Below, one piece after another: positions 1-64,000 of a stretch of 64,000 nt of DNA. Numbering within the stretch: the stretch's first letter is position 1; every line of letters starts with the position of its first letter. A program made the translations under genes and the position numbers. Source of the DNA: Sulfuriferula nivalis (GTDB lineage Bacteria > Pseudomonadota > Gammaproteobacteria > Burkholderiales > Sulfuriferulaceae); the NCBI RefSeq assembly GCF_009937995.1, contig NZ_AP021881.1, forward strand, positions 1,302,001 through 1,366,000, read 5' to 3'. The notes under the pieces were generated by a model. It worked only from the letters and a program-made list of their open reading frames with translations, was not told where the DNA came from and ran no database searches.

Positions 1-870
1 AAGAATGACAGTCATTTGCGCTTGGACAAAGACGTGGGCAACGGATGGTCATTGGAGAGCGTTGTCAACGGGAACCTGCACTGCCAAATTCCAACTCTTT
101 ATCATGCAACCAGCAGTGGACGGGAGAAAATCGCAATGCCACAAGAATTTGCTGGAGGAGAGGGCGAACTTTGCCAAGGATATGTCGTCCGCCTTGCAAG
201 CCTGAACGAAGTTCCGGCATTGCTTGAAGAAACGATCTGGGGTAGCAACTCTATTGACAAGACAGTTATCCACCTCACATTAAAGACAAATACGGGATGG
301 GCTCGAACTTGTTCAATTACTATCTTGGCGAAGCGTCGCTATACTGTGATGGATCAATTCTGCGATGGGAACTATTGTGATGCCTTGGCAAGTATTGCTC
401 CAAATCTCTCCGATCTTCGACACGCCAATGAAAATGGCGTAGACCAGCCTAGCAATCCAAGCGATCTGGATTTGAGAGGCACTAAACGAGACACTTTCAT
501 GAATATGGTGCGGATAGCCGAGAAACAAGGGATTAAGCAAGATTTTGAAATACCGACTCTCGGTAAAAAACACGTACCTAGCATCTACAGCGATCGCACG
601 TTTGTAGGATGGGACACGCAGCTTGTTCCTATTGTTTTAGATGGACACATATTTCTTGGCAAGATAGGTACGGCAGGATTTGGCACCCACTATGGTTCCG
701 CAGATGTGCTTGCAGTCTACAAACTTTCTGGTGATCACCTTAAACCGGTTGCAGGATTCTGTCTCGATGTTGCAAGCAAAATTGTTGATAAAGTTATTGT
801 GAATAATTCACCCGATTCAGTATCTTCAAAAACTCCCCTTATGAGACATAAAAATCCTAAAGCTCATTGA
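1..870 (+). CDS. C-terminal part of an unrecognised protein (5'-truncated by window edge)
   Basis: The reading frame is open from base 1, so the gene almost certainly begins upstream; the first possible internal start is a TTG at 16. About 289 residues are visible, ending at TGA 868-870. I recognise no family. The visible part looks soluble, with no membrane segment or signal peptide. A Gly-rich stretch near the C-terminus (KIGTAGFGTHYGSADV) may be a loop or binding segment, but that is a guess. The tail is Lys/His/Pro-rich. It is followed by about 100 bp without a clear gene and then the first IS66 copy, so this is an accessory context. The frame is long and uninterrupted, which supports coding, but the function is unknown. 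Confidence 0.6.
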   Translation, partial: KNDSHLRLDKDVGNGWSLESVVNGNLHCQIPTLYHATSSGREKIAMPQEFAGGEGELCQGYVVRLASLNEVPALLEETIWGSNSIDKTVIHLTLKTNTGWARTCSITILAKRRYTVMDQFCDGNYCDALASIAPNLSDLRHANENGVDQPSNPSDLDLRGTKRDTFMNMVRIAEKQGIKQDFEIPTLGKKHVPSIYSDRTFVGWDTQLVPIVLDGHIFLGKIGTAGFGTHYGSADVLAVYKLSGDHLKPVAGFCLDVASKIVDKVIVNNSPDSVSSKTPLMRHKNPKAH

Positions 871-1006
871 TTGGTTTGGGTTGTATAGGAGAAATTTGTT
901 TCACTTAATTGGCTTCCCTATTACGGACGTTCGCCAAGGGCAGCAATGTCTCGGTATGCGACAGTCTCGTAAGCGTCCAGCCCAGCCACTCCAATCCCTT
1001 CACTAC

Positions 1007-2635
1007 TTATGGTAGTTCATTTTTAAACGGCAGCAATTCATCAATCTGGCTATTAGGCCAGACCGGTAATTTTTCCAACGTATCTTTGAGCCATGCATAG
1101 GGTTCCAAGCCATTGAGCTTGGCGGTAGCCAACAAACTCTGAATCGCTGCAGCGCGTTTGCCTGCACGTTCTGAGCCTGCGAACAGCCAATTCTTTTTGC
1201 CGATGGCAATGGGTCGTATCGCATTTTCGACTGGGTTGTTATCAATAGGCAAGATGCCGCTGTCCGCATAGCGTATCAGTGCTGGCCAACGCTTGATGCT
1301 GTAATCCAACGCGCGGGCTGTGCCGCTGCCATCGGCCACTTTGACGCGAGTCTGGATTAACCAGTCATGCAGTTCGCCCAATAACGGTTTTGCCTGAGTC
1401 TGGCGCAACTGCAAACGACCTGCCGCATCCAGCTTGTCCGCAGCCTGCTCAATGGCATAGAGTGCCGCGATACGCTGCAGCGCAGCCGCTGCAATTGGAC
1501 TTTGGTTGGCCGCATGCAAATCAAAGAACTTCCGACGTGCATGTGCGAAGCATGCCAGCTCAGTGATGCCTTGGGTAAATAACGCTTTATAACCAGCGTA
1601 ATCGTCAACCATCAAGTGTCCTTGCCAACCTGCCAGAAAGTGCCGCGCATGCAATCCCTGTCGCCCTGGCTGATAGTCAAACACCACGATAGGCGGTGCG
1701 GATGAAGGGGATGCCAAATCACCCGTGCGGTAAGCCCACAGATAAGCTTTCTTGGTTTTGCCCGCCCCGGGGTCTAATTGTGGCACTGGCGTTTCATCCG
1801 CATGCAATACACTGCGTGCCAGCAGTAATTCAGTGAGCCTGTCGACCAACGGTTGCAACGCTACCCCCACACGTCCGACCCACTCCGCCAAGGTGGAACG
1901 CGCCAGGGTCACCTGGCTGCGCTGGGCAATGTGTTCTATACGGTAGAGCGGTAAATGATCAACGAATTTACTGATCATCACCCACGCCAGCAAACCTGAT
2001 GTCGCCACGCCGCCGTCGATGACGGCAGCTGGAATGGGGGCGGCAGCAACGGTTTCGCAGTGGCGACAAGCATACTGTGGACGGATGTGTTGATGCACGG
2101 TGAACTGGGCAGGTTCGACATCCAGTTGTTCGCTGATGTCTTCACCGATTTTGATTAACGCACCACCACACGCACCGCACTGGCAAGATGCAGGCTCATG
2201 GCGATGAATGATGCGGGGCAGATGGTCAGGCAGTGGCTGACGACCTGCGCGTGGACGCGCAGGCTTGGGGATAGCGGTTGTCGCATCTTCGGTATTAGGT
2301 GTATCTGGCTGCCCGATTTGGGCTTCAATGGCCGTGATGTCGGCTGCCCAGCACTCATCAAACAACGCACGCTGCTCAGGCGAGAGCTGCTCGCTCTTGT
2401 TGGCGAAGCGGATGCGGCGGTAATAGGCAAGTTCCAGTACCAAAGCCTGGTTCTTGAGTTCGGCGTGCTGGATTTGCTTAGTCAGCGTGAGGATTTGTGC
2501 GGTGTTTTGCTGGAGTAATACTGTGTTTTGTTGAATGAGTTCAGCATCCTGTTTAACCTGCGCCAACAGCTTATCCACATACGCCGCCAAGGCGGGATCG
2601 GGGATAAATTGGGCAAGTTGTTGGGCTGAATCCAT
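1007..2635 (-). CDS. tnpC: IS66 transposase TnpC (DDE)
   Basis: A 542-aa DDE-type transposase of the IS66 family. The ATG at 2635 is chosen because it follows a TATAAT-like box and the tnpB/tnpC spacer hairpin; the frame itself stays open further upstream. Visible parts are an N-terminal coiled-coil/Gln-rich segment (the leucine-zipper-like helix of IS66), a zinc-binding CxCGxCGG...CRHC region, the catalytic block beginning HADETPVP, and the C-terminal DNNPVENAIRP motif that carries the last acidic residue. It is intact and identical to the TnpC of copies 2 and 3. Confidence 0.95.
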   Translation of the reverse strand: MDSAQQLAQFIPDPALAAYVDKLLAQVKQDAELIQQNTVLLQQNTAQILTLTKQIQHAELKNQALVLELAYYRRIRFANKSEQLSPEQRALFDECWAADITAIEAQIGQPDTPNTEDATTAIPKPARPRAGRQPLPDHLPRIIHRHEPASCQCGACGGALIKIGEDISEQLDVEPAQFTVHQHIRPQYACRHCETVAAAPIPAAVIDGGVATSGLLAWVMISKFVDHLPLYRIEHIAQRSQVTLARSTLAEWVGRVGVALQPLVDRLTELLLARSVLHADETPVPQLDPGAGKTKKAYLWAYRTGDLASPSSAPPIVVFDYQPGRQGLHARHFLAGWQGHLMVDDYAGYKALFTQGITELACFAHARRKFFDLHAANQSPIAAAALQRIAALYAIEQAADKLDAAGRLQLRQTQAKPLLGELHDWLIQTRVKVADGSGTARALDYSIKRWPALIRYADSGILPIDNNPVENAIRPIAIGKKNWLFAGSERAGKRAAAIQSLLATAKLNGLEPYAWLKDTLEKLPVWPNSQIDELLPFKNELP

Positions 2636-2715
2636 GCTTGAATTATACCATTTCACCCCGCCTGAAACCAGCAATAATGCGGGTTTCAGGCATGTTTTTA
2701 CTGAATCATGAGTGG

Positions 2716-3075
2716 CTACACCTGCCAGTGGGCAGGGGCTGGGGCACTGAGTCTTTGCCAGTCGATACCTGTGATCAGCCAGTCCCACTGTGTGGGGGTT
2801 AAAGGATGGGTGATGGCAGCGATGTCTGGCCAGGTGAAGTGACCACGATGCAGTCGGCGTTGGCACAACCAGACCCCTGTGCCATCCCAGACCAGGAGCT
2901 TGACCCGCGTTTGGCGACGATTACGGAAGGCGTAGGCGGCGCCGTCGCAGGGACTGCGACCCAGGCGGTGCTGGATGCGCTGGGAAAGGCCATCTATGCC
3001 GATGCGCATGTCCACGGGTTCGATGACTAGCCAGACCTGGGTGGCGATGGGGCTGATGGGATGGGCAGATATCAT
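2716..3075 (-). CDS. tnpB: IS66 accessory protein TnpB
   Basis: A 119-aa protein of the IS66 Orf2 family, needed for transposition in studied IS66 elements although its biochemical role is unclear. The family-typical segments are present (VDMRIGIDGLSQRIQ near the N-terminus and KLLVWDGTGVWLCQRRL in the middle). The start overlaps the tnpA stop by four bases (ATGA), indicating translational coupling. Identical to the copies at 15907 and 20893. Confidence 0.95.
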   Translation of the reverse strand: MISAHPISPIATQVWLVIEPVDMRIGIDGLSQRIQHRLGRSPCDGAAYAFRNRRQTRVKLLVWDGTGVWLCQRRLHRGHFTWPDIAAITHPLTPTQWDWLITGIDWQRLSAPAPAHWQV

Positions 3076-3377
3076 GGCAGTTGCCGCAACAAGTCAATTA
3101 GCCAGGGCGTGCTAGCAATGGGAAGCTCTACCCGCCAGCCAGTGGGGCTGTGGAGCTGGAGCGTGCCCGTGACAGGCGCAGGTTGAACACTGACGGGGAT
3201 GAGGGTTAGCGGTGGCTGGCGCGTGAGATTGGGCGCTGTTGTCAGCTGGCTGCGCCAGCGATAAAAGGTCTTGGCACATAAGCCGTGCTGGGTGCAATAA
3301 GCTGTGACGGTCAGTTTGGTTTGTTGCCAAGCGGTAAGGTGCGTTTGCCAAAAATCAGGCGTGTGTCGAGTAGCCAT
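3072..3377 (-). CDS. tnpA: IS66 accessory protein TnpA
   Basis: A 101-aa IS66 Orf1-type protein with an N-terminal helix-turn-helix region (FWQTHLTAWQQTKLTVTAYC, then KTFYRWRSQL), as in DNA-binding TnpA proteins of this family. It is the first gene of the IS operon, and its TGA overlaps the tnpB ATG. Identical in all three copies. Confidence 0.94.
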   Translation of the reverse strand: MATRHTPDFWQTHLTAWQQTKLTVTAYCTQHGLCAKTFYRWRSQLTTAPNLTRQPPLTLIPVSVQPAPVTGTLQLHSPTGWRVELPIASTPWLIDLLRQLP

Positions 3378-3519
3378 CTAGCGTGCCTTTCATAAAAAAG
3401 CAGCTAGATTGCATGAGTTTGGCGGGCAATGACAGGTGGATGGGCTGGACGCTTACACAGTCTCCCCGCATCAGGCTCAAAGTCTGCTATGCAACCAGAA
3501 ACCGCCATTAAAAATTTCA

Positions 3520-3612
3520 AACAGCAGGTGTCGCTTTTACACCATTTTCGGTGGCAGGTTTGCGAGCATTACAGGTGGCGCTTTTCAAGCATTTTGGGTG
3601 GTGGGTTTGGAG
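3520..3612. repeat. Four imperfect 23-24-bp direct repeats, IS21-like end remnant
   Basis: Units start near 3520, 3543, 3567 and 3590. Each has the shape cat-t-aggtggc-gttt-g-ag and three end just before CATT. Multiple degenerate short repeats near the ends are characteristic of IS21-family elements, but no istA/istB gene is present here. I read this as a leftover IS end lying beside IS66 copy 1. The family assignment is inference; the repeats themselves are directly visible. Confidence 0.55.
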
Positions 3613-3679
3613 CATTAAACGCACACGCTAATCACTCCTGTTTACTCCGCTCATGTAATGGGCAGAACAGTACTTATAC

Positions 3680-3738
3680 GTGGGTTAAATTTAAATGCAA
3701 TTTATTACTCTAAGTGGGTCAGTTTTAGATGCAATTTA
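3680..3738. repeat. Two 25-bp imperfect direct repeats
   Basis: 3680-3704 and 3714-3738 both read GTGGGT-a/c-a-n-TTT-AnATGCAATTTA and are 34 bp apart. They resemble the terminal repeat style of IS21-like elements and probably belong to the same remnant as the repeats at 3520-3612. The second copy runs into the C-terminal codons of the XRE-type gene, so the last residues of that protein may come from the IS remnant. Confidence 0.5.
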
Positions 3739-4208
3739 ACAGTTAAGTCTTGAGTCGAGAATCTCTCCCCCAGTAGCACTTTTCCTGTTGCTTTCTCATA
3801 AAGCAACACAACAAACTGCTGAATCACGGGATCAGCCTCAGCATTAAGTAGCTGATAAGGAAAATAAGGCCCCCAGTCGGTATCGGCTTTAATAAAATCC
3901 AACGCTTTCCAAACATTTAGTCTGAATTCGTCTTCACTAGCAACTTCATAAAAATCAGATGCTGTTATCTTACCCGCACTTAATAAAACTTTGATCCTCG
4001 GCACTCCCAAAAATCTGGCACACTGTTCTGCGAATGAATCGCTGATTTGCTTGGTATCTCTCAAGCCGCTTTTGAGCTGCGCATAATAACTGTATGTCAC
4101 CCCTAAAGCTAGGGCAAGCTGCTGCTTATTAAGTCCTTTTCTTTTCGCGGCTTCTTCAAGCACTTCAATGAGGGATGGGTTTGATGGTGTTGTTGTCAAT
4201 TCATTCAT
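3705..4208 (-). CDS. XRE-type helix-turn-helix regulator, 167 aa
   Basis: A helix-turn-helix of the XRE/Cro type spans about residues 20-60 (LNKQQLALALGVTYSYYAQL is the core). The C-terminal 100 residues have no family I recognise. Two direct repeats of an ATATGTC-ATT-TATT motif (4207-4221 and 4225-4239, 18 bp apart, so on one helix face) lie at its own start codon, suggesting autorepression. It is divergent from the gene at 4358. The final residues (KLHLKLTHLE) fall in the IS-like repeat at 3714-3738, so the native C-terminus may have been replaced. A role in controlling the divergent neighbour is inference. Confidence 0.72.
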   Translation of the reverse strand: MNELTTTPSNPSLIEVLEEAAKRKGLNKQQLALALGVTYSYYAQLKSGLRDTKQISDSFAEQCARFLGVPRIKVLLSAGKITASDFYEVASEDEFRLNVWKALDFIKADTDWGPYFPYQLLNAEADPVIQQFVVLLYEKATGKVLLGERFSTQDLTVKLHLKLTHLE

Positions 4209-4239
4209 ATGTCGATTCTATTCTATATGTCTATTTTAT
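4207..4239. promoter_or_regulatory. Paired direct repeats, candidate XRE operator
   Basis: Two 15-bp units beginning ATATGTC lie 18 bp apart between the divergent genes; one overlaps the ATG of the XRE-type gene. Position and spacing fit an operator for that regulator. No binding evidence exists in the sequence itself. Confidence 0.4.
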
Positions 4240-4252
4240 GCAACCAGCAGTG

Positions 4253-4281
4253 TTGACAATTGCATAAACATAGAGTATCAT
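4253..4281 (+). promoter_or_regulatory. Sigma-70 promoter for the 177-aa gene
   Basis: A perfect -35 TTGACA (4253-4258), a 17-bp spacer and -10 TATCAT (4276-4281) point toward the gene at 4358, with an expected start near 4288. It lies just beside the candidate operator repeats. Confidence 0.7.
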
Positions 4282-4357
4282 TATATACACTGCCAGAGCA
4301 TGTTAAGTGGCGGTAAATAACCCCCTTGAAACAAAACTACTACAGGAGATTCAAAAA

Positions 4358-4891
4358 ATGGTTACAACCATCAGCAAAACAACCTATCAAATCACTGCTT
4401 CCTGCGAAAGCAATTACAAAGCAGACCAAGATGACATTTACTTTAATAACCAAGATTATTGGTCTAGCGTTATACAAACCCGAGTCAGTCGAAACGTTAA
4501 TCCCAATTCCGTTGCAAAGCAGGTAATTGAGCGATATGGCATCATGATCAAAACTACACTCGAGAGTATGGCTGGTATGTTAGATGAGGCCGAACTACTT
4601 ATGTTGCTGAATGCCAATCCCACACCATTCTGGAAGTACAGAGATGCAATTGATCTTGCTACAATGCTTGTAGAATCACATGGTGGTTGCGAGTCACTAG
4701 AAGAGTCGTCACCCCAAATCATACTAGCTGACAAACTTGTAGTACTCAGCATATCTCAACAGGTCGCTCTCACAGATTTATTAGAGCGCATTTTGCGGAA
4801 CAGCGAATATGAAAAATATTTCACAGAGCAAGTCAAGGAAGCTGGTCTTCTCCTTAAGGAGCATATCTCGCATCTGGATAAGACGGCTTAA
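4358..4891 (+). CDS. Unrecognised 177-aa protein
   Basis: The frame could begin at GTG 4307, but the ATG at 4358 has a good Shine-Dalgarno (AGGAG at 4344-4348, 9 bases before it) and is preferred. The protein is predicted soluble and mostly helical in its second half (leucine-rich around residues 135-170). The N-terminus, with SKTTYQITASCESNYKADQDD, is polar. I recognise no family. It is transcribed from a strong promoter and closed by a strong terminator, so it is a stand-alone unit divergent from the XRE-type regulator. A toxin/antitoxin or stress role would be speculation. Confidence 0.65.
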   Translation: MVTTISKTTYQITASCESNYKADQDDIYFNNQDYWSSVIQTRVSRNVNPNSVAKQVIERYGIMIKTTLESMAGMLDEAELLMLLNANPTPFWKYRDAIDLATMLVESHGGCESLEESSPQIILADKLVVLSISQQVALTDLLERILRNSEYEKYFTEQVKEAGLLLKEHISHLDKTA

Positions 4892-4906
4892 CACTTAACC
4901 ATATCC

Positions 4907-4946
4907 AAACAAAACGCCGTCAGTTTATACTGACGGCGTTTTGTTT
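4907..4946. terminator. Strong bidirectional rho-independent terminator
   Basis: A 17-bp perfect stem (AAACAAAACGCCGTCAG and its complement) with a TTTATA loop and an A-tract/T-tract on either side, 15 bp after the TAA of the 177-aa gene. Confidence 0.9.
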
Positions 4947-5347
4947 CCATTCAGCCAAAATTAATTTCAAGTAAAGACTATGGGAGCCTAGCATAGGAAT
5001 GTTGCCAGCCAAATACAGCATTGACAGTGGAAATATTGACTTACTCTCAGCATAAGGTGCGTAGTGGCATGTCTGACTCGGCTATCTTCAATATCTACAT
5101 AACTTAGTAGTCACTAAATCACGTAGACTTCATGTCAACAGTTTTTAAAGCCAAATTAAGAAAATGCTACTTCTAGATGTAATTATTGGTTGGGGTATTA
5201 CCGGACATCCAGCACCAATGATCGATACTCTTTGCTAGTGAATATATGGTCAACCACAGAAAACCAATATTCATTAGTTAGGCTTTAGTCAGCACAATTT
5301 CCACACTGTGGTTCATAAAACTGTAGGAAAGCGGCACTTCTTTGATT
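4947..5347. other. Non-coding gap downstream of kdpE
   Basis: About 400 bp of AT-rich DNA without a convincing gene, RNA or repeat. A short minus-strand frame (about 24 codons from a TTG) overlaps the end of kdpE in another phase, but it has no ribosome site and is not called. Confidence 0.5.
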
Positions 5348-6043
5348 TTAGTCAATGACCAGTCTAAATCCAACCCCAGCTTCTGTAAGTAAGCAGCATG
5401 GCTGAGCTGGATTTTTTTCCAATTTCTGCCGTAGTTGGCTCATGTAGATGCGAAGGTAGTGGGCATGCTCGACATGAGAGGGCCCCCATACCTCTAATAA
5501 CATCTGACGATGAGTCATTACTCTTCCAGCATTCCGTACGAGCAGCATAAGCAAACGGTATTCAATTGGTGTAAGGTGTATAGGCTGCTGATCGCGCTTG
5601 ACGGTTCGGTTCGCCATATCAACTGTTATTCCGCAAAACTCGACTACTGAAATATCATCTCCTTGCGTTCTGTCACGTCGACGCAATGCAACCCGCACCC
5701 TTGCCAGTAACTCACCGACTCCGAAAGGTTTGGTCAGATAGTCATCCGCACCTGCATCAAGCGCAGCAATTTTGTTAGCCTCATCAGACCTTGCCGACAA
5801 TATGATTATGGGTAATTTAGACCAACTGCGCAGGTCACGGATAAACACGATACCGTCTTCATCTGGCAACCCAAGGTCGAGAATCACGATGTCTGGTTGG
5901 CGTGTCCCCGCTTCAACGAGTCCTTGATGTACCGTTCCAGCTTCGTATACTTGAAACCCTTCTTCTTCGAGTGCAACTCGGACGAAACGCCTGATCTGTT
6001 TTTCGTCTTCGACGATGAGGACGATAGGGGCATTAGTAATCAT
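5348..6043 (-). CDS. kdpE: KdpE response regulator
   Basis: A 231-aa OmpR/PhoB-family regulator of the Kdp potassium system. The receiver domain (residues 6-120) has the acidic pair E12/D13, the phospho-acceptor D56 in DLGLPDEDG and the conserved Lys in TKPFG. The winged-helix DNA-binding domain occupies about residues 135-230. Its ATG overlaps the kdpD stop (ATGA), so the two are translationally coupled. It is the last gene of the minus-strand kdp operon and should activate the operon under potassium limitation, as in characterised systems. Confidence 0.96.
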   Translation of the reverse strand: MITNAPIVLIVEDEKQIRRFVRVALEEEGFQVYEAGTVHQGLVEAGTRQPDIVILDLGLPDEDGIVFIRDLRSWSKLPIIILSARSDEANKIAALDAGADDYLTKPFGVGELLARVRVALRRRDRTQGDDISVVEFCGITVDMANRTVKRDQQPIHLTPIEYRLLMLLVRNAGRVMTHRQMLLEVWGPSHVEHAHYLRIYMSQLRQKLEKNPAQPCCLLTEAGVGFRLVID

Positions 6044-8751
6044 TCGACATTTGACTCCATGTTTTCAAGCAATGTGGGAAGCGATGGTGGTGTACCAAGC
6101 GGCAGTGTAAACACAAATCGGGCTCCTCCAGTTGGCACATTCTCCGCCCAGATACGTCCCTTATGCGCTTCAACGATAGCTCGGCAAATAGCCAGTCCCA
6201 GCCCGACACCTGGCTTTGTTGATTCTTTCTCACCGCGTGTAAATTTCTCGAATATAGTTTCTTCGCCACCATGTGGTAGCCCTGGTCCGTTATCAGTTAC
6301 CGAAATTTGAGCTTCACCATCACGGACCGCAGCGGCAATGTGGATATCACTGTCTGGCGGGGTGTACTTTGCCGCATTTTCAAGCAAATTGCATAATACG
6401 CGCTCTATCAACACCGCATCGAATTCCAACAAGGGGAAGTCTGCTGGCAGGGCAGCATGAACTCGATGATCTGCGAGTTGATGTTCCCGTGCTTTTTGTG
6501 CACTGCCTACAACTTCTTCAAGTGGCTGCCATTGCATATTGAGTTTGATGTTACCAGACTGCAAACGTGCCATATCCAGCAGGTTGTTGACCAGCGCATT
6601 CATGCGAAACGCTTGATCCTGTAATGCGTTGGCTAGATTAAGTTGTGCCTCACTCAATGTGGGAGGGGTCCGGATAAGTGTATCGGCTAGCCCGACGAGC
6701 GCAGTCAATGGCGTGCGTAAGTCGTGGGAAAGCGCAGAAAGTACTGAGTTACGTAACCGTTCGGATTCAATTCTGACAACCGCATCCTGCGCTACGTCTA
6801 TGTAATGCACACGCTCCAGTGCAGTAGCGATTAATGCAGCAAAGCCATCCATCTGGCGGCGTTGTTCTGGGATCAGTAACCAGCGTGGGTTGGCAGATTC
6901 AATAGCCAGTATCCCACGCATACGCATCGGTGCACGTAATGGCAGATACAGAATAGCGCTGCCTGGCAATGTATCGGTACCAAAACCAGCTGGTTCATTA
7001 TGGTCGAACGACCATTGGGCGATACTTGCATCTACAGTAGGCGCTGGATTGGTATTACGCATTGCGGGCTGCAATTTGTCATGATCGTCTGCCAACAATA
7101 TGGCAATTTGAACGCCAAAAGTAGCCTCGATAAATTTATGGCTGAGGTCTATGATCTGCTCTGGTAGTAGCACTCCAGACAAATCTCGTGCCATTTCATA
7201 AAGCGCACGTAAGCGAGTTTCACGCTGGGAGGCAATCTGCGCTTGATAGCGCAAATTGGTAGTCAGATGACCGATGACCAATGCAACTGCAAACATGATA
7301 GCGAAGGTGACTAGATACTGAGCGTCGCTGACAGCAAAAGAAAAGCGCGGCGGAACCAGAAAAAAATCGAACATGATGACGCTGAGAAAAGCCGCCATTA
7401 CAGATGGACCTCTATCGTATTTGACCCCAACTAGCACTACAGCAAGCAGGAACACCATGACGATGTTAGCTAACTCGAAATAGGGTCGCATAACTGTACC
7501 AACTAGGGTTGCGACAGCACAAGCCACGATAGACCAGGCATAGGGTTGCCAAGTTCGTTTAACGCGTTCTTCATGCTTGACCATCCGAGCACTGTACTGT
7601 TTACCACGAATATCCGATGTGTCGCGCACTACTTGGATAATATCCAGATCCGCAGACAAGCGCCCGATACGCTCGGCAAAAGAACGTCGCCAAGGCCTCC
7701 AACCTTTGTAATCCCGTCCAATAACTAATTTTGTTAGATTTCGGCTATAAGCATATTCCACCACGGTTTCGGCTTCATCCTGCCCAGACAGCGTGGCAGT
7801 TTGTGCGCCCAGTTCATGCGCGAGTCTCAAGGTGTGCAGAATGCGGTCACGTTCAGCACTCGGCAAGCGTTGCAGATCTGGTGTTTCCACATATACTGCA
7901 TGCCATTCGACATCAAGTTCTGATGCCAGGCGGCTGGCACGGCGGACAACTTTTTCAGCGCCAGACTGCGGCCCCACGCAAACCAGTAGATTCTCCTTAG
8001 TCTGCCAAACCTTATCAATTGATCGTTCCTGGCGGTATGTCCGCATCTGGTCATCGACGCGGTCAGCTGTACGACGTAGCGAAAGCTCGCGCAGTGCAAT
8101 CAAATTTCCCTTGCGGAAAAAATTGCGTATAGCTTCTTGAGCCTGTTGAGGTATATAGACTTTACCGTCATGCAATCGCTGCAACAATTCATCAGGGGTG
8201 ATATCAACCAAGACCACTTCATCGGCCTGATCGAACACCTTATCAGGCACTGTCTCCCAGACACGAATACCTGTGATCGCCCCAATAATATCGTTGAGAC
8301 TTTCCAGATGCTGCACATTCAGCGTAGTGTAAACATCAATACCAGCCGCAAGCAACTCCTCCAAATCTTGCCAGCGCTTTGGATGGCGGGATCCTTGTAC
8401 ATTCGTATGAGCCAGTTCATCGACCAGAATAAGCGTCGGATGGCGTTGCAGTGCCGCATCAAGATCAAACTCATGCAATATTTTGCCGCGATATTCGATT
8501 TCCTTAAGCGGCAATATTACCGAGCCTTCAAGCAAGGCCATAGTTTCGGCTCTGCCATGGGTTTCGACTAGACCTACCAGGACGTCGAGACCCTGATTGC
8601 GCAATTGTCGCGCAGCAGAGAGCATGGCAAAGGTTTTGCCCACGCCAGCAGAAGCACCGAAAAAAACCTTGAGTTTACCTCGGCGCGCCTTTTCCTCGTC
8701 ACGCTGCACGCGCTCGAGCAATTCGTCAGGATTGGGGCGCTGGTCATTCAT
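6040..8751 (-). CDS. kdpD: KdpD potassium sensor histidine kinase
   Basis: 903 aa from the ATG at 8751; a TTG three codons upstream is possible. Domain order follows the family: the KdpD N-terminal domain (residues about 15-225) with Walker A GASAGVGKT at 32-40; a USP-like domain (about 250-375); four transmembrane helices (about 400-500); a GAF-like region (about 525-645); HisKA with the phospho-acceptor His676 in SHDLRTPL; and a HATPase domain with N, G1 and G2 boxes. It is membrane bound and phosphorylates KdpE. The full family length is kept. Confidence 0.96.
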   Translation of the reverse strand: MNDQRPNPDELLERVQRDEEKARRGKLKVFFGASAGVGKTFAMLSAARQLRNQGLDVLVGLVETHGRAETMALLEGSVILPLKEIEYRGKILHEFDLDAALQRHPTLILVDELAHTNVQGSRHPKRWQDLEELLAAGIDVYTTLNVQHLESLNDIIGAITGIRVWETVPDKVFDQADEVVLVDITPDELLQRLHDGKVYIPQQAQEAIRNFFRKGNLIALRELSLRRTADRVDDQMRTYRQERSIDKVWQTKENLLVCVGPQSGAEKVVRRASRLASELDVEWHAVYVETPDLQRLPSAERDRILHTLRLAHELGAQTATLSGQDEAETVVEYAYSRNLTKLVIGRDYKGWRPWRRSFAERIGRLSADLDIIQVVRDTSDIRGKQYSARMVKHEERVKRTWQPYAWSIVACAVATLVGTVMRPYFELANIVMVFLLAVVLVGVKYDRGPSVMAAFLSVIMFDFFLVPPRFSFAVSDAQYLVTFAIMFAVALVIGHLTTNLRYQAQIASQRETRLRALYEMARDLSGVLLPEQIIDLSHKFIEATFGVQIAILLADDHDKLQPAMRNTNPAPTVDASIAQWSFDHNEPAGFGTDTLPGSAILYLPLRAPMRMRGILAIESANPRWLLIPEQRRQMDGFAALIATALERVHYIDVAQDAVVRIESERLRNSVLSALSHDLRTPLTALVGLADTLIRTPPTLSEAQLNLANALQDQAFRMNALVNNLLDMARLQSGNIKLNMQWQPLEEVVGSAQKAREHQLADHRVHAALPADFPLLEFDAVLIERVLCNLLENAAKYTPPDSDIHIAAAVRDGEAQISVTDNGPGLPHGGEETIFEKFTRGEKESTKPGVGLGLAICRAIVEAHKGRIWAENVPTGGARFVFTLPLGTPPSLPTLLENMESNVE

Positions 8752-8798
8752 GTTGATCAATATATGACATCATATTATCCTTGTGAAACACCAGTAAT

Positions 8799-9089
8799 TT
8801 AATGCTCATAACATTTCCACGCTTTCCTTTTTCTTGATTCGCACTCACAGCTACAAGTCAATTGTCTGCCATATGCCACGTTGTGTCGTGCATCATTTAC
8901 CTCATGCAATTGTCTGCAAATAGGACAACGGTGAACATGGCAAAAACCATGCTGCATTTCCCTATTAACTGACTCATTCATATTTCCGCTGTGATTTTGG
9001 TGAGTACACCATTCGAGCAGCGCGTAAATCAGCCCGAGCGGTGCAATAATGACCAGTAGTGCCAGTAATGGTCCGACTATACTTTCCAT
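8799..9089 (-). CDS. Small membrane-anchored Cys/His-rich protein in the kdp operon, 96 aa
   Basis: The ATG at 9089 (MESIVGPLL) is preferred over an upstream in-frame TTG. An N-terminal transmembrane segment (residues about 4-25) is followed by a soluble Cys/His-rich tail with CHVHRCPICRQLH and CSCEC, suggestive of metal binding. It sits between the porin gene, 4 bp upstream, and kdpD, on the same strand. I recognise no named family. The Cys pairs could bind zinc or be redox active. Coding is supported by its tight fit into the operon; the function is unknown. Confidence 0.55.
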   Translation of the reverse strand: MESIVGPLLALLVIIAPLGLIYALLEWCTHQNHSGNMNESVNREMQHGFCHVHRCPICRQLHEVNDARHNVAYGRQLTCSCECESRKRKAWKCYEH

Positions 9090-9093
9090 TTTT

Positions 9094-9933
9094 TTAGAAA
9101 GTACGTCCCGCTTGCAGTATGACCACACCCTTATTCAAATCACGCGTTTCGGTAGTTGCCAGTGAAGCGCCGCCCACAGGTGGTCTGAAGAAGGTGTTGT
9201 TGGATGCGGCAACATAAGCCAGGGATGCGTTCCAGCCACTAGTGAAGGTCTTAGCAAGCCCCAGTTTGTAATCAGTGTAATCCGCACTAACGTTACCACT
9301 GCCAGTAATGTAATCTGCTTTGACATCAGTGCGACCCACGTGTATGCCCAGCGTCAGATCATCCATCAAAGGGTAATTGACTGAAAGATCGTGATACATG
9401 GTTCCTTTGGTATCACCCGTATAGCCAGTATTGGTGTTGGCACCGAAATAATCTGTGGTAGCGACAGACAGCTTGTAACTGATCCATTTCCACGACAACC
9501 CAGCATTCAATTCGAAATTGTCGAAACTCTGGGATGGATAGACAAATTGCGAACTCTTGTTGTAATTGGCACCAGGATAATAATAACCATAACCACCAAG
9601 CGTAAAGCCGAAATCGTCATTGATTTTGCCATTGTAGCCAGCATAGTAGTCCACTTCTAGATTGCCACCAGCATAGCTATTGCTACTTACATTGGAACCC
9701 CAGAGTCCCGCGTAAAATCCGCTAGTGTGTGTGTAGTCAACCCCGCCTTGCAGGGCAGGCTGGCCCCAGGTTTGGTCAATACCGCGAAAACGGTAATCGC
9801 TGACCAAGTTGATATTGGACGTAAGGGTATTGGAGGATGCTGGTGCAACAGCTGCATCTTCGGCACAAGCGACATGAGAAACAGCCGTTAATAAAGTGAC
9901 AGCAGCGAGTGTTGATAAACGAATTTGATGCAT
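9094..9933 (-). CDS. TorF-family putative outer-membrane porin
   Basis: 279 aa. A signal peptide is evident (MHQIRLSTLAAVTLLTAVSHVACA, cleaved near residue 24). The mature part is rich in alternating aromatic beta strands with the family-typical NLVSDYRFRGIDQTWGQPALQGGVDY block near residue 42 and GFYAGLWGSNV soon after, and it ends in the Phe residue typical of outer-membrane barrels (AGRTF). TorF-type porin genes are known neighbours of kdp genes in proteobacteria. A role in potassium passage across the outer membrane is plausible from context but is inference. Confidence 0.85.
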   Translation of the reverse strand: MHQIRLSTLAAVTLLTAVSHVACAEDAAVAPASSNTLTSNINLVSDYRFRGIDQTWGQPALQGGVDYTHTSGFYAGLWGSNVSSNSYAGGNLEVDYYAGYNGKINDDFGFTLGGYGYYYPGANYNKSSQFVYPSQSFDNFELNAGLSWKWISYKLSVATTDYFGANTNTGYTGDTKGTMYHDLSVNYPLMDDLTLGIHVGRTDVKADYITGSGNVSADYTDYKLGLAKTFTSGWNASLAYVAASNNTFFRPPVGGASLATTETRDLNKGVVILQAGRTF

Positions 9934-9959
9934 GGTATTTTCCTTATAGTATTTTCAAG

Positions 9960-10229
9960 TTATTCAATATGTTGTATGCGACCGATTTCGGCCTCAGGTA
10001 AACTCAGCACTATTGCGCTCATGGCGGCTAGCTGGGCAGATTCAAACAAACCCAGCCAGACGCGCATCAGTGTGCTGTGTGCTACAGGCTGGACACGCAT
10101 GAACTCCAGCCATTTGCCGCAAGCAGTGGTGACCGCATTGCGCAGCTGCGCCACGTATTCTGCTTCTACAGTAATGAGCATCATGACTCTATGTTCGTTT
10201 GGCTTAATAGTGACGACAGCAGATTTCAT
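9960..10229 (-). CDS. Unrecognised 89-aa protein within the kdp operon
   Basis: The start at ATG 10229 is preceded by AAGGAG at good spacing; the longer frame upstream overlaps kdpC and is not used. The product is small, soluble and mostly helical with no signal peptide. It lies between kdpC (10 bp upstream) and the porin gene. I recognise no family. Its fixed place inside an otherwise catabolic-type transport operon suggests a Kdp-related accessory role, which is inference only. Confidence 0.6.
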   Translation of the reverse strand: MKSAVVTIKPNEHRVMMLITVEAEYVAQLRNAVTTACGKWLEFMRVQPVAHSTLMRVWLGLFESAQLAAMSAIVLSLPEAEIGRIQHIE

Positions 10230-10239
10230 TTCATACTCC

Positions 10240-10815
10240 TTATTGGTGCAAACTATCCAGGGCAAGATTAAGTTGCAGCACGTTAACGCCAGGCTCACCC
10301 AAGATGCCAAATTGACGTTGCTCAGTATATTTATTAACCAGTTGCTGAACACTTGTTGTATCTATGCCACGCAAACGTGCGACGCGGTTAATCTGATACG
10401 CTGCTGCTGCCGGGCTGATGTGTGGATCCAGTCCGCTACCTGAAGCGGTGACCAGATCCACTGGCACTGGCGCAGTGTTACCAGGGTCAGCATCATGCAA
10501 AGCTTGTATCCTGCCCTTGACCGCATCAATTAGCGCTGGATTAGTCGGGCCCAGATTGGAACCGCCAGAAGCAGCTGCGTTGTCAGGCATAGGCCCAGTC
10601 GCTGATGGACGGCTCCAGAAATACTTAGGGTCGCTGAATGACTGACCAATCAGCCTGGAGCCAATAGCTTTACCATCTTTGATAATCAGGCTGCCATTGG
10701 CCTGATCTGGCATGAACACCTGAGCAATGCCAGTCACGGCAAGCGGGTAAGCGATTCCTGTCACTAAAGTCAGTAGCAGAAAGCTGATAACTGCAGGGCG
10801 AAGTTCTTTTAACAT
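10240..10815 (-). CDS. kdpC: KdpC subunit of the potassium-importing ATPase
   Basis: A 191-aa periplasmic subunit with one N-terminal transmembrane helix (residues about 9-32, [19 protein letters not shown]). Family blocks are [20 protein letters not shown] and [19 protein letters not shown]. It increases potassium affinity of the KdpFABC complex. It is 15 bp downstream of kdpB in the same operon. Confidence 0.97.
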
Positions 10816-10830
10816 GTGATACTCCTTAAA

Positions 10831-12903
10831 TTAAACCCAACCAAAGGTGGACAGCATCAGGTCGATCAGCTTGATCCCAATAAAGGGAACAATGACGCCA
10901 CCAACGCCATAGACCAGCAGATTGTTGCGTAATAATACGTTTGCACCGATAGCGCGGTATTTCACCCCTGTGAGTGCGAGCGGAATCAGCGCGACGATGA
11001 TCAGTGCATTAAAGATGACCGCAGAGAGGATTGCGCTGGCTGGGGTGGACAGATGCATAACATTGAGTGCGGCCAGTGCTGGATAAGTAGATACGAAAGC
11101 AGCCGGGATGATGGCAAAATACTTGGCCACATCGTTGGCAATACTGAAAGTGGTCAAAGCGCCACGTGTCATCAGCATCTGTTTGCCGGTTTCCACGATT
11201 TCGATCAGCTTGGTGGGGTTGGAATCCAAGTCCACCATATTGCCTGCTTCCTTGGCAGCTTGCGTACCAGAATTCATCGCCACGGCAACATCGGCTTGCG
11301 CCAAAGCGGGTGCATCGTTGGTACCATCACCAGTCATTGCCACCAGTCGGCCTTGCGCCTGATGGTCGCGGATGAGCTTGAGTTTTGCCTCTGGTGTCGC
11401 TTCTGCCAGAAAATCGTCCACACCTGCCTCAGCAGCAATTGCAGCTGCGGTAAGGCGGTTGTCACCTGTAATCATGATGGTTTTGATACCCATGCGACGC
11501 AGCTCGGCAAAGCGTTCCTTGATACCACCCTTGACGATATCCTTGAGCTCCACCACACCAAGCACTTTGCTGCCGTCAGCAACGACTAGCGGGGTGCTGC
11601 CGCGGCGGGCGGCGTCGTCAACCAGTGTTTGCACATTGGCAGGAAAATCCCCACCCATGCTTCTTACATGGTCACGGATCGAATCGGATGCCCCTTTGCG
11701 TATCTGCCGGGTGTCCAGATCGACCCCACTCATGCGGGTATGTGCGCTGAAATGTACGAATGTCGCGCCAAGTGCATGAATATCGCGCTCACGCATGTCA
11801 AATTTCTGCTTGGCTAGCACTACGATGCTACGACCTTCAGGTGTTTCGTCTGCAAGTGAAGCAAGTTGAGCAGCATCAGCAAGTTCACGTTCAGTGACAC
11901 CGCTGGCAGGAAGAAACTGCGAAGCCTGACGATTACCCAGCGTAATAGTGCCGGTCTTGTCCAACAGCAGCACATCCACGTCCCCTGCCGCTTCAACAGC
12001 GCGACCCGATGTGGCGATCACATTTTTCTGCATCATGCGCCCCATCCCTGCCACGCCGATAGCAGAAAGCAAACCACCGATAGTGGTAGGGATCAGACAT
12101 ACCAGTAACGCCACCAAGGTGGTAATCGTAACGGGTTGCCCAGCTTTGGCAGCATCCACACTGTATAGTGAATAAGGCAGCAGCGTCACGGTAGCCAGCA
12201 GGAAAATAATGGTCATCGCCACTAATAGGATAGTCAGTGCGATTTCATTCGGCGTTTTCTGCCGTTTGGCGCCTTCCACCATTGCTATCATACGGTCAAT
12301 AAAAGCCTCGCCAGGATTTACCGTAACACGGACTATCAGCCAGTCGGACAGCACGGTTGTACCACCAGTGACGGCATTAAAGTCTCCGCCCGATTCACGA
12401 ATTACGGGTGCGGACTCACCCGTGATGGCGGATTCATTCACCGACGCGACGCCTTCGATTACTTCACCGTCAGCCGGTATCATATCGCCTGCTTCCACCA
12501 GCACCACGTCACCACGCCGTAAGTCGGTGCCAGGTAAGAGATCCACCTTGGCATCATGGCGAGGTTCGCGCAGCTTTTTGGCCAATACTGTTTTCTTGGC
12601 TGCACGCAGTGACGCTGCCTGAGCCTTACTACGACCCTCGGCCAATGCTTCGGCGAAATTGGCAAACAGCACCGTGAACCACAGCCACAATGTGATTGCT
12701 AAGATGAAACCAGTAGGTGCTTCGCCTTCGCCGCCCAACGCCTGAAAGAACAGGATAGTGGTCAGTATGCTCCCTACCCACACCACGAACATGACTGGGT
12801 TTTTAATTTGGCTCTGCGGGGTCAACTTCTTAAATGAATCCCACAGTGCCTGTGTCGCGATTGCGCGATCAAACAATGCGAAAGATTTAGTTCTCATATT
12901 CAT
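10831..12903 (-). CDS. kdpB: KdpB catalytic P-type ATPase subunit
   Basis: 690 aa. It carries the actuator motif TGES (161-164), the phosphorylated aspartate D315 in DKTGT, and the hinge motif [11 protein letters not shown]. About seven transmembrane helices are visible. ATP hydrolysis here drives potassium import through KdpA. All key motifs are present and the length is typical, so the complex is predicted functional. Confidence 0.98.
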
Positions 12904-12922
12904 ATCTATTCTCCTAGGCGAC

Positions 12923-14731
12923 TTAGTGTGTGCCTATCATGGTCAAGTGCTCGATTATCGGACCGAGTCCAAGCGCTGGCACAAAGGTCAATGCGCCAAC
13001 CAGAATTACCGTACCAATCAGCAGTCCGACAAATAACGGGGTATGGGTGTGCATGGTGCCTGCACCTACTGGAATGCGTTTCTTGGCAGCCATAGCGCCA
13101 GCCAAGGCCAGCACTGGGATCATTAACCAGATACGGCCGAAGAACATGGCAAAGCCGAGTGCGATGTTATAGAAAGGCGTATTTGCAGAAATGCCCGCAA
13201 ACGCACTGCCGTTGTTACCTACAGCCGAAGTGAAGGCATACAGCACCTCACTGAAACCATGCGCGCCAGGATTGAAAATACTGCTCTTTCCTACATCCAG
13301 CATGACTGCTAACGCTGTGCCTCCCAAGATGATCAAAGGTGGGATCAGGATTACCAGCGAGGCCATCTTGATATCGAAGCTCTCGATTTTCTTACCCAGA
13401 TATTCCGGCGTACGACCTATCATCAGACCAGCAATGAATACCGCGATTACGACGTAGATCAGCATGCCATATAGACCTGAGCCTACCCCGCCGAACACGA
13501 CTTCACCGAGTTGGATTTGCGCCAACGGCACCATTCCGCCGAGTGGTGTGAACGAATCGTGCATGCTGTTCACCGCGCCACAGGATGCGGCTGTGGTAAT
13601 GGTCGCGAACAGGGCAGAGTTGACGATGCCGAAGCGAGTCTCCTTGCCTTCCATATTGCCACCTGACTGGCTTACCGAAACAGTTTGATCGGCACCAAGC
13701 GCAGTAAGCGCAGGATTACCCTGCAGCTCGGCATATTCAGCCACAGCGAGGAAGCCAACGAACAGCACGGTCATGGCTGCAAGTATCGCCCAACCCTGGC
13801 GGGTATCACCCACCATTTTGCCAAAGGTGTAGCACAGTGCACCAGGTATCAGGAAAATCGCCAGCATGGCCAGGAAATTACTGAGCGGTGTTGGATTCTC
13901 AAAAGGATGCGCTGAGTTAGCGTTAAAGAAACCACCACCGTTAGTACCGATTTGCTTGATCGCTTCTTGCGACGCAACAGGTCCCATGGCAATGGTCTGC
14001 TCCTGGGTGGTTACTTTTTCGGTAACCGGGTTACCTGCCGCGTCTTTCAGCGGGTTGCCAGCAGCATCCAGTTTCGGCGTATCGTAGGTCATGGCCTCAA
14101 CTGTAGGCACAGTCTGGTAGGGTGAGAAGTTTTGCACCACGCCTTGACCCACCAGCACCAGTGCCAGCAACATCGACAGCGGCAGCAGGATGTACAGCGT
14201 ACCGCGTGTTATGTCCACCCAGAAATTACCTATGGTTTCCACCGTATGCCGCGCAAAACCACGTATCAGTGCGATGGCAACTGCCATACCGATGGCAGCA
14301 GAGAAGAAATTCTGCACCGCCAGCCCCAGCATCTGGGTGAGATAGCTCATGGTGCCTTCACCGACATAACCCTGCCAGTTAGTGTTGGTCATGAAACTGA
14401 TCGCCGTATTGAAAGATGAATCTGGACTGACGGCGCCGAAACTTTGCGGATTCAACGGCAACATACCCTGCAACCGCTGCAGGCCGTACACGGCGAGTAC
14501 GCCGAGCAGGCTGAACCAGAGCATGGCAAGCGCATAACGCGTCCAACGCATTTCCTGATCGGGATTTACACCACAGATACGATAAAAAATATTCTCTACA
14601 GGCTTCATCCAGCGCGCGAACGCGGGTAAGTCGCCTTCGTAGACTCGCGCCATATACCCACCCAGCGGTTTCACCAGGGTGAGCAGTACCACAAGGTACA
14701 AGCCAATTTGTAACAGTCCGTTGTTAGTCAT
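12923..14731 (-). CDS. kdpA: KdpA potassium-channel-like subunit
   Basis: A 602-aa multi-span inner-membrane protein (about ten helices) with the four selectivity-filter-like loops of the family, including SFMTNTNWQ (first), GTNGGGFFN (second) and [12 protein letters not shown]. Its ATG overlaps the kdpF stop (TAATG). It forms the potassium pathway of KdpFABC. Confidence 0.98.
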
Positions 14732-14820
14732 TAGAATAGCTCCGGTTTAAATAAAGCGACGACAAGATATACCAGCAATCCAAGAGACACGATGCCTCCC
14801 AATACGTAGAGCCAGGTCAT
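14731..14820 (-). CDS. kdpF: KdpF small membrane subunit, 29 aa
   Basis: The sequence starts MTWLYVLGGIVSLGLLVYLV and ends FKPELF, a single transmembrane helix as in KdpF proteins, which stabilise the KdpABC complex. The start overlaps the stop of the 30-aa frame upstream (ATGA) and the stop overlaps the kdpA start. Confidence 0.92.
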   Translation of the reverse strand: MTWLYVLGGIVSLGLLVYLVVALFKPELF

Positions 14821-14909
14821 GATGGTCTCCTTAGTTTTTCAAAACCGTAAACAATAAGTACTGACAGTCCGAAAAAGGCTGTAATCAGTGCAAGATAAAA
14901 TAAATCCAT
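14817..14909 (-). CDS. 30-aa single-pass membrane peptide, first gene of the kdp operon
   Basis: It starts MDLFYLALITAFFGLSVLIV, a clear transmembrane helix, followed by a basic end (KLRRPS). GGAGG lies 7 bp before the ATG, and the TGA overlaps the kdpF ATG by four bases. Tight coupling on both sides and a good ribosome site support a real gene. Its resemblance in size and design to KdpF suggests an extra small Kdp subunit or regulator. The role is inference. Confidence 0.7.
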   Translation of the reverse strand: MDLFYLALITAFFGLSVLIVYGFEKLRRPS

Positions 14910-15134
14910 GTGATGTCCTCCATGTGTAACTTCACACTACGCATTCTAGTAACTTACTAATTAAAAGCTTGTAAAGGTTACGTGTTGAATTGTAAGGATT
15001 TCGTAAAGAGAACGAATTACTACACGATGGTAGTGGGTGACAATGCTTTCATGGATTCAAACTTGGCACCTCCTGCATGCATTGCAGCGTTAGACGAACA
15101 ATGTAACTCCCTTACAGGAAAGTTTCATATTAAT
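14910..15134 (-). promoter_or_regulatory. Probable kdp promoter/KdpE region
   Basis: The AT-rich leader of the kdp operon. On the minus strand three TTTACR/TTACA motifs occur between about 14970 and 15010, upstream of the 30-aa gene, a pattern that could be KdpE sites plus a -35 box. I cannot fix the exact promoter. No other gene is visible in this gap. Confidence 0.35.
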
Positions 15135-15155
15135 AGCCCCCTCTGAATGGGGGCT
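15135..15155. terminator. Stem-loop terminator downstream of the replicase gene
   Basis: A perfect 7-bp GC-rich stem (AGCCCCC/GGGGGCT) with a 7-nt loop, 22 bp beyond the replicase stop. The T-tract is weak on both sides. Confidence 0.6.
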
Positions 15156-15604
15156 GTTATCTGATATGGCTTTTGTCTCAATGCTGATCTGGGATCAATA
15201 AGCCTGATTTCAGACGACGGTAATAAGTCGCACGGCTTAAACCCAGGGTTTTCCATGGCTCACCCTCTTTGGTTGTCGATTTTGGTCTGCCACCACGTTT
15301 GCCGCGGACTGATTGAAGTGCTGAAAAATGACGTTCAGTGAATCGTTGCCACACCCATTTTGCGACAGATTTAGATATTGCCTGCACTTCAGCAAACATG
15401 AGTGGTGGATCAAATTGGTTCAAGTTCTCTGCCTGGGACAGTACAGCTGTATGCCACTGAGCAGCATTTGCACCATTCTTTTTGTATATCCTGATCCATT
15501 GATAGGACCATGACCTAATTTCATCGTAAGCGTCCAGCCCATCCACCTGTCATTGCCCGCCAAACTCATGCAATCTAGCTGCTTTTTTATGAAAGGCACG
15601 CTAG

Positions 15605-15910
15605 ATGGCTACTCGACACACGCCTGATTTTTGGCAAACGCACCTTACCGCTTGGCAACAAACCAAACTGACCGTCACAGCTTATTGCACCCAGCACGGC
15701 TTATGTGCCAAGACCTTTTATCGCTGGCGCAGCCAGCTGACAACAGCGCCCAATCTCACGCGCCAGCCACCGCTAACCCTCATCCCCGTCAGTGTTCAAC
15801 CTGCGCCTGTCACGGGCACGCTCCAGCTCCACAGCCCCACTGGCTGGCGGGTAGAGCTTCCCATTGCTAGCACGCCCTGGCTAATTGACTTGTTGCGGCA
15901 ACTGCCATGA
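15605..15910 (+). CDS. tnpA: IS66 accessory protein TnpA (copy 2)
   Basis: 101 aa, identical to the protein at 3072-3377; its TGA overlaps the tnpB start. Confidence 0.94.
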   Translation: MATRHTPDFWQTHLTAWQQTKLTVTAYCTQHGLCAKTFYRWRSQLTTAPNLTRQPPLTLIPVSVQPAPVTGTLQLHSPTGWRVELPIASTPWLIDLLRQLP

Positions 15911-16266
15911 TATCTGCCCATCCCATCAGCCCCATCGCCACCCAGGTCTGGCTAGTCATCGAACCCGTGGACATGCGCATCGGCATAGATGGCCTTTCCC
16001 AGCGCATCCAGCACCGCCTGGGTCGCAGTCCCTGCGACGGCGCCGCCTACGCCTTCCGTAATCGTCGCCAAACGCGGGTCAAGCTCCTGGTCTGGGATGG
16101 CACAGGGGTCTGGTTGTGCCAACGCCGACTGCATCGTGGTCACTTCACCTGGCCAGACATCGCTGCCATCACCCATCCTTTAACCCCCACACAGTGGGAC
16201 TGGCTGATCACAGGTATCGACTGGCAAAGACTCAGTGCCCCAGCCCCTGCCCACTGGCAGGTGTAG
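15907..16266 (+). CDS. tnpB: IS66 accessory protein TnpB (copy 2)
   Basis: 119 aa, identical to the protein at 2716-3075. Confidence 0.95.
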   Translation: MISAHPISPIATQVWLVIEPVDMRIGIDGLSQRIQHRLGRSPCDGAAYAFRNRRQTRVKLLVWDGTGVWLCQRRLHRGHFTWPDIAAITHPLTPTQWDWLITGIDWQRLSAPAPAHWQV

Positions 16267-16291
16267 CCACTCATGATTCAGTAAAAACATG

Positions 16292-16321
16292 CCTGAAACC
16301 CGCATTATTGCTGGTTTCAGG
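16292..16321 (+). promoter_or_regulatory. Hairpin between tnpB and tnpC of IS66
   Basis: A perfect 9-bp inverted repeat (CCTGAAACC/GGTTTCAGG, 12-nt loop) is followed at 16335 by TATAAT just before the tnpC ATG. It may separate tnpC expression from tnpAB. The same structure is present in all three copies. Confidence 0.5.
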
Positions 16322-16346
16322 CGGGGTGAAATGGTATAATTCAAGC

Positions 16347-17975
16347 ATGGATTCAGCCCAACAACTTGCCCAATTTATCCCCGATCCCGCCTTGGCGGCG
16401 TATGTGGATAAGCTGTTGGCGCAGGTTAAACAGGATGCTGAACTCATTCAACAAAACACAGTATTACTCCAGCAAAACACCGCACAAATCCTCACGCTGA
16501 CTAAGCAAATCCAGCACGCCGAACTCAAGAACCAGGCTTTGGTACTGGAACTTGCCTATTACCGCCGCATCCGCTTCGCCAACAAGAGCGAGCAGCTCTC
16601 GCCTGAGCAGCGTGCGTTGTTTGATGAGTGCTGGGCAGCCGACATCACGGCCATTGAAGCCCAAATCGGGCAGCCAGATACACCTAATACCGAAGATGCG
16701 ACAACCGCTATCCCCAAGCCTGCGCGTCCACGCGCAGGTCGTCAGCCACTGCCTGACCATCTGCCCCGCATCATTCATCGCCATGAGCCTGCATCTTGCC
16801 AGTGCGGTGCGTGTGGTGGTGCGTTAATCAAAATCGGTGAAGACATCAGCGAACAACTGGATGTCGAACCTGCCCAGTTCACCGTGCATCAACACATCCG
16901 TCCACAGTATGCTTGTCGCCACTGCGAAACCGTTGCTGCCGCCCCCATTCCAGCTGCCGTCATCGACGGCGGCGTGGCGACATCAGGTTTGCTGGCGTGG
17001 GTGATGATCAGTAAATTCGTTGATCATTTACCGCTCTACCGTATAGAACACATTGCCCAGCGCAGCCAGGTGACCCTGGCGCGTTCCACCTTGGCGGAGT
17101 GGGTCGGACGTGTGGGGGTAGCGTTGCAACCGTTGGTCGACAGGCTCACTGAATTACTGCTGGCACGCAGTGTATTGCATGCGGATGAAACGCCAGTGCC
17201 ACAATTAGACCCCGGGGCGGGCAAAACCAAGAAAGCTTATCTGTGGGCTTACCGCACGGGTGATTTGGCATCCCCTTCATCCGCACCGCCTATCGTGGTG
17301 TTTGACTATCAGCCAGGGCGACAGGGATTGCATGCGCGGCACTTTCTGGCAGGTTGGCAAGGACACTTGATGGTTGACGATTACGCTGGTTATAAAGCGT
17401 TATTTACCCAAGGCATCACTGAGCTGGCATGCTTCGCACATGCACGTCGGAAGTTCTTTGATTTGCATGCGGCCAACCAAAGTCCAATTGCAGCGGCTGC
17501 GCTGCAGCGTATCGCGGCACTCTATGCCATTGAGCAGGCTGCGGACAAGCTGGATGCGGCAGGTCGTTTGCAGTTGCGCCAGACTCAGGCAAAACCGTTA
17601 TTGGGCGAACTGCATGACTGGTTAATCCAGACTCGCGTCAAAGTGGCCGATGGCAGCGGCACAGCCCGCGCGTTGGATTACAGCATCAAGCGTTGGCCAG
17701 CACTGATACGCTATGCGGACAGCGGCATCTTGCCTATTGATAACAACCCAGTCGAAAATGCGATACGACCCATTGCCATCGGCAAAAAGAATTGGCTGTT
17801 CGCAGGCTCAGAACGTGCAGGCAAACGCGCTGCAGCGATTCAGAGTTTGTTGGCTACCGCCAAGCTCAATGGCTTGGAACCCTATGCATGGCTCAAAGAT
17901 ACGTTGGAAAAATTACCGGTCTGGCCTAATAGCCAGATTGATGAATTGCTGCCGTTTAAAAATGAACTACCATAA
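16347..17975 (+). CDS. tnpC: IS66 transposase TnpC (copy 2)
   Basis: 542 aa, identical to the protein at 1007-2635, with the DDE motifs complete. Confidence 0.95.
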   Translation: MDSAQQLAQFIPDPALAAYVDKLLAQVKQDAELIQQNTVLLQQNTAQILTLTKQIQHAELKNQALVLELAYYRRIRFANKSEQLSPEQRALFDECWAADITAIEAQIGQPDTPNTEDATTAIPKPARPRAGRQPLPDHLPRIIHRHEPASCQCGACGGALIKIGEDISEQLDVEPAQFTVHQHIRPQYACRHCETVAAAPIPAAVIDGGVATSGLLAWVMISKFVDHLPLYRIEHIAQRSQVTLARSTLAEWVGRVGVALQPLVDRLTELLLARSVLHADETPVPQLDPGAGKTKKAYLWAYRTGDLASPSSAPPIVVFDYQPGRQGLHARHFLAGWQGHLMVDDYAGYKALFTQGITELACFAHARRKFFDLHAANQSPIAAAALQRIAALYAIEQAADKLDAAGRLQLRQTQAKPLLGELHDWLIQTRVKVADGSGTARALDYSIKRWPALIRYADSGILPIDNNPVENAIRPIAIGKKNWLFAGSERAGKRAAAIQSLLATAKLNGLEPYAWLKDTLEKLPVWPNSQIDELLPFKNELP

Positions 17976-18646
17976 GTAGTGAAGGGATTGGAGTGGCTGG
18001 GCTGGACGCTTACATTTCATCGAACAGAGTGCAATTTCGACCCAATCCAGCAGATGTATTTGTGGGCAGTCGCTTAGGCAGCGTGACATATTCAGCTAAT
18101 TCGCCCAGGTCGTAAAGTTTATTGACCCACTGTACGCGCCAGAATGGATGAAATGGATTTTTGGCAATGAGTCCGGCATAGCCAGTATCAGCTTTTAATC
18201 TGGCTCTAAAAGCCGCTTGAATTGCTGCTGCATAACGTATCGGATTATTTCGAGCAGTATCGCCCATCGCAATAGACGTACTTAGCCCATAGAAAAGATG
18301 AGCGTGGCTATTAATTGGATTGACTACGCATATAGTTGGGGGAGGGAGGTTAGCATTCTCCCAGCCAAGAGCCGCTAGTTCGTAATCCAGATCAAATACC
18401 AGCCAAGACACCGCAAGTGGTGCATTCGGCTGGATGTGAAGGTGCTGCAAAGCCGTTTTTACGGCGCGAATGCGTAATCCTGTATCAAAAGAATCAGTGC
18501 AGTAGGGGCGGTGTGGCAGTCGTTCAATATAAGTTGTTTGTGCAAACATCGGGGCTTACGCCCCGGCGTGAATTATTTAATTTCCCTTCTTTAATACTGC
18601 TTCACTAACCCGATGTCCTCATATCAGCCGGGACTCTCCATAATCG

Positions 18647-19498
18647 TTAAAAGATAAGGTGTGCTCCACCTACCGTTTTGCCTTTTGGCTGTGATTTGTT
18701 TAAAGTCACAAGTTTCAACGAGCCATTTGGATCGCGTTTGAGCCAACTGCGGGGTCTGGGTGAGAAATAGTTGCCTTTAACAAAGTCGAGCGCGACAAAG
18801 TTGTGTCGGTCTTCATTTGACTTGCCACAAACAGCAGCCGTTTTTTCATTCATCGTCGAGAGATTAATTTGCCAGCGCGCACCATCAACGAGTGCAGATG
18901 AGCCGCGAGAAGCATGTTGCGAGCTGGCGTCCTCGACCGATGCACGGTTCGTATGATGCAGACCAATAACCGCAGCGCCTGTTTTCTTTGCCAGGGATTC
19001 CAGTGCGATAACAAACTGTGTCATCGCAGCACTGTCATTTTCATCACCGTCATGAAGTCTGCGAATCGGATCTAAGATGATCAGGCGTGCGCCTTGTGCA
19101 ACGTTTTCAAGCTCGTTTAATAAGCTCGTAGGTTGCCCCCTCGACACTAATAAACAGTCATTGCCACTCATGGCTAGCAAAATTAGATTTTGTAGCGTAG
19201 GTAGTTCTCGTTCTCTTTTAGTTAGCATGCAGCGTAGTCTTTCTGCTAAAAGCCGATCACTTTCTTCGCCTGCAAGATAAACTACCTTGTGTTGATTTGT
19301 TGATGGGAACAACCCATCCGCAACTGGACGTCCGATAACTTGTGAAATGGCAATGTCTAGTGCAAGAAACGATTTGCCAGTGCCACCTGAGGCCACAAGC
19401 AGTCCAACAGAGCCTGCCAGGAGCCCTGGTAATACAAAATCCAGTAGGGGAAGGTTGGGCTGCAGCGCCCAACAAAGATCAAGCGTTTTGAGTCGCAT
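18647..19498 (-). CDS. RepA-like replicative helicase/ATPase (AAA_25 type)
   Basis: 283 aa. Walker A ASGGTGKS lies at residues 36-43, with a Walker B-like LIILDPIRRL near 145 and a GLHHTNR motif typical of RecA-fold hexameric helicases of the RSF1010 RepA type. It lies about 100 bp upstream of the replicase pseudogene on the same strand, the usual helicase-replicase pairing of small plasmids and integrated elements. The frame is intact although the partner gene is broken. A DnaB-like unwinding role follows from the family; activity here is untested. Confidence 0.82.
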   Translation of the reverse strand: MRLKTLDLCWALQPNLPLLDFVLPGLLAGSVGLLVASGGTGKSFLALDIAISQVIGRPVADGLFPSTNQHKVVYLAGEESDRLLAERLRCMLTKRERELPTLQNLILLAMSGNDCLLVSRGQPTSLLNELENVAQGARLIILDPIRRLHDGDENDSAAMTQFVIALESLAKKTGAAVIGLHHTNRASVEDASSQHASRGSSALVDGARWQINLSTMNEKTAAVCGKSNEDRHNFVALDFVKGNYFSPRPRSWLKRDPNGSLKLVTLNKSQPKGKTVGGAHLIF

Positions 19499-20015
19499 AT
19501 ACTTATTTCTGTAGTTGAGGAAACAGGTATAGCGACATGTTGATTAAAGCGGCATTATTTTTTAGTGCTTGAACGTGTTGTTTTGCGATACTGGTTCTAG
19601 CACAAGATTACTTACCGTTTTCTAAAACACCTAAATTAAGGCATTGTTTGATGTGTGCAGTTTTTTCCGAACTTACTATATGTGCTAGTTGATTAATGGC
19701 ACACTATGGTCATCACGTTAATCTAGCTTTTCAAGCAATTCCTCAAGTTGCGGATGTAGTGGAAATGTAAATGCGATGTGTCGGTATAATCTATGTGTGA
19801 ATTGGATGTAATTGAATACACCAAATTTACACAACAGATTTTTATTACATTGCGTTTACAGAGTTGTATAGCAATGCCCAGTCACAATTGATATTTTTAT
19901 TTTTGATTAGTTACTTGTATTGATAATGCACAAGTAATCGAATGATGATAAAGAGGATGACCGCACGCTTCATACGGTACGGTCCCATTTGTCATGGGAA
20001 GATTGTGATTGTTAG
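19499..20015. other. Gap between helicase and integrase genes
   Basis: About 520 bp, AT-rich. It contains a short hairpin (TCCCAT/ATGGGA, 19983-19999) near the end of the integrase gene. I find no convincing excisionase-type small gene or repeat array. An origin or attachment site could lie here, but I cannot point to one. Confidence 0.4.
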
Positions 20016-20590
20016 CTAATTTTTTTTCTGGGTTCGGTTGCGTCCTGCAATCCTACGCCGTTCTGCATCCGCTGCTATCGCTTTTATTTCAGCAACTGTA
20101 GCCACAGGTGGTGAAGTCAGTACAACATTGGGGTAACAAATTTTGTCAATCTCGCGCTTCAATGTCTTGACCCCTGCCGTAGAGCCATATTGGCTACCAA
20201 CCCCTGGGGTTGTATGTCCCGTAATTGCATCATGAATTTCAGTGGAGAGTGGAACGTTCCGTGCTGCCGTTTTGAATGTATGTCGGAAACTATGCAGGTC
20301 TTGCAAGAAGCCGGTTACACCGATTCGATTTTTGACATGCGGGATAAACCAGTCCCCGAAGCCGTCAGAGCGAACTAATCCTGGAAACAGCTCTTCAGCG
20401 CCAGAAGCCTTTACAGCAGATACGTAATTTTGAAAACCTAGGCGCATTAATTCAGAATGAACGGGTGTTTTTCGTTCGCTTGCATCATTCTTTAGTTTGC
20501 GCCGTTTATTGGTAAGCGTCCAGCCCATCCACCTGTCATTGCCCGCCAAACTCATGCAATCTAGCTGCTTTTTTATGAAAGGCACGCTAG

Positions 20591-20896
20591 ATGGCTACTC
20601 GACACACGCCTGATTTTTGGCAAACGCACCTTACCGCTTGGCAACAAACCAAACTGACCGTCACAGCTTATTGCACCCAGCACGGCTTATGTGCCAAGAC
20701 CTTTTATCGCTGGCGCAGCCAGCTGACAACAGCGCCCAATCTCACGCGCCAGCCACCGCTAACCCTCATCCCCGTCAGTGTTCAACCTGCGCCTGTCACG
20801 GGCACGCTCCAGCTCCACAGCCCCACTGGCTGGCGGGTAGAGCTTCCCATTGCTAGCACGCCCTGGCTAATTGACTTGTTGCGGCAACTGCCATGA
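20591..20896 (+). CDS. tnpA: IS66 accessory protein TnpA (copy 3)
   Basis: 101 aa, identical to the other two copies. Confidence 0.94.
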   Translation: MATRHTPDFWQTHLTAWQQTKLTVTAYCTQHGLCAKTFYRWRSQLTTAPNLTRQPPLTLIPVSVQPAPVTGTLQLHSPTGWRVELPIASTPWLIDLLRQLP

Positions 20897-21252
20897 TATC
20901 TGCCCATCCCATCAGCCCCATCGCCACCCAGGTCTGGCTAGTCATCGAACCCGTGGACATGCGCATCGGCATAGATGGCCTTTCCCAGCGCATCCAGCAC
21001 CGCCTGGGTCGCAGTCCCTGCGACGGCGCCGCCTACGCCTTCCGTAATCGTCGCCAAACGCGGGTCAAGCTCCTGGTCTGGGATGGCACAGGGGTCTGGT
21101 TGTGCCAACGCCGACTGCATCGTGGTCACTTCACCTGGCCAGACATCGCTGCCATCACCCATCCTTTAACCCCCACACAGTGGGACTGGCTGATCACAGG
21201 TATCGACTGGCAAAGACTCAGTGCCCCAGCCCCTGCCCACTGGCAGGTGTAG
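20893..21252 (+). CDS. tnpB: IS66 accessory protein TnpB (copy 3)
   Basis: 119 aa, identical to the other two copies. Confidence 0.95.
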   Translation: MISAHPISPIATQVWLVIEPVDMRIGIDGLSQRIQHRLGRSPCDGAAYAFRNRRQTRVKLLVWDGTGVWLCQRRLHRGHFTWPDIAAITHPLTPTQWDWLITGIDWQRLSAPAPAHWQV

Positions 21253-21332
21253 CCACTCATGATTCAGTAAAAACATGCCTGAAACCCGCATTATTGCTGG
21301 TTTCAGGCGGGGTGAAATGGTATAATTCAAGC

Positions 21333-22961
21333 ATGGATTCAGCCCAACAACTTGCCCAATTTATCCCCGATCCCGCCTTGGCGGCGTATGTGGATAAGCT
21401 GTTGGCGCAGGTTAAACAGGATGCTGAACTCATTCAACAAAACACAGTATTACTCCAGCAAAACACCGCACAAATCCTCACGCTGACTAAGCAAATCCAG
21501 CACGCCGAACTCAAGAACCAGGCTTTGGTACTGGAACTTGCCTATTACCGCCGCATCCGCTTCGCCAACAAGAGCGAGCAGCTCTCGCCTGAGCAGCGTG
21601 CGTTGTTTGATGAGTGCTGGGCAGCCGACATCACGGCCATTGAAGCCCAAATCGGGCAGCCAGATACACCTAATACCGAAGATGCGACAACCGCTATCCC
21701 CAAGCCTGCGCGTCCACGCGCAGGTCGTCAGCCACTGCCTGACCATCTGCCCCGCATCATTCATCGCCATGAGCCTGCATCTTGCCAGTGCGGTGCGTGT
21801 GGTGGTGCGTTAATCAAAATCGGTGAAGACATCAGCGAACAACTGGATGTCGAACCTGCCCAGTTCACCGTGCATCAACACATCCGTCCACAGTATGCTT
21901 GTCGCCACTGCGAAACCGTTGCTGCCGCCCCCATTCCAGCTGCCGTCATCGACGGCGGCGTGGCGACATCAGGTTTGCTGGCGTGGGTGATGATCAGTAA
22001 ATTCGTTGATCATTTACCGCTCTACCGTATAGAACACATTGCCCAGCGCAGCCAGGTGACCCTGGCGCGTTCCACCTTGGCGGAGTGGGTCGGACGTGTG
22101 GGGGTAGCGTTGCAACCGTTGGTCGACAGGCTCACTGAATTACTGCTGGCACGCAGTGTATTGCATGCGGATGAAACGCCAGTGCCACAATTAGACCCCG
22201 GGGCGGGCAAAACCAAGAAAGCTTATCTGTGGGCTTACCGCACGGGTGATTTGGCATCCCCTTCATCCGCACCGCCTATCGTGGTGTTTGACTATCAGCC
22301 AGGGCGACAGGGATTGCATGCGCGGCACTTTCTGGCAGGTTGGCAAGGACACTTGATGGTTGACGATTACGCTGGTTATAAAGCGTTATTTACCCAAGGC
22401 ATCACTGAGCTGGCATGCTTCGCACATGCACGTCGGAAGTTCTTTGATTTGCATGCGGCCAACCAAAGTCCAATTGCAGCGGCTGCGCTGCAGCGTATCG
22501 CGGCACTCTATGCCATTGAGCAGGCTGCGGACAAGCTGGATGCGGCAGGTCGTTTGCAGTTGCGCCAGACTCAGGCAAAACCGTTATTGGGCGAACTGCA
22601 TGACTGGTTAATCCAGACTCGCGTCAAAGTGGCCGATGGCAGCGGCACAGCCCGCGCGTTGGATTACAGCATCAAGCGTTGGCCAGCACTGATACGCTAT
22701 GCGGACAGCGGCATCTTGCCTATTGATAACAACCCAGTCGAAAATGCGATACGACCCATTGCCATCGGCAAAAAGAATTGGCTGTTCGCAGGCTCAGAAC
22801 GTGCAGGCAAACGCGCTGCAGCGATTCAGAGTTTGTTGGCTACCGCCAAGCTCAATGGCTTGGAACCCTATGCATGGCTCAAAGATACGTTGGAAAAATT
22901 ACCGGTCTGGCCTAATAGCCAGATTGATGAATTGCTGCCGTTTAAAAATGAACTACCATAA
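21333..22961 (+). CDS. tnpC: IS66 transposase TnpC (copy 3)
   Basis: 542 aa, identical to the other two copies and intact. Confidence 0.95.
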   Translation: MDSAQQLAQFIPDPALAAYVDKLLAQVKQDAELIQQNTVLLQQNTAQILTLTKQIQHAELKNQALVLELAYYRRIRFANKSEQLSPEQRALFDECWAADITAIEAQIGQPDTPNTEDATTAIPKPARPRAGRQPLPDHLPRIIHRHEPASCQCGACGGALIKIGEDISEQLDVEPAQFTVHQHIRPQYACRHCETVAAAPIPAAVIDGGVATSGLLAWVMISKFVDHLPLYRIEHIAQRSQVTLARSTLAEWVGRVGVALQPLVDRLTELLLARSVLHADETPVPQLDPGAGKTKKAYLWAYRTGDLASPSSAPPIVVFDYQPGRQGLHARHFLAGWQGHLMVDDYAGYKALFTQGITELACFAHARRKFFDLHAANQSPIAAAALQRIAALYAIEQAADKLDAAGRLQLRQTQAKPLLGELHDWLIQTRVKVADGSGTARALDYSIKRWPALIRYADSGILPIDNNPVENAIRPIAIGKKNWLFAGSERAGKRAAAIQSLLATAKLNGLEPYAWLKDTLEKLPVWPNSQIDELLPFKNELP

Positions 22962-24261
22962 GTAGTGAAGGGATTGGAGTGGCTGGGCTGGACGCTTACG
23001 TTTATTGTCCTTGAAGTCTAAGAAAAGGGTTCCGTCAACATCACCCACTTCCTCTATTAGCAGACCCGCAAGCTCTTCGCGTCGAGCGCCGGTAAAAAGT
23101 GCAAGTAAAGGTATCCAGAGTGCGGCATGTTTGCCAGCTGAAGCTGGGATTTCATCAAGTGATGGCGGGTCGCGGAAGATTTCCTGTAATGCATCAAGGC
23201 TATATTCTTTACGGCTGCTTTTCGCCGTTTTTGCACCTGCTACGGTGATTCCATCAAAAGCATCTCTATGCTCACCAAGTCTCTCATTGCGAAGGCCGTA
23301 TAAGTAAACGGTGTGTGCCGCATTTAGACGAGTTAGCGCGGTTTTTAGCGCAAGCTTCTCAAGCAACTGGTCGCGCCATGCGACCGTTTGTTGTCGCGTG
23401 AGTGCGGCGGGAGGGCAGTTAGCAGATGACGCTATGTCGTGAATCGCTCTTTTGTATAAGTGTATTGTGCTGATTGATAAATCTTTTGATGATTTAAATA
23501 ATATTCTAGCAGGTCATCCCAAGTGCAAGTTTTGGTGTTTACATTAGTTATGGTGGGAGGGGGAGGTGTTGGTATTGATTTTCCTTGAGCTCGTTTTGCG
23601 AGACTGTCAGCAACTTGTCGAAAAGCTGTCACGAAGGGAAAATAGCTTGCAGTTACTGCACCTTCTGCCACCTTGCCAGTGCTTTTTAGCATATAAAGAG
23701 GAATAAGTGCGCGCAGTTGCAGTAATAACTCGGCATCACCTTTCACTCCCGGCGGAGGTAAATCGTCTGCGAGGTTTGCTTCTCTGTCTGGAGCGCGATC
23801 TATATCATTGCCAGCTAAGGTATCCTCTAATGCTTTTGCGTGCACTGATTCGTCTGCTGCGAGCAGTGATCGCTGCATGGCGTCCGCAGCAAGTTGTATA
23901 TCTTCTGCAGTAATTGGTTGATCTGACGCTTTCTGTGTGTGTTCAAGCTGAGTTAATGCATCATCAACTTCAACTGCAAAACGACGTGCTAAGCGTTCTG
24001 CTTCGCGTTTGTTACTTGTATTGAGAGAAAAACGAAGATAGCCATTTTTGCCTACTGTCCGATATCCGGAAGCGAGCTGTATAGATTGACCGATTAGTTG
24101 TTCGAGTTTCCGGGAGAACCAGAATACTGGAGTACGATATATCAAGTACATTGTCTTTGAGTCCTTGGTTACGCATTTAGCTACAGTATTAGCCACAACG
24201 ATTAGCCACAACTCATTGATTTAATATATACTTTCCATCAATTCAAACAGTTAAGTGTGTT

Positions 24262-24354
24262 TGGCGGAGAGAGAGGGATTCGAACCCTCGGTAAGGCTAT
24301 AAACCCTACGCTCCCTTAGCAGGGGAGTACCTTCGACCACTCGGCCATCTCTCC
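24262..24354 (-). tRNA. tRNA-Ser (anticodon GCT)
   Basis: Read on the minus strand, the acceptor GGAGAG pairs with CTCTCC, followed by G and an encoded CCA. The anticodon arm CTCCC-CTGCTAA-GGGAG gives anticodon GCT. A long variable arm and the T-arm GGGTTCGAATCCC are present, so it is a class II Ser tRNA of 93 nt. It lies directly downstream of lysC on the same strand, and its 3' end faces the integrase gene, marking it as the likely integration site. Confidence 0.97.
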
Positions 24355-24420
24355 TAATTGCTACAGTTCCGCAATTCCAAACAGCGCGCATCATAGCTGA
24401 TGGCGCTGCGTTAGTCAACT

Positions 24421-25647
24421 TTATCCTGCGTTTTCCAGATTAAATGCTTTGTGCAATACGCGTACGGCAAGCTCCAGATATTTCTCGTCGATAACGACCG
24501 AAATTTTGATTTCTGAGGTGGAAATCATTTGGATGTTGATACCTTCTTCTGCCAATGTTTTGAACATGGTGCTAGCAATACCTACGTGTGAACGCATGCC
24601 TACGCCGACTATGGAAACTTTGGTGATTTTGTCGTCACCAACGATTTCCAGTGCACCAATAGTGGGTTGCAAGCTGTTTAGCAATTGCAAGGTGCGGTTG
24701 TAGTCGTTGCGATGAACGGTAAAGGTGAAGTCGGTTGTCTTGTTGGCGCCGACGTTCTGGATAATCATATCTACGTCGATGTTGGCATCAGCAACAGGGC
24801 CTAGGATTTGGTAGGCGATGCCTGGGGTGTCCGGTACGCCGAGCACGGTAATCTTGGCTTCGTCACGGTTAAAGGCGATGCCAGAGATAATCGCTTGTTC
24901 CATGTTGTTTTCTTCCTCAAAGGTGATGAGTGTACCTTCGCCTTCTTCTTGAAAGCTGGAGAGTACACGTAATTTAACTTTATATTTGCCCGCAAATTCA
25001 ACAGAACGGATTTGCAATACTTTGGAGCCCAGACTTGCCATTTCCAGCATTTCTTCAAAAGTGATGCTGGTAAGGCGGCGAGCTTCAGGTACGACGCGTG
25101 GGTCGGTAGTGTATACACCGTCTACGTCAGTATATATTTGGCATTCATCGGCTTTAAGTGCAGCAGCTAGCGCAACACCTGTGGTATCTGAACCGCCGCG
25201 ACCCAAAGTGGTGATATTGCCTTTTTCATCAGCGCCCTGGAAACCTGCAACCACGACTACCTTACCTGCGTCCAAATCAGCACGAATATTTGCCTCGTCT
25301 ATGTCGAGTATGCGTGCCTTGGTGTGTGCGTCATCGGTAAGTATGCGCACTTGCGTGCCTGTATAGCTTTTGGCTTTAAGACCTAAGTCTTTTAATGCCA
25401 TGGCTAAAAGCGCAATCGTAACCTGCTCGCCTGTGGCGACGAGCACGTCAAGTTCACGTGGATCTGGTTCTGATTGCACTGCTTTGGCTAATGCGATCAA
25501 GCGGTTAGTTTCTCCGCTCATCGCGGAAAGCACTACAACCACTTGATGTCCTAGCATTTTGAATTTGGCTACGCGTTCTGCAACTTGTTTGATGCGTTCT
25601 ACGCTGCCGACTGAGGTGCCGCCGTATTTCTGTACGATGAGTGCCAT
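24421..25647 (-). CDS. lysC: Aspartate kinase
   Basis: 408 aa. It phosphorylates aspartate, the first step to Lys, Met, Thr and diaminopimelate. The kinase domain (residues 1-245) has KYGGTS near the N-terminus and GRGGSDTTGVALA near 150. Two ACT regulatory domains follow (about 265-400). The length matches the feedback-regulated single-function enzymes of beta- and gammaproteobacteria, where an internal start may also give a short beta subunit. It lies just upstream of tRNA-Ser on the same strand. Confidence 0.97.
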   Translation of the reverse strand: MALIVQKYGGTSVGSVERIKQVAERVAKFKMLGHQVVVVLSAMSGETNRLIALAKAVQSEPDPRELDVLVATGEQVTIALLAMALKDLGLKAKSYTGTQVRILTDDAHTKARILDIDEANIRADLDAGKVVVVAGFQGADEKGNITTLGRGGSDTTGVALAAALKADECQIYTDVDGVYTTDPRVVPEARRLTSITFEEMLEMASLGSKVLQIRSVEFAGKYKVKLRVLSSFQEEGEGTLITFEEENNMEQAIISGIAFNRDEAKITVLGVPDTPGIAYQILGPVADANIDVDMIIQNVGANKTTDFTFTVHRNDYNRTLQLLNSLQPTIGALEIVGDDKITKVSIVGVGMRSHVGIASTMFKTLAEEGINIQMISTSEIKISVVIDEKYLELAVRVLHKAFNLENAG

Positions 25648-25711
25648 AAAGTTTGGTTAATGTTGCAAAAATAAATTGTAACTGAGAGTGAGTGAATTGG
25701 CGAGCGTGGTG

Positions 25712-26509
25712 CTATGCTTTTAGCGCATCAGTAACATGCGGTGCCAGTGTTTGCAACAGTTGCGCAAAAACTTTTGGTGTGCCTGCGACGATGTTGCCGC
25801 TGTCTATATAACTGTCGTCACCCTGGAAATCACCTACTAATCCACCGGCTTCTTTTACGAGTAAACAACCGGCAGCGATGTCCCATTTGTTTAAGCCGAT
25901 TTCCCAGAAACCATCAAAACGGCCTGCCGCGACATAGGCTAAATCGAGTGCCGCTGAACCTGGGCGGCGTACGCCTGCGGATTTTTGCAGGACATCTCGC
26001 AACATGCCCATATAGGTGTCGAGATGAGTGAAGTCACGATAAGGGAAGCCAGTACCGATGAGTGCATCGGCTAATTTCAGAGCTTTGGACACGCGGATAC
26101 GTCGGTCGTTCAGAAAAGCGCCTTGCCCGCGCGATGCGGTGAATAAGTCATTACGGGTAGGGTCGTAAATAACGCCTTGCTCAAGTTGTCCGTTGTGCAC
26201 GAGCGCAATGGAAATGCAGTACTGAGGGAATCCATGCAAGAAATTAGTGGTGCCATCTAGCGGATCAATGATCCATTGATATTCAGAATCGCCTTGTTGA
26301 CCACTCTCTTCTGCTAAAATAGCATGATTTGGGTAGGCGTCGAGTAGCGTTTCTATAATGGTTGCTTCGGCTGCACGATCTACCTCAGTGACGAAGTCAT
26401 TGTGATCTTTGTGTTGTATTTGCAGTAAATTAGTGTCTTGTGACGCGCGGGTAATAATATTGGCTGCGCGTCGTGCGGCTTTAACCGCTGTGGAAAGCAT
26501 AGGTTGCAT
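25712..26509 (-). CDS. suhB: Inositol-1-monophosphatase SuhB
   Basis: 265 aa. The metal-binding motifs of the family are present: EESG near residue 67, [14 protein letters not shown] near 84, and [15 protein letters not shown] near 208. It dephosphorylates inositol phosphate; in E. coli SuhB also binds the Nus complex in rRNA transcription. It is divergent from trmJ with an 80-bp shared promoter region. Confidence 0.95.
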
Positions 26510-26589
26510 GGCTATATGTCAATGAGCAGAAAATATTTGTATTTTAACCCAAATAACCATTTTTTCCCTAGGAAAAACAGTGAAATCTT

Positions 26590-27330
26590 ATGTCCGTATC
26601 GTTAAATAATATCCGTATCGTATTAAGTCATACTAGCCACCCTGGCAATATAGGTTCTGCTGCGCGTGCTATGAAAACGATGGGCTTGATTGATATGCGT
26701 TTGGTGCAGCCTAAGCAGTTTCCTGATCCAGTTGCCGTGGCGATGTCTGCGGGATCTACCGATGTGCTGGATGCTGCGCAAGTGACTGAGGATCTGGCTA
26801 CTGCGTTGCAAGGAGCGACACTGGTGGTGGGATGTACGGCGCGGAGACGCGACCTGTCGCATAAAATGGTAAGCGCACGTGAATTAGCGCCGCTGCTTAT
26901 GGCGCAAGCGCAAACAAATCCAGTGGCTTTGGTGTTTGGTACTGAAATGTCGGGACTGACTAATGCCGAATTGGAGCAATGCCAGCTGCTGGTGCATATT
27001 CCCGCAAACCCTGAGTACAGCTCTTTGAATCTGGCATCAGCCGTGCAGATTTTGTGTTATGAGTTGCGTTGCGCAATCATTGATATGCCAGCTGCGGCGC
27101 CTGTGGAGTTGGCACGGCATGAGGATTTGGAGCTGTTTTATCAGGAACTTGAGCAGTCGCTGATAGCTATAGGTTTTCTTAATCTGGCAGCGCCTCGTCG
27201 TCTGATGACAAGATTTAGGCGTTTATACTCGCGTGCTCAGCTGGAAAAAGAAGAGTTGAATATATTAATGGGGATGGTGAAGTTGATTCGTAATCCTGCG
27301 CAGATTAATCAAGCTGCTAAACTTGACTAA
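26590..27330 (+). CDS. trmJ: tRNA (cytidine/uridine-2'-O-)-methyltransferase TrmJ
   Basis: 246 aa, a SPOUT-class RNA methyltransferase that modifies position 32 of tRNAs. The N-terminal SHPGNIGSAARAMKTMGL and the SAM-binding knot (ALVFGTEMSGLTNAELEQC, then YSSLNLASAVQILCYEL) are complete. The gene order trmJ-cysE-iscR is common in proteobacteria. An IscR-type site covers its stop codon. Confidence 0.95.
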   Translation: MSVSLNNIRIVLSHTSHPGNIGSAARAMKTMGLIDMRLVQPKQFPDPVAVAMSAGSTDVLDAAQVTEDLATALQGATLVVGCTARRRDLSHKMVSARELAPLLMAQAQTNPVALVFGTEMSGLTNAELEQCQLLVHIPANPEYSSLNLASAVQILCYELRCAIIDMPAAAPVELARHEDLELFYQELEQSLIAIGFLNLAAPRRLMTRFRRLYSRAQLEKEELNILMGMVKLIRNPAQINQAAKLD

Positions 27331-27351
27331 TTTAGTCGGGTATTGCATAAT
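27319..27351 (+). promoter_or_regulatory. IscR type 1-like site and promoter before cysE
   Basis: The 25 bp at 27319-27343 match the published type 1 IscR consensus at 24 positions by eye. The site contains -35 TTGACT (27323-27328); after 17 bp comes -10 CATAAT (27346-27351). The layout is the same as in front of iscR. Confidence 0.7.
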
Positions 27352-27430
27352 TCAGACTAATGATGCAGTGAGGTGTGTGAAGTATTCACACAAAAATCTG
27401 TAAGCGGCAGCCATCATACTAGAGGTTAAT

Positions 27431-28183
27431 GTGTTTAATCAATTGCGCGAAGATATATCGGTAGTGTTTGATCGTGACCCGGCGGCACGTTCGGTATGGG
27501 AGGTGTTAACTACTTACCCAGGTATACATGCGATCTTGTTGCATAGACTGGCTGCGAAATTCTGGGGTTGGGGCTGGAAATGGCTGGCACGCTTTACCGC
27601 GTATTTCGGCCGTTGGGCGACTGGCATAGAAATACATCCTGGAGCGCAAATCGGCAGACGGGTGTTTATTGATCATGGCATGGGTGTGGTCATTGGTGAA
27701 ACTGCAGTAATTGGCGACGATTGCACGCTTTATCATCAAGTAACACTGGGTGGGACTTCGTGGAATAAAGGTAAGCGCCATCCGACACTAGGTAATGGTG
27801 TGGTGGTAGGGGCCGGTGCAAAAATACTTGGTCCGTTAACTGTGGGTGAGGGTGCAAAAATAGGCTCTAACGCAGTGGTGGTTAAGGATGTTCCAGCAGG
27901 CGCAACGGCGGTGGGGATTCCCGCACGAATTTTGACTGATGCTCCCGCGACTGATGCAGGCACGACGGTTAAGAAGCTGGGCTTTACTGCTTATGCGATT
28001 AGTGCCGACATGAATGACCCTATGGTTAAAGCCATGCATGGCTTGATAGATCATTCTGTGGATATGGATGATCGTATAGTTTGGATCATGTCGCAGTTAA
28101 AAACACTGGGTGTAGAGACGACTTGTCCTGCATCACAAACCCCTGAATTTGATGCAGAGTACTTGAATAAAATAGTTGACTGA
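27431..28183 (+). CDS. cysE: Serine O-acetyltransferase
   Basis: A 250-aa enzyme that makes O-acetylserine from serine and acetyl-CoA, the precursor of cysteine. It is the shorter CysE/EpsC-type form, with a short N-terminal helical domain and a left-handed beta helix of hexapeptide repeats (about 60-170). The active-site block [20 protein letters not shown] is present. It lies directly upstream of iscR, so cysteine supply, the sulfur source for IscS, is linked to cluster assembly. The start is written GTG at 27431. Confidence 0.95.
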
Positions 28184-28204
28184 ATTAATCGGGTATTGTA
28201 TTGT
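28172..28204 (+). promoter_or_regulatory. IscR type 1-like site and isc promoter
   Basis: The 25 bp at 28172-28196 match the type 1 IscR consensus at 24 positions by eye and overlap the cysE stop codon. -35 TTGACT (28176-28181), a 17-bp spacer and -10 TATTGT (28199-28204) lie in it, so bound IscR would block RNA polymerase, as in E. coli. Confidence 0.8.
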
Positions 28205-28235
28205 CCAACCCACGTAAGGTAGAGGGAGTTTAGCA

Positions 28236-28715
28236 ATGCGCTTAACGACTAAAGGACGATTTGCAGTTACCGCGATGATAGATCTGGCGCTGAATGATGA
28301 GCACGGGCCAGTGACGTTGGCGGCAATTAGTGAACGGCAGAAAATTTCGTTGTCATATTTAGAACAGTTGTTCGGTAAATTACGCCGTCGTGAACTGGTG
28401 GAGAGTGTGCGTGGGCCCGGTGGTGGTTATCGCGTCGCACCGGAATTGTCTGCGATATCCGTAGCGCAGATAGTGCAAGCGGTAGATGAACCATTGGACG
28501 CAACACAGTGTGGCGGTCAGCAGAATTGTAAAGATGACAGGCGTTGCATGACGCATGAGCTTTGGACTAATTTGAATTCTTGTATACAGGATTATTTGTC
28601 TACGGTGACATTGGCGAGTCTGGTAAAGCAGCAACAGGCAAAGCTTGCTGTTACTGCTGTGGTAGGCGATTGTCGAGTGAAAAAAGAAACAGCAATAGCG
28701 ACAGCTAGTCGTTAA
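28236..28715 (+). CDS. iscR: IscR, [2Fe-2S]-sensing Rrf2-family regulator
   Basis: 159 aa. An N-terminal winged helix is followed by the cluster ligands Cys92, Cys98, Cys104 and His107, at the same positions as in E. coli IscR. Holo-IscR represses the isc operon when clusters are abundant. It is the first gene of iscRSUA-hscBA-fdx-iscX and has IscR-like sites ahead of it. Confidence 0.97.
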
Positions 28716-28732
28716 ATATTTGGAGTAATAGT

Positions 28733-29944
28733 ATGTTAAAACAACCGATTTATTTGGATTATTCAGCAACCACACCGGTGGATCAACGTGTGGCAGCTAA
28801 AATGATACCGTATTTGACTGAACAGTACGGTAACCCGGCTAGCCGTTCACATTTCTACGGTTGGGAAGCAGATAAAGCGGTTGAAACAGCGCGTGAGCAA
28901 GTGGCGGCATTGGTAAATGCGGATGCTAAAGAAATTGTGTGGACATCTGGCGCGACGGAATCCATTAATCTGGCTTTAAAAGGTTCAGCGCATTTTTATA
29001 AAGGCAAAGGTAAACATCTGATTACCCTGCAAACCGAACATAAGGCAACACTGGACACCATGCGCGAGTTAGAGCGTGAAGGCTATGAAGTTACTTATCT
29101 CAAGCCAGAAACGGATGGTTTATTAGATATCGAAAAGCTGAAAGCAGCGATACGTCCAGATACCATCGTTATTTCTATTTTGTTTGTGAATAACGAAATT
29201 GGCGTCATTCAGGATATCGCCGCTATTGGTGATATGTGTCGTGAAAAAGGTATTATTTTTCATGTGGATGCAGCGCAAGCTACAGGTAAAGTCGATATTG
29301 ATTTGAGCAAGCTCAAGGTTGATTTGATGTCTTTTTCAGCCCACAAAACTTATGGTCCTAAGGGTGTAGGTGCATTGTATGTACGTCGCAAACCGCGTGT
29401 CCGTATCGAAGCACAAATGCACGGTGGTGGGCATGAGCGTGGCATGCGTTCGGGCACGCTGGCAACTCACCAGATCGTAGGTATGGGTGAAGCTTTCCGC
29501 ATTGCGCGTGAAGAAATGGCAGTTGAGAACGTCCGTATTCGTGCGTTGCGTGATCGTTTGTTAAAAGGTTTGTCAGACATTGAAGAAGTACATATCAACG
29601 GTGATATGGAAAAGCGTGTGCCACACAATTTGAATATCAGTTTTAACTTTGTTGAAGGCGAATCGTTGTTAATGGCGATTAAAGATTTGGCGGTTTCGTC
29701 AGGTTCCGCATGTACTTCAGCGAGTCTGGAGCCGTCTTATGTGCTGCGTGCATTGGGACGTTCTGACGAATTGGCACATAGTTCGATACGCTTTTCTATT
29801 GGGCGTTTTACCACTGAACAAGAAGTGGATTACGCAATTGAATTGTTGCACCAAAAAATCGGCAAGTTGCGCGAATTGTCACCGTTGTGGGAAATGTTCC
29901 AGGACGGCATAGATTTGAATACCGTTAAGTGGGCAGCGCACTAA
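28733..29944 (+). CDS. iscS: Cysteine desulfurase IscS
   Basis: 403 aa, PLP-dependent. The PLP lysine K205 is in [12 protein letters not shown] and the sulfur-carrying C327 in [11 protein letters not shown]. It supplies sulfur for Fe-S clusters and tRNA thiolation, and also for the TusA-type and selenium pathways seen elsewhere in the window. Confidence 0.98.
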
Positions 29945-29960
29945 TTTTAGGAGAAATATC

Positions 29961-30356
29961 ATGGCATACAGCGATAAAGTTTTAGATCATTACGAAAATC
30001 CACGCAACGTTGGTTCATTTGCGAAGGATGATGATGAAGTAGGTACTGGTATGGTTGGTGCGCCTGCTTGCGGTGACGTGATGAAACTGCAAATTAAAGT
30101 TAATAAAGATGGCATTATTGAAGATGCTAAATTTAAAACATATGGCTGCGGTTCAGCTATCGCTTCCAGTTCTTTAGTGACCGAATGGGTCAAAGGTAAG
30201 ACCCTGGATCAAGCAATGGAAATCAAAAACACTGCGATTGCCGAAGAGTTAGCTTTACCACCAGTTAAAATTCACTGCTCTATTCTGGCAGAAGATGCAA
30301 TCAAAGCGGCTGTAGAAGATTACAAAACCAGACATGGTGAAGTAGTCGCGCATTAA
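29961..30356 (+). CDS. iscU: Fe-S scaffold protein IscU
   Basis: 131 aa. The three cluster cysteines C37, C63 and C106, with H105, are all present, along with the LPPVK motif bound by HscA. It assembles [2Fe-2S] clusters from IscS sulfur. Confidence 0.98.
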
Positions 30357-30363
30357 GGAGCTT

Positions 30364-30690
30364 ATGATGAGTATAACAGTGACTGAAAGTGCGGCTAAAC
30401 ACATTGCAAATTTTCTGGCTAAGCGCGGTAAAGGCGTAGGTCTGCGTTTAGGCGTGCGTACCAGTGGTTGTTCAGGTATGGCATATAAGCTGGAATTCGC
30501 TGACGTGTTGGATGAAGATGATTTAACGTTTGAGCAATTCGGCGTTACAGTGATCGTTGATCCGAAAAGTCTGCCTTACATAGATGGCATGGAGCTGGAT
30601 TTCACCCGTGAGGGGCTGAATGAAGGTTTCAAATTCAACAACCCTAATGTAAAAGACGCATGTGGTTGTGGTGAAAGCTTTAATGTCTAA
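30364..30690 (+). CDS. iscA: A-type Fe-S carrier IscA
   Basis: 108 aa (107 if the second of two adjacent ATGs is used); AAGGAG precedes both. The three conserved cysteines are in SGCSGMAY and the CGCGESF C-terminus. It carries iron or clusters to target proteins. Confidence 0.97.
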
Positions 30691-30699
30691 AGTGTCCGC

Positions 30700-31236
30700 A
30701 TGATAGGTCTGGATTTTAATCATAACCATTTCGAACTATTTGGACTCACGCCTCGCTATGAAGTAGATGTGGCGGAGCTGGAGTCCACTTTCCGCAGTCT
30801 ACAAAGTCAAGTCCACCCTGATAAGTTTGCTCATTTGTCTGAAGCTGAAAAGCGCGTTTCCATGCAATGGTCAACTCGGGTCAATGAAGCTTATCAAACG
30901 TTAAAATCGCCATTAAACCGTGCTGTTTATATTTTGCAATTGCAGGGTATAGATGCATTAGCGCAAACAAATACACAGTTACCTATGGCATTTTTGATGC
31001 AGCAAATTGAATGGCGAGAAGCCATACAAGATGCGCAACAAGCGCGTGATGTGGATGGTTTACAGCTAGTTGAGACTGATGTTGCTGCGCATAGCAAGCA
31101 ATGGCGCGAGCAGTTAATGAAACAACTGGATCAGGATCAAGACTGGCGTGCCGCAACTGACTCAGTGCGCCAACTCAAATTCGTAGAAAAAATCATGAGC
31201 GAAATAGACGACGCTTATGCAGCACTGGACGTTTAA
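30700..31236 (+). CDS. hscB: Co-chaperone HscB
   Basis: 178 aa, a J-domain protein with the HPD motif (VHPDKFAH, near residue 46) and a C-terminal helical domain that binds IscU. It delivers IscU to HscA and stimulates its ATPase. Confidence 0.96.
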   Translation: MIGLDFNHNHFELFGLTPRYEVDVAELESTFRSLQSQVHPDKFAHLSEAEKRVSMQWSTRVNEAYQTLKSPLNRAVYILQLQGIDALAQTNTQLPMAFLMQQIEWREAIQDAQQARDVDGLQLVETDVAAHSKQWREQLMKQLDQDQDWRAATDSVRQLKFVEKIMSEIDDAYAALDV

Positions 31237-31239
31237 GCT

Positions 31240-33102
31240 ATGGCATTATTGCAAATTTCAGAACCTGGTATGAGTACCGCTCCACACCAGCATAGACTGG
31301 CTGTGGGGATAGATTTGGGCACGACTAACTCCTTGGTAGCAAGTGTGCGCAATGGCGTGGCTGTAGTATTGAATGACGAAAATGGCAGGGCGTTGTTGCC
31401 TTCTGTTGTCCATTATCAGCCAGAGACGCCTGCATTGGTGGGTTATGCCGCTCAAAACTTACAAAGTACGGATCCGCACAATACGATAGTTTCGGTAAAA
31501 CGTTTCATGGGACGAGGCTTGGCAGACATTGCCGATGTAGCCACACTTCCATACCATTTTGTGGATGCACCAGGTATGGTGCAGCTAAAAACCTGTGTGG
31601 GTGTCAAAAGCCCAGTTGAAATTTCAGCAGATATTCTGCATGTGTTGCGTGATCGTGCCGAGCGTTCATTAGGTGATGAACTTATCGGTGCAGTTATTAC
31701 TGTGCCTGCTTATTTTGATGATGCGCAACGCCAGGCAACTAAAGATGCGGCAAAATTAGCTGGCTTGAATGTGTTGCGCCTGCTTAATGAACCGACCGCG
31801 GCAGCAATCGCATATGGTCTGGATAATGCCAGTGAGGGTGTGTACGCCGTATATGACTTAGGTGGTGGTACGTTCGATATTTCTATATTGAAGTTATCAC
31901 AAGGTGTGTTTGAAGTGCTGGCGACAAATGGCGACTCGGCGCTCGGCGGTGATGATTTTGACCACCGTATTTACTGCTGGATGCTGGAGCAGGCTAAATT
32001 TCCCCAGCTGACTGTTAACGATACGCGTTTGCTTTTAACCAAGGCACGCGAAGCCAAAGAGACCTTAACTGAGCATCCACAAGTCAATATCACTGCGATG
32101 TTGGCCTCGGGTGAAATGCTCAACGTCGAGCTGACTACCAGTATATTCAATGATATTACTGCCAGCTTGGTTAATAAAACCTTGTTGCCTACGCGTAAAG
32201 CGTTACGTGATGCAGGATTGACTGTGGAAGAAGTCAAAGGTGTAGTGATGGTGGGCGGTTCTACACGTATGCCACGTATACAATCTGCTGTAGCTGAATT
32301 TTTCCATCAAACGCCTTTGACCAATCTGGATCCTGATAAGGTCGTTGCATTAGGTGCTGCCATTCAGGCGAATGTGCTGGCGGGTAACCGTGCAGCTGAT
32401 GACTGGTTGTTGCTGGATGTGATCCCATTGTCGCTAGGTATAGAAACCATGGGTGGATTGGCAGAAAAAATTATTCCGCGTAATACCACTATCCCCGCAG
32501 GGCGTGCACAAGAATTTACGACTTACAAAGATGGCCAAACTGCCATGAGCATCCACGTGGTGCAAGGTGAGCGTGAACTGGTCAGTGATTGTCGTTCGCT
32601 TGCTAAATTTGAACTGCGTGGTATCCCGCCTATGGTTGCAGGTGCTGCGCGCATACGCGTAACTTTCCAGGTTGATGCTGATGGTTTGCTCTCAGTGTCA
32701 GCAGAAGAACTTAAAAGTGGTGTGCAAGCGACTATTACCGTCAAGCCTGCTTATGGTCTGGCTGATGAAGATATCACACGCATGCTTAAATCATCTTATG
32801 AAAATGCCAGTCTGGACATGCAATTGCGTGCCTTGCAGGAGGCTCGCGTAGAAGCGCAACGCTTGCTGGAAGCGACACAAACGGCTTTGGATGAAAATGG
32901 TGCCGTTCTGTTGGATGATGATGAACTCAGCCATATCAGCTCCATGATGCAGCAACTGAGTTCACTCATTGCAGGTGATGAACACCATGCCATCATAGAT
33001 GCGACCGAATCACTTAATCAAGCAACCGGTGACTTTGCCGCACGACGTATGGATAATAGCGTCAAGCAAGCCTTAGCCGGTCAGCGTATCGACAACCTAT
33101 AA
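31240..33102 (+). CDS. hscA: Hsp70-type chaperone HscA
   Basis: 620 aa. It begins [10 protein letters not shown] as HscA proteins do. The nucleotide-binding domain has [33 protein letters not shown] and [11 protein letters not shown]; a substrate domain follows. It uses ATP to release the cluster from IscU. The gene starts 3 bp after the hscB stop. Confidence 0.97.
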
Positions 33103-33112
33103 CGAGAACACT

Positions 33113-33451
33113 ATGCCTCAACTTATCGTACTTCCGCATCCTGAATTGTGTCCTGATGGCGCTGTGATAGAAGCTGCCGCAGGAACTAGTATTTGCGATG
33201 TGTTACTAACCAACGACATCGAAATTGAGCACGCGTGTGAGAAATCCTGTGCTTGCACGACTTGTCACGTCATAGTGCGTGAAGGTTTTAATTCATTGGC
33301 GCCGTCTGATGAATTGGAAGACGACATGCTTGATAAGGCATGGGGCTTAGAACCCAACTCACGCCTGTCGTGTCAAGCCATGGTCACCGATCAGAATCTG
33401 GTTATCGAGATTCCTAAATACACCATCAACATGGTTAAAGAGGGGCACTAA
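33113..33451 (+). CDS. fdx: [2Fe-2S] ferredoxin of the isc operon
   Basis: 112 aa, adrenodoxin-type. Cluster cysteines are in HACEKSCACTTCHV and RLSCQAMV. It gives electrons for cluster assembly. Confidence 0.97.
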   Translation: MPQLIVLPHPELCPDGAVIEAAAGTSICDVLLTNDIEIEHACEKSCACTTCHVIVREGFNSLAPSDELEDDMLDKAWGLEPNSRLSCQAMVTDQNLVIEIPKYTINMVKEGH

Positions 33452-33452
33452 C

Positions 33453-33647
33453 ATGAAATGGACTGACACTCTAGATATTGCTATTGAGCTTTACGAAACT
33501 CACCCTGATGTCGATCCGCAATATATTCGTTTCACAGATCTGCATAATTGGGTCACTGCGCTCCCTGAATTTGATGATGATCCTGAGCGTTCAAACGAAA
33601 AAATATTGGAAGCGATACAGCTAGCCTGGATAGATGAGGCTGAGTAA
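33453..33647 (+). CDS. iscX: IscX, acidic Fe-S assembly adaptor
   Basis: 64 aa, the typical length. It begins MKWTDTLDIAIELYE, with the PDVDPQYIRFTDLHNWV core and acidic residues that bind IscS. It is the last gene of the isc operon, 1 bp after fdx. Confidence 0.96.
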   Translation: MKWTDTLDIAIELYETHPDVDPQYIRFTDLHNWVTALPEFDDDPERSNEKILEAIQLAWIDEAE

Positions 33648-34350
33648 GTCTGGCAGGAATAAAAAATGATCGCAACTAGCCACGCGCTTAAAAATTTGCA
33701 TCGTTTGCGCATAGAATTTCCGTTACAAGCCAGAATTGAAACTGCAGATAGGGCGATTCGCGATGCTTATGCGGTTGTGCTGTTAGCTTGGTTGCGGGGT
33801 GGTATTGCACCTCAATTCGATATAATTCCACAGTCTCAAGTAGATCAATTGACTGCTCTGGACGCCGTAGTAGTTACTGATGCTGGTCTGGGTTGCTATC
33901 CATTTAGCGCTGTCAAAACAGAGATAGAGGTTGAATTCGGTGGGCATTGCTTGTCAGCGATGTGCGCAATTGATGCGTTGGCTATTCCATTTCTTGCTCG
34001 ATTACCAGTTATCATCCGCTCACGTTGTCATAGTTGTCAAACACCACTGGCGATAGCAATGGATACTTCTGGAACCATTACCTCAGTCAGTCCAGTTGGT
34101 ACTTGTGTTGAATATCGTCAACTGGCAAATGAGCATGTCAGTTGCTGTAGTGACCTTTGCCCGGGTATCGGATTTCTGTGCACATCATGTGCTGAAATGG
34201 TATGTGGCTCGGAAGATATAATGCCTCTTGAAGATGCAGTTGAACGAAGCCGCTATCGCGGAGAAATATTCCCGAACCATCAAATTACGCAGCATAATTT
34301 CGTCTCCCCCAGCAATGGAATTTTGATTACTGTACCACGAGGAGACGACA

Positions 34351-35264
34351 TTGACAGCCCCCACACCCATCCCCGCGCACTTCGAGCACAATCACCAGCG
34401 ACTGCTGAATTGCCTCAAGCTCAGAGGCATGCAGCCTAAAACCATCGCCTTGTATTCACACGGCGTACGGCGCGCAGCGGTGTATTTTAATGACCAGATA
34501 GACGCGCTCACCAAGCCACAATTAACCGACTATTTTGTTCGCATCCTGGATACCCATTCATGGAGTACGCTCAAACATGATCTGTATGGACTGAAGTTCT
34601 ATTATGCCCATGTACTCAGCCAACCCTGGCCAGGTGCGGATCTGGTTAAACCACCCAAGTCATATAGCCTGCCCGACATCATTACCGTCGCCCAGGCACA
34701 ACAAATCTTCATGGCCACCCGCGTATTGAGCTACCGCGTATTCTTCTTCACCCTCTACAGCCTGGGCTTACGATTAGGCGAAGGCTTACGCTTGCAGGTA
34801 GGGGATATCGATGCGGATCGGATGCGGGTGCAAGTACGCAACGCCAAAGGCAACCGTGATCGATTGGTGCCGTTATCAGAGAACACCTTGCAGGTATTGC
34901 GCCGTTTCTGGCTCACCCATCGCAACCCAAGCTTGCTCTTTCCTAATCGACACGGCGGTCTTGCCAAATCGCACTTGGCACGCACCCCGCTGGATCGTGG
35001 TGGTATCCAGACCACCTTGGGTCAAGTGACCCGTGACTGTGGCTTAAAAAAAGAATTACACCACACAGCCTGCGCCACAGCTATGCCACCCACCTGATAG
35101 AAGCTGGCATCGATTTACTCGAAATTCAGCAGATACTCGGACACCAGTCCATCCTCACCACCATCCGCTACACCCACCTCACCGAACAACGCCATCAGAG
35201 CGCACACACTCGCCTTAATCAATTAATGGAGAAATTCCACATTCATTGGGGCAAAGTCAAATGA
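34351..35264 (+). CDS. XerC/D-like tyrosine recombinase, needs -1 frameshift (IS91-type copy A)
   Basis: The TTG start at 34351 has a GAGGAG-type ribosome site 9 bp upstream. In the zero frame the protein stops at 35097 (248 aa) and lacks the second half of the active site. A run of seven A (35046-35052) is in phase as A AAA AAA. A -1 slip there gives a 304-aa product with all catalytic residues: R141 (LGLRLGEGL), K166 (NAKGNRD), H239/R242 (HSLRH), H265 (LGHQS) and the Tyr274 nucleophile (TTIRYTHL). The N-terminal core-binding domain (about 15-95) is typical. The stop overlaps the transposase ATG (ATGA). All full copies share the shift site, so programmed frameshifting is likely, though a shared fixed mutation cannot be excluded. 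Confidence 0.8.
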
Positions 35265-36376
35265 TCAGACTGGCGCACATCGTAGCAACCTACGCAGCTA
35301 AACTGCTTGCACAACACGGTCATCACCTATTGCCCAGCCAGCAAGCTGCCTTAACCGCCTTTCAAACCTGCCGTAGCCAGATGAGCCCGAGGATGCAACT
35401 TGCCTGTGATGATTGTCAAACACCCAGCTACCTGCCACATTCCTGCGGTCATCGGCATTGCCCGCATTGCCAGGCGCACGAATCACAGCGCTGGATAGAC
35501 CAGCAATTACACAAATCCATCCCCGCCAACTACTTCATGCTCACCTTCACCGTGCCCGCCCAGTTGCGCACACTGGCCTGGCAACATCAGCGCGTCATGT
35601 ATGACTTGATCACACGCTGCGCGTGGGAAACAGTCAACACCTTCAGCCAAAACGACAACAAGCTGCGCGGCAGCGCAGGGGCGGTGACTGTACTGCATAC
35701 CCATAACCGCCGACTGGACTATCACCCCCATGTGCATCTCGTCATGCCCGCTGTCGCCTTTAACCCCAAACAGCGACGCATGCGTCATAAACACGGCAAC
35801 TACCTGTTTAACCACAAAGCCCTGGCCAAAGTATTTCGTGCCAAATTACTGGCAGGCATCAGACAAGCAGGACTCACCCTGCCAAACGATTACCCGACCG
35901 ATTGGGTGGTGGATTGCAAAGCCGTCGGCACTGGACAGCACGCTCTGATCTACCTTGGGCGCTATCTGTATCGGGGGGTGATACAGGAGAAAGACATCCT
36001 CTCCGACCGGCATGGTCAGGTCACCTTCCGTTACCGGAACAGCCAAACCAAACAAATGGAAACCCGTACCTTGAGTGGTGTAGCCTTCCTGCGACTGATA
36101 CTGCAACACATTCTGCCCAAAGGCTACCGCCGCGCCCGCAACTTTGGCTACCTGCATCCCAATAGCAAACTACTCACCCAGCTACAGCTGACCCACCTAT
36201 GGCGACGGAACAATCCGCCGCCAGCGCAACCCAGACCAGCGATACGTTGCCAATGTTGCGGTGGGGTGATGAAGATAGTGCGCACACGTATCAAAGCGAT
36301 ACCGCTAGCCACATCAGCCCCATCTATAAAACGGGAACACAGAGCAGATGACACAGGGTGGGAGACCATGCGCTAA
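35261..36376 (+). CDS. IS91-type HUH transposase (copy A)
   Basis: 371 aa from the ATG at 35261, which overlaps the recombinase stop. An N-terminal zinc-binding region (CDDCQ...CGHRHCPHC, about residues 50-70) precedes the HUH motif H157-V-H159 (in DYHPHVHL) and the two catalytic tyrosines Y231 and Y235 (YLGRY). A second Cys pair (CQCCGG) lies near the C-terminus. It is a single-strand nicking/rolling-circle transposase of the IS91/IS801 type, complete. Confidence 0.94.
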
Positions 36377-36843
36377 ACCAGCCCACACCGCCCACCTGCC
36401 AGACTAGGCAGGTATGGCCGTGCTCGCCCTGAAGAAGGCTGAAATTGGGTTAACATGCCCGAAAAGCCGACTAAAAACGGTGAGTTGAATAGAATAAGTT
36501 GCTGCAATGGCAACGTGAAGGTCGTGAAATGGCGGGTGGGATGCGTAACGCGTCCAGTTATGCCAGCATAGTCAAAAAGATATTTCCATAAGCGCTCAAG
36601 CAACACCCGCCCCAGCCATGCCGGGCTTGTCCAACAAACGGTTCAGATTGTGGCTCGCTTCGCGATCACAATCTAACCTTATTCGTTGTCGTTGGGCGTG
36701 ATTTTTTTGCTTTCCAGTCCAGACTACCCCTCATTTCGGATAGTATTCCTCAAGCTTAGTTGTAGAGTGAATACGTTTGACACTTGGCAGGAAAATAACC
36801 TAGCGCAATCGTGTAAAAAATTCAGTGCATCAGGAGAACGATA

Positions 36844-37248
36844 ATGAGCGAATGTTGCGCAACATCACGATCACATAAACTAGACTGTCCATACTGCCAG
36901 CAACCATGCAGTGCGGTGGGTGTGGAAACGCTATGCTATCACTTAAAGCAACCCTGGCAATGGCAGGCTAATGAGCATGTAAGTTATTACTTCTGTGACC
37001 ATAAAGATTGCGCAGTGATTTATTTTAGTGATAAGGGTGAGACGTGGCAGCAGGCTGAGCTACGTACGCATGTAGGTGTGAAACAACCAGAACCCGACGC
37101 ACTGGTTTGTTACTGTTTCGGTGTCCACTATGCTGAAGCTAATGTTGCTGCACGTGATTATGTCATTGCCCAAACCAAATCAGGTTCATGTGCATGCACC
37201 ACACATAATCCTTCTGGACGCTGTTGTTTAAAAGATTTCCCACGGTAA
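36844..37248 (+). CDS. Cys-rich CopZ-N-like zinc/[2Fe-2S] protein
   Basis: 134 aa with at least 14 cysteines. The pattern CPYCQQPC near the N-terminus, YFCDHKDCAVIYF in the middle and VCYCFGV...CACTTHNPSGRCC near the end matches the N-terminal zinc/[2Fe-2S] domain of Archaeoglobus-type CopZ copper chaperones. No HMA domain follows. It lies just downstream of the merB-like gene, suggesting a heavy-metal module. An AGGAG-like ribosome site precedes the ATG. Metal specificity (Cu, Hg) is not decidable from sequence. Confidence 0.75.
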   Translation: MSECCATSRSHKLDCPYCQQPCSAVGVETLCYHLKQPWQWQANEHVSYYFCDHKDCAVIYFSDKGETWQQAELRTHVGVKQPEPDALVCYCFGVHYAEANVAARDYVIAQTKSGSCACTTHNPSGRCCLKDFPR

Positions 37249-37361
37249 CAGGTGAAGCCAATGTGTAAGTGCAGCCGTGATGGAAAAATATGGGAATAGA
37301 TAGGTTTTCAATACGATAGCGCTCTTGTTACACTGAGTTACAAAACTCTCGGAAAAATCCG

Positions 37362-37379
37362 CTTAATCATTTGATTAAG
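37362..37379. repeat. Palindrome upstream of the Ser-rich protein gene
   Basis: A perfect 8-bp inverted repeat (CTTAATCA/TGATTAAG, 2-nt spacer) about 80 bp before the start codon. It may be a regulator site or a weak terminator; it has no T-tract. Confidence 0.4.
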
Positions 37380-37460
37380 TCGTCGTTAACCCCTCTATAA
37401 AGAGTGTATGGCAATATTTATCGAGCCATATTATTTCGATTATCAACTGGAGGGAATGAC

Positions 37461-38126
37461 ATGTCTATTTCATCAATCAATGGAAACAATACCGCAATTA
37501 ATACGCAATTCATGAATTTATCTGCGGTAAATGGTCAGGGGCAGGATAGTGACGGTGATGGGGATGGAAGCTCAGGTAATAAGGTCAAAGGCAGTGGTAA
37601 ATTTGCTTCTGCAATTGAACAGGCCTTATCGCAACTAGGCATCAGTACTAGTGGTAGCAGTACTACAGCTGCATCAGGTACAACAGCTACATCTGCTACA
37701 CAAGATCCACAACAGGCGCTGGGTTCATTTATGCAAAGTCTGTTTGCTGCAATGCAGGCTCAGGCTGGTAGTCAGTCTTCATCCTCAAGCTCATCGCCTA
37801 GCAGTACCGATAGTAGTGCGACTAGTGCAGTTGCCAGTACAGCAACTTCCGGACATCATCATCACGGTGGCGGTATGAGTAAAATAGAGGCGGGTTTGCA
37901 AAATTTGATGCAGCAGCTTTCGGCTTCTTCCAGTCAATCCTTATCTGGTTCCAGCTCTGGTTCTTCAAACTCAACTTTAGATAATTTACAGCAGAGTTTT
38001 AGTAACTTATTGTCTGCTGATGGTGCGTCTGGTAGTGGCGCATCGTTGAGCAGTTTTTTACAAGCGCTATCGCAAAATATGCAAGGCGCTACGCCTACAG
38101 GCAACAACGTTAGTACTCAAGTTTGA
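37461..38126 (+). CDS. Ser/Gln-rich low-complexity protein, 221 aa
   Basis: The ATG at 37461 follows GGAGGG and is preferred to an upstream frame extension. It starts MSISSINGNN without a signal peptide. There is an Asp/Gly stretch (DSDGDGDGSSGN) like a calcium-binding loop, then a KFASAIEQALSQLGIS helix, long Ser/Thr/Ala-rich segments, a HHHHGGG patch, and a C-terminal half of Ser-rich helices with LQNLMQQL and LDNLQQSFSNLL. Proteins of this make-up occur in proteobacteria as uncharacterised, perhaps secreted, proteins. The function is unknown. Confidence 0.65.
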   Translation: MSISSINGNNTAINTQFMNLSAVNGQGQDSDGDGDGSSGNKVKGSGKFASAIEQALSQLGISTSGSSTTAASGTTATSATQDPQQALGSFMQSLFAAMQAQAGSQSSSSSSSPSSTDSSATSAVASTATSGHHHHGGGMSKIEAGLQNLMQQLSASSSQSLSGSSSGSSNSTLDNLQQSFSNLLSADGASGSGASLSSFLQALSQNMQGATPTGNNVSTQV

Positions 38127-38133
38127 TTTATTC

Positions 38134-38165
38134 ATTAAAAACCCGCTATTATGCGGGTTTTTAAT
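38134..38165 (+). terminator. Rho-independent terminator
   Basis: A 13-bp stem (ATTAAAAACCCGC and its complement) with a TATTAT loop and a T-tract, 8 bp after the stop of the Ser-rich protein gene. Confidence 0.9.
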
Positions 38166-38281
38166 GTCTTACTGCTTTTCTGTCAGCATGGATTCAGTCT
38201 ACTCCCGCATAATGTTGTGCACGTCTATCGAATTTGCACAATCCATCCCCTATGCATATCACCTTGAATAGAATTTAAGAC

Positions 38282-39487
38282 ATGCAATCATTTGAACTAA
38301 CAGATATGGCATTGGATACCATTGCTTCATTTGCTTCGCTGGGGCGTGTGAAGCTTGGGGAAATGCCAGATTTGATAGCAAAAATGCATGAGCATCCTAG
38401 TGATGCAGCCAGATTTTATATGGGGCTGTTCCAGTTGTTTACTATTACTGGCAATAATGATTTTGCGCAAAGTATGCAGGCACGAGCCTTGGCGTTAAAT
38501 ACTATCTATCGGGTGGAAGGGTCATCACAACCATCGATTCGACTGCTTGCATTCATGGTTGCAGGCACCATTACTGATAATACGCCACTTGATTATTTGA
38601 TCGAAAATTCCGATATTCAGCTTGATGTGGTTTACCTCGTTCCGGGTGAGCCACTGCCAGACCTATTGCCTGAACATGATGTGGCTATTATCGCGTTTGG
38701 TGAGTCGGATAAGGATTTGTCATCGCTGGAGATGATGAAAGCGATAGTGGATGATTGGCCGCGACCAATACTGAATCGACCACAGCGCGTTTTGTTCTGC
38801 GCCAGAGATAAACTTTATGCGTTAATCAGGGATATTCCTGATTTGCTGATTATGCCTACTCTGCGCGTAGATAGAGCATCGTTGGAAAATATTACAGTTG
38901 CTAATGCAACCATTAGTGCAGTGCTGGGTGGTGGGACATATCCTATTACCGTCAGACCGTTGGTATCTCACGGTGGTAAGGGTCTGAGTAAAATTGAAAA
39001 CGTGATGGAGTTACAGAATTATTTAGCAAATGCCCCAGAATCAGAATTTTTTGTTTCGTTTTTTTCAGAATACCGTAGCGTAGATGGCTATTATCGCAAG
39101 GTCAGAATTGCACTTATCGATGGTGTTCCTTATGTTTGCCACTTGGCGATAGGTGAGCATTGGATAGTACATTATCAAACGGCCAATATGGCTGACAGCA
39201 TTGAAAAACGGGAAGAAGAAGCACGATTTATGCGCGAATTTGATACTGATTTTGCGCGACGTCATCAGGTTGCGTTATCTACTCTCGCAGAGCGCTTAGG
39301 TCTGGATTACGTGGTGATAGATTGTGCTGAAACGATAGCAGGGGAATTACTTATCTTCGAAATTGATAACCGTGGCTGGATACATGCAACGGATGATATC
39401 AATGTATTCGGTTACAAACAGGCTGTTATGAATAAAGCGTTCGCTGCTTTTCGCGCTATGCTGGTCAAAGCCATGCATGCTTGCTAA
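38282..39487 (+). CDS. ATP-grasp-like protein with N-terminal helical domain, 401 aa
   Basis: The N-terminal 80 residues look helical and repeat-like (DAARFYMGLFQLF, MQARALALNTIY). The middle has a Rossmann-type segment (DVAIIAFGESDKD) and LNRPQRVLFCARDKLYALI, a pre-ATP-grasp feature. The C-terminal half has ATP-grasp-like blocks: PITVRPLVSHGGKGLSKI, YRKVRIALIDGVPYVCHLAI, and a metal-binding-like LLIFEIDNRGWIHATDD. This suggests a ligase that joins a carboxylate to an amine, or a peptide-tailoring enzyme. The substrate is unknown. Confidence 0.65.
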   Translation: MQSFELTDMALDTIASFASLGRVKLGEMPDLIAKMHEHPSDAARFYMGLFQLFTITGNNDFAQSMQARALALNTIYRVEGSSQPSIRLLAFMVAGTITDNTPLDYLIENSDIQLDVVYLVPGEPLPDLLPEHDVAIIAFGESDKDLSSLEMMKAIVDDWPRPILNRPQRVLFCARDKLYALIRDIPDLLIMPTLRVDRASLENITVANATISAVLGGGTYPITVRPLVSHGGKGLSKIENVMELQNYLANAPESEFFVSFFSEYRSVDGYYRKVRIALIDGVPYVCHLAIGEHWIVHYQTANMADSIEKREEEARFMREFDTDFARRHQVALSTLAERLGLDYVVIDCAETIAGELLIFEIDNRGWIHATDDINVFGYKQAVMNKAFAAFRAMLVKAMHAC

Positions 39488-39571
39488 ATAGAAATGTAAC
39501 TGTGTTTATGTGATCTGATACAAGCCAAGTACAATGTAGCCATTCCTTTTAATTAGATGTGAGCATGCAAA

Positions 39572-39958
39572 ATGAAATTTTTCTTTAGAATATTCTTCAA
39601 GACGTTACGACTGGTGCTGACTCCTTTTATGTTGCTTTGGGAAAAGATGACTACACCGAAGGGTGTAGTTCGGCAGCCAGAGGTGCAACAGCGTATCGAT
39701 CAACAATGTAAAAATATGGCGATTTATCAGTTTAAGACTTGTCCATTTTGTATTAAGGTCAGGCGTGAACTGGCACGCTTGTCGCTGAGTATTCCATTGC
39801 TGGATGCGCAACATGACTCGCAGAATAAGGAAGCCTTATTGCAGGGTGGTGGTCGTGTACAAGTACCATGTTTGCGCATTATGGATGAGCAAGGTAAAAC
39901 GGTGTGGATTTACGAGTCTTCTGAAATTATTAAGTACCTGCATGAACATTTTGCTTAA
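39572..39958 (+). CDS. Membrane-anchored glutaredoxin-like protein
   Basis: 128 aa. A hydrophobic N-terminus (residues 1-22) looks like a membrane anchor. A glutaredoxin fold follows, with the active site CPFC (near residue 51) in YQFKTCPFCIKVRREL, a cis-Pro region VQVPCLRI, and the GSH-binding-like YESSEIIKYL. It reduces disulfides or transfers clusters. The end of the gene overlaps the convergent histidine-kinase gene by 29 bp. Confidence 0.88.
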   Translation: MKFFFRIFFKTLRLVLTPFMLLWEKMTTPKGVVRQPEVQQRIDQQCKNMAIYQFKTCPFCIKVRRELARLSLSIPLLDAQHDSQNKEALLQGGGRVQVPCLRIMDEQGKTVWIYESSEIIKYLHEHFA

Positions 39959-41345
39959 CATTATGTGGCGCTGGGAAACGCAGGGTTACGACCAATCCAC
40001 CCTCTGGGTGATTCGCTAAGGTCAATGTGGCATTGTGGTTTTCAGCAATATTTCGTGCAATTGTCAGGCCTAATCCTGTCCCGCCTGTCTCGCGTGATCG
40101 GGACGTTTCTAGTCTGACAAATGGCTCAAATACCATAGCGAGTTGATCTTCTGGTATGCCTTTTCCCGCGTCACGTATAGTAATGACCACGTGACTTTGA
40201 ATACCATTATTCTCAGCTACAATCTGTAGCCGTGCATGTTGCCCATATTTCACCGCATTATCAATCAAATTGGTCAGGCAGCGGCGCAGCGCATGAGGCT
40301 GTGCCATAACCGATGTGTAGGCATGACCTTGCAAAGTTACATCCTGACCCGCTTCAATTGCATCGGCGCAAATGCTATCAAGCAGGGAATCTATATCCAG
40401 CAGTTGCATTTTTTCTGCCGAATCCATGCTGCGCGCCAAATCCAGTCCCTCACGCACCATATCTTGCATACCTGCCAAATCATTGATTAGTTTCTGGCGT
40501 AAATCAGCTTCATCTACCTTTTCCATGCGCAGCCGTAATCGAGTCAGCGGGGTTTGCAAGTCATGGGTAATGGCGGCCAGCATGTGTGTGCGGTGCTGGA
40601 TTTGTCGTTTTATTCTGGATTGCATTGCGTTAAATGCACGCGCTGCCTGGCGTATTTCTATCGGACCTGTCTCTGGCAAAGGAGGTTGATCAATATTGCC
40701 GCCCAGATCACTCGCTGCTGCTGCCAGGTGCTTAATCGGGCGTGTCGACATTTGTGCAACCACATAGGCCAGCGTGGCAATTAGTATTAAAAACAGAGCA
40801 AAGTAAGGTGGCAGAAATGGGCTGCCAGGTGGGTGTTGATGTATACCTCCAAATTCAGGTGGCAGGTGTAATTGCAGTCTTAACAACACCCCATCTCTCA
40901 GGCTGATATAGACAATATTGCAATCACTACTACGAGGCTGCCAGATAAGCTCTTTTGCTGGCGCTAATGGGATGGCAGGGAGAACACAATCATGTTGACT
41001 GGTAATAAGTATGTTGTGGTTATCCCCCAGTCGGGATGCCAACAGTGCGGCAAGTTCGGAATTCTGTGTCTGTGTCTGCGCCTGCGCCATGTTCGATACC
41101 AGGCTGGCTTGCAAGCCAAAATTTTTATTGACCTGCAACAATACTTCACGCATTTCAGGGGTGGATACATCTAATGATAAAACGATTTGTTCAATACGTT
41201 CGGCCATGCGCAAATTATAAAACTCGCGTAAATTTTTACGATGTTCTTTGTCGGCAAGCCAACTGGTAATGCCTGCTGCAAATAACATCCCGATTAACAG
41301 GATGACAAATACGCGATTAGCAATCGAATCAAAATATTTTTTCAT
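39930..41345 (-). CDS. EnvZ-type sensor histidine kinase
   Basis: 471 aa. Two transmembrane helices (about 11-30 and 181-199) flank a periplasmic domain; a HAMP domain, HisKA with His261 (ITHDLQTPLTRLRLRM) and a HATPase domain with NLIDNAVKYG and GTGLGLTIARNI follow. The ATG overlaps the regulator stop (ATGA). It forms a pair with the OmpR-type regulator at 41342. The signal is unknown. It lies between a glutaredoxin and an MgtA-type ATPase gene. Confidence 0.93.
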   Translation of the reverse strand: MKKYFDSIANRVFVILLIGMLFAAGITSWLADKEHRKNLREFYNLRMAERIEQIVLSLDVSTPEMREVLLQVNKNFGLQASLVSNMAQAQTQTQNSELAALLASRLGDNHNILITSQHDCVLPAIPLAPAKELIWQPRSSDCNIVYISLRDGVLLRLQLHLPPEFGGIHQHPPGSPFLPPYFALFLILIATLAYVVAQMSTRPIKHLAAAASDLGGNIDQPPLPETGPIEIRQAARAFNAMQSRIKRQIQHRTHMLAAITHDLQTPLTRLRLRMEKVDEADLRQKLINDLAGMQDMVREGLDLARSMDSAEKMQLLDIDSLLDSICADAIEAGQDVTLQGHAYTSVMAQPHALRRCLTNLIDNAVKYGQHARLQIVAENNGIQSHVVITIRDAGKGIPEDQLAMVFEPFVRLETSRSRETGGTGLGLTIARNIAENHNATLTLANHPEGGLVVTLRFPAPHNVKQNVHAGT

Positions 41346-42073
41346 GGTTCGACTGTTACATTAGCAGTTAACACATAGCCTTCGTTGCGTACGGTCTTGA
41401 TGATGCTTGGGGTGCGTGCATCATCACCTAATTTTTGTCGTAATCGACTGATTTGTATGTCGATGGAACGGTCGAAAGGATCTGATTCTCGTCCCTGAGT
41501 GAGTTCCATGAGTTGATCGCGATTTAATATGCTATGGGGGTGATCAAGAAATATTTTTAGCATGCGGTATTCCGCGCCCGATAAGGTAATTACCACACCA
41601 TCACGATTTAATAGGTGGCGTGCGACCAAGTCCAATGTTAAACCAGCAAAATGCATCTTATTGGCTTCAGCTGTCAGCATATTGGGCGGTAATGCCTGGG
41701 TGCGTCTTAATACACTACGGATACGCGCAAACAATTCACGGGGTTCAAAGGGTTTGGATAAATAATCGTCCGCACCCATTTCTAGCCCGATTATCCTGTC
41801 CAAAGGCTCACCACGCGCGGTGAGCATAATGACTGGAATACCTGAATATAGAGGGTGTACACGTAAATTTCGACACAAAGTGAGACCATCCTCACCTGGC
41901 AGGGTTAAATCCAGCACAATCAAATCAATGCGTACCTGTTCCAGCACGTGCCGCATTTCATTCCCGTTTTGGGCAGTTAAGGCGCGCAAACCATTGACTT
42001 CCAGATATTCTGCTAACAAAGTGCGAATTTCGCGGTCATCGTCGACTATCAGAATTTGATCGATATTATCCAT
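41342..42073 (-). CDS. OmpR-type response regulator
   Basis: 243 aa from the ATG at 42073 (MDNIDQILIV); a longer upstream frame lacks support. The receiver domain has the phospho-acceptor D55 in VLDLTLPGEDG and the DDYLSKPFEPREL block. The C-terminal winged helix spans about 135-235. It is coupled to the kinase gene by overlap. The targets are unknown; the neighbouring MgtA-type gene is on the same strand upstream. Confidence 0.94.
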   Translation of the reverse strand: MDNIDQILIVDDDREIRTLLAEYLEVNGLRALTAQNGNEMRHVLEQVRIDLIVLDLTLPGEDGLTLCRNLRVHPLYSGIPVIMLTARGEPLDRIIGLEMGADDYLSKPFEPRELFARIRSVLRRTQALPPNMLTAEANKMHFAGLTLDLVARHLLNRDGVVITLSGAEYRMLKIFLDHPHSILNRDQLMELTQGRESDPFDRSIDIQISRLRQKLGDDARTPSIIKTVRNEGYVLTANVTVEP

Positions 42074-42185
42074 ATTAGAATTATGTCCGTAACCTGCTAT
42101 ATAACGTAGTTTTTTCTTGTAAATTAATCTAACAATTCCATCTGCCGGATACACGCTGTTACAAAGATACGTGCGCTAGCCGTTG

Positions 42186-44918
42186 CTATTGCCATCCATA
42201 GCGCTTTGCATAGTAACCTTTCATTAGCTGCGTTAGCCCAATATAACTTAGCAAAATAGCAATGAGATAGGGAAAGTAGCTCAATGGTAGCGCTTGCAAT
42301 TTGAAGTAATGGGCGACAGGTCCCATGACTATAAATAAGCCAAATAGTACAACCGTAGTGGTCATGAATAACAGAAATGCACTGGGGCGGCTTTGGATGA
42401 ATGGGATTTTTCGGGTGCGTATCATATGCACGATAAGGGTTTGTGAGAGCAGTCCTTCGATAAACCAGCCTGATTGAAATAGAGTCTGATTTGCTGCGCT
42501 GTCAGCGTGGAAGACAAACCACATGAGAGCAAAAGTGGCTATGTCGAATATTGAGCTGATGGGGCCGAAAAATATCATAAAGCGGCTGATTTCAGTGGGG
42601 TGCCAGTGTTGCGGCTGTTTTAGTAGTTCTTCATCGACGTTGTCGAATGGTATGGATGTTTGCGAAAAATCGTAGAGCAGATTTTGCACCAGCAAATGCA
42701 AGGGCAGCATGGGCAAGAAAGGCAGGAAGGCGCTGGCAACAAGGACAGAAAAGACATTGCCGAAGTTGGAACTGGCCGTCATTTTGATGTATTTGAGCAT
42801 GTTGATAAACGTTTTACGTCCTTCAATGACCCCGTGTTCCAAGACCATCAAACTTTTTTCCAACAAAATAATATCAGCAGCTTCTTTGGCAATATCGACG
42901 GCAGTATCCACTGAAATACCGATGTCGGCAGCATGCAGTGCCGGCGCATCATTAATGCCATCTCCCATGAAGCCGACGACATGACCATTAGCCTTGAGTG
43001 CGCGGACTATGCGTTCCTTGTGCATGGGTGATAGCTTGGCGTAAATGTTATGTGTTTCAACCACCAGTGCTAATTGGGCGTCATTTAACTCTTCTATCTG
43101 GGAGCCAAGTAGTATGCCAGTGATGGGTAAGCCTACGTCGTAACAAATTTTACGGGTAACCAGTTCGTTATCCCCAGTTAACACTTTTACGCTAATGCCA
43201 TGGGTGTTAAGTGCAGCCAGTGCAGGGGCAGTTGTTTCTTTGGGGGGATCCAGAAAAGCGATAAAGCCGATGAGTGTTAAATCATTTTCATCCGCAATGC
43301 TGTAAGTATCTTGAGTAGGCGGAATTTCTTTCATTGCCACCGCGACCACACGCAGTCCATCACTGTTCATTTTGGTGGTGAGTTCTGCGATGTTTGCCAA
43401 TAACACAGAGTCAACAGCTATACGCTGACCATCTTGCTGGATACTGGTACAGATGCTTAACACCTCTTCTATTGCACCTTTGCAGATTAATTCGTGGTGG
43501 TCATCGTGTTCGGATACGACGACGGACATGCGCCGTCTATGAAAATCAAATGGAATTTCGTCAACTTTGCTATATTGCTGCGAGATTTGCAGGTTGCGGG
43601 CGATATCTACATGTTCCAGAACAGCGACGTCAAGCAGGTTCTTTAATCCTGTTTGATAGTAACTATTCAAATACGCAAAAGTGAGAACGTCATCCGAAGG
43701 GGCACCATTGACGTCTATGTGTTGCGCCAGCACTATTTTGTCTTGTGTGAGTGTGCCCGTTTTGTCGGTGCAGAGCACATCCATCGCGCCGAAATTTTGT
43801 ATGGCATCCAGGCGCTTGACGATAACTTTTTGCTTCGACAGTTTTACTGCACCTTTGGCCAGAGTTGAAGTCACTATCATGGGTAACATTTCTGGTGTCA
43901 GCCCGACTGCAACAGAAATAGCAAACAGAAATGCTTCCAGCCAGTCATGTTTGGTGTAGCCATTAATCAGAAATACCAGTGGCACCATGACCAGCATAAA
44001 GCGTATTAGTAACCAGCTTACTTTATTTACGCCGGATTGAAATGCGGTAGGCGCCCGGTCGGTAGTGACAACACGTTCTGCCAGTGTGCCGAAATAGGTG
44101 CGCTTCCCTGTTGTAACTACTAGTGCTGTAGCAGAGCCACTGATGACGTTGGTGCCCATGAACAAGATGTTGTCGAGGTCCAGTGGGTTGTTCATGGTTG
44201 GGTTCGATAATTGTGCGTATTTTTCTACTGGTAGTGACTCACCAGTCATCGCGGATTGGCTCAAAAATAAATCTTTGGCAATCAATACACGGCAGTCTGC
44301 AGGTATCATGTCGCCCGCAGATAGCAGTACGATATCGCCGGGTACTAGATCTTTTATGGGGATTTCAGTGCGATTATTTGCATTTGGATAAGGGGATGGT
44401 GTGCTATTCACCAACAAGTCACGTCTTAGCACAGTAGCCGTGTTGCTTACCATGGCCTTGAGTTCATCGGCGGCCTGATTAGATTTTGATTCTTGCCAGA
44501 AACGCAGCAGGGTAGACAGCGCAATCATGCTGGAAATGACAATGGTAGCCTTTGCGTCCCCCGTTAAATACGATACTAATGCGAGCAGTGACAGCAGTAA
44601 GTTAAAAGGATTGCGGTAACTGTGCCATAAATGCAACCAGGCTGAAGGCGGCTTTTCTTGTCCGATTTCATTGAGACCAATCTGAGCACGTAGCGCGCGT
44701 ACTTCTGATTCAGTGAGTCCGTTATCACTGCTGTGGAATGATCGCAGTAATAATGTGGCATCGGTGTGTGCGGCTTCATTGAGCGTTTTCGCCAGTGCAG
44801 CGGGGACTTCTTTGTTTACACCTGTTGCAACGACAGGCCCCAGCAATGTCAATCGTCGAAATAGACGATGGATTTGACGTGGTCGTGTTAAGCGGACAAT
44901 AGTGCGAAAAATATCCAT
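42186..44918 (-). CDS. mgtA: MgtA/MgtB-type magnesium-transporting P-type ATPase
   Basis: 910 aa. P-type ATPase features are TGES (in AMTGESLPVEKY), the phosphorylated Asp in CTDKTGTLTQDK, and VGFMGDGINDAPALHAADIGISVD. Ten transmembrane helices are arranged as in the P3B class, and the N-terminus is family-like. It imports magnesium (or nickel) with ATP. I see no recognisable mgtA leader riboswitch in the 94 bp before the next gene. The name reflects family; MgtB cannot be separated. Confidence 0.92.
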   Translation of the reverse strand: MDIFRTIVRLTRPRQIHRLFRRLTLLGPVVATGVNKEVPAALAKTLNEAAHTDATLLLRSFHSSDNGLTESEVRALRAQIGLNEIGQEKPPSAWLHLWHSYRNPFNLLLSLLALVSYLTGDAKATIVISSMIALSTLLRFWQESKSNQAADELKAMVSNTATVLRRDLLVNSTPSPYPNANNRTEIPIKDLVPGDIVLLSAGDMIPADCRVLIAKDLFLSQSAMTGESLPVEKYAQLSNPTMNNPLDLDNILFMGTNVISGSATALVVTTGKRTYFGTLAERVVTTDRAPTAFQSGVNKVSWLLIRFMLVMVPLVFLINGYTKHDWLEAFLFAISVAVGLTPEMLPMIVTSTLAKGAVKLSKQKVIVKRLDAIQNFGAMDVLCTDKTGTLTQDKIVLAQHIDVNGAPSDDVLTFAYLNSYYQTGLKNLLDVAVLEHVDIARNLQISQQYSKVDEIPFDFHRRRMSVVVSEHDDHHELICKGAIEEVLSICTSIQQDGQRIAVDSVLLANIAELTTKMNSDGLRVVAVAMKEIPPTQDTYSIADENDLTLIGFIAFLDPPKETTAPALAALNTHGISVKVLTGDNELVTRKICYDVGLPITGILLGSQIEELNDAQLALVVETHNIYAKLSPMHKERIVRALKANGHVVGFMGDGINDAPALHAADIGISVDTAVDIAKEAADIILLEKSLMVLEHGVIEGRKTFINMLKYIKMTASSNFGNVFSVLVASAFLPFLPMLPLHLLVQNLLYDFSQTSIPFDNVDEELLKQPQHWHPTEISRFMIFFGPISSIFDIATFALMWFVFHADSAANQTLFQSGWFIEGLLSQTLIVHMIRTRKIPFIQSRPSAFLLFMTTTVVLFGLFIVMGPVAHYFKLQALPLSYFPYLIAILLSYIGLTQLMKGYYAKRYGWQ

Positions 44919-45012
44919 AGTGATGTTCCGTTAGCGGCAAACTGGTCGGTGATTATGCTGGTGCAGGGTTGCATGCAGCTGACGAAACATTCTAATGGTG
45001 ATAAATGACAGC

Positions 45013-46062
45013 TCAGTTAATTAAAATTTGTTGTGCCATGCGCGACCAGCCATCTGCGCTAATGTCATTCACAGTCAGACAGCGCGCTACCATATAGTCG
45101 GGATAATGCAGGCCTATGGATTTGCTGTAATGTGGGTCGTAATGGCGTACTAGCAAGTCTTGAACTAATTCGTTCCACAAGCTAGCATCTATTAAGCTTT
45201 GCCATTGTTCTATCTGTGCGTGACCATAACGTTGGGTAAGGTAAGTGAGTTTAAGTTTCAGGCTGTCAGGATCATTCAAATAGTGTTCATAATCAGCTTT
45301 GAGCAACTCAACACGTAACGCATCGCTGATATCAAGGCGTAAACACTGTCCCTTTTGCCACATGGCCGCAACGACTGCTTCCGGCACACGGAGTTTGCCG
45401 ACCTTTTTGCTTTCAGCTTCGATATACACGGGACGGCTAGGATCGAACTGGCGCAGTTGCCACCATATTTGGCTATCAAACATTTTTTGACTGGGTTGCG
45501 GTGCATCAGGGATGTTGCCTAGTATTGAGCCGCGATGTTGTGCAATCTGCTCAAGATCCAGCACTTGCGCACCTTGTTGTTGCAAAGCTTGTAATAAACG
45601 GCTTTTGCCAGAACCGGTCATGCCACAAACCACGATAAATTGCAGTGTGGCAGGAATGCTGGCCAAGTCTGCCAAGACGCTGCGTCTATAGGTCTTGTAG
45701 CCACCATCGAATTTACTTGCACGCCAACCCACCTGATTGAGTATGTGAGCCATCGCACCGCTACGACTACCACCGCGCCAGCAATAAATGAGCGGGCGCC
45801 AATTTTTGGGTTTGCTGGCAAAGTGGGCTTCGAGATGATGCGCAATATTGCGAGCGATGAGCGCAGCGCCTACCTTTTTAGCCTCAAAATCGGACACCTG
45901 TTTGTATAATGTGCCGACGATAGCGCGCTCTTCGTTGTTCAAGACAGGATAGCTGACTGCACCGGGGATATGATCTTCAGCAAATTCAGCGGGTGAGCGC
46001 ACGTCGATAATCTCGTCAAAGTCGGCCAATTGTGCTACGGTAATGGGGTCTATTTTTCTCAC
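45013..46062 (-). CDS. mnmH: tRNA 2-selenouridine synthase
   Basis: 349 aa. An N-terminal rhodanese domain has the catalytic Cys94 in YCWRGGSRSGA, and a P-loop domain has GMTGSGKS at 147-154. It converts 2-thiouridine at the wobble position of Lys, Glu and Gln tRNAs to 2-selenouridine through a geranylated intermediate, using selenophosphate. It is divergent from selD, with only 12 bp between the start codons. Confidence 0.95.
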   Translation of the reverse strand: MRKIDPITVAQLADFDEIIDVRSPAEFAEDHIPGAVSYPVLNNEERAIVGTLYKQVSDFEAKKVGAALIARNIAHHLEAHFASKPKNWRPLIYCWRGGSRSGAMAHILNQVGWRASKFDGGYKTYRRSVLADLASIPATLQFIVVCGMTGSGKSRLLQALQQQGAQVLDLEQIAQHRGSILGNIPDAPQPSQKMFDSQIWWQLRQFDPSRPVYIEAESKKVGKLRVPEAVVAAMWQKGQCLRLDISDALRVELLKADYEHYLNDPDSLKLKLTYLTQRYGHAQIEQWQSLIDASLWNELVQDLLVRHYDPHYSKSIGLHYPDYMVARCLTVNDISADGWSRMAQQILIN

Positions 46063-46074
46063 TTTGGTTTCCGC

Positions 46075-47115
46075 ATGAATAATATTAAATTAACGCAATA
46101 CTCTCACGGTGGTGGCTGTGGTTGCAAAATCGCACCGTCAGTGTTGAGTGAAATTTTGGCAAAAATGCCTAGCCGTGTAATCAGCAAAGATCTGCTTGTG
46201 GGCACTGAGTCTAGCGATGATGCAGCAGTATATCGCTTGAATGATACACAAGCCATTATCGCAACGACTGATTTCTTTATGCCTATCGTTGATGATCCAT
46301 TTGAATTTGGCCGAATTGCTGCCACAAATGCCATATCTGATATTTATGCGATGGGGGGTACACCCATTATGGCATTGGCGGTGGTAGGGATGCCTATAGA
46401 TAAGTTATCGGTTGAAGTCATTCAAGCTATTCTGGCAGGGGGTGAGTCGGTTTGTGCTGATGTGGGTATACCTATCGCAGGCGGGCACTCTATAGACTCA
46501 CCTGAGCCCATCTATGGACTGGTCGCATTAGGCTTGGTGCACCCTGATAAAGTGAAGCGTAACAGTCAGGCACGTGCAGGGGATGTGTTGATATTAGGTA
46601 AGGCTCTGGGTGTGGGCATTATGAGTGCGGCACTGAAAAAAGGTGAGTTGTCCGAATTAGGTTATGAGCAAATGCTTGCCAGTACCACCAAGCTCAATAC
46701 GCCTGGTTCCACCTTGGTTGATATGCCTGATGTGCATGGTTTGACTGATGTGACCGGGTTTGCGTTGTTAGGGCATTTATTGGAAATCTGCCGTGGTTCA
46801 CATTTAGCAGCGGAGATAGATTTTGCCGCTGTGCCGGTATGGTCTGAGGCATTGGTATTGGCTAAGCAAGGTTATACACCAGGTGCGGCAGCACGTAACT
46901 GGAAAAGCTACGGCCATGATGTAACTTTGCCAGCTGACATGGAAGATTGGCAGAAAAATTTATTATGTGATCCACAAACCAGTGGCGGTTTGCTAGTCAG
47001 TTGCGCACCTGAAGCGGTAGATGCTGTATTGCAAGTATTCCATGCACAAGGCTTTGCTGACGTGAGTGTGATCGGCAGTTTGCAAGCGGGTGTAGCCAAG
47101 GTCACAGTACGTTAG
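46075..47115 (+). CDS. selD: Selenide, water dikinase
   Basis: 346 aa from ATG 46075 (MNNIKLTQYS); the longer upstream frame overlaps mnmH and is rejected. The glycine-rich loop HGGGCGCK carries C17, the catalytic Cys/Sec position, here Cys. Other blocks are DDAAVY, TTDFF, GHSI and DPQTSGGLL. It makes selenophosphate from selenide and ATP, the selenium donor for MnmH. No selA/selB or tRNA-Sec is visible in the window. Confidence 0.96.
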   Translation: MNNIKLTQYSHGGGCGCKIAPSVLSEILAKMPSRVISKDLLVGTESSDDAAVYRLNDTQAIIATTDFFMPIVDDPFEFGRIAATNAISDIYAMGGTPIMALAVVGMPIDKLSVEVIQAILAGGESVCADVGIPIAGGHSIDSPEPIYGLVALGLVHPDKVKRNSQARAGDVLILGKALGVGIMSAALKKGELSELGYEQMLASTTKLNTPGSTLVDMPDVHGLTDVTGFALLGHLLEICRGSHLAAEIDFAAVPVWSEALVLAKQGYTPGAAARNWKSYGHDVTLPADMEDWQKNLLCDPQTSGGLLVSCAPEAVDAVLQVFHAQGFADVSVIGSLQAGVAKVTVR

Positions 47116-47119
47116 TGTG

Positions 47120-48595
47120 ATGAAGAAGGACATCGACGAACCTGCAAATGGCGCGGAGGCAACTTATACGCGCTTGCTGCAGCATAACCCTAAATCATTC
47201 TTAAAACTGATACTGATAGGGTTTTCGTTGGTGGTTCTGCCTTTGATTATTGCCTTGATTGATAGTGCAATTACCATTAATCAACTGGCTGAGCAAAGTC
47301 GTCAGGCGGTATATCAGGCTACGCAGATTGCCCACAGCAGTCGCGTATTGGCCGATGAAATCACAACAATGGAACGTAGTGTGCGTCAGGCTGTGATTCT
47401 GGATGATGCTAGTTTGTTGGAGGCTTATTTTCATGCTCATGATAAATTCGTAAGTGCTGCGCATGATTTGTCGATATTGAATCTAAGTTTTGTACAGAAA
47501 GCATCGTTATTAAAGTTGCAGCAGGATGAGCTCACGATTTTTACTCAAGTGAGTAATCGTGCGTTGTCTGCTGGGTTAAAAGACAGGGTGGAGGATTTTT
47601 CGCCATTGTTAGATGCAGCACATGCCTTTTCAACAGAAGGCTATGCGTTAATCGAACGTGAGGCAAATGCGCTGCAAGTTAAGGCAAATCGAGCACGCAG
47701 GCGAGTTGTGTTGCAATTGCTGGCACTTATCCCGTTCGCGGTCATTCTGGCTTTAGGGTTTTCGGTGGTGATTACGCGTCCTATCCAACAGATAGAACTG
47801 GCTATCAGGCGTATGGGGCAGGGTCAGCTGCAACATGAAGTTCGGGTAGAAGGGCCTGAAGATCTTAGAAATCTTGGCGACAGACTAGACTGGATGCGTA
47901 GACAGTTATTGGCTGTTGAAACGCAGAAGCTGGAGTTTTTGCAGCATGTGTCACATGAATTAAAAACACCCCTCACCGCGATACGCGAAGGGGCTGATTT
48001 GCTCAGCGAAGGTGTGCTTGGCGAATTAAATCCTAAACAGCACCAGGTAGCTGGTATTCTGCATACCAATAGCTTGCAGTTGCAGCGTCGTATCGAAGAT
48101 TTGCTCAACTATAGTGCGATACAGCAACAACAATCTAATTTGATAAAGTCACCGTTCAGCCTGAAAAATGCAGTAGATGCTGTGTTACAAGATCAGGCTT
48201 TGGCTGTGATGAATAAGGCCTTGCAGCTGGCTGTCTCTATTCCTGACTTGCAGATAGCGGGTGATGAAGCCAAGATTAAAACAGTGCTGGATAATATGCT
48301 TTCCAACGCGATAAAATTTTCACCACAGTCATCCACTATAACGATCCATGCACAACAAGATGCTGATAATTTGCAGCTGGATGTGATTGACGCTGGTGCG
48401 GGGATAGATGAGGTTGACCTTGCCCGGGTATTTGAACCATTTTATCAAGGCCGGCGAGTTGCACAAGGTTATACTAAAGGAACAGGTTTGGGTTTAGCTA
48501 TCGCCCGCGAATATGCTCAGGCACACGGTGGAAGTTTGGCCGTTATGCCAAGTGAAATGGGTGCGCATTTTCGACTCATTTTGCCTTTAAATTAA
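47120..48595 (+). CDS. glrK: GlrK/QseE-type sensor histidine kinase
   Basis: 491 aa from ATG 47120; a GTG one codon earlier is possible. Two transmembrane helices (about 28-50 and 198-220), a helical periplasmic sensor, a HAMP domain, HisKA with His279 (FLQHVSHELKTPLTAIREG) and a HATPase domain (NMLSNAIKFSP, GTGLGLAIAREYAQAHGG) are visible. Gene order kinase-lipoprotein-sigma-54 activator is that of glrK-qseG-glrR, an envelope-stress system in enterobacteria. It begins just after selD. Confidence 0.9.
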   Translation: MKKDIDEPANGAEATYTRLLQHNPKSFLKLILIGFSLVVLPLIIALIDSAITINQLAEQSRQAVYQATQIAHSSRVLADEITTMERSVRQAVILDDASLLEAYFHAHDKFVSAAHDLSILNLSFVQKASLLKLQQDELTIFTQVSNRALSAGLKDRVEDFSPLLDAAHAFSTEGYALIEREANALQVKANRARRRVVLQLLALIPFAVILALGFSVVITRPIQQIELAIRRMGQGQLQHEVRVEGPEDLRNLGDRLDWMRRQLLAVETQKLEFLQHVSHELKTPLTAIREGADLLSEGVLGELNPKQHQVAGILHTNSLQLQRRIEDLLNYSAIQQQQSNLIKSPFSLKNAVDAVLQDQALAVMNKALQLAVSIPDLQIAGDEAKIKTVLDNMLSNAIKFSPQSSTITIHAQQDADNLQLDVIDAGAGIDEVDLARVFEPFYQGRRVAQGYTKGTGLGLAIAREYAQAHGGSLAVMPSEMGAHFRLILPLN

Positions 48596-48609
48596 AGAAA
48601 TGGTTAGTA

Positions 48610-49164
48610 ATGTACATACGTAATATTGTGGTTTTAATAGTGACGAGCATCATGCTGGGGGCATGTAATACTCTGCCCGTTGGATCAAATTCATGGTCGC
48701 CAGGTTTGCCAGTCAGACAGACAGATAATTTGTTGGCTTACTTTGCTGTAGTGCGTGCTCAGTCTGCGGCTGAATTGGATGTGGAGCACGATAAAGCCAT
48801 GCAGCAACTTGCGCAATATGGCACGAATCCATATCGTGTGCGACTGGCGTTGTTGTTGATGCTACCCAATAGTCGTTTTCATAGTGACGCAGCAGCAATT
48901 GCATTGTTAAATGATGTGCTCAAAGAAACGCATGCTGAGCCGACCCCGATGCAGAATTTTGCAAGTTTTTTGTTGATTAAATTGAACGAACAGCAGCGTG
49001 CAGTGGATGAGCAGATGCAACGAGTTCGTAACGAGCAGAAACGAAATGAGGAACTGGCGCAGAAACTCAAAGATGAACAAAAACACAGCGATGATTTGCA
49101 AATCAAAGTGGATGCAATTAAAAATATGGAAAAAAATATGATGCATAGAGATAAGCATCTATGA
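48610..49164 (+). CDS. qseG: QseG-like lipoprotein
   Basis: 184 aa. A signal peptide with the lipobox LGAC (Cys19) marks a lipoprotein. The C-terminal third is a charged coiled coil (EEQMQRVRNEQKRNEELAQKL-like). Sequence conservation in this family is low, so the name rests mainly on position between glrK and glrR. Its stop overlaps the glrR start. In E. coli QseG activates the kinase. Confidence 0.75.
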   Translation: MYIRNIVVLIVTSIMLGACNTLPVGSNSWSPGLPVRQTDNLLAYFAVVRAQSAAELDVEHDKAMQQLAQYGTNPYRVRLALLLMLPNSRFHSDAAAIALLNDVLKETHAEPTPMQNFASFLLIKLNEQQRAVDEQMQRVRNEQKRNEELAQKLKDEQKHSDDLQIKVDAIKNMEKNMMHRDKHL

Positions 49165-50510
49165 GTACGTTAACACCGAAAGTACTCGTCGTTGATGATG
49201 ATACGGATTTGTTGGCGTTGCTGTCGATGCGCCTGGAAGCTGCTGGTTATACTGTAGAAACGGCTACAAGTGCAGAAATCGCATTGAGTAAGCTGGATGT
49301 ATCACGCCCGCAATTAATTATTACCGATATGCGTATGAGTGGCATGGATGGTATGGCATTGTTTGAGCAAATCCACCGTGCTATGCCTACTTTACCCGTG
49401 ATTATACTGACTGCGCACGGCAGCATACCTGATGCAGTTGCCGCGACACAGCAGGGGGTGTTTGGTTATCTGGCCAAGCCGTTTGACAGTAAAATTCTGT
49501 TAACCCAGGTGGCTCAGGCAATTGCCTTATCTCCTCAGATAGAAGCGGATTCCGAGCATGCCAATGCAGCATGGCGCTCAACCATAATTACTCAGAGTGC
49601 CGCGATGGAAGATGTGCTTAACAAGGCACATCTGGTCGCCATGGGTGATGCCAGCGTACTGATACATGGAGAAAGCGGTACTGGTAAAGAGTTGTTGGCT
49701 CAGGCTATTCATCAGGCCAGTCCACGCCGTCGTCGCCCCTTTGTAGCGATTAACTGTGCAGCGATACCTGAGCAGTTGCTGGAGTCTGAGTTGTTCGGTC
49801 ATGTTAAGGGTGCATTCACCGGCGCAGTTCGGGATCATAAGGGCTTATTTCAGGCAGCAGAAGGCGGAACGCTGTTGCTGGATGAAATTGGGGATATGCC
49901 AGCATTGTTACAGGTTAAGCTTCTGCGGGTGTTGCAGGAACGACAAGTCAGGCCAGTTGGCGCTACTCAGCCTATTCCTGTTGATGTGCGCATTATTTCG
50001 GCTACACATAGAGATTTGCATGCGGAAGTTGCTGCCGGTAATTTTCGTGAAGATTTGTACTATCGATTGCATGTCGTAGCGCTGACCATACCTGCATTAG
50101 CTCAGCGGCGTGAAGACGTACCTTTATTGGCTAATCATTTTGCCCATACCCTGGCAGATAAATATCATAAAACGATTAATGGCTATGCACCCGAAGCGAT
50201 GGCGCTGCTGGTTAATGCAGCTTGGCCGGGTAATGTACGTCAGTTGATGAATGTTGTAGAGCAGTGCGTAGTGTTATCTACGACGCCGTTAATTACCACA
50301 GCACTCGTACTTGATGCCTTGCATAAGACTGAAGATCAATTAACCTCATTTGAAGATGCGCGTAAACAGTTTGAACGTACTTATCTGGTTTGTGTATTAA
50401 AAATTGCCGGAGGTAATGTCACTCAGGCAGCTAAATTAGCGCAGCGTAATCGTACTGAATTTTATAAGTTGCTGCAGCGGCATAATTTAGACCCATCAGT
50501 GTTCAAATAA
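49161..50510 (+). CDS. glrR: GlrR/QseF-type sigma-54-dependent response regulator
   Basis: 449 aa. The receiver domain has the phospho-acceptor D56 (IITDMRMSGMDG). The AAA+ domain has Walker A GESGTGKE and the sigma-54 contact loop GAFTGA. A Fis-type helix-turn-helix (GGNVTQAAKLAQRNRTEFYKLL) ends the protein. A binding site of the known GlrR pattern and a sigma-54 promoter follow directly downstream, before the EF-hand/BON gene. Confidence 0.94.
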   Translation: MSTLTPKVLVVDDDTDLLALLSMRLEAAGYTVETATSAEIALSKLDVSRPQLIITDMRMSGMDGMALFEQIHRAMPTLPVIILTAHGSIPDAVAATQQGVFGYLAKPFDSKILLTQVAQAIALSPQIEADSEHANAAWRSTIITQSAAMEDVLNKAHLVAMGDASVLIHGESGTGKELLAQAIHQASPRRRRPFVAINCAAIPEQLLESELFGHVKGAFTGAVRDHKGLFQAAEGGTLLLDEIGDMPALLQVKLLRVLQERQVRPVGATQPIPVDVRIISATHRDLHAEVAAGNFREDLYYRLHVVALTIPALAQRREDVPLLANHFAHTLADKYHKTINGYAPEAMALLVNAAWPGNVRQLMNVVEQCVVLSTTPLITTALVLDALHKTEDQLTSFEDARKQFERTYLVCVLKIAGGNVTQAAKLAQRNRTEFYKLLQRHNLDPSVFK

Positions 50511-50525
50511 TTGATTAATAAGGAT

Positions 50526-50543
50526 TGTCGTTAATTGGCGACA
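50526..50543. promoter_or_regulatory. GlrR-type upstream activating site (TGTC-N10-GACA)
   Basis: A perfect match to the TGTC-N10-GACA pattern described for E. coli GlrR at glmY; the site extends to TTGTCG-N8-CGACAA. A weaker half-site with the right arm CGACAA lies at 50605-50610. It is about 170 bp before the expected start of the sigma-54 promoter. Confidence 0.78.
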
Positions 50544-50671
50544 AGGCCTATTCTATTGTTTTCAATGAGTTAGCTGTATTCCTTGACGAGCCGTGGATTA
50601 TTGGCGACAAATTATACGTTTTTTAATATAAAATAATACATAACATATTGTTTTATAATAATATTATTTAG

Positions 50672-50687
50672 TGGCATGGATTGTGCT
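50672..50687 (+). promoter_or_regulatory. Sigma-54 (RpoN) promoter
   Basis: TGGCATG-N4-TGTGCT has the invariant GG (-24) and GC (-12) with exactly 10 bases between. The start is expected near 50698, about 40 bp before the ATG at 50739. The 60 bp upstream are extremely AT-rich, as expected for an IHF bend. Confidence 0.75.
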
Positions 50688-50738
50688 GATATGTTGGTAG
50701 CGTAGTGAATTAACTACTTTCAACATAGGAGCATCATC

Positions 50739-51230
50739 ATGACTAAATTTCAGAAAATGATAGCGATCGGTAGCGTGTTAGTGACTGCCGGTGCATCTAA
50801 CGTATTTGCGGCGGCCGGATCGAATGCTGATAGCATCGCGCAATATGACACCAACCACGATCACAAAATCAGTGTGCAAGAAGCTATGGTTAGAGGGATG
50901 CCGATTAAAGCCTTTGAAGCAGCTGACGTCAACCATGATGCTTATCTAAGTGCCTCGGAGTTGAGAGGGGCGCTCGCGGCTCAACATAAAATGCAATTCG
51001 CAATAAATGACGATGCTGTTACCCTGAAAGTGAAATCTGCATTATTGCAGAACGCTTTGGTCAGAGACTTGAATGTTCAAGTTATGACTGAAAACGGTGT
51101 TGTGAAACTTACTGGGTTTGTAACTCATCATGATGAGTTTGCTACTGCACAAATCATGACCGCAGGCCAAATTGCGGCCAATGTTGTCGGTGTTGAGCGT
51201 GTTATTAATAATCTGGAAATAACAGGTTAA
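50739..51230 (+). CDS. Secreted EF-hand and BON-domain protein
   Basis: 163 aa. A signal peptide ends near ANVFA-AA (about residue 25). Two EF-hand loops follow (DTNHDHKISVQE at about 37 and DVNHDAYLSASE at about 64), then a BON domain (about 85-160, DDAVTLKVKSALL...VVKLTGFVTH). It is probably periplasmic: EF-hands bind calcium and BON domains bind envelope or phospholipid. AGGAG precedes the ATG. It is preceded by a GlrR site and a sigma-54 promoter, so it is a likely target of the adjacent two-component system. Confidence 0.85.
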   Translation: MTKFQKMIAIGSVLVTAGASNVFAAAGSNADSIAQYDTNHDHKISVQEAMVRGMPIKAFEAADVNHDAYLSASELRGALAAQHKMQFAINDDAVTLKVKSALLQNALVRDLNVQVMTENGVVKLTGFVTHHDEFATAQIMTAGQIAANVVGVERVINNLEITG

Positions 51231-51237
51231 ATATGGC

Positions 51238-51558
51238 ATGGATGATTATCTAGCTATGTATACGCCTACACGTTTGTTATATCCCATTCTGGTGTTGGCC
51301 GGTATTCTGGTCACTGTGTTGAGTTTATATAGCATATCGACATCAGCTGGTGAGCTGATATCTAGCCATGTTAACGAAACACTCATGGATAAGCCTGTTC
51401 AGTCACAGTCATATACTGGACAGGATATACCGTATGGTGAGGCAAGCAATGAACAACGTAAGAAAATGCTGGCTACACAACATATAGAGAAATCACGCAA
51501 ATGTGATGGTTGTAATGTGAGTTCAAACCAGACCGCTCATGACAGCATTTGGCACTGA
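51238..51558 (+). CDS. Small single-pass membrane protein, 106 aa
   Basis: An N-terminal transmembrane helix (residues about 12-34) is followed by a hydrophilic tail with a KCDGCN Cys pair. It starts 7 bp after the EF-hand/BON gene, so it is likely co-transcribed from the sigma-54 promoter. An internal ATG at 51256 is an alternative start. I recognise no family. Confidence 0.55.
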   Translation: MDDYLAMYTPTRLLYPILVLAGILVTVLSLYSISTSAGELISSHVNETLMDKPVQSQSYTGQDIPYGEASNEQRKKMLATQHIEKSRKCDGCNVSSNQTAHDSIWH

Positions 51559-51625
51559 ATTCCTCTGTTTAGCAGTTTGTTGATTGTGATAGACTCAACC
51601 GATTGCTAATCTACAGGGAAGTGTT

Positions 51626-52018
51626 ATGCGTCTCCTCCATACTATGTTGCGCACTGGTAACCTTGATCGTGCTATAACTTTTTATACCAATATTCTTGGT
51701 ATGAAGCTGCTGCGTCGTAATGATTATCCGGAAGGGAAATTCACTTTGGCTTTTGTCGGCTATGGTGATGAAATTGATCATACGGTGATAGAGCTGACTT
51801 ATAACTGGGGTGTAGACAGCTATGAGTTGGGAAGCGCTTTTGGGCATCTTGCAATCGAGGTGGATGATGCTTACGCTGCCTGCGAGGAAATTAAACGGCA
51901 TGGCGGCACCGTCACCCGCGAAGCTGGGCCGATGAAGCATGGCACTACTGTGATCGCATTTGTTGCAGATCCTGATGGTTATAAAATCGAATTAATCCAG
52001 AAAAAGACGAGGGCGTAG
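51626..52018 (+). CDS. gloA: Lactoylglutathione lyase (glyoxalase I)
   Basis: 130 aa. Metal ligands H5, E56, H74 and E122 are all at the positions of E. coli GloA. It isomerises the hemithioacetal of methylglyoxal and glutathione to S-lactoylglutathione. Confidence 0.97.
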
Positions 52019-52042
52019 ATAAGCAGATGTCATTGTCCGCTG

Positions 52043-52354
52043 TTAACCTCGTGTTCCATATAGGTAACGACTGGTTTCAACCTCCGGTGCTGGTTCTGGT
52101 TTGACTTTAGCTGGTTCAAAAAACGGCTTCTTAACTACACTGGGTTTTTTCCCTAACCAGCCAAATTGACCCGCTATCTGTAAAGAATAAAGTATCAGAT
52201 CTTCATCGTCAGATTCATCGGCAAGTTGTAGCATTTGTTTTGCATAATCCCTGTCGACCATAAATTGTCGAATATCCATTTTGATATTCAGTTGCCGTTT
52301 CAGTTGGAGTTTAAGACGAGTTATTAATTGCAATTGTACAAAGTCTGCATCCAT
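52043..52354 (-). CDS. Unrecognised 103-aa protein
   Basis: It has a helical N-terminal half (QLQLITRLKLQLKRQLNI, then a segment with DYAKQMLQLADESDDEDL) and a Pro/Lys-rich tail. There is no signal peptide. Such small proteins are common in betaproteobacterial genomes and remain uncharacterised. It is convergent with gloA. Confidence 0.6.
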   Translation of the reverse strand: MDADFVQLQLITRLKLQLKRQLNIKMDIRQFMVDRDYAKQMLQLADESDDEDLILYSLQIAGQFGWLGKKPSVVKKPFFEPAKVKPEPAPEVETSRYLYGTRG

Positions 52355-52619
52355 TGGCGAGCCTCTTAGGTTTTATTGGTTACTATGATCACAGCAAAAA
52401 CCATACCACTATATAATAATTTTATTATATAGCGATTTTTTGAATTTTATATAAACAATCAATTAGTTATAATTATTTTTTGTGTGTTCATGCAAAGTCA
52501 AACATTATAGAAATGTCATAAAACAGAGCAAACTTATCTAGTAAGCCCTGATTTCGTGCCTAATTGTCAGGTTCGATGCCGCTTATGGCGCAATGCGATA
52601 TGCCATAAACGGCTTGTCC

Positions 52620-54029
52620 TTATTCTAGTCGTTCACCATGCAAGCTGACATCAAGACCATCTTCTTCCTGGCTCTCTGTTACCCGCAAGCCGATGACTGC
52701 ATCAACTATTTTCAAGATGAGATAGGTAATCGCTGCATCATAAACAATGGTTACGCCAACGCCTGTTGCCTGGATGAATAATTGATCCGTATTGCCCTCG
52801 AGTACGCCAGCAGTACCGCCTATTGCTTTGACAGCAAATATACCAGTCAATAACGCACCCAAAATGCCGCCGATGGCATGTACACCAAATACGTCCAGCG
52901 AGTCGTCATAACCCATCATGCGCTTTAGATACACAGCACCCCAATAACATGTGATACCAGCAGCCAGTCCAATAAACAGCGCACCTGAAGGACCGACAAA
53001 ACCAGAAGCGGGGGTAATGGCAACCAGACCCGAGACGGCACCTGAACAAATTCCTAACAGACTTGGCTTGCCTCTGCCCATCCATTCAATAAACATCCAG
53101 CTTAATGCGGCACTTGCTGTAGCAATCTGAGTCACTGCCATCGCCATGCCAGCGCGATCACTGGCAGCACCTGCCGAACCCGCATTGAAACCAAACCAGC
53201 CCACCCATAATAGGGATGCACCTATCATAGCCAACGCCAGATTATGCGGTGGCATAGGCTCAGTACCATAACCAACCCGTTTGCCTATGACTAATGCAGC
53301 CACCAGCCCTGCGACACCAGCATTAGTGTGAACTACCGTACCACCCGCATAATCGAGCACGCCATCAGCACCCAGCCAGCCACCTGGACCCCAGACCATA
53401 TGGGCAATCGGGGCATAGACAGCAAGTAACCATGCAGTGATGAATACGATAAGCGCAGAAAATTTCATGCGGTCAGCAAATGCACCCACTATCAGTGCCG
53501 GCGTGATGATGGCAAACGTCATCTGGAACGTCATATAGGTACTCTCGGGTATAGTAGGAGCCAAGGGATTTGCATTGTCCAGGCCCATGCCAATCAGGAA
53601 CATTCTACTCATGCCACCAATAAAACTATTGCCCGCTGTAAATGCCATGCTATAACCAAACATCATCCATAGCACTGTAACCAGGCAAGTGATAGCAAAT
53701 ACCTGCATTAACGTAGCCAGCGCATTCTTCTTGCGCACCATACCACCGTAGAACAACGCCAGACCAGGAATAGTCATCATCAATACCAAAGCGGTTGAGG
53801 TCAACATCCATGCATTGTCACCAGCATTAATAAATGCAGCAGGGTTTGGTGCTGTTGCTGCATCTGCTGCCGGTGTGGCTGGTGGGGTTTCGGCTGTGTT
53901 AGCTGATGTGGCCGCTGCTGGGTCAGTTGGTATGGTGACATCGTCAGCCATGCTCATGCCAGAGAAACTCAAGAGACATAACAAGCCTAGTGAGATAAAC
54001 CATTTCTTCATATTGATTTTCATGTACAT
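52620..54029 (-). CDS. amtB: Ammonium transporter AmtB with signal peptide
   Basis: 469 aa; the start may be one of several Met codons in the first seven residues. A signal peptide (about 1-29, ...FSGMSMA) and a Thr/Ala/Pro-rich linker precede eleven transmembrane helices. Family features are AWMLTSTALVLMMTIPGLALFYGG, AGGTVVHTNAGVAGLVAAL (first pore His) and DVFGVHAIGGILGALLTG (second pore His). It transports ammonium/ammonia. No glnK is next to it, unlike the usual arrangement. Confidence 0.95.
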   Translation of the reverse strand: MYMKINMKKWFISLGLLCLLSFSGMSMADDVTIPTDPAAATSANTAETPPATPAADAATAPNPAAFINAGDNAWMLTSTALVLMMTIPGLALFYGGMVRKKNALATLMQVFAITCLVTVLWMMFGYSMAFTAGNSFIGGMSRMFLIGMGLDNANPLAPTIPESTYMTFQMTFAIITPALIVGAFADRMKFSALIVFITAWLLAVYAPIAHMVWGPGGWLGADGVLDYAGGTVVHTNAGVAGLVAALVIGKRVGYGTEPMPPHNLALAMIGASLLWVGWFGFNAGSAGAASDRAGMAMAVTQIATASAALSWMFIEWMGRGKPSLLGICSGAVSGLVAITPASGFVGPSGALFIGLAAGITCYWGAVYLKRMMGYDDSLDVFGVHAIGGILGALLTGIFAVKAIGGTAGVLEGNTDQLFIQATGVGVTIVYDAAITYLILKIVDAVIGLRVTESQEEDGLDVSLHGERLE

Positions 54030-54419
54030 ACCTTCTGGTTGGAGTTGCTAATACGAATGCGTATGATTTTTTCAGGGTGAATATAGAAACTGTGCCATTG
54101 TCGAACTTAACTGCTGATACATAGGTGCTGATTGTTGTTTAGGTTTTGCAGTGGGTGGTAAGCAATACTCATGCCAATGGTATAGGCAATGTAAGTGTTG
54201 GATAGGGTTGATTTTTTAGGATTGTGAGCTGATAAACAATATGCAAGCGGTGCAAGTGGCGCGCCAAAACTGTGCGATATGGCGGCTTCCATCGGCATAG
54301 ATACCGTAAAAGTTAATATTTTGGTGATTTTTTATGCGCGAAATTAGCGTGCAGCATCCATGTTTGAGCTGGCTTACTGCATGCTTTAATGTGATAGCAT
54401 ACAAGCATGTTCTGACTAA
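54030..54419. other. Gap between divergent amtB and HD-GYP genes
   Basis: About 390 bp. A TGGCAC box exists on the minus strand before amtB, but the -12 GC is missing. Short minus-strand frames exist without ribosome sites. I see no RNA gene or repeat. Confidence 0.4.
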
Positions 54420-55559
54420 ATGGTTTTGTTCATGTTTGAATATATAGACAGTCTTTCCGCGCTAAATACTAACTCCCCATTGCTGGAAAAGCTGCAAAAA
54501 ATCCATGCCATGTTGCAGGTGCGCTTTGATTCAATTAGTCGTATTGCGGTAGCCTTATACGATCCAAAAACTGACCTGCTTAAGACATATCTACACAGTA
54601 GTGGTGAAGATAAACCACTTAATCATTATCAGGCGCTATTGCATGAAACCCCGTCTTTGATGGATATAGTCACAACAGGGAAGCCTCGCGTGGTGAATGA
54701 TTTGTCTATCTTTGCCGAGGGTGAGCGTGAACATACCAGGCGAATTGCTGCTCAAGGCTACGGCTCCAGCTATACCTTGCCGATGTACATGAATGGATCT
54801 TTATTCGGCTTTGTCTTTTTCGACTCTTACCAGAAAAATGTTCTGAATGAAGAAGCGCTGCATTTTCTGGATGTGATCGGACACTTGGTTTCTCTGCTGG
54901 TTATGAATGAAATCGCTGCTGTCAGGACGCTAGTTTCTACCGTTCAGGCGGCACGAGATATGGCGAATTTGCGCGATCAGGAAACTGGTGCGCATATTGA
55001 TCGCATGTCCCATTTTTCTCGGATAATTGCCCGGGAACTGGCACCAACATATGGATTTAATGATGAGTTCATCGAGCACGTATTCCTGTTTTCTCCGCTG
55101 CACGATATCGGCAAAATTGGTATTCCAGACAGTATTTTGCTAAAAACAGGCATTCTGACTGACGCAGAGTTTGAAATCATGAAATCGCATACGCTTAAGG
55201 GTAGAGAAATAGTTGATACTATCCTCAAAGGGTTTGCGCTGGATGGGTTTGAGCATATTGATATGCTCAGGAATATTGCTGAATTCCACCATGAAACGCT
55301 GGATGGTAAGGGTTATCCGCATGGATTAAGAGGGGACGCAATCCCCATAGAAGCTCGAATTATTGCTGTAGCCGATGTGTTCGACGCATTGACAAGTCGC
55401 AGGCCTTATAAGCCAGCCTGGAGTAATGAACAGGCTTTTCAGAATTTACTTTCCCTGGCAGACATCAAACTCGATCGACAGTGTATCGAAGCGTTGCTGA
55501 ATAATCGTGCTGAAGTTGAGGTGATACAGGAAAAATTCAAAGAAGATGTGTTTGCATGA
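54420..55559 (+). CDS. GAF/HD-GYP-domain phosphodiesterase
   Basis: 379 aa (an internal ATG at 54432 is equally possible). A GAF-like domain spans about 20-160. The HD-GYP domain (about 175-370) has HDIGKIGIPD, the HD metal pair, HHETLDGKGYP (GYP motif) and DVFDALTSRRPYK. Such proteins degrade cyclic di-GMP. No membrane segment is seen, so it is cytoplasmic, with a GAF ligand or signal unknown. Confidence 0.92.
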   Translation: MVLFMFEYIDSLSALNTNSPLLEKLQKIHAMLQVRFDSISRIAVALYDPKTDLLKTYLHSSGEDKPLNHYQALLHETPSLMDIVTTGKPRVVNDLSIFAEGEREHTRRIAAQGYGSSYTLPMYMNGSLFGFVFFDSYQKNVLNEEALHFLDVIGHLVSLLVMNEIAAVRTLVSTVQAARDMANLRDQETGAHIDRMSHFSRIIARELAPTYGFNDEFIEHVFLFSPLHDIGKIGIPDSILLKTGILTDAEFEIMKSHTLKGREIVDTILKGFALDGFEHIDMLRNIAEFHHETLDGKGYPHGLRGDAIPIEARIIAVADVFDALTSRRPYKPAWSNEQAFQNLLSLADIKLDRQCIEALLNNRAEVEVIQEKFKEDVFA

Positions 55560-55687
55560 AGTCCAGTACGAGGTAACTGATAATGATTCTGTAGTTTGCA
55601 ATGTTATAATTAACCCTGATCTTGATAAGATCAGATGATTGAATTTTATCTTATCAATCAGATAAATTTACATACCCAGGAGAACCT

Positions 55688-55921
55688 ATGACTGTTGACT
55701 ATGATGTGTTGCTTGATGCCACGTTGCAAGACTGCCCTTTGCCAACCATACAAACAAAAGATGCATTAGATTTGATGTCATCAGGACAAATCTTGAAAGT
55801 TATTACCAGTAAAGAAGGCTCTGTGAGAAATATTAGAACGTTTGTCGCTAATAATCACTGTGAGTTATTAAGCGAGTTTAATGCGAACGAAGGCTACATT
55901 TTCATGATAAAGAAGTTGTAA
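55688..55921 (+). CDS. TusA-family sulfur carrier protein
   Basis: 77 aa. The conserved CPLP motif (Cys16) lies in ATLQDCPLPTIQTKDAL, followed by the family-like LDLMSSGQILKVITS. AGGAG precedes the ATG. TusA proteins carry persulfide sulfur from cysteine desulfurases. The exact pathway (tRNA thiolation, sulfur oxidation or molybdenum cofactor) is not decidable. Confidence 0.88.
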   Translation: MTVDYDVLLDATLQDCPLPTIQTKDALDLMSSGQILKVITSKEGSVRNIRTFVANNHCELLSEFNANEGYIFMIKKL

Positions 55922-56355
55922 ACCAATGATATCGGGGCTGATTTAAAGTCCCGAATTTGTTTCAAGTAATTTCCCCACCCAATCTTCGTTGCTGATTATT
56001 CAGCCTGCAATAGTCAGCTAGTTTCGATAATCGATCTATCTGGTTCATTACATTTCATCATGATAGCCTTATATTTGACATGCTTGCCTTTGAAATTATG
56101 TGAAATGTAATGCTTGCCCCTGGCTTTCCCATTTTTCGGGGGCTACATTGTTATTAAGATAACGCTTCTACCTACACTGCTTGGCAGGGAACATACTGTG
56201 ATGGCGGATCAACTACCGTTTTAAGATTAGACGCTGTCATTACAATAGAGTTACTCAGTTGCACGCCGCTGGTAATAATATCTCGCTGCAAACCTCACAG
56301 CACAACATTCCTGAGCAGCTCTATTTTCCTACTAAACTATCTTCGAGATGGCTGG
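55922..56355. other. Non-coding region with inverted repeat
   Basis: About 430 bp without a convincing gene. It holds the inverted repeat at 56046-56112 and a weak stem (TCGGG/CCCGA) just after the TusA-family gene. Confidence 0.5.
56046..56112. repeat. Perfect 12-bp inverted repeat, 43-bp spacer
   Basis: CATTACATTTCA (56046-56057) and its complement TGAAATGTAATG (56101-56112). The spacer includes ATGCTTGCC, which is repeated just past the right arm. It may be a small MITE-like relic or a transcript hairpin. Confidence 0.6.
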
Positions 56356-56670
56356 TTAATTTGCGGAAGGGGTCTTAGCGCTGTTATTAGTGGTAGCCAC
56401 TTTGTCAAACTCGCTCTGACTCAATTTGCCATCATGATTAGTGTCAGCAGCTTCGAAGGTTTTGGTCGACACAGCCTGTGCAGTAGCCTCAGCACGGTCT
56501 ATCATACCGTCATGATTGGTATCATATAGCCCAAATCCTTGATCCTGTGCTGCAGCAGGCGCAGGTGCATCGGCACGCGCAATCGCGGTTGAGCCGATTG
56601 CTAGCACAAAACCTAACGCGACAGTTTGCGCTACTTTATTGAGCATGGCGGTATATGTAACATTTTTCAT
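56356..56670 (-). CDS. Secreted EF-hand protein, 104 aa
   Basis: The ATG at 56670 (MKNVTYTAML) is chosen because a signal peptide follows (cleavage near AIARA-DA). Two EF-hand loops are clear: DTNHDGMIDRAE and DTNHDGKLSQSE, with complete calcium-ligand patterns. It resembles the N-terminal half of the protein at 50739-51230 without the BON domain. It is probably periplasmic. Confidence 0.85.
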   Translation of the reverse strand: MKNVTYTAMLNKVAQTVALGFVLAIGSTAIARADAPAPAAAQDQGFGLYDTNHDGMIDRAEATAQAVSTKTFEAADTNHDGKLSQSEFDKVATTNNSAKTPSAN

Positions 56671-56792
56671 AGTAATAATTCCTCGTTCAAAAATGCAGCA
56701 AAATTGCTTGCACTTAACAATGAGCAAATTCCATACCATAAAAAATTATACCAATAAAACAATGAGTTATAAATAAAATAACAGGAAACTTC

Positions 56793-57023
56793 TCAAAATA
56801 ATGTCGCTACACAACAACATAATATTAGCCTGAAAATTGTAATGCATTGAAAATTATAGGATTTATGTAGTTGTTGGATGACGACAAATAGAGGGGGAGG
56901 GTCAAAATTCACATTTGTCAGAGCGTAACCCTGAATCGGATGTGAAACATAGAGCCTGAAACTTGGTTTGTTTTGGACTTTGAATGTTGTATTGGAAGAC
57001 CTGACACCCATGACCGTTTTCAT
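56793..57023 (-). CDS. Possible second integron-cassette gene, 76 aa
   Basis: The ATG lies 4 bp inside the cassette boundary defined by the attC core at 57027-57033, the usual position for a cassette gene. The protein has no recognisable family and ends in a hydrophobic stretch with CCC. No attC follows its stop that I can see, so it is either the last, truncated cassette or spurious. Confidence 0.3.
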   Translation of the reverse strand: MKTVMGVRSSNTTFKVQNKPSFRLYVSHPIQGYALTNVNFDPPPLFVVIQQLHKSYNFQCITIFRLILCCCVATLF

Positions 57024-57026
57024 GAT

Positions 57027-57082
57027 GCCTAACGTTTGACTTAAGCGGCCTGCCGTAGGCAGGTCCGCTTGAAGGAAGAGTT
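57027..57082 (-). other. Integron attC site, main part (split by IS91-type array)
   Basis: On the minus strand it ends in the core GTTAGGC (57033-57027), preceded by paired arms CAAGCGG/CCGCTT and ACCTGCC/GGCAGG around a TAC loop. The missing 5' core GGCTAAC is at 62733-62727, beyond the array. Joined, the site is 60 bp, and GGCTAAC complements the GTTAGCC at the other end of the cassette (63208-63202), as required for one circular cassette. Confidence 0.85.
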
Positions 57083-57191
57083 GAACGAAGCCGCTATCGC
57101 GGAGAAATATTCCCGAACCATCAAATTACGCAGCATAATTTCGTCTCCCCCAGCAATGGAATTTTGATTACTGTACCACGAGGAGACGACA

Positions 57192-58105
57192 TTGACAGCC
57201 CCCACACCCATCCCCGCGCACTTCGAGCACAATCACCAGCGACTGCTGAATTGCCTCAAGCTCAGAGGCATGCAGCCTAAAACCATCGCCTTGTATTCAC
57301 ACGGCGTACGGCGCGCAGCGGTGTATTTTAATGACCAGATAGACGCGCTCACCAAGCCACAATTAACCGACTATTTTGTTCGCATCCTGGATACCCATTC
57401 ATGGAGTACGCTCAAACATGATCTGTATGGACTGAAGTTCTATTATGCCCATGTACTCAGCCAACCCTGGCCAGGTGCGGATCTGGTTAAACCACCCAAG
57501 TCATATAGCCTGCCCGACATCATTACCGTCGCCCAGGCACAACAAATCTTCATGGCCACCCGCGTATTGAGCTACCGCGTATTCTTCTTCACCCTCTACA
57601 GCCTGGGCTTACGATTAGGCGAAGGCTTACGCTTGCAGGTAGGGGATATCGATGCGGATCGGATGCGGGTGCAAGTACGCAACGCCAAAGGCAACCGTGA
57701 TCGATTGGTGCCGTTATCAGAGAACACCTTGCAGGTATTGCGCCGTTTCTGGCTCACCCATCGCAACCCAAGCTTGCTCTTTCCTAATCGACACGGCGGT
57801 CTTGCCAAATCGCACTTGGCACGCACCCCGCTGGATCGTGGTGGTATCCAGACCACCTTGGGTCAAGTGACCCGTGACTGTGGCTTAAAAAAAGAATTAC
57901 ACCACACAGCCTGCGCCACAGCTATGCCACCCACCTGATAGAAGCTGGCATCGATTTACTCGAAATTCAGCAGATACTCGGACACCAGTCCATCCTCACC
58001 ACCATCCGCTACACCCACCTCACCGAACAACGCCATCAGAGCGCACACACTCGCCTTAATCAATTAATGGAGAAATTCCACATTCATTGGGGCAAAGTCA
58101 AATGA
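57192..58105 (+). CDS. Tyrosine recombinase with -1 frameshift (copy B)
   Basis: As at 34351-35264; the slip site A7 is at 57887-57893. The zero-frame product stops at 57938. Confidence 0.78.
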
Positions 58106-59217
58106 TCAGACTGGCGCACATCGTAGCAACCTACGCAGCTAAACTGCTTGCACAACACGGTCATCACCTATTGCCCAGCCAGCAAGCTGCCTTAACCGCC
58201 TTTCAAACCTGCCGTAGCCAGATGAGCCCGAGGATGCAACTTGCCTGTGATGATTGTCAAACACCCAGCTACCTGCCACATTCCTGCGGTCATCGGCATT
58301 GCCCGCATTGCCAGGCGCACGAATCACAGCGCTGGATAGACCAGCAATTACACAAATCCATCCCCGCCAACTACTTCATGCTCACCTTCACCGTGCCCGC
58401 CCAGTTGCGCACACTGGCCTGGCAACATCAGCGCGTCATGTATGACTTGATCACACGCTGCGCGTGGGAAACAGTCAACACCTTCAGCCAAAACGACAAC
58501 AAGCTGCGCGGCAGCGCAGGGGCGGTGACTGTACTGCATACCCATAACCGCCGACTGGACTATCACCCCCATGTGCATCTCGTCATGCCCGCTGTCGCCT
58601 TTAACCCCAAACAGCGACGCATGCGTCATAAACACGGCAACTACCTGTTTAACCACAAAGCCCTGGCCAAAGTATTTCGTGCCAAATTACTGGCAGGCAT
58701 CAGACAAGCAGGACTCACCCTGCCAAACGATTACCCGACCGATTGGGTGGTGGATTGCAAAGCCGTCGGCACTGGACAGCACGCTCTGATCTACCTTGGG
58801 CGCTATCTGTATCGGGGGGTGATACAGGAGAAAGACATCCTCTCCGACCGGCATGGTCAGGTCACCTTCCGTTACCGGAACAGCCAAACCAAACAAATGG
58901 AAACCCGTACCTTGAGTGGTGTAGCCTTCCTGCGACTGATACTGCAACACATTCTGCCCAAAGGCTACCGCCGCGCCCGCAACTTTGGCTACCTGCATCC
59001 CAATAGCAAACTACTCACCCAGCTACAGCTGACCCACCTATGGCGACGGAACAATCCGCCGCCAGCGCAACCCAGACCAGCGATACGTTGCCAATGTTGC
59101 GGTGGGGTGATGAAGATAGTGCGCACACGTATCAAAGCGATACCGCTAGCCACATCAGCCCCATCTATAAAACGGGAACACAGAGCAGATGACACAGGGT
59201 GGGAGACCATGCGCTAA
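58102..59217 (+). CDS. IS91-type HUH transposase (copy B)
   Basis: 371 aa, identical to copy A. The start overlaps the recombinase stop. Confidence 0.94.
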
Positions 59218-59637
59218 ACCAGCCCACACCGCCCACCTGCCAGACTAGGCAGGTATGGCCGTGCTCGCCCTGAAGAAGGCTGAAATTGGGTTAACATGCC
59301 CGAAAAGCCGACTAAAAACGGTGAGTTGAATAGAATAAGTTGCTGCAATGGCAACGTGAAGGTCGTGAAATGGCGGGTGGGATGCGTAACGCGTCCAGTT
59401 ATGCCAGCATAGTCAAAAAGATATTTCCATAAGCGCTCAAGCAACACCCGCCCCAGCCATGCCGGGCTTGTCCAACAAACGGTTCAGATTGTGGCTCGCT
59501 TCGCGATCACAATCTAACCTTATTCGTTGAACGAAGCCGCTATCGCGGAGAAATATTCCCGAACCATCAAATTACGCAGCATAATTTCGTCTCCCCCAGC
59601 AATGGAATTTTGATTACTGTACCACGAGGAGACGACA

Positions 59638-60551
59638 TTGACAGCCCCCACACCCATCCCCGCGCACTTCGAGCACAATCACCAGCGACTGCTGAATTGC
59701 CTCAAGCTCAGAGGCATGCAGCCTAAAACCATCGCCTTGTATTCACACGGCGTACGGCGCGCAGCGGTGTATTTTAATGACCAGATAGACGCGCTCACCA
59801 AGCCACAATTAACCGACTATTTTGTTCGCATCCTGGATACCCATTCATGGAGTACGCTCAAACATGATCTGTATGGACTGAAGTTCTATTATGCCCATGT
59901 ACTCAGCCAACCCTGGCCAAGTGCGGATCTGGTTAAACCACCCAAGTCATATAGCCTGCCCGACATCATTACCGTCGCCCAGGCACAACAAATCTTCATG
60001 GCCACCCGCGTATTGAGCTACCGCGTATTCTTCTTCACCCTCTACAGCCTGGGCTTACGATTAGGCGAAGGCTTACGCTTGCAGGTAGGGGATATCGATG
60101 CGGATCGGATGCGGGTGCAAGTACGCAACGCCAAAGGCAACCGTGATCGATTGGTGCCGTTATCAGAGAACACCTTGCAGGTATTGCGCCGTTTCTGGCT
60201 CACCCATCGCAACCCAAGCTTGCTCTTTCCTAATCGACACGGCGGTCTTGCCAAATCGCACTTGGCACGCACCCCGCTGGATCGTGGTGGTATCCAGACC
60301 ACCTTGGGTCAAGTGACCCGTGACTGTGGCTTAAAAAAAGAATTACACCACACAGCCTGCGCCACAGCTATGCCACCCACCTGATAGAAGCTGGCATCGA
60401 TTTACTCGAAATTCAGCAGATACTCGGACACCAGTCCATCCTCACCACCATCCGCTACACCCACCTCACCGAACAACGCCATCAGAGCGCACACACTCGC
60501 CTTAATCAATTAATGGAGAAATTCCACATTCATTGGGGCAAAGTCAAATGA
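59638..60551 (+). CDS. Tyrosine recombinase with -1 frameshift (copy C)
   Basis: The same as copies A and B except for one substitution, Gly95 to Ser. The slip site A7 is at 60333-60339. Confidence 0.78.
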
Positions 60552-61663
60552 TCAGACTGGCGCACATCGTAGCAACCTACGCAGCTAAACTGCTTGCACA
60601 ACACGGTCATCACCTATTGCCCAGCCAGCAAGCTGCCTTAACCGCCTTTCAAACCTGCCGTAGCCAGATGAGCCCGAGGATGCAACTTGCCTGTGATGAT
60701 TGTCAAACACCCAGCTACCTGCCACATTCCTGCGGTCATCGGCATTGCCCGCATTGCCAGGCGCACGAATCACAGCGCTGGATAGACCAGCAATTACACA
60801 AATCCATCCCCGCCAACTACTTCATGCTCACCTTCACCGTGCCCGCCCAGTTGCGCACACTGGCCTGGCAACATCAGCGCGTCATGTATGACTTGATCAC
60901 ACGCTGCGCGTGGGAAACAGTCAACACCTTCAGCCAAAACGACAACAAGCTGCGCGGCAGCGCAGGGGCGGTGACTGTACTGCATACCCATAACCGCCGA
61001 CTGGACTATCACCCCCATGTGCATCTCGTCATGCCCGCTGTCGCCTTTAACCCCAAACAGCGACGCATGCGTCATAAACACGGCAACTACCTGTTTAACC
61101 ACAAAGCCCTGGCCAAAGTATTTCGTGCCAAATTACTGGCAGGCATCAGACAAGCAGGACTCACCCTGCCAAACGATTACCCGACCGATTGGGTGGTGGA
61201 TTGCAAAGCCGTCGGCACTGGACAGCACGCTCTGATCTACCTTGGGCGCTATCTGTATCGGGGGGTGATACAGGAGAAAGACATCCTCTCCGACCGGCAT
61301 GGTCAGGTCACCTTCCGTTACCGGAACAGCCAAACCAAACAAATGGAAACCCGTACCTTGAGTGGTGTAGCCTTCCTGCGACTGATACTGCAACACATTC
61401 TGCCCAAAGGCTACCGCCGCGCCCGCAACTTTGGCTACCTGCATCCCAATAGCAAACTACTCACCCAGCTACAGCTGACCCACCTATGGCGACGGAACAA
61501 TCCGCCGCCAGCGCAACCCAGACCAGCGATACGTTGCCAATGTTGCGGTGGGGTGATGAAGATAGTGCGCACACGTATCAAAGCGATACCGCTAGCCACA
61601 TCAGCCCCATCTATAAAACGGGAACACAGAGCAGATGACACAGGGTGGGAGACCATGCGCTAA
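60548..61663 (+). CDS. IS91-type HUH transposase (copy C)
   Basis: 371 aa, identical to the other full copies. Confidence 0.94.
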
Positions 61664-61974
61664 ACCAGCCCACACCGCCCACCTGCCAGACTAGGCAGGT
61701 ATGGCCGTGCTCGCCCTGAAGAAGGCTGAAATTGGGTTAACATGCCCGAAAAGCCGACTAAAAACGGTGAGTTGAATAGAATAAGTTGCTGCAATGGCAA
61801 CGTGAAGGTCGTGAAATGGCGGGTGGGATGCGTAACGCGTCCAGTTATGCCAGCATAGTCAAAAAGATATTTCCATAAGCGCTCAAGCAACACCCGCCCC
61901 AGCCATGCCGGGCTTGTCCAACAAACGGTTCAGATTGTGGCTCGCTTCGCGATCACAATCTAACCTTATTCGTT

Positions 61975-62418
61975 GGACAGCACGCTCTGATCTACCTTGG
62001 GCGCTATCTGTATCGGGGGGTGGTACAGGAGAAAGACATCCTCTCCGACCGGCATGGTCAGGTCACCTTCCGTTACCGGAACAGCCAAACCAAACAAATG
62101 GAAACCCGTACCTTGAGTGGTGTAGCCTTCCTGCGACTGATACTGCAACACATTCTGCCCAAAGGCTACCGCCGCGCCCGCAACTTTGGCTACCTGCATC
62201 CCAATAGCAAACTACTCACCCAGCTACAGCTGACCCACCTATGGCGACGGAACAATCCGCCGCCAGCGCAACCCAGACCAGCGATACGTTGCCAATGTTG
62301 CGGTGGGGTGATGAAGATAGTGCGCACACGTATCAAAGCGATACCGCTAGCCACATCAGCCCCATCTATAAAACGGGAACACAGAGCAGATGACACAGGG
62401 TGGGAGACCATGCGCTAA
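61975..62418 (+). pseudogene. 5'-truncated IS91-type transposase (copy D)
   Basis: It keeps the two catalytic tyrosines (YLGRY) and the C-terminal Cys region but has lost the zinc region and the HUH motif, so it is inactive. Confidence 0.92.
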
Positions 62419-62729
62419 ACCAGCCCACACCGCCCACCTGCCAGACTAGGCAGGTATGGCCGTGCTCGCCCTGAAGAAGGCTGAAATTGGGTTAACATGC
62501 CCGAAAAGCCGACTAAAAACGGTGAGTTGAATAGAATAAGTTGCTGCAATGGCAACGTGAAGGTCGTGAAATGGCGGGTGGGATGCGTAACGCGTCCAGT
62601 TATGCCAGCATAGTCAAAAAGATATTTCCATAAGCGCTCAAGCAACACCCGCCCCAGCCATGCCGGGCTTGTCCAACAAACGGTTCAGATTGTGGCTCGC
62701 TTCGCGATCACAATCTAACCTTATTCGTT
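61975..62729 (+). mobile_element. IS91-type 3' fragment, copy D
   Basis: 755 bp matching 35933-36687 of copy A, that is the last third of the transposase gene plus the right end. One base differs (Ile to Val in the transposase). Confidence 0.93.
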
Positions 62730-62733
62730 AGCC
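62727..62733 (-). other. attC 5' core (R'') separated from the rest of the site
   Basis: GGCTAAC on the minus strand, overlapping the stop of the phosphatase-like gene; see 57027-57082. Confidence 0.8.
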
Positions 62734-63192
62734 ATTTGGTGACTCGAGCGCCGACTCGATGAACGCCGACCACACTTGGTCTGGTTCCCAGACTTCGCTC
62801 AGCTGGGCGAATGCTACGTCTCGCTCCCACCGCTGCTCGATGATGCGGTAGAGGCCCAGAAAGACGGAGACCCGAATGTTTGCTGCACAGTGAACCCAGA
62901 CCTCTTGACCTTCATGTGCCTTCATTGCGGCGAAGAACTCGGCAAGATCATTCTTCGTAGGCGCTGAGAATTGAACGGGAATGTGGACGTAGCCCATACC
63001 GAGTGATCTTACGGTTCCGGCTTCGTCTGGCAGGGAGTAACGCGGATCATCGTGCAGCGCAAGGTTGATGACGGCCTTGAAACCCGCCGCCGCGATCTCC
63101 TGCAGCTGGGCTACCGTTGGTTGCCCCGATGTGCACAGCGACTCGTCAATGGCGCGGATCTTGTAGATACCGGACAGAGCGGGATCGATCAT
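62728..63192 (-). CDS. Cassette-borne tyrosine-phosphatase-like protein
   Basis: 154 aa of the DUF442/protein-tyrosine-phosphatase-like group. Blocks are SLCTSGQPTVAQL, FKAVINLAL and the Cys loop VHCAANIRVS (C-x4-R). The stop codon lies inside the attC core GGCTAAC and the ATG is 15 bp inside the cassette boundary, both typical of integron cassette genes. The GC content is higher than in the surroundings, which also indicates transfer. The substrate is unknown. Confidence 0.87.
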   Translation of the reverse strand: MIDPALSGIYKIRAIDESLCTSGQPTVAQLQEIAAAGFKAVINLALHDDPRYSLPDEAGTVRSLGMGYVHIPVQFSAPTKNDLAEFFAAMKAHEGQEVWVHCAANIRVSVFLGLYRIIEQRWERDVAFAQLSEVWEPDQVWSAFIESALESPNG

Positions 63193-63201
63193 GGCTGAAA
63201 T

Positions 63202-63208
63202 GGCTAAC
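63202..63208 (-). other. Cassette recombination boundary (GTTAGCC)
   Basis: GTTAGCC on the minus strand, 10 bp before the ATG of the phosphatase-like gene. It is the exact complement of the core at 62727-62733 and marks the G/TTAGCC insertion point. Upstream I find neither attI nor an integrase gene. Confidence 0.75.
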
Positions 63209-63212
63209 GTCT

Positions 63213-63238
63213 AATAGGCACCGATTTCGGTGCCTATT
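63213..63238. terminator. Perfect 12-bp stem-loop, probable terminator
   Basis: AATAGGCACCGA and its complement with a 2-nt loop, followed by TTATTT on the plus strand. It lies between the cassette boundary and gltX. Confidence 0.6.
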
Positions 63239-63247
63239 TTATTTGAT

Positions 63248-63346
63248 AAATCGGTGTATAACACTTCGTATCTCCTTAATTAATACTTCTAACTATAAGA
63301 TTATTATTAATAAATTTAAAAAAACGTAATTTATATACACCGATTT
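63248..63346. repeat. 13-bp perfect inverted repeat, 99-bp unit
   Basis: AAATCGGTGTATA (63248-63260) and its complement at 63334-63346 enclose 73 bp of very AT-rich DNA. It may be a MITE-like relic. The arms share CGGTG with the neighbouring stem at 63213-63238. Confidence 0.55.
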
Positions 63347-63359
63347 CCAAAATTTATTA

Positions 63360-63380
63360 GACACCTAATTTTGAGGTGTC
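63360..63380. repeat. 7-bp inverted repeat GACACCT/AGGTGTC
   Basis: A stem with a 7-nt loop, the third palindrome in 170 bp, about 100 bp downstream of gltX. It may be part of a gltX terminator region. Confidence 0.45.
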
Positions 63381-63485
63381 AGGCGATTCAGTCTAACATC
63401 TGAATATTTCATAAACAATCGATCTGATCGAAACTCGCAACTATGCTCAGCATAGGTCAAAAATCAGTCCTAGACTATTCAACAA

Positions 63486-64000
63486 TCAAGCGCCCAACAT
63501 CCCCCGCAACCTCTCCAACACAGTCTCACGCCCAATCAACAACAAAGTTGCATCTATGCTAGGTGTTTGCGTCACACCGGCAACGATGATGCGTAGTGGC
63601 ATGGCAATTTTTGGCATTTTCAGTCCAGATGTTGTGACTGTGGCTTTGATGGCGTCGTGGATTGCTTCTTTGTTCCAGTCAATTTCGGCTAGCTGTTCAG
63701 TGAGTTGCTGCAATGCTGTTGTGGCTTCCGGGCTTAGATGCTGTGCAAGCAGTTCGGCATCGGGGGTAATGTATTTGTAGAATAAATGGGCAGCATCTGC
63801 GAGCTCGACTAGGGTGCTAACGCGATCTTTGAGTAGCGCCATGACATCAGCGAGGGCAGGAGTGGTGGCGAGTGGGCCGATTTGTTTTTCCATGAATGGA
63901 CGCACTAAATCAGCCAGTCTGTCATTGTCAGCTGCTTTGATGTATTGCTGATTCACCCAGTTTAATTTTTCTGGATTGAATTTTGCGGGTGAGCGGCTGA
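63486..64000 (-). CDS. gltX: Glutamyl-tRNA synthetase, C-terminal part (cut by window edge)
   Basis: The frame is open to the window end. The visible 171 residues begin with the family segment PAKFNPEKLNWVNQQYIK and cover the anticodon-binding domain, with KIAMPLRIIVAGVTQTPSIDATLLLIGRE as the GltX-typical C-terminal block. It charges tRNA-Glu. A core gene, it marks the right edge of the cassette fragment. Confidence 0.95.
   Translation of the reverse strand, partial: SRSPAKFNPEKLNWVNQQYIKAADNDRLADLVRPFMEKQIGPLATTPALADVMALLKDRVSTLVELADAAHLFYKYITPDAELLAQHLSPEATTALQQLTEQLAEIDWNKEAIHDAIKATVTTSGLKMPKIAMPLRIIVAGVTQTPSIDATLLLIGRETVLERLRGMLGA

Follow-up and report, generated by a model that had tools for sequence, protein, structure and literature searches.

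A stretch of 64,000 nucleotides from the genome of Sulfuriferula nivalis, referred to below as the window, carries an IS91-type element of 2446 bp that appears to be a transposon organized as an integron gene cassette, in which a tyrosine recombinase (Y-rec) would integrate the element, an HUH enzyme would copy it out, and a frameshift would limit both. We put the probability of this reading at about 60%. Sequence comparison shows a conserved -1 slip site in the recombinase gene, an ATGA overlap between the two genes, selection on the -1 frame, a cassette-like structure of ends and targets, and, in one copy, a crossover at the position used by integrons.

The element was first bounded at 34242-36687. 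Its length holds, and crossover mapping (see below) places its ends better from the TT before 34242 to 36685, a permutation by 2 nt; by the same mapping the TT of the simple site left of the element (Table 1) counts to the element. The genome of 3.4 Mb contains 37 matches, of which 34 are full or near-full copies and three are fragments. As many as 29 copies, including that of the window, show no difference from one another across the full 2446 bases; two others differ from the window element by one substitution each. One near-full copy matches at 100% over bases 1-2444 and another over bases 11-2446, and a further copy is 98% identical, all its differences lying beyond base 1870. The copies that the first-pass annotation had placed at 57083 and 59529 are real and stand head to tail. 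No copy with an unshifted recombinase was found among those of this genome. A genuine integron integrase gene, intI (TIGR02249, 1.9e-145), is located at 3207092-3208030; the element copies at 3208484 and 3211999 adjoin it, and the remaining copies are scattered over the chromosome.

The HUH protein is an IS91 transposase (NCBIfam NF033538, E 1e-103; Pfam Y2_Tnp, 4.4e-38) and has the zinc-binding N domain and the Y2 HUH enzyme by which the family is recognized. Sequence comparison with solved structures gave no match to it at E<=1, and no relatives were found in viral contigs; phage records yielded four matches with 23-27% identity. Members of the IS91 family transpose by a rolling circle and are without terminal inverted repeats and without variable target duplication, and a tetranucleotide of the GAAC/CTTG type adjoins one end. 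Here a fixed GTT is the sole sequence common to the flanks, the tips show a 6-base inverted match (AACGAA / TTCGTT) that is lost in relatives ending in TTTGTT, and the flank consensus CTTGAA-N6-GTT, which may be compared with the family tetranucleotide, lies on the left side of the element.

Table 1. Features of the element and its tandem copies, in positions of the window.
Feature	Position	Strand	Basis
Target simple site CTTGAA-GATGCA-GTT (L box, 6-nt spacer, R box start), left of element	34227..34241	+	sequence, flank consensus
R box GTTGAAC (GTTRRRY) spanning left junction; GTTGAAC or GTTGGAC in relatives	34239..34245	+	sequence, alignment
Leader hairpin TCGTCTCC...GGAGACGA directly 5' of recombinase start; 3' arm holds likely ribosome-binding site	34300..34348	+	predicted fold
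Y-rec, frame-0 part, 248 aa (start TTG); SAM-like N domain and first part of catalytic domain	34351..35097	+	ORF, Pfam
Slippery heptamer A AAA AAA, in phase as TTA AAA AAA G	35046..35052	+	sequence, alignment
Y-rec, -1 frame part; rest of catalytic domain, from RITPHSLRH	35052..35264	+	ORF, Pfam
IS91-type HUH (Y2) transposase; start overlaps recombinase stop (ATGA, 35261-35264)	35261..36376	+	ORF, Pfam, NCBIfam
R'' box GTCCAAC	36629..36635	+	sequence, fold
L''-loop-L' hairpin GGTT(C)AGATTGTG...CACAATCTAACC, one extrahelical base; may also be HUH origin	36640..36678	+	predicted fold
Spacer TTATTC and right-end GTT; crossover placed at G, 5' of TT	36679..36687	+	sequence, crossover mapping
Tandem copy 1	57083..59528	+	sequence match to window element
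Tandem copy 2, one substitution; joined head to tail via a single GTT	59529..61974	+	sequence match
3' fragment of third copy (element bases 1691-2446)	61974..62729	+	sequence match

When the right end is joined to the left, as it is at the junction of the tandem copies at 57083 and 59529, the sequence runs R'' GTNCAAC, spacer, L''/L' stem, spacer, R' GTTGRAC. This layout was compared in ten elements, L094 being left aside (L numbers denote loci). R'' and R' pair at 7/7 positions in six of them and at 6/7 in the other four, the window element having one mismatch, and the compensating forms GTCCAAC/GTTGGAC (4) and GTTCAAC/GTTGAAC (2) both occur. Folds predicted with RNA parameters contain both stems at least in part in 10/10 and extrahelical bases on the 5' arm in 7/10, while L093 and L097 have a 1x1 mismatch in place of the extrahelical base and L095 is without the lower L stem. 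The joined ends are thus predicted to fold like attC, and by sequence and predicted fold the element has the make-up of a gene cassette, with an attC-like site at the 3' end of a unit TTRRRY...G.

The point of crossover could be mapped in one copy, L030, whose junctions read GATG-TT-GAAC on the left and TTATTCG-GTAAATC on the right. Among three joins tried, the host gene has an open frame of 361 codons only if the TT is assigned to the element; with a GTT target of the same length, direct reading gives a stop TAA in the gene. Orthologues in the genus have GGT at this site in three of four cases and AAT in the fourth. The open frame and the orthologues together place the crossover of this copy at G, 5' of TT, where integrons recombine. 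For L030 this rules out a cut after GTT, and as a single mark this copy would look the same whether exchange was at G^TT or at ^GTT.

Around this point the targets carry information on both sides. Among 32 non-tandem left flanks, C stands at -15 in 23, T at -14 in 31, A at -11 in 26, and GTT is constant (32/32). The 32 right flanks, some of them from fragments, begin with a purine in 31 cases, and G or T occupies +2 in 30; they were located by exact match ending in GTT, by which construction TT is required. The count of junctions makes no such requirement, and there TT follows G at 34 of 35 distinct right junctions. We take the consensus CTTGAA-N6-GTTR to be the simple site (L box, spacer, GTTRRRY) of an integron attC. 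Relatives with and without the shift have similar insertion sites, and the same ends are found in the unshifted L086 and L093-L097.

Whether a site also lies in an attC-like hairpin was scored against 1076 control GTTR sites, with no downstream base used for any site. Within this genome such a hairpin was detected at 4/32 sites with p<=0.01 and at 5/32 with p<=0.05, and among 23 further sites, 22 of them in other genomes and one (L035) here, at 11 and 15, respectively (10/22 at p<=0.01 without L035). This set includes L081 and L087 and excludes the tandem junctions L073 and L075 and the duplicates L109 and L080. An alternative scoring gave 11/21 and 3/32 at p<=0.01, with relatives, and own sites lacking a right flank, assigned an ideal AGGC right of GTT and controls keeping their real bases, which favours the attC reading. 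Five sites of this genome (L003, L004, L008, L024, L034) look attC-like by eye, fail the score and are uncounted. An attC is therefore a favoured but not an obligatory target, and in this genome the majority of sites fail the test for attC hairpins. The attC is nearly symmetric, and the element on an E. coli plasmid points against the cassettes. The likeness of ends and targets to attC was overlooked in the first-pass annotation, and we judge it the more surprising part.

The recombinase itself is not an IntI by score or alignment. Against TIGR02249, with its cut-off of 265 bits, the two halves of the window protein scored apart reach 71 and 54 bits and two full-length unshifted relatives 164 and 162 bits, all below the cut-off, compared with 484 bits for the IntI of the same genome. 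The unshifted relatives lack stretches of about 23 and 8 residues that are present in that IntI, and so do not show the additional internal segment of IntI proteins. It follows that binding of a folded single-stranded attC cannot be assumed for this enzyme. By sequence, the solved structures closest to its frame-0 part are XerC-like, XerD and IntI4.

Frame 0 of the recombinase gene stops at 35097, an in-phase A AAA AAA precedes the stop, and the -1 frame ends in ATGA, all as originally described. Pfam Phage_integrase covers model positions 3-128 in frame 0 (E 1.1e-13) and 126-171 in the -1 frame (E 4.9e-16); one frame ends at model position 128 where the other starts at 126, which places the frame change at the A-run. 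Upstream, a leader hairpin with a long outer stem and the likely ribosome-binding site in its 3' arm is predicted in 12 of 17 leaders folded (sorted by eye), and its stem shows compensating changes among relatives; in these predicted folds it is absent in L038, L076, L083 and L086 and shorter in L085.

Relatives of the element were gathered by searches with the transposase and the frame-0 recombinase. Matches were obtained in 16 of 100 genomes of relatives, in 8 of 399 genomes of the order and 10 of 369 of the class (both at E<=1e-45), and at 10 loci in a scan of named genomes including Nitrotoga, Gallionella, Sulfurimicrobium and Nitrosovibrio records; 3417 plasmid records gave matches of <60% identity throughout, and 6 of the 40 matches listed were retrieved. 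The slip region could be scored in 13 clade elements, namely the window element, L035 (a fragment of 93% identity in the same genome, with A7 in the same phase) and 11 from other genomes; the most divergent recombinase, that of L088, is about 56% identical to that of the window element. All 13 have an A-run in the same -1 phase, A7 in eight and A8 in five. The codon that precedes AAA AAA is TTA in eight, CTA in two, GTA in one and ATA in two, always A-final and varying in the amino acid. In L077 every other counted lysine codon is AAG (13/13 before the slip, 2/2 after), and AAA AAA is kept at the slip.

In the clade or nearby, the loci L039, L040, L054, L071, L073, L075, L076, L078, L079/L080, L082, L084 and L089, in which the region is deleted, cut off or degenerate, provide no slip data. 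L085 and L091, which represent a second lineage with frame lesions of +1 or other kinds, were kept outside the counts; the frame-0 stop of L085 precedes its A7, and the transposase of L091 has two stops.

Downstream of the A-run, the DNA is under protein selection in the -1 frame only: over 60 codons after the slip pN/pS is 0.35 in that frame, compared with 1.30 and 1.34 in the other two (78 pairs, the row of L035 ending soon after the slip). Read through the slip, the product has the same length over this stretch as that of unshifted relatives (direct reading of the alignment). In 11 of the 12 elements not truncated there, the frame-0 stop follows the lysines at 14 codons and precedes the transposase ATG by 163 nt; in L077 the values are 21 codons and 142 nt. 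All 12 keep the ATGA overlap. The pairing of Y-rec and HUH genes and their proposed ATGA coupling are both supported.

A tree of the 38 elements that had at least 200 aligned residues groups the shifted elements in one clade with support of 0.874, which also takes in six elements without slip data, and the unshifted L083 stands just outside. A loss of one base confined to this genome, with related elements unshifted, would have made the shift a shared mutation; instead, it is common to a clade spanning several genera, with unshifted relatives only outside. The reading as a decayed gene was set aside on the conservation of A-run, phase and clade. Both genes are present with the recombinase in one frame in 18 of the 38 elements, namely L083, L086 and L093-L097 (38-52% transposase identity) and 11 more distant ones. 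The dual outfit that the first-pass annotation had called unusual is supported as a pairing of genes, though not peculiar to this element.

An in-phase heptamer, two coding frames and a phase conserved among divergent relatives are the marks of programmed -1 frameshifting, and the slip is most likely programmed. In the part of one survey available to us, 72% of heptamers in two types of insertion sequence are A_AAA_AAG or A_AAA_AAA (PMC4066793). A stimulatory RNA structure was not found downstream of the slip, the consensus being one weak stem of 8 pairs, and folding energies of L068, L077 and the window element as single sequences lie within one standard deviation of simple shuffles; no Shine-Dalgarno-like element is obvious by eye at the slip. 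The same part of that survey mentions one proven insertion sequence frameshift for which a stimulator was not established (PMC4066793).

From these observations the following mechanism may be drawn. The HUH enzyme would start at the right-end hairpin and copy the element out as a circle, possibly single-stranded, whose joined ends would make up an attC-like site of R'' GTCCAAC, L'', loop, L' and R' GTTRRRY. The Y-rec would then recombine this junction with a target simple site CTTGAA-N6-GTTR, often within an integron attC, with strand exchange at G, 5' of TT, as by integron integrases. Output would be limited by the leader hairpin over the ribosome-binding site and by the programmed -1 slip at A AAA AAA: ribosomes staying in frame 0 would make the truncated 248-aa protein, and those slipping would make the full-length Y-rec and bring translation to the transposase, whose start overlaps in ATGA. 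Integration is assigned to the Y-rec because of the information on both sides of the crossover, the near-constant TT beyond it and the conserved catalytic half, and copying out to the HUH enzyme because of the right-end hairpin and the IS91 transposase. We infer this division of labour, along with the circle and its strandedness, the occurrence of the slip and its regulatory role. The most specific version, a self-moving cassette copied out by the HUH enzyme as a single-stranded circle, with ends that fold as attC, pasted at attC-type simple sites by a Y-rec that is not IntI and rationed in both enzymes by the -1 slip, is tentative, and we hold it at somewhat under even odds.

Other accounts of the split gene bear on this picture. 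The recombinase could be broken throughout the clade, with no programmed slip, and the elements moved by the HUH enzyme, either unaided or assisted in trans; a stimulator was indeed not found, and four clade members (L069, L072, L074, L088) carry further frame lesions, but the A-run, its phase and -1 coding are kept in 13/13, and this genome offered no unshifted copy that might help in trans, so that such a clade-wide loss seems very improbable. Transcriptional slippage on the A-run, in place of a ribosomal slip, might also yield the -1 product. In its favour, A8 is present in 5/13 elements, and a hazard of this sort is described for A7 in the part of the survey available to us (PMC4066793); however, 8/13 have A7 only, and the run keeps the codon phase of a tandem-slip heptamer in 13/13, and we regard this origin as quite unlikely.

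As to movement, the HUH enzyme might perform all steps, knowing its own right-end hairpin and similar hairpins in the target and cutting near GTT, with the Y-rec as an accessory, for example in resolving circles; the resemblance to attC would then be hairpin targeting. The transposase is intact, the right end is a hairpin, often bulged, followed by a short spacer and GTT, a layout shared by attC targets, and a bulged right-end hairpin may be simply the look of an HUH origin. Against this, both sides of the junction carry target information, as in the simple site of a recombinase: the L box occupies -15 to -10 on the left, and the right flanks, which include those of fragments, have a purine at +1 (31/32) and G or T at +2 (30/32). 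Moreover, the TT 3' of the mapped crossover, which is target-derived on the right, is still present at 34/35 distinct right junctions, and purifying selection acts on the catalytic half of the Y-rec. We consider movement by the HUH enzyme alone unlikely. The host integron integrase, in turn, might treat the element like any ordinary cassette and move it, in which case the Y-rec of the element would be dead or regulatory. The genome has a true intI with two copies beside it and the joined ends are attC-like, yet most copies are found away from the integron, where a specific L box marks their sites, and selection on the catalytic half again speaks for a working Y-rec, which renders this account improbable.

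If the element is indeed an IS91-type transposon organized as a gene cassette, two chemistries of DNA breakage are combined in the pathway of one transposon, which already makes use of the integron recombination code. Self-moving elements of this kind could connect IS91 transposons with integron cassettes, or supply attC sites, and would bear on the origin of attC sites and gene cassettes and on the disruption or seeding of integron arrays. The slip, for its part, would be a -1 frameshift conserved in a tyrosine recombinase gene, from which translation continues into that of a transposase.

Several known systems resemble parts of this picture. IS91-family elements with an upstream integrase-like gene are listed in ISfinder, and our element is like this subgroup in its transposase (NF033538 and Y2_Tnp) and in the Y-rec gene upstream with a 4-nt overlap, an arrangement also annotated in E. 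coli, Salinivibrio and Photobacterium plasmid records; it differs in a recombinase split by a conserved -1 slip and in attC-like ends, which it shares with unshifted relatives. Programmed -1 frameshifting is used by the IS3 and IS1 families, whereas here the slip would make a Y-rec and hand translation to a separate HUH gene.

With integron cassettes the element has in common the GTTRRRY core, the attC-like fold of the joined ends and the crossover at G, 5' of TT; bottom-strand crossover at AAC and extrahelical bases are described for attC in the excerpt cited (PMC4792948). Unlike cassettes, it carries its own Y-rec and HUH gene, its Y-rec is not IntI, and its copies are scattered on the chromosome. 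Insertion sequences of the IS1111-attC group likewise target attC (PMC12444791, cited from an excerpt), with a DEDD enzyme according to the available part of a second text (PMC11187229) as opposed to HUH and Y-rec here. ISShvi3 is an IS91-like element adjoining attC in a Shewanella integron, comparable by description only, and the accessible part of its report makes no mention of a Y-rec, attC-like ends or a frameshift (PMC9229058). The strand-biased circularizing element SE-6945 has Y-recs, copies one strand into a circle and leaves no empty donor site, features to which the circle only proposed here may be likened; it differs in having two Y-rec genes, with no HUH gene mentioned in the excerpt consulted, and its authors report there that inverted repeats resembling attC were not detected at its sites (PMC9345347). 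Within the available portions of open-licence full texts, we found no account of attC-like ends or of the slip in IS91 elements of this kind. An integrase-like gene in IS91 elements, insertion sequences that target attC and one IS91-like element next to an attC are known; by this search the attC-like ends and the conserved -1 slip appear to be new.

The leader of the recombinase gene is predicted to fold into a hairpin in the window element, and predicted folds place the same structure in the copies and relatives L035, L067, L068, L069, L071, L072, L074, L075, L077, L081, and L088. The outer stem of this predicted hairpin carries paired changes on both arms, for example TTCATCCTCA/TGAGGATGAA and TGTAACCTC/GAGGTTACA, and its 3' arm is likely to contain the recombinase ribosome-binding site. 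The positions of this and the other features are collected in the table.

Coordinates of the features discussed; bare numbers are window positions and G000:C1 is the chromosome of the window's genome
Feature	Position	Remark
Leader hairpin	34300-34348	window element; predicted fold
Reading frame with alkylmercury-lyase (MerB) match, with downstream CopZ zinc-domain gene	33666-34241 and 36844-37248	MerB-match frame interrupted by window copy
3' part of third element copy	61974-62729	directly after tandem pair
Three sets of reading frames	1007-3377, 15605-17975, 20591-22961	each 101, 119, 619 aa; ORF list
Mosaic element copy (in L034)	G000:C1:3211999-3214439	
Integron integrase gene (L099)	G000:C1:3207092-3208030	window's genome
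Unshifted relative L094	NZ_LT985243.1 11205-13177	E. coli IncC plasmid

Several copies in the window's genome depart from the intact element. The mosaic copy is free of differences over bases 1-1870, and the 61 differences listed for it all lie beyond that point, a sequence pattern that looks as if it arose by recombination with a diverged relative. In the copy L033 the initial 10 bases of the element are missing. The partial third copy joins the head-to-tail pair (57083-59528 and 59529-61974) at GTT/GGAC; the corresponding sequence in the intact element is ACT/GGAC. In the related element L087 the left junction is TTT, not GTT; provided that TTT is no later mutation, this would speak for cutting after that base.

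Downstream of the interrupted MerB-match frame lies a CopZ zinc-domain gene. The repeated frame sets are probably copies of another element, judged from the ORF list alone.

In L085 and L091, which belong to a separate lineage, the recombinase continues in the +1 frame, not the -1 frame, close to an A7 run, and L085 has a stop in frame 0 upstream of this run; the +1 reading may reflect either decay or recoding of another kind. Two element copies lie near the integron integrase gene, and L094, with its recombinase in one frame, occupies an attC-type site that has resistance genes of its plasmid on either side.
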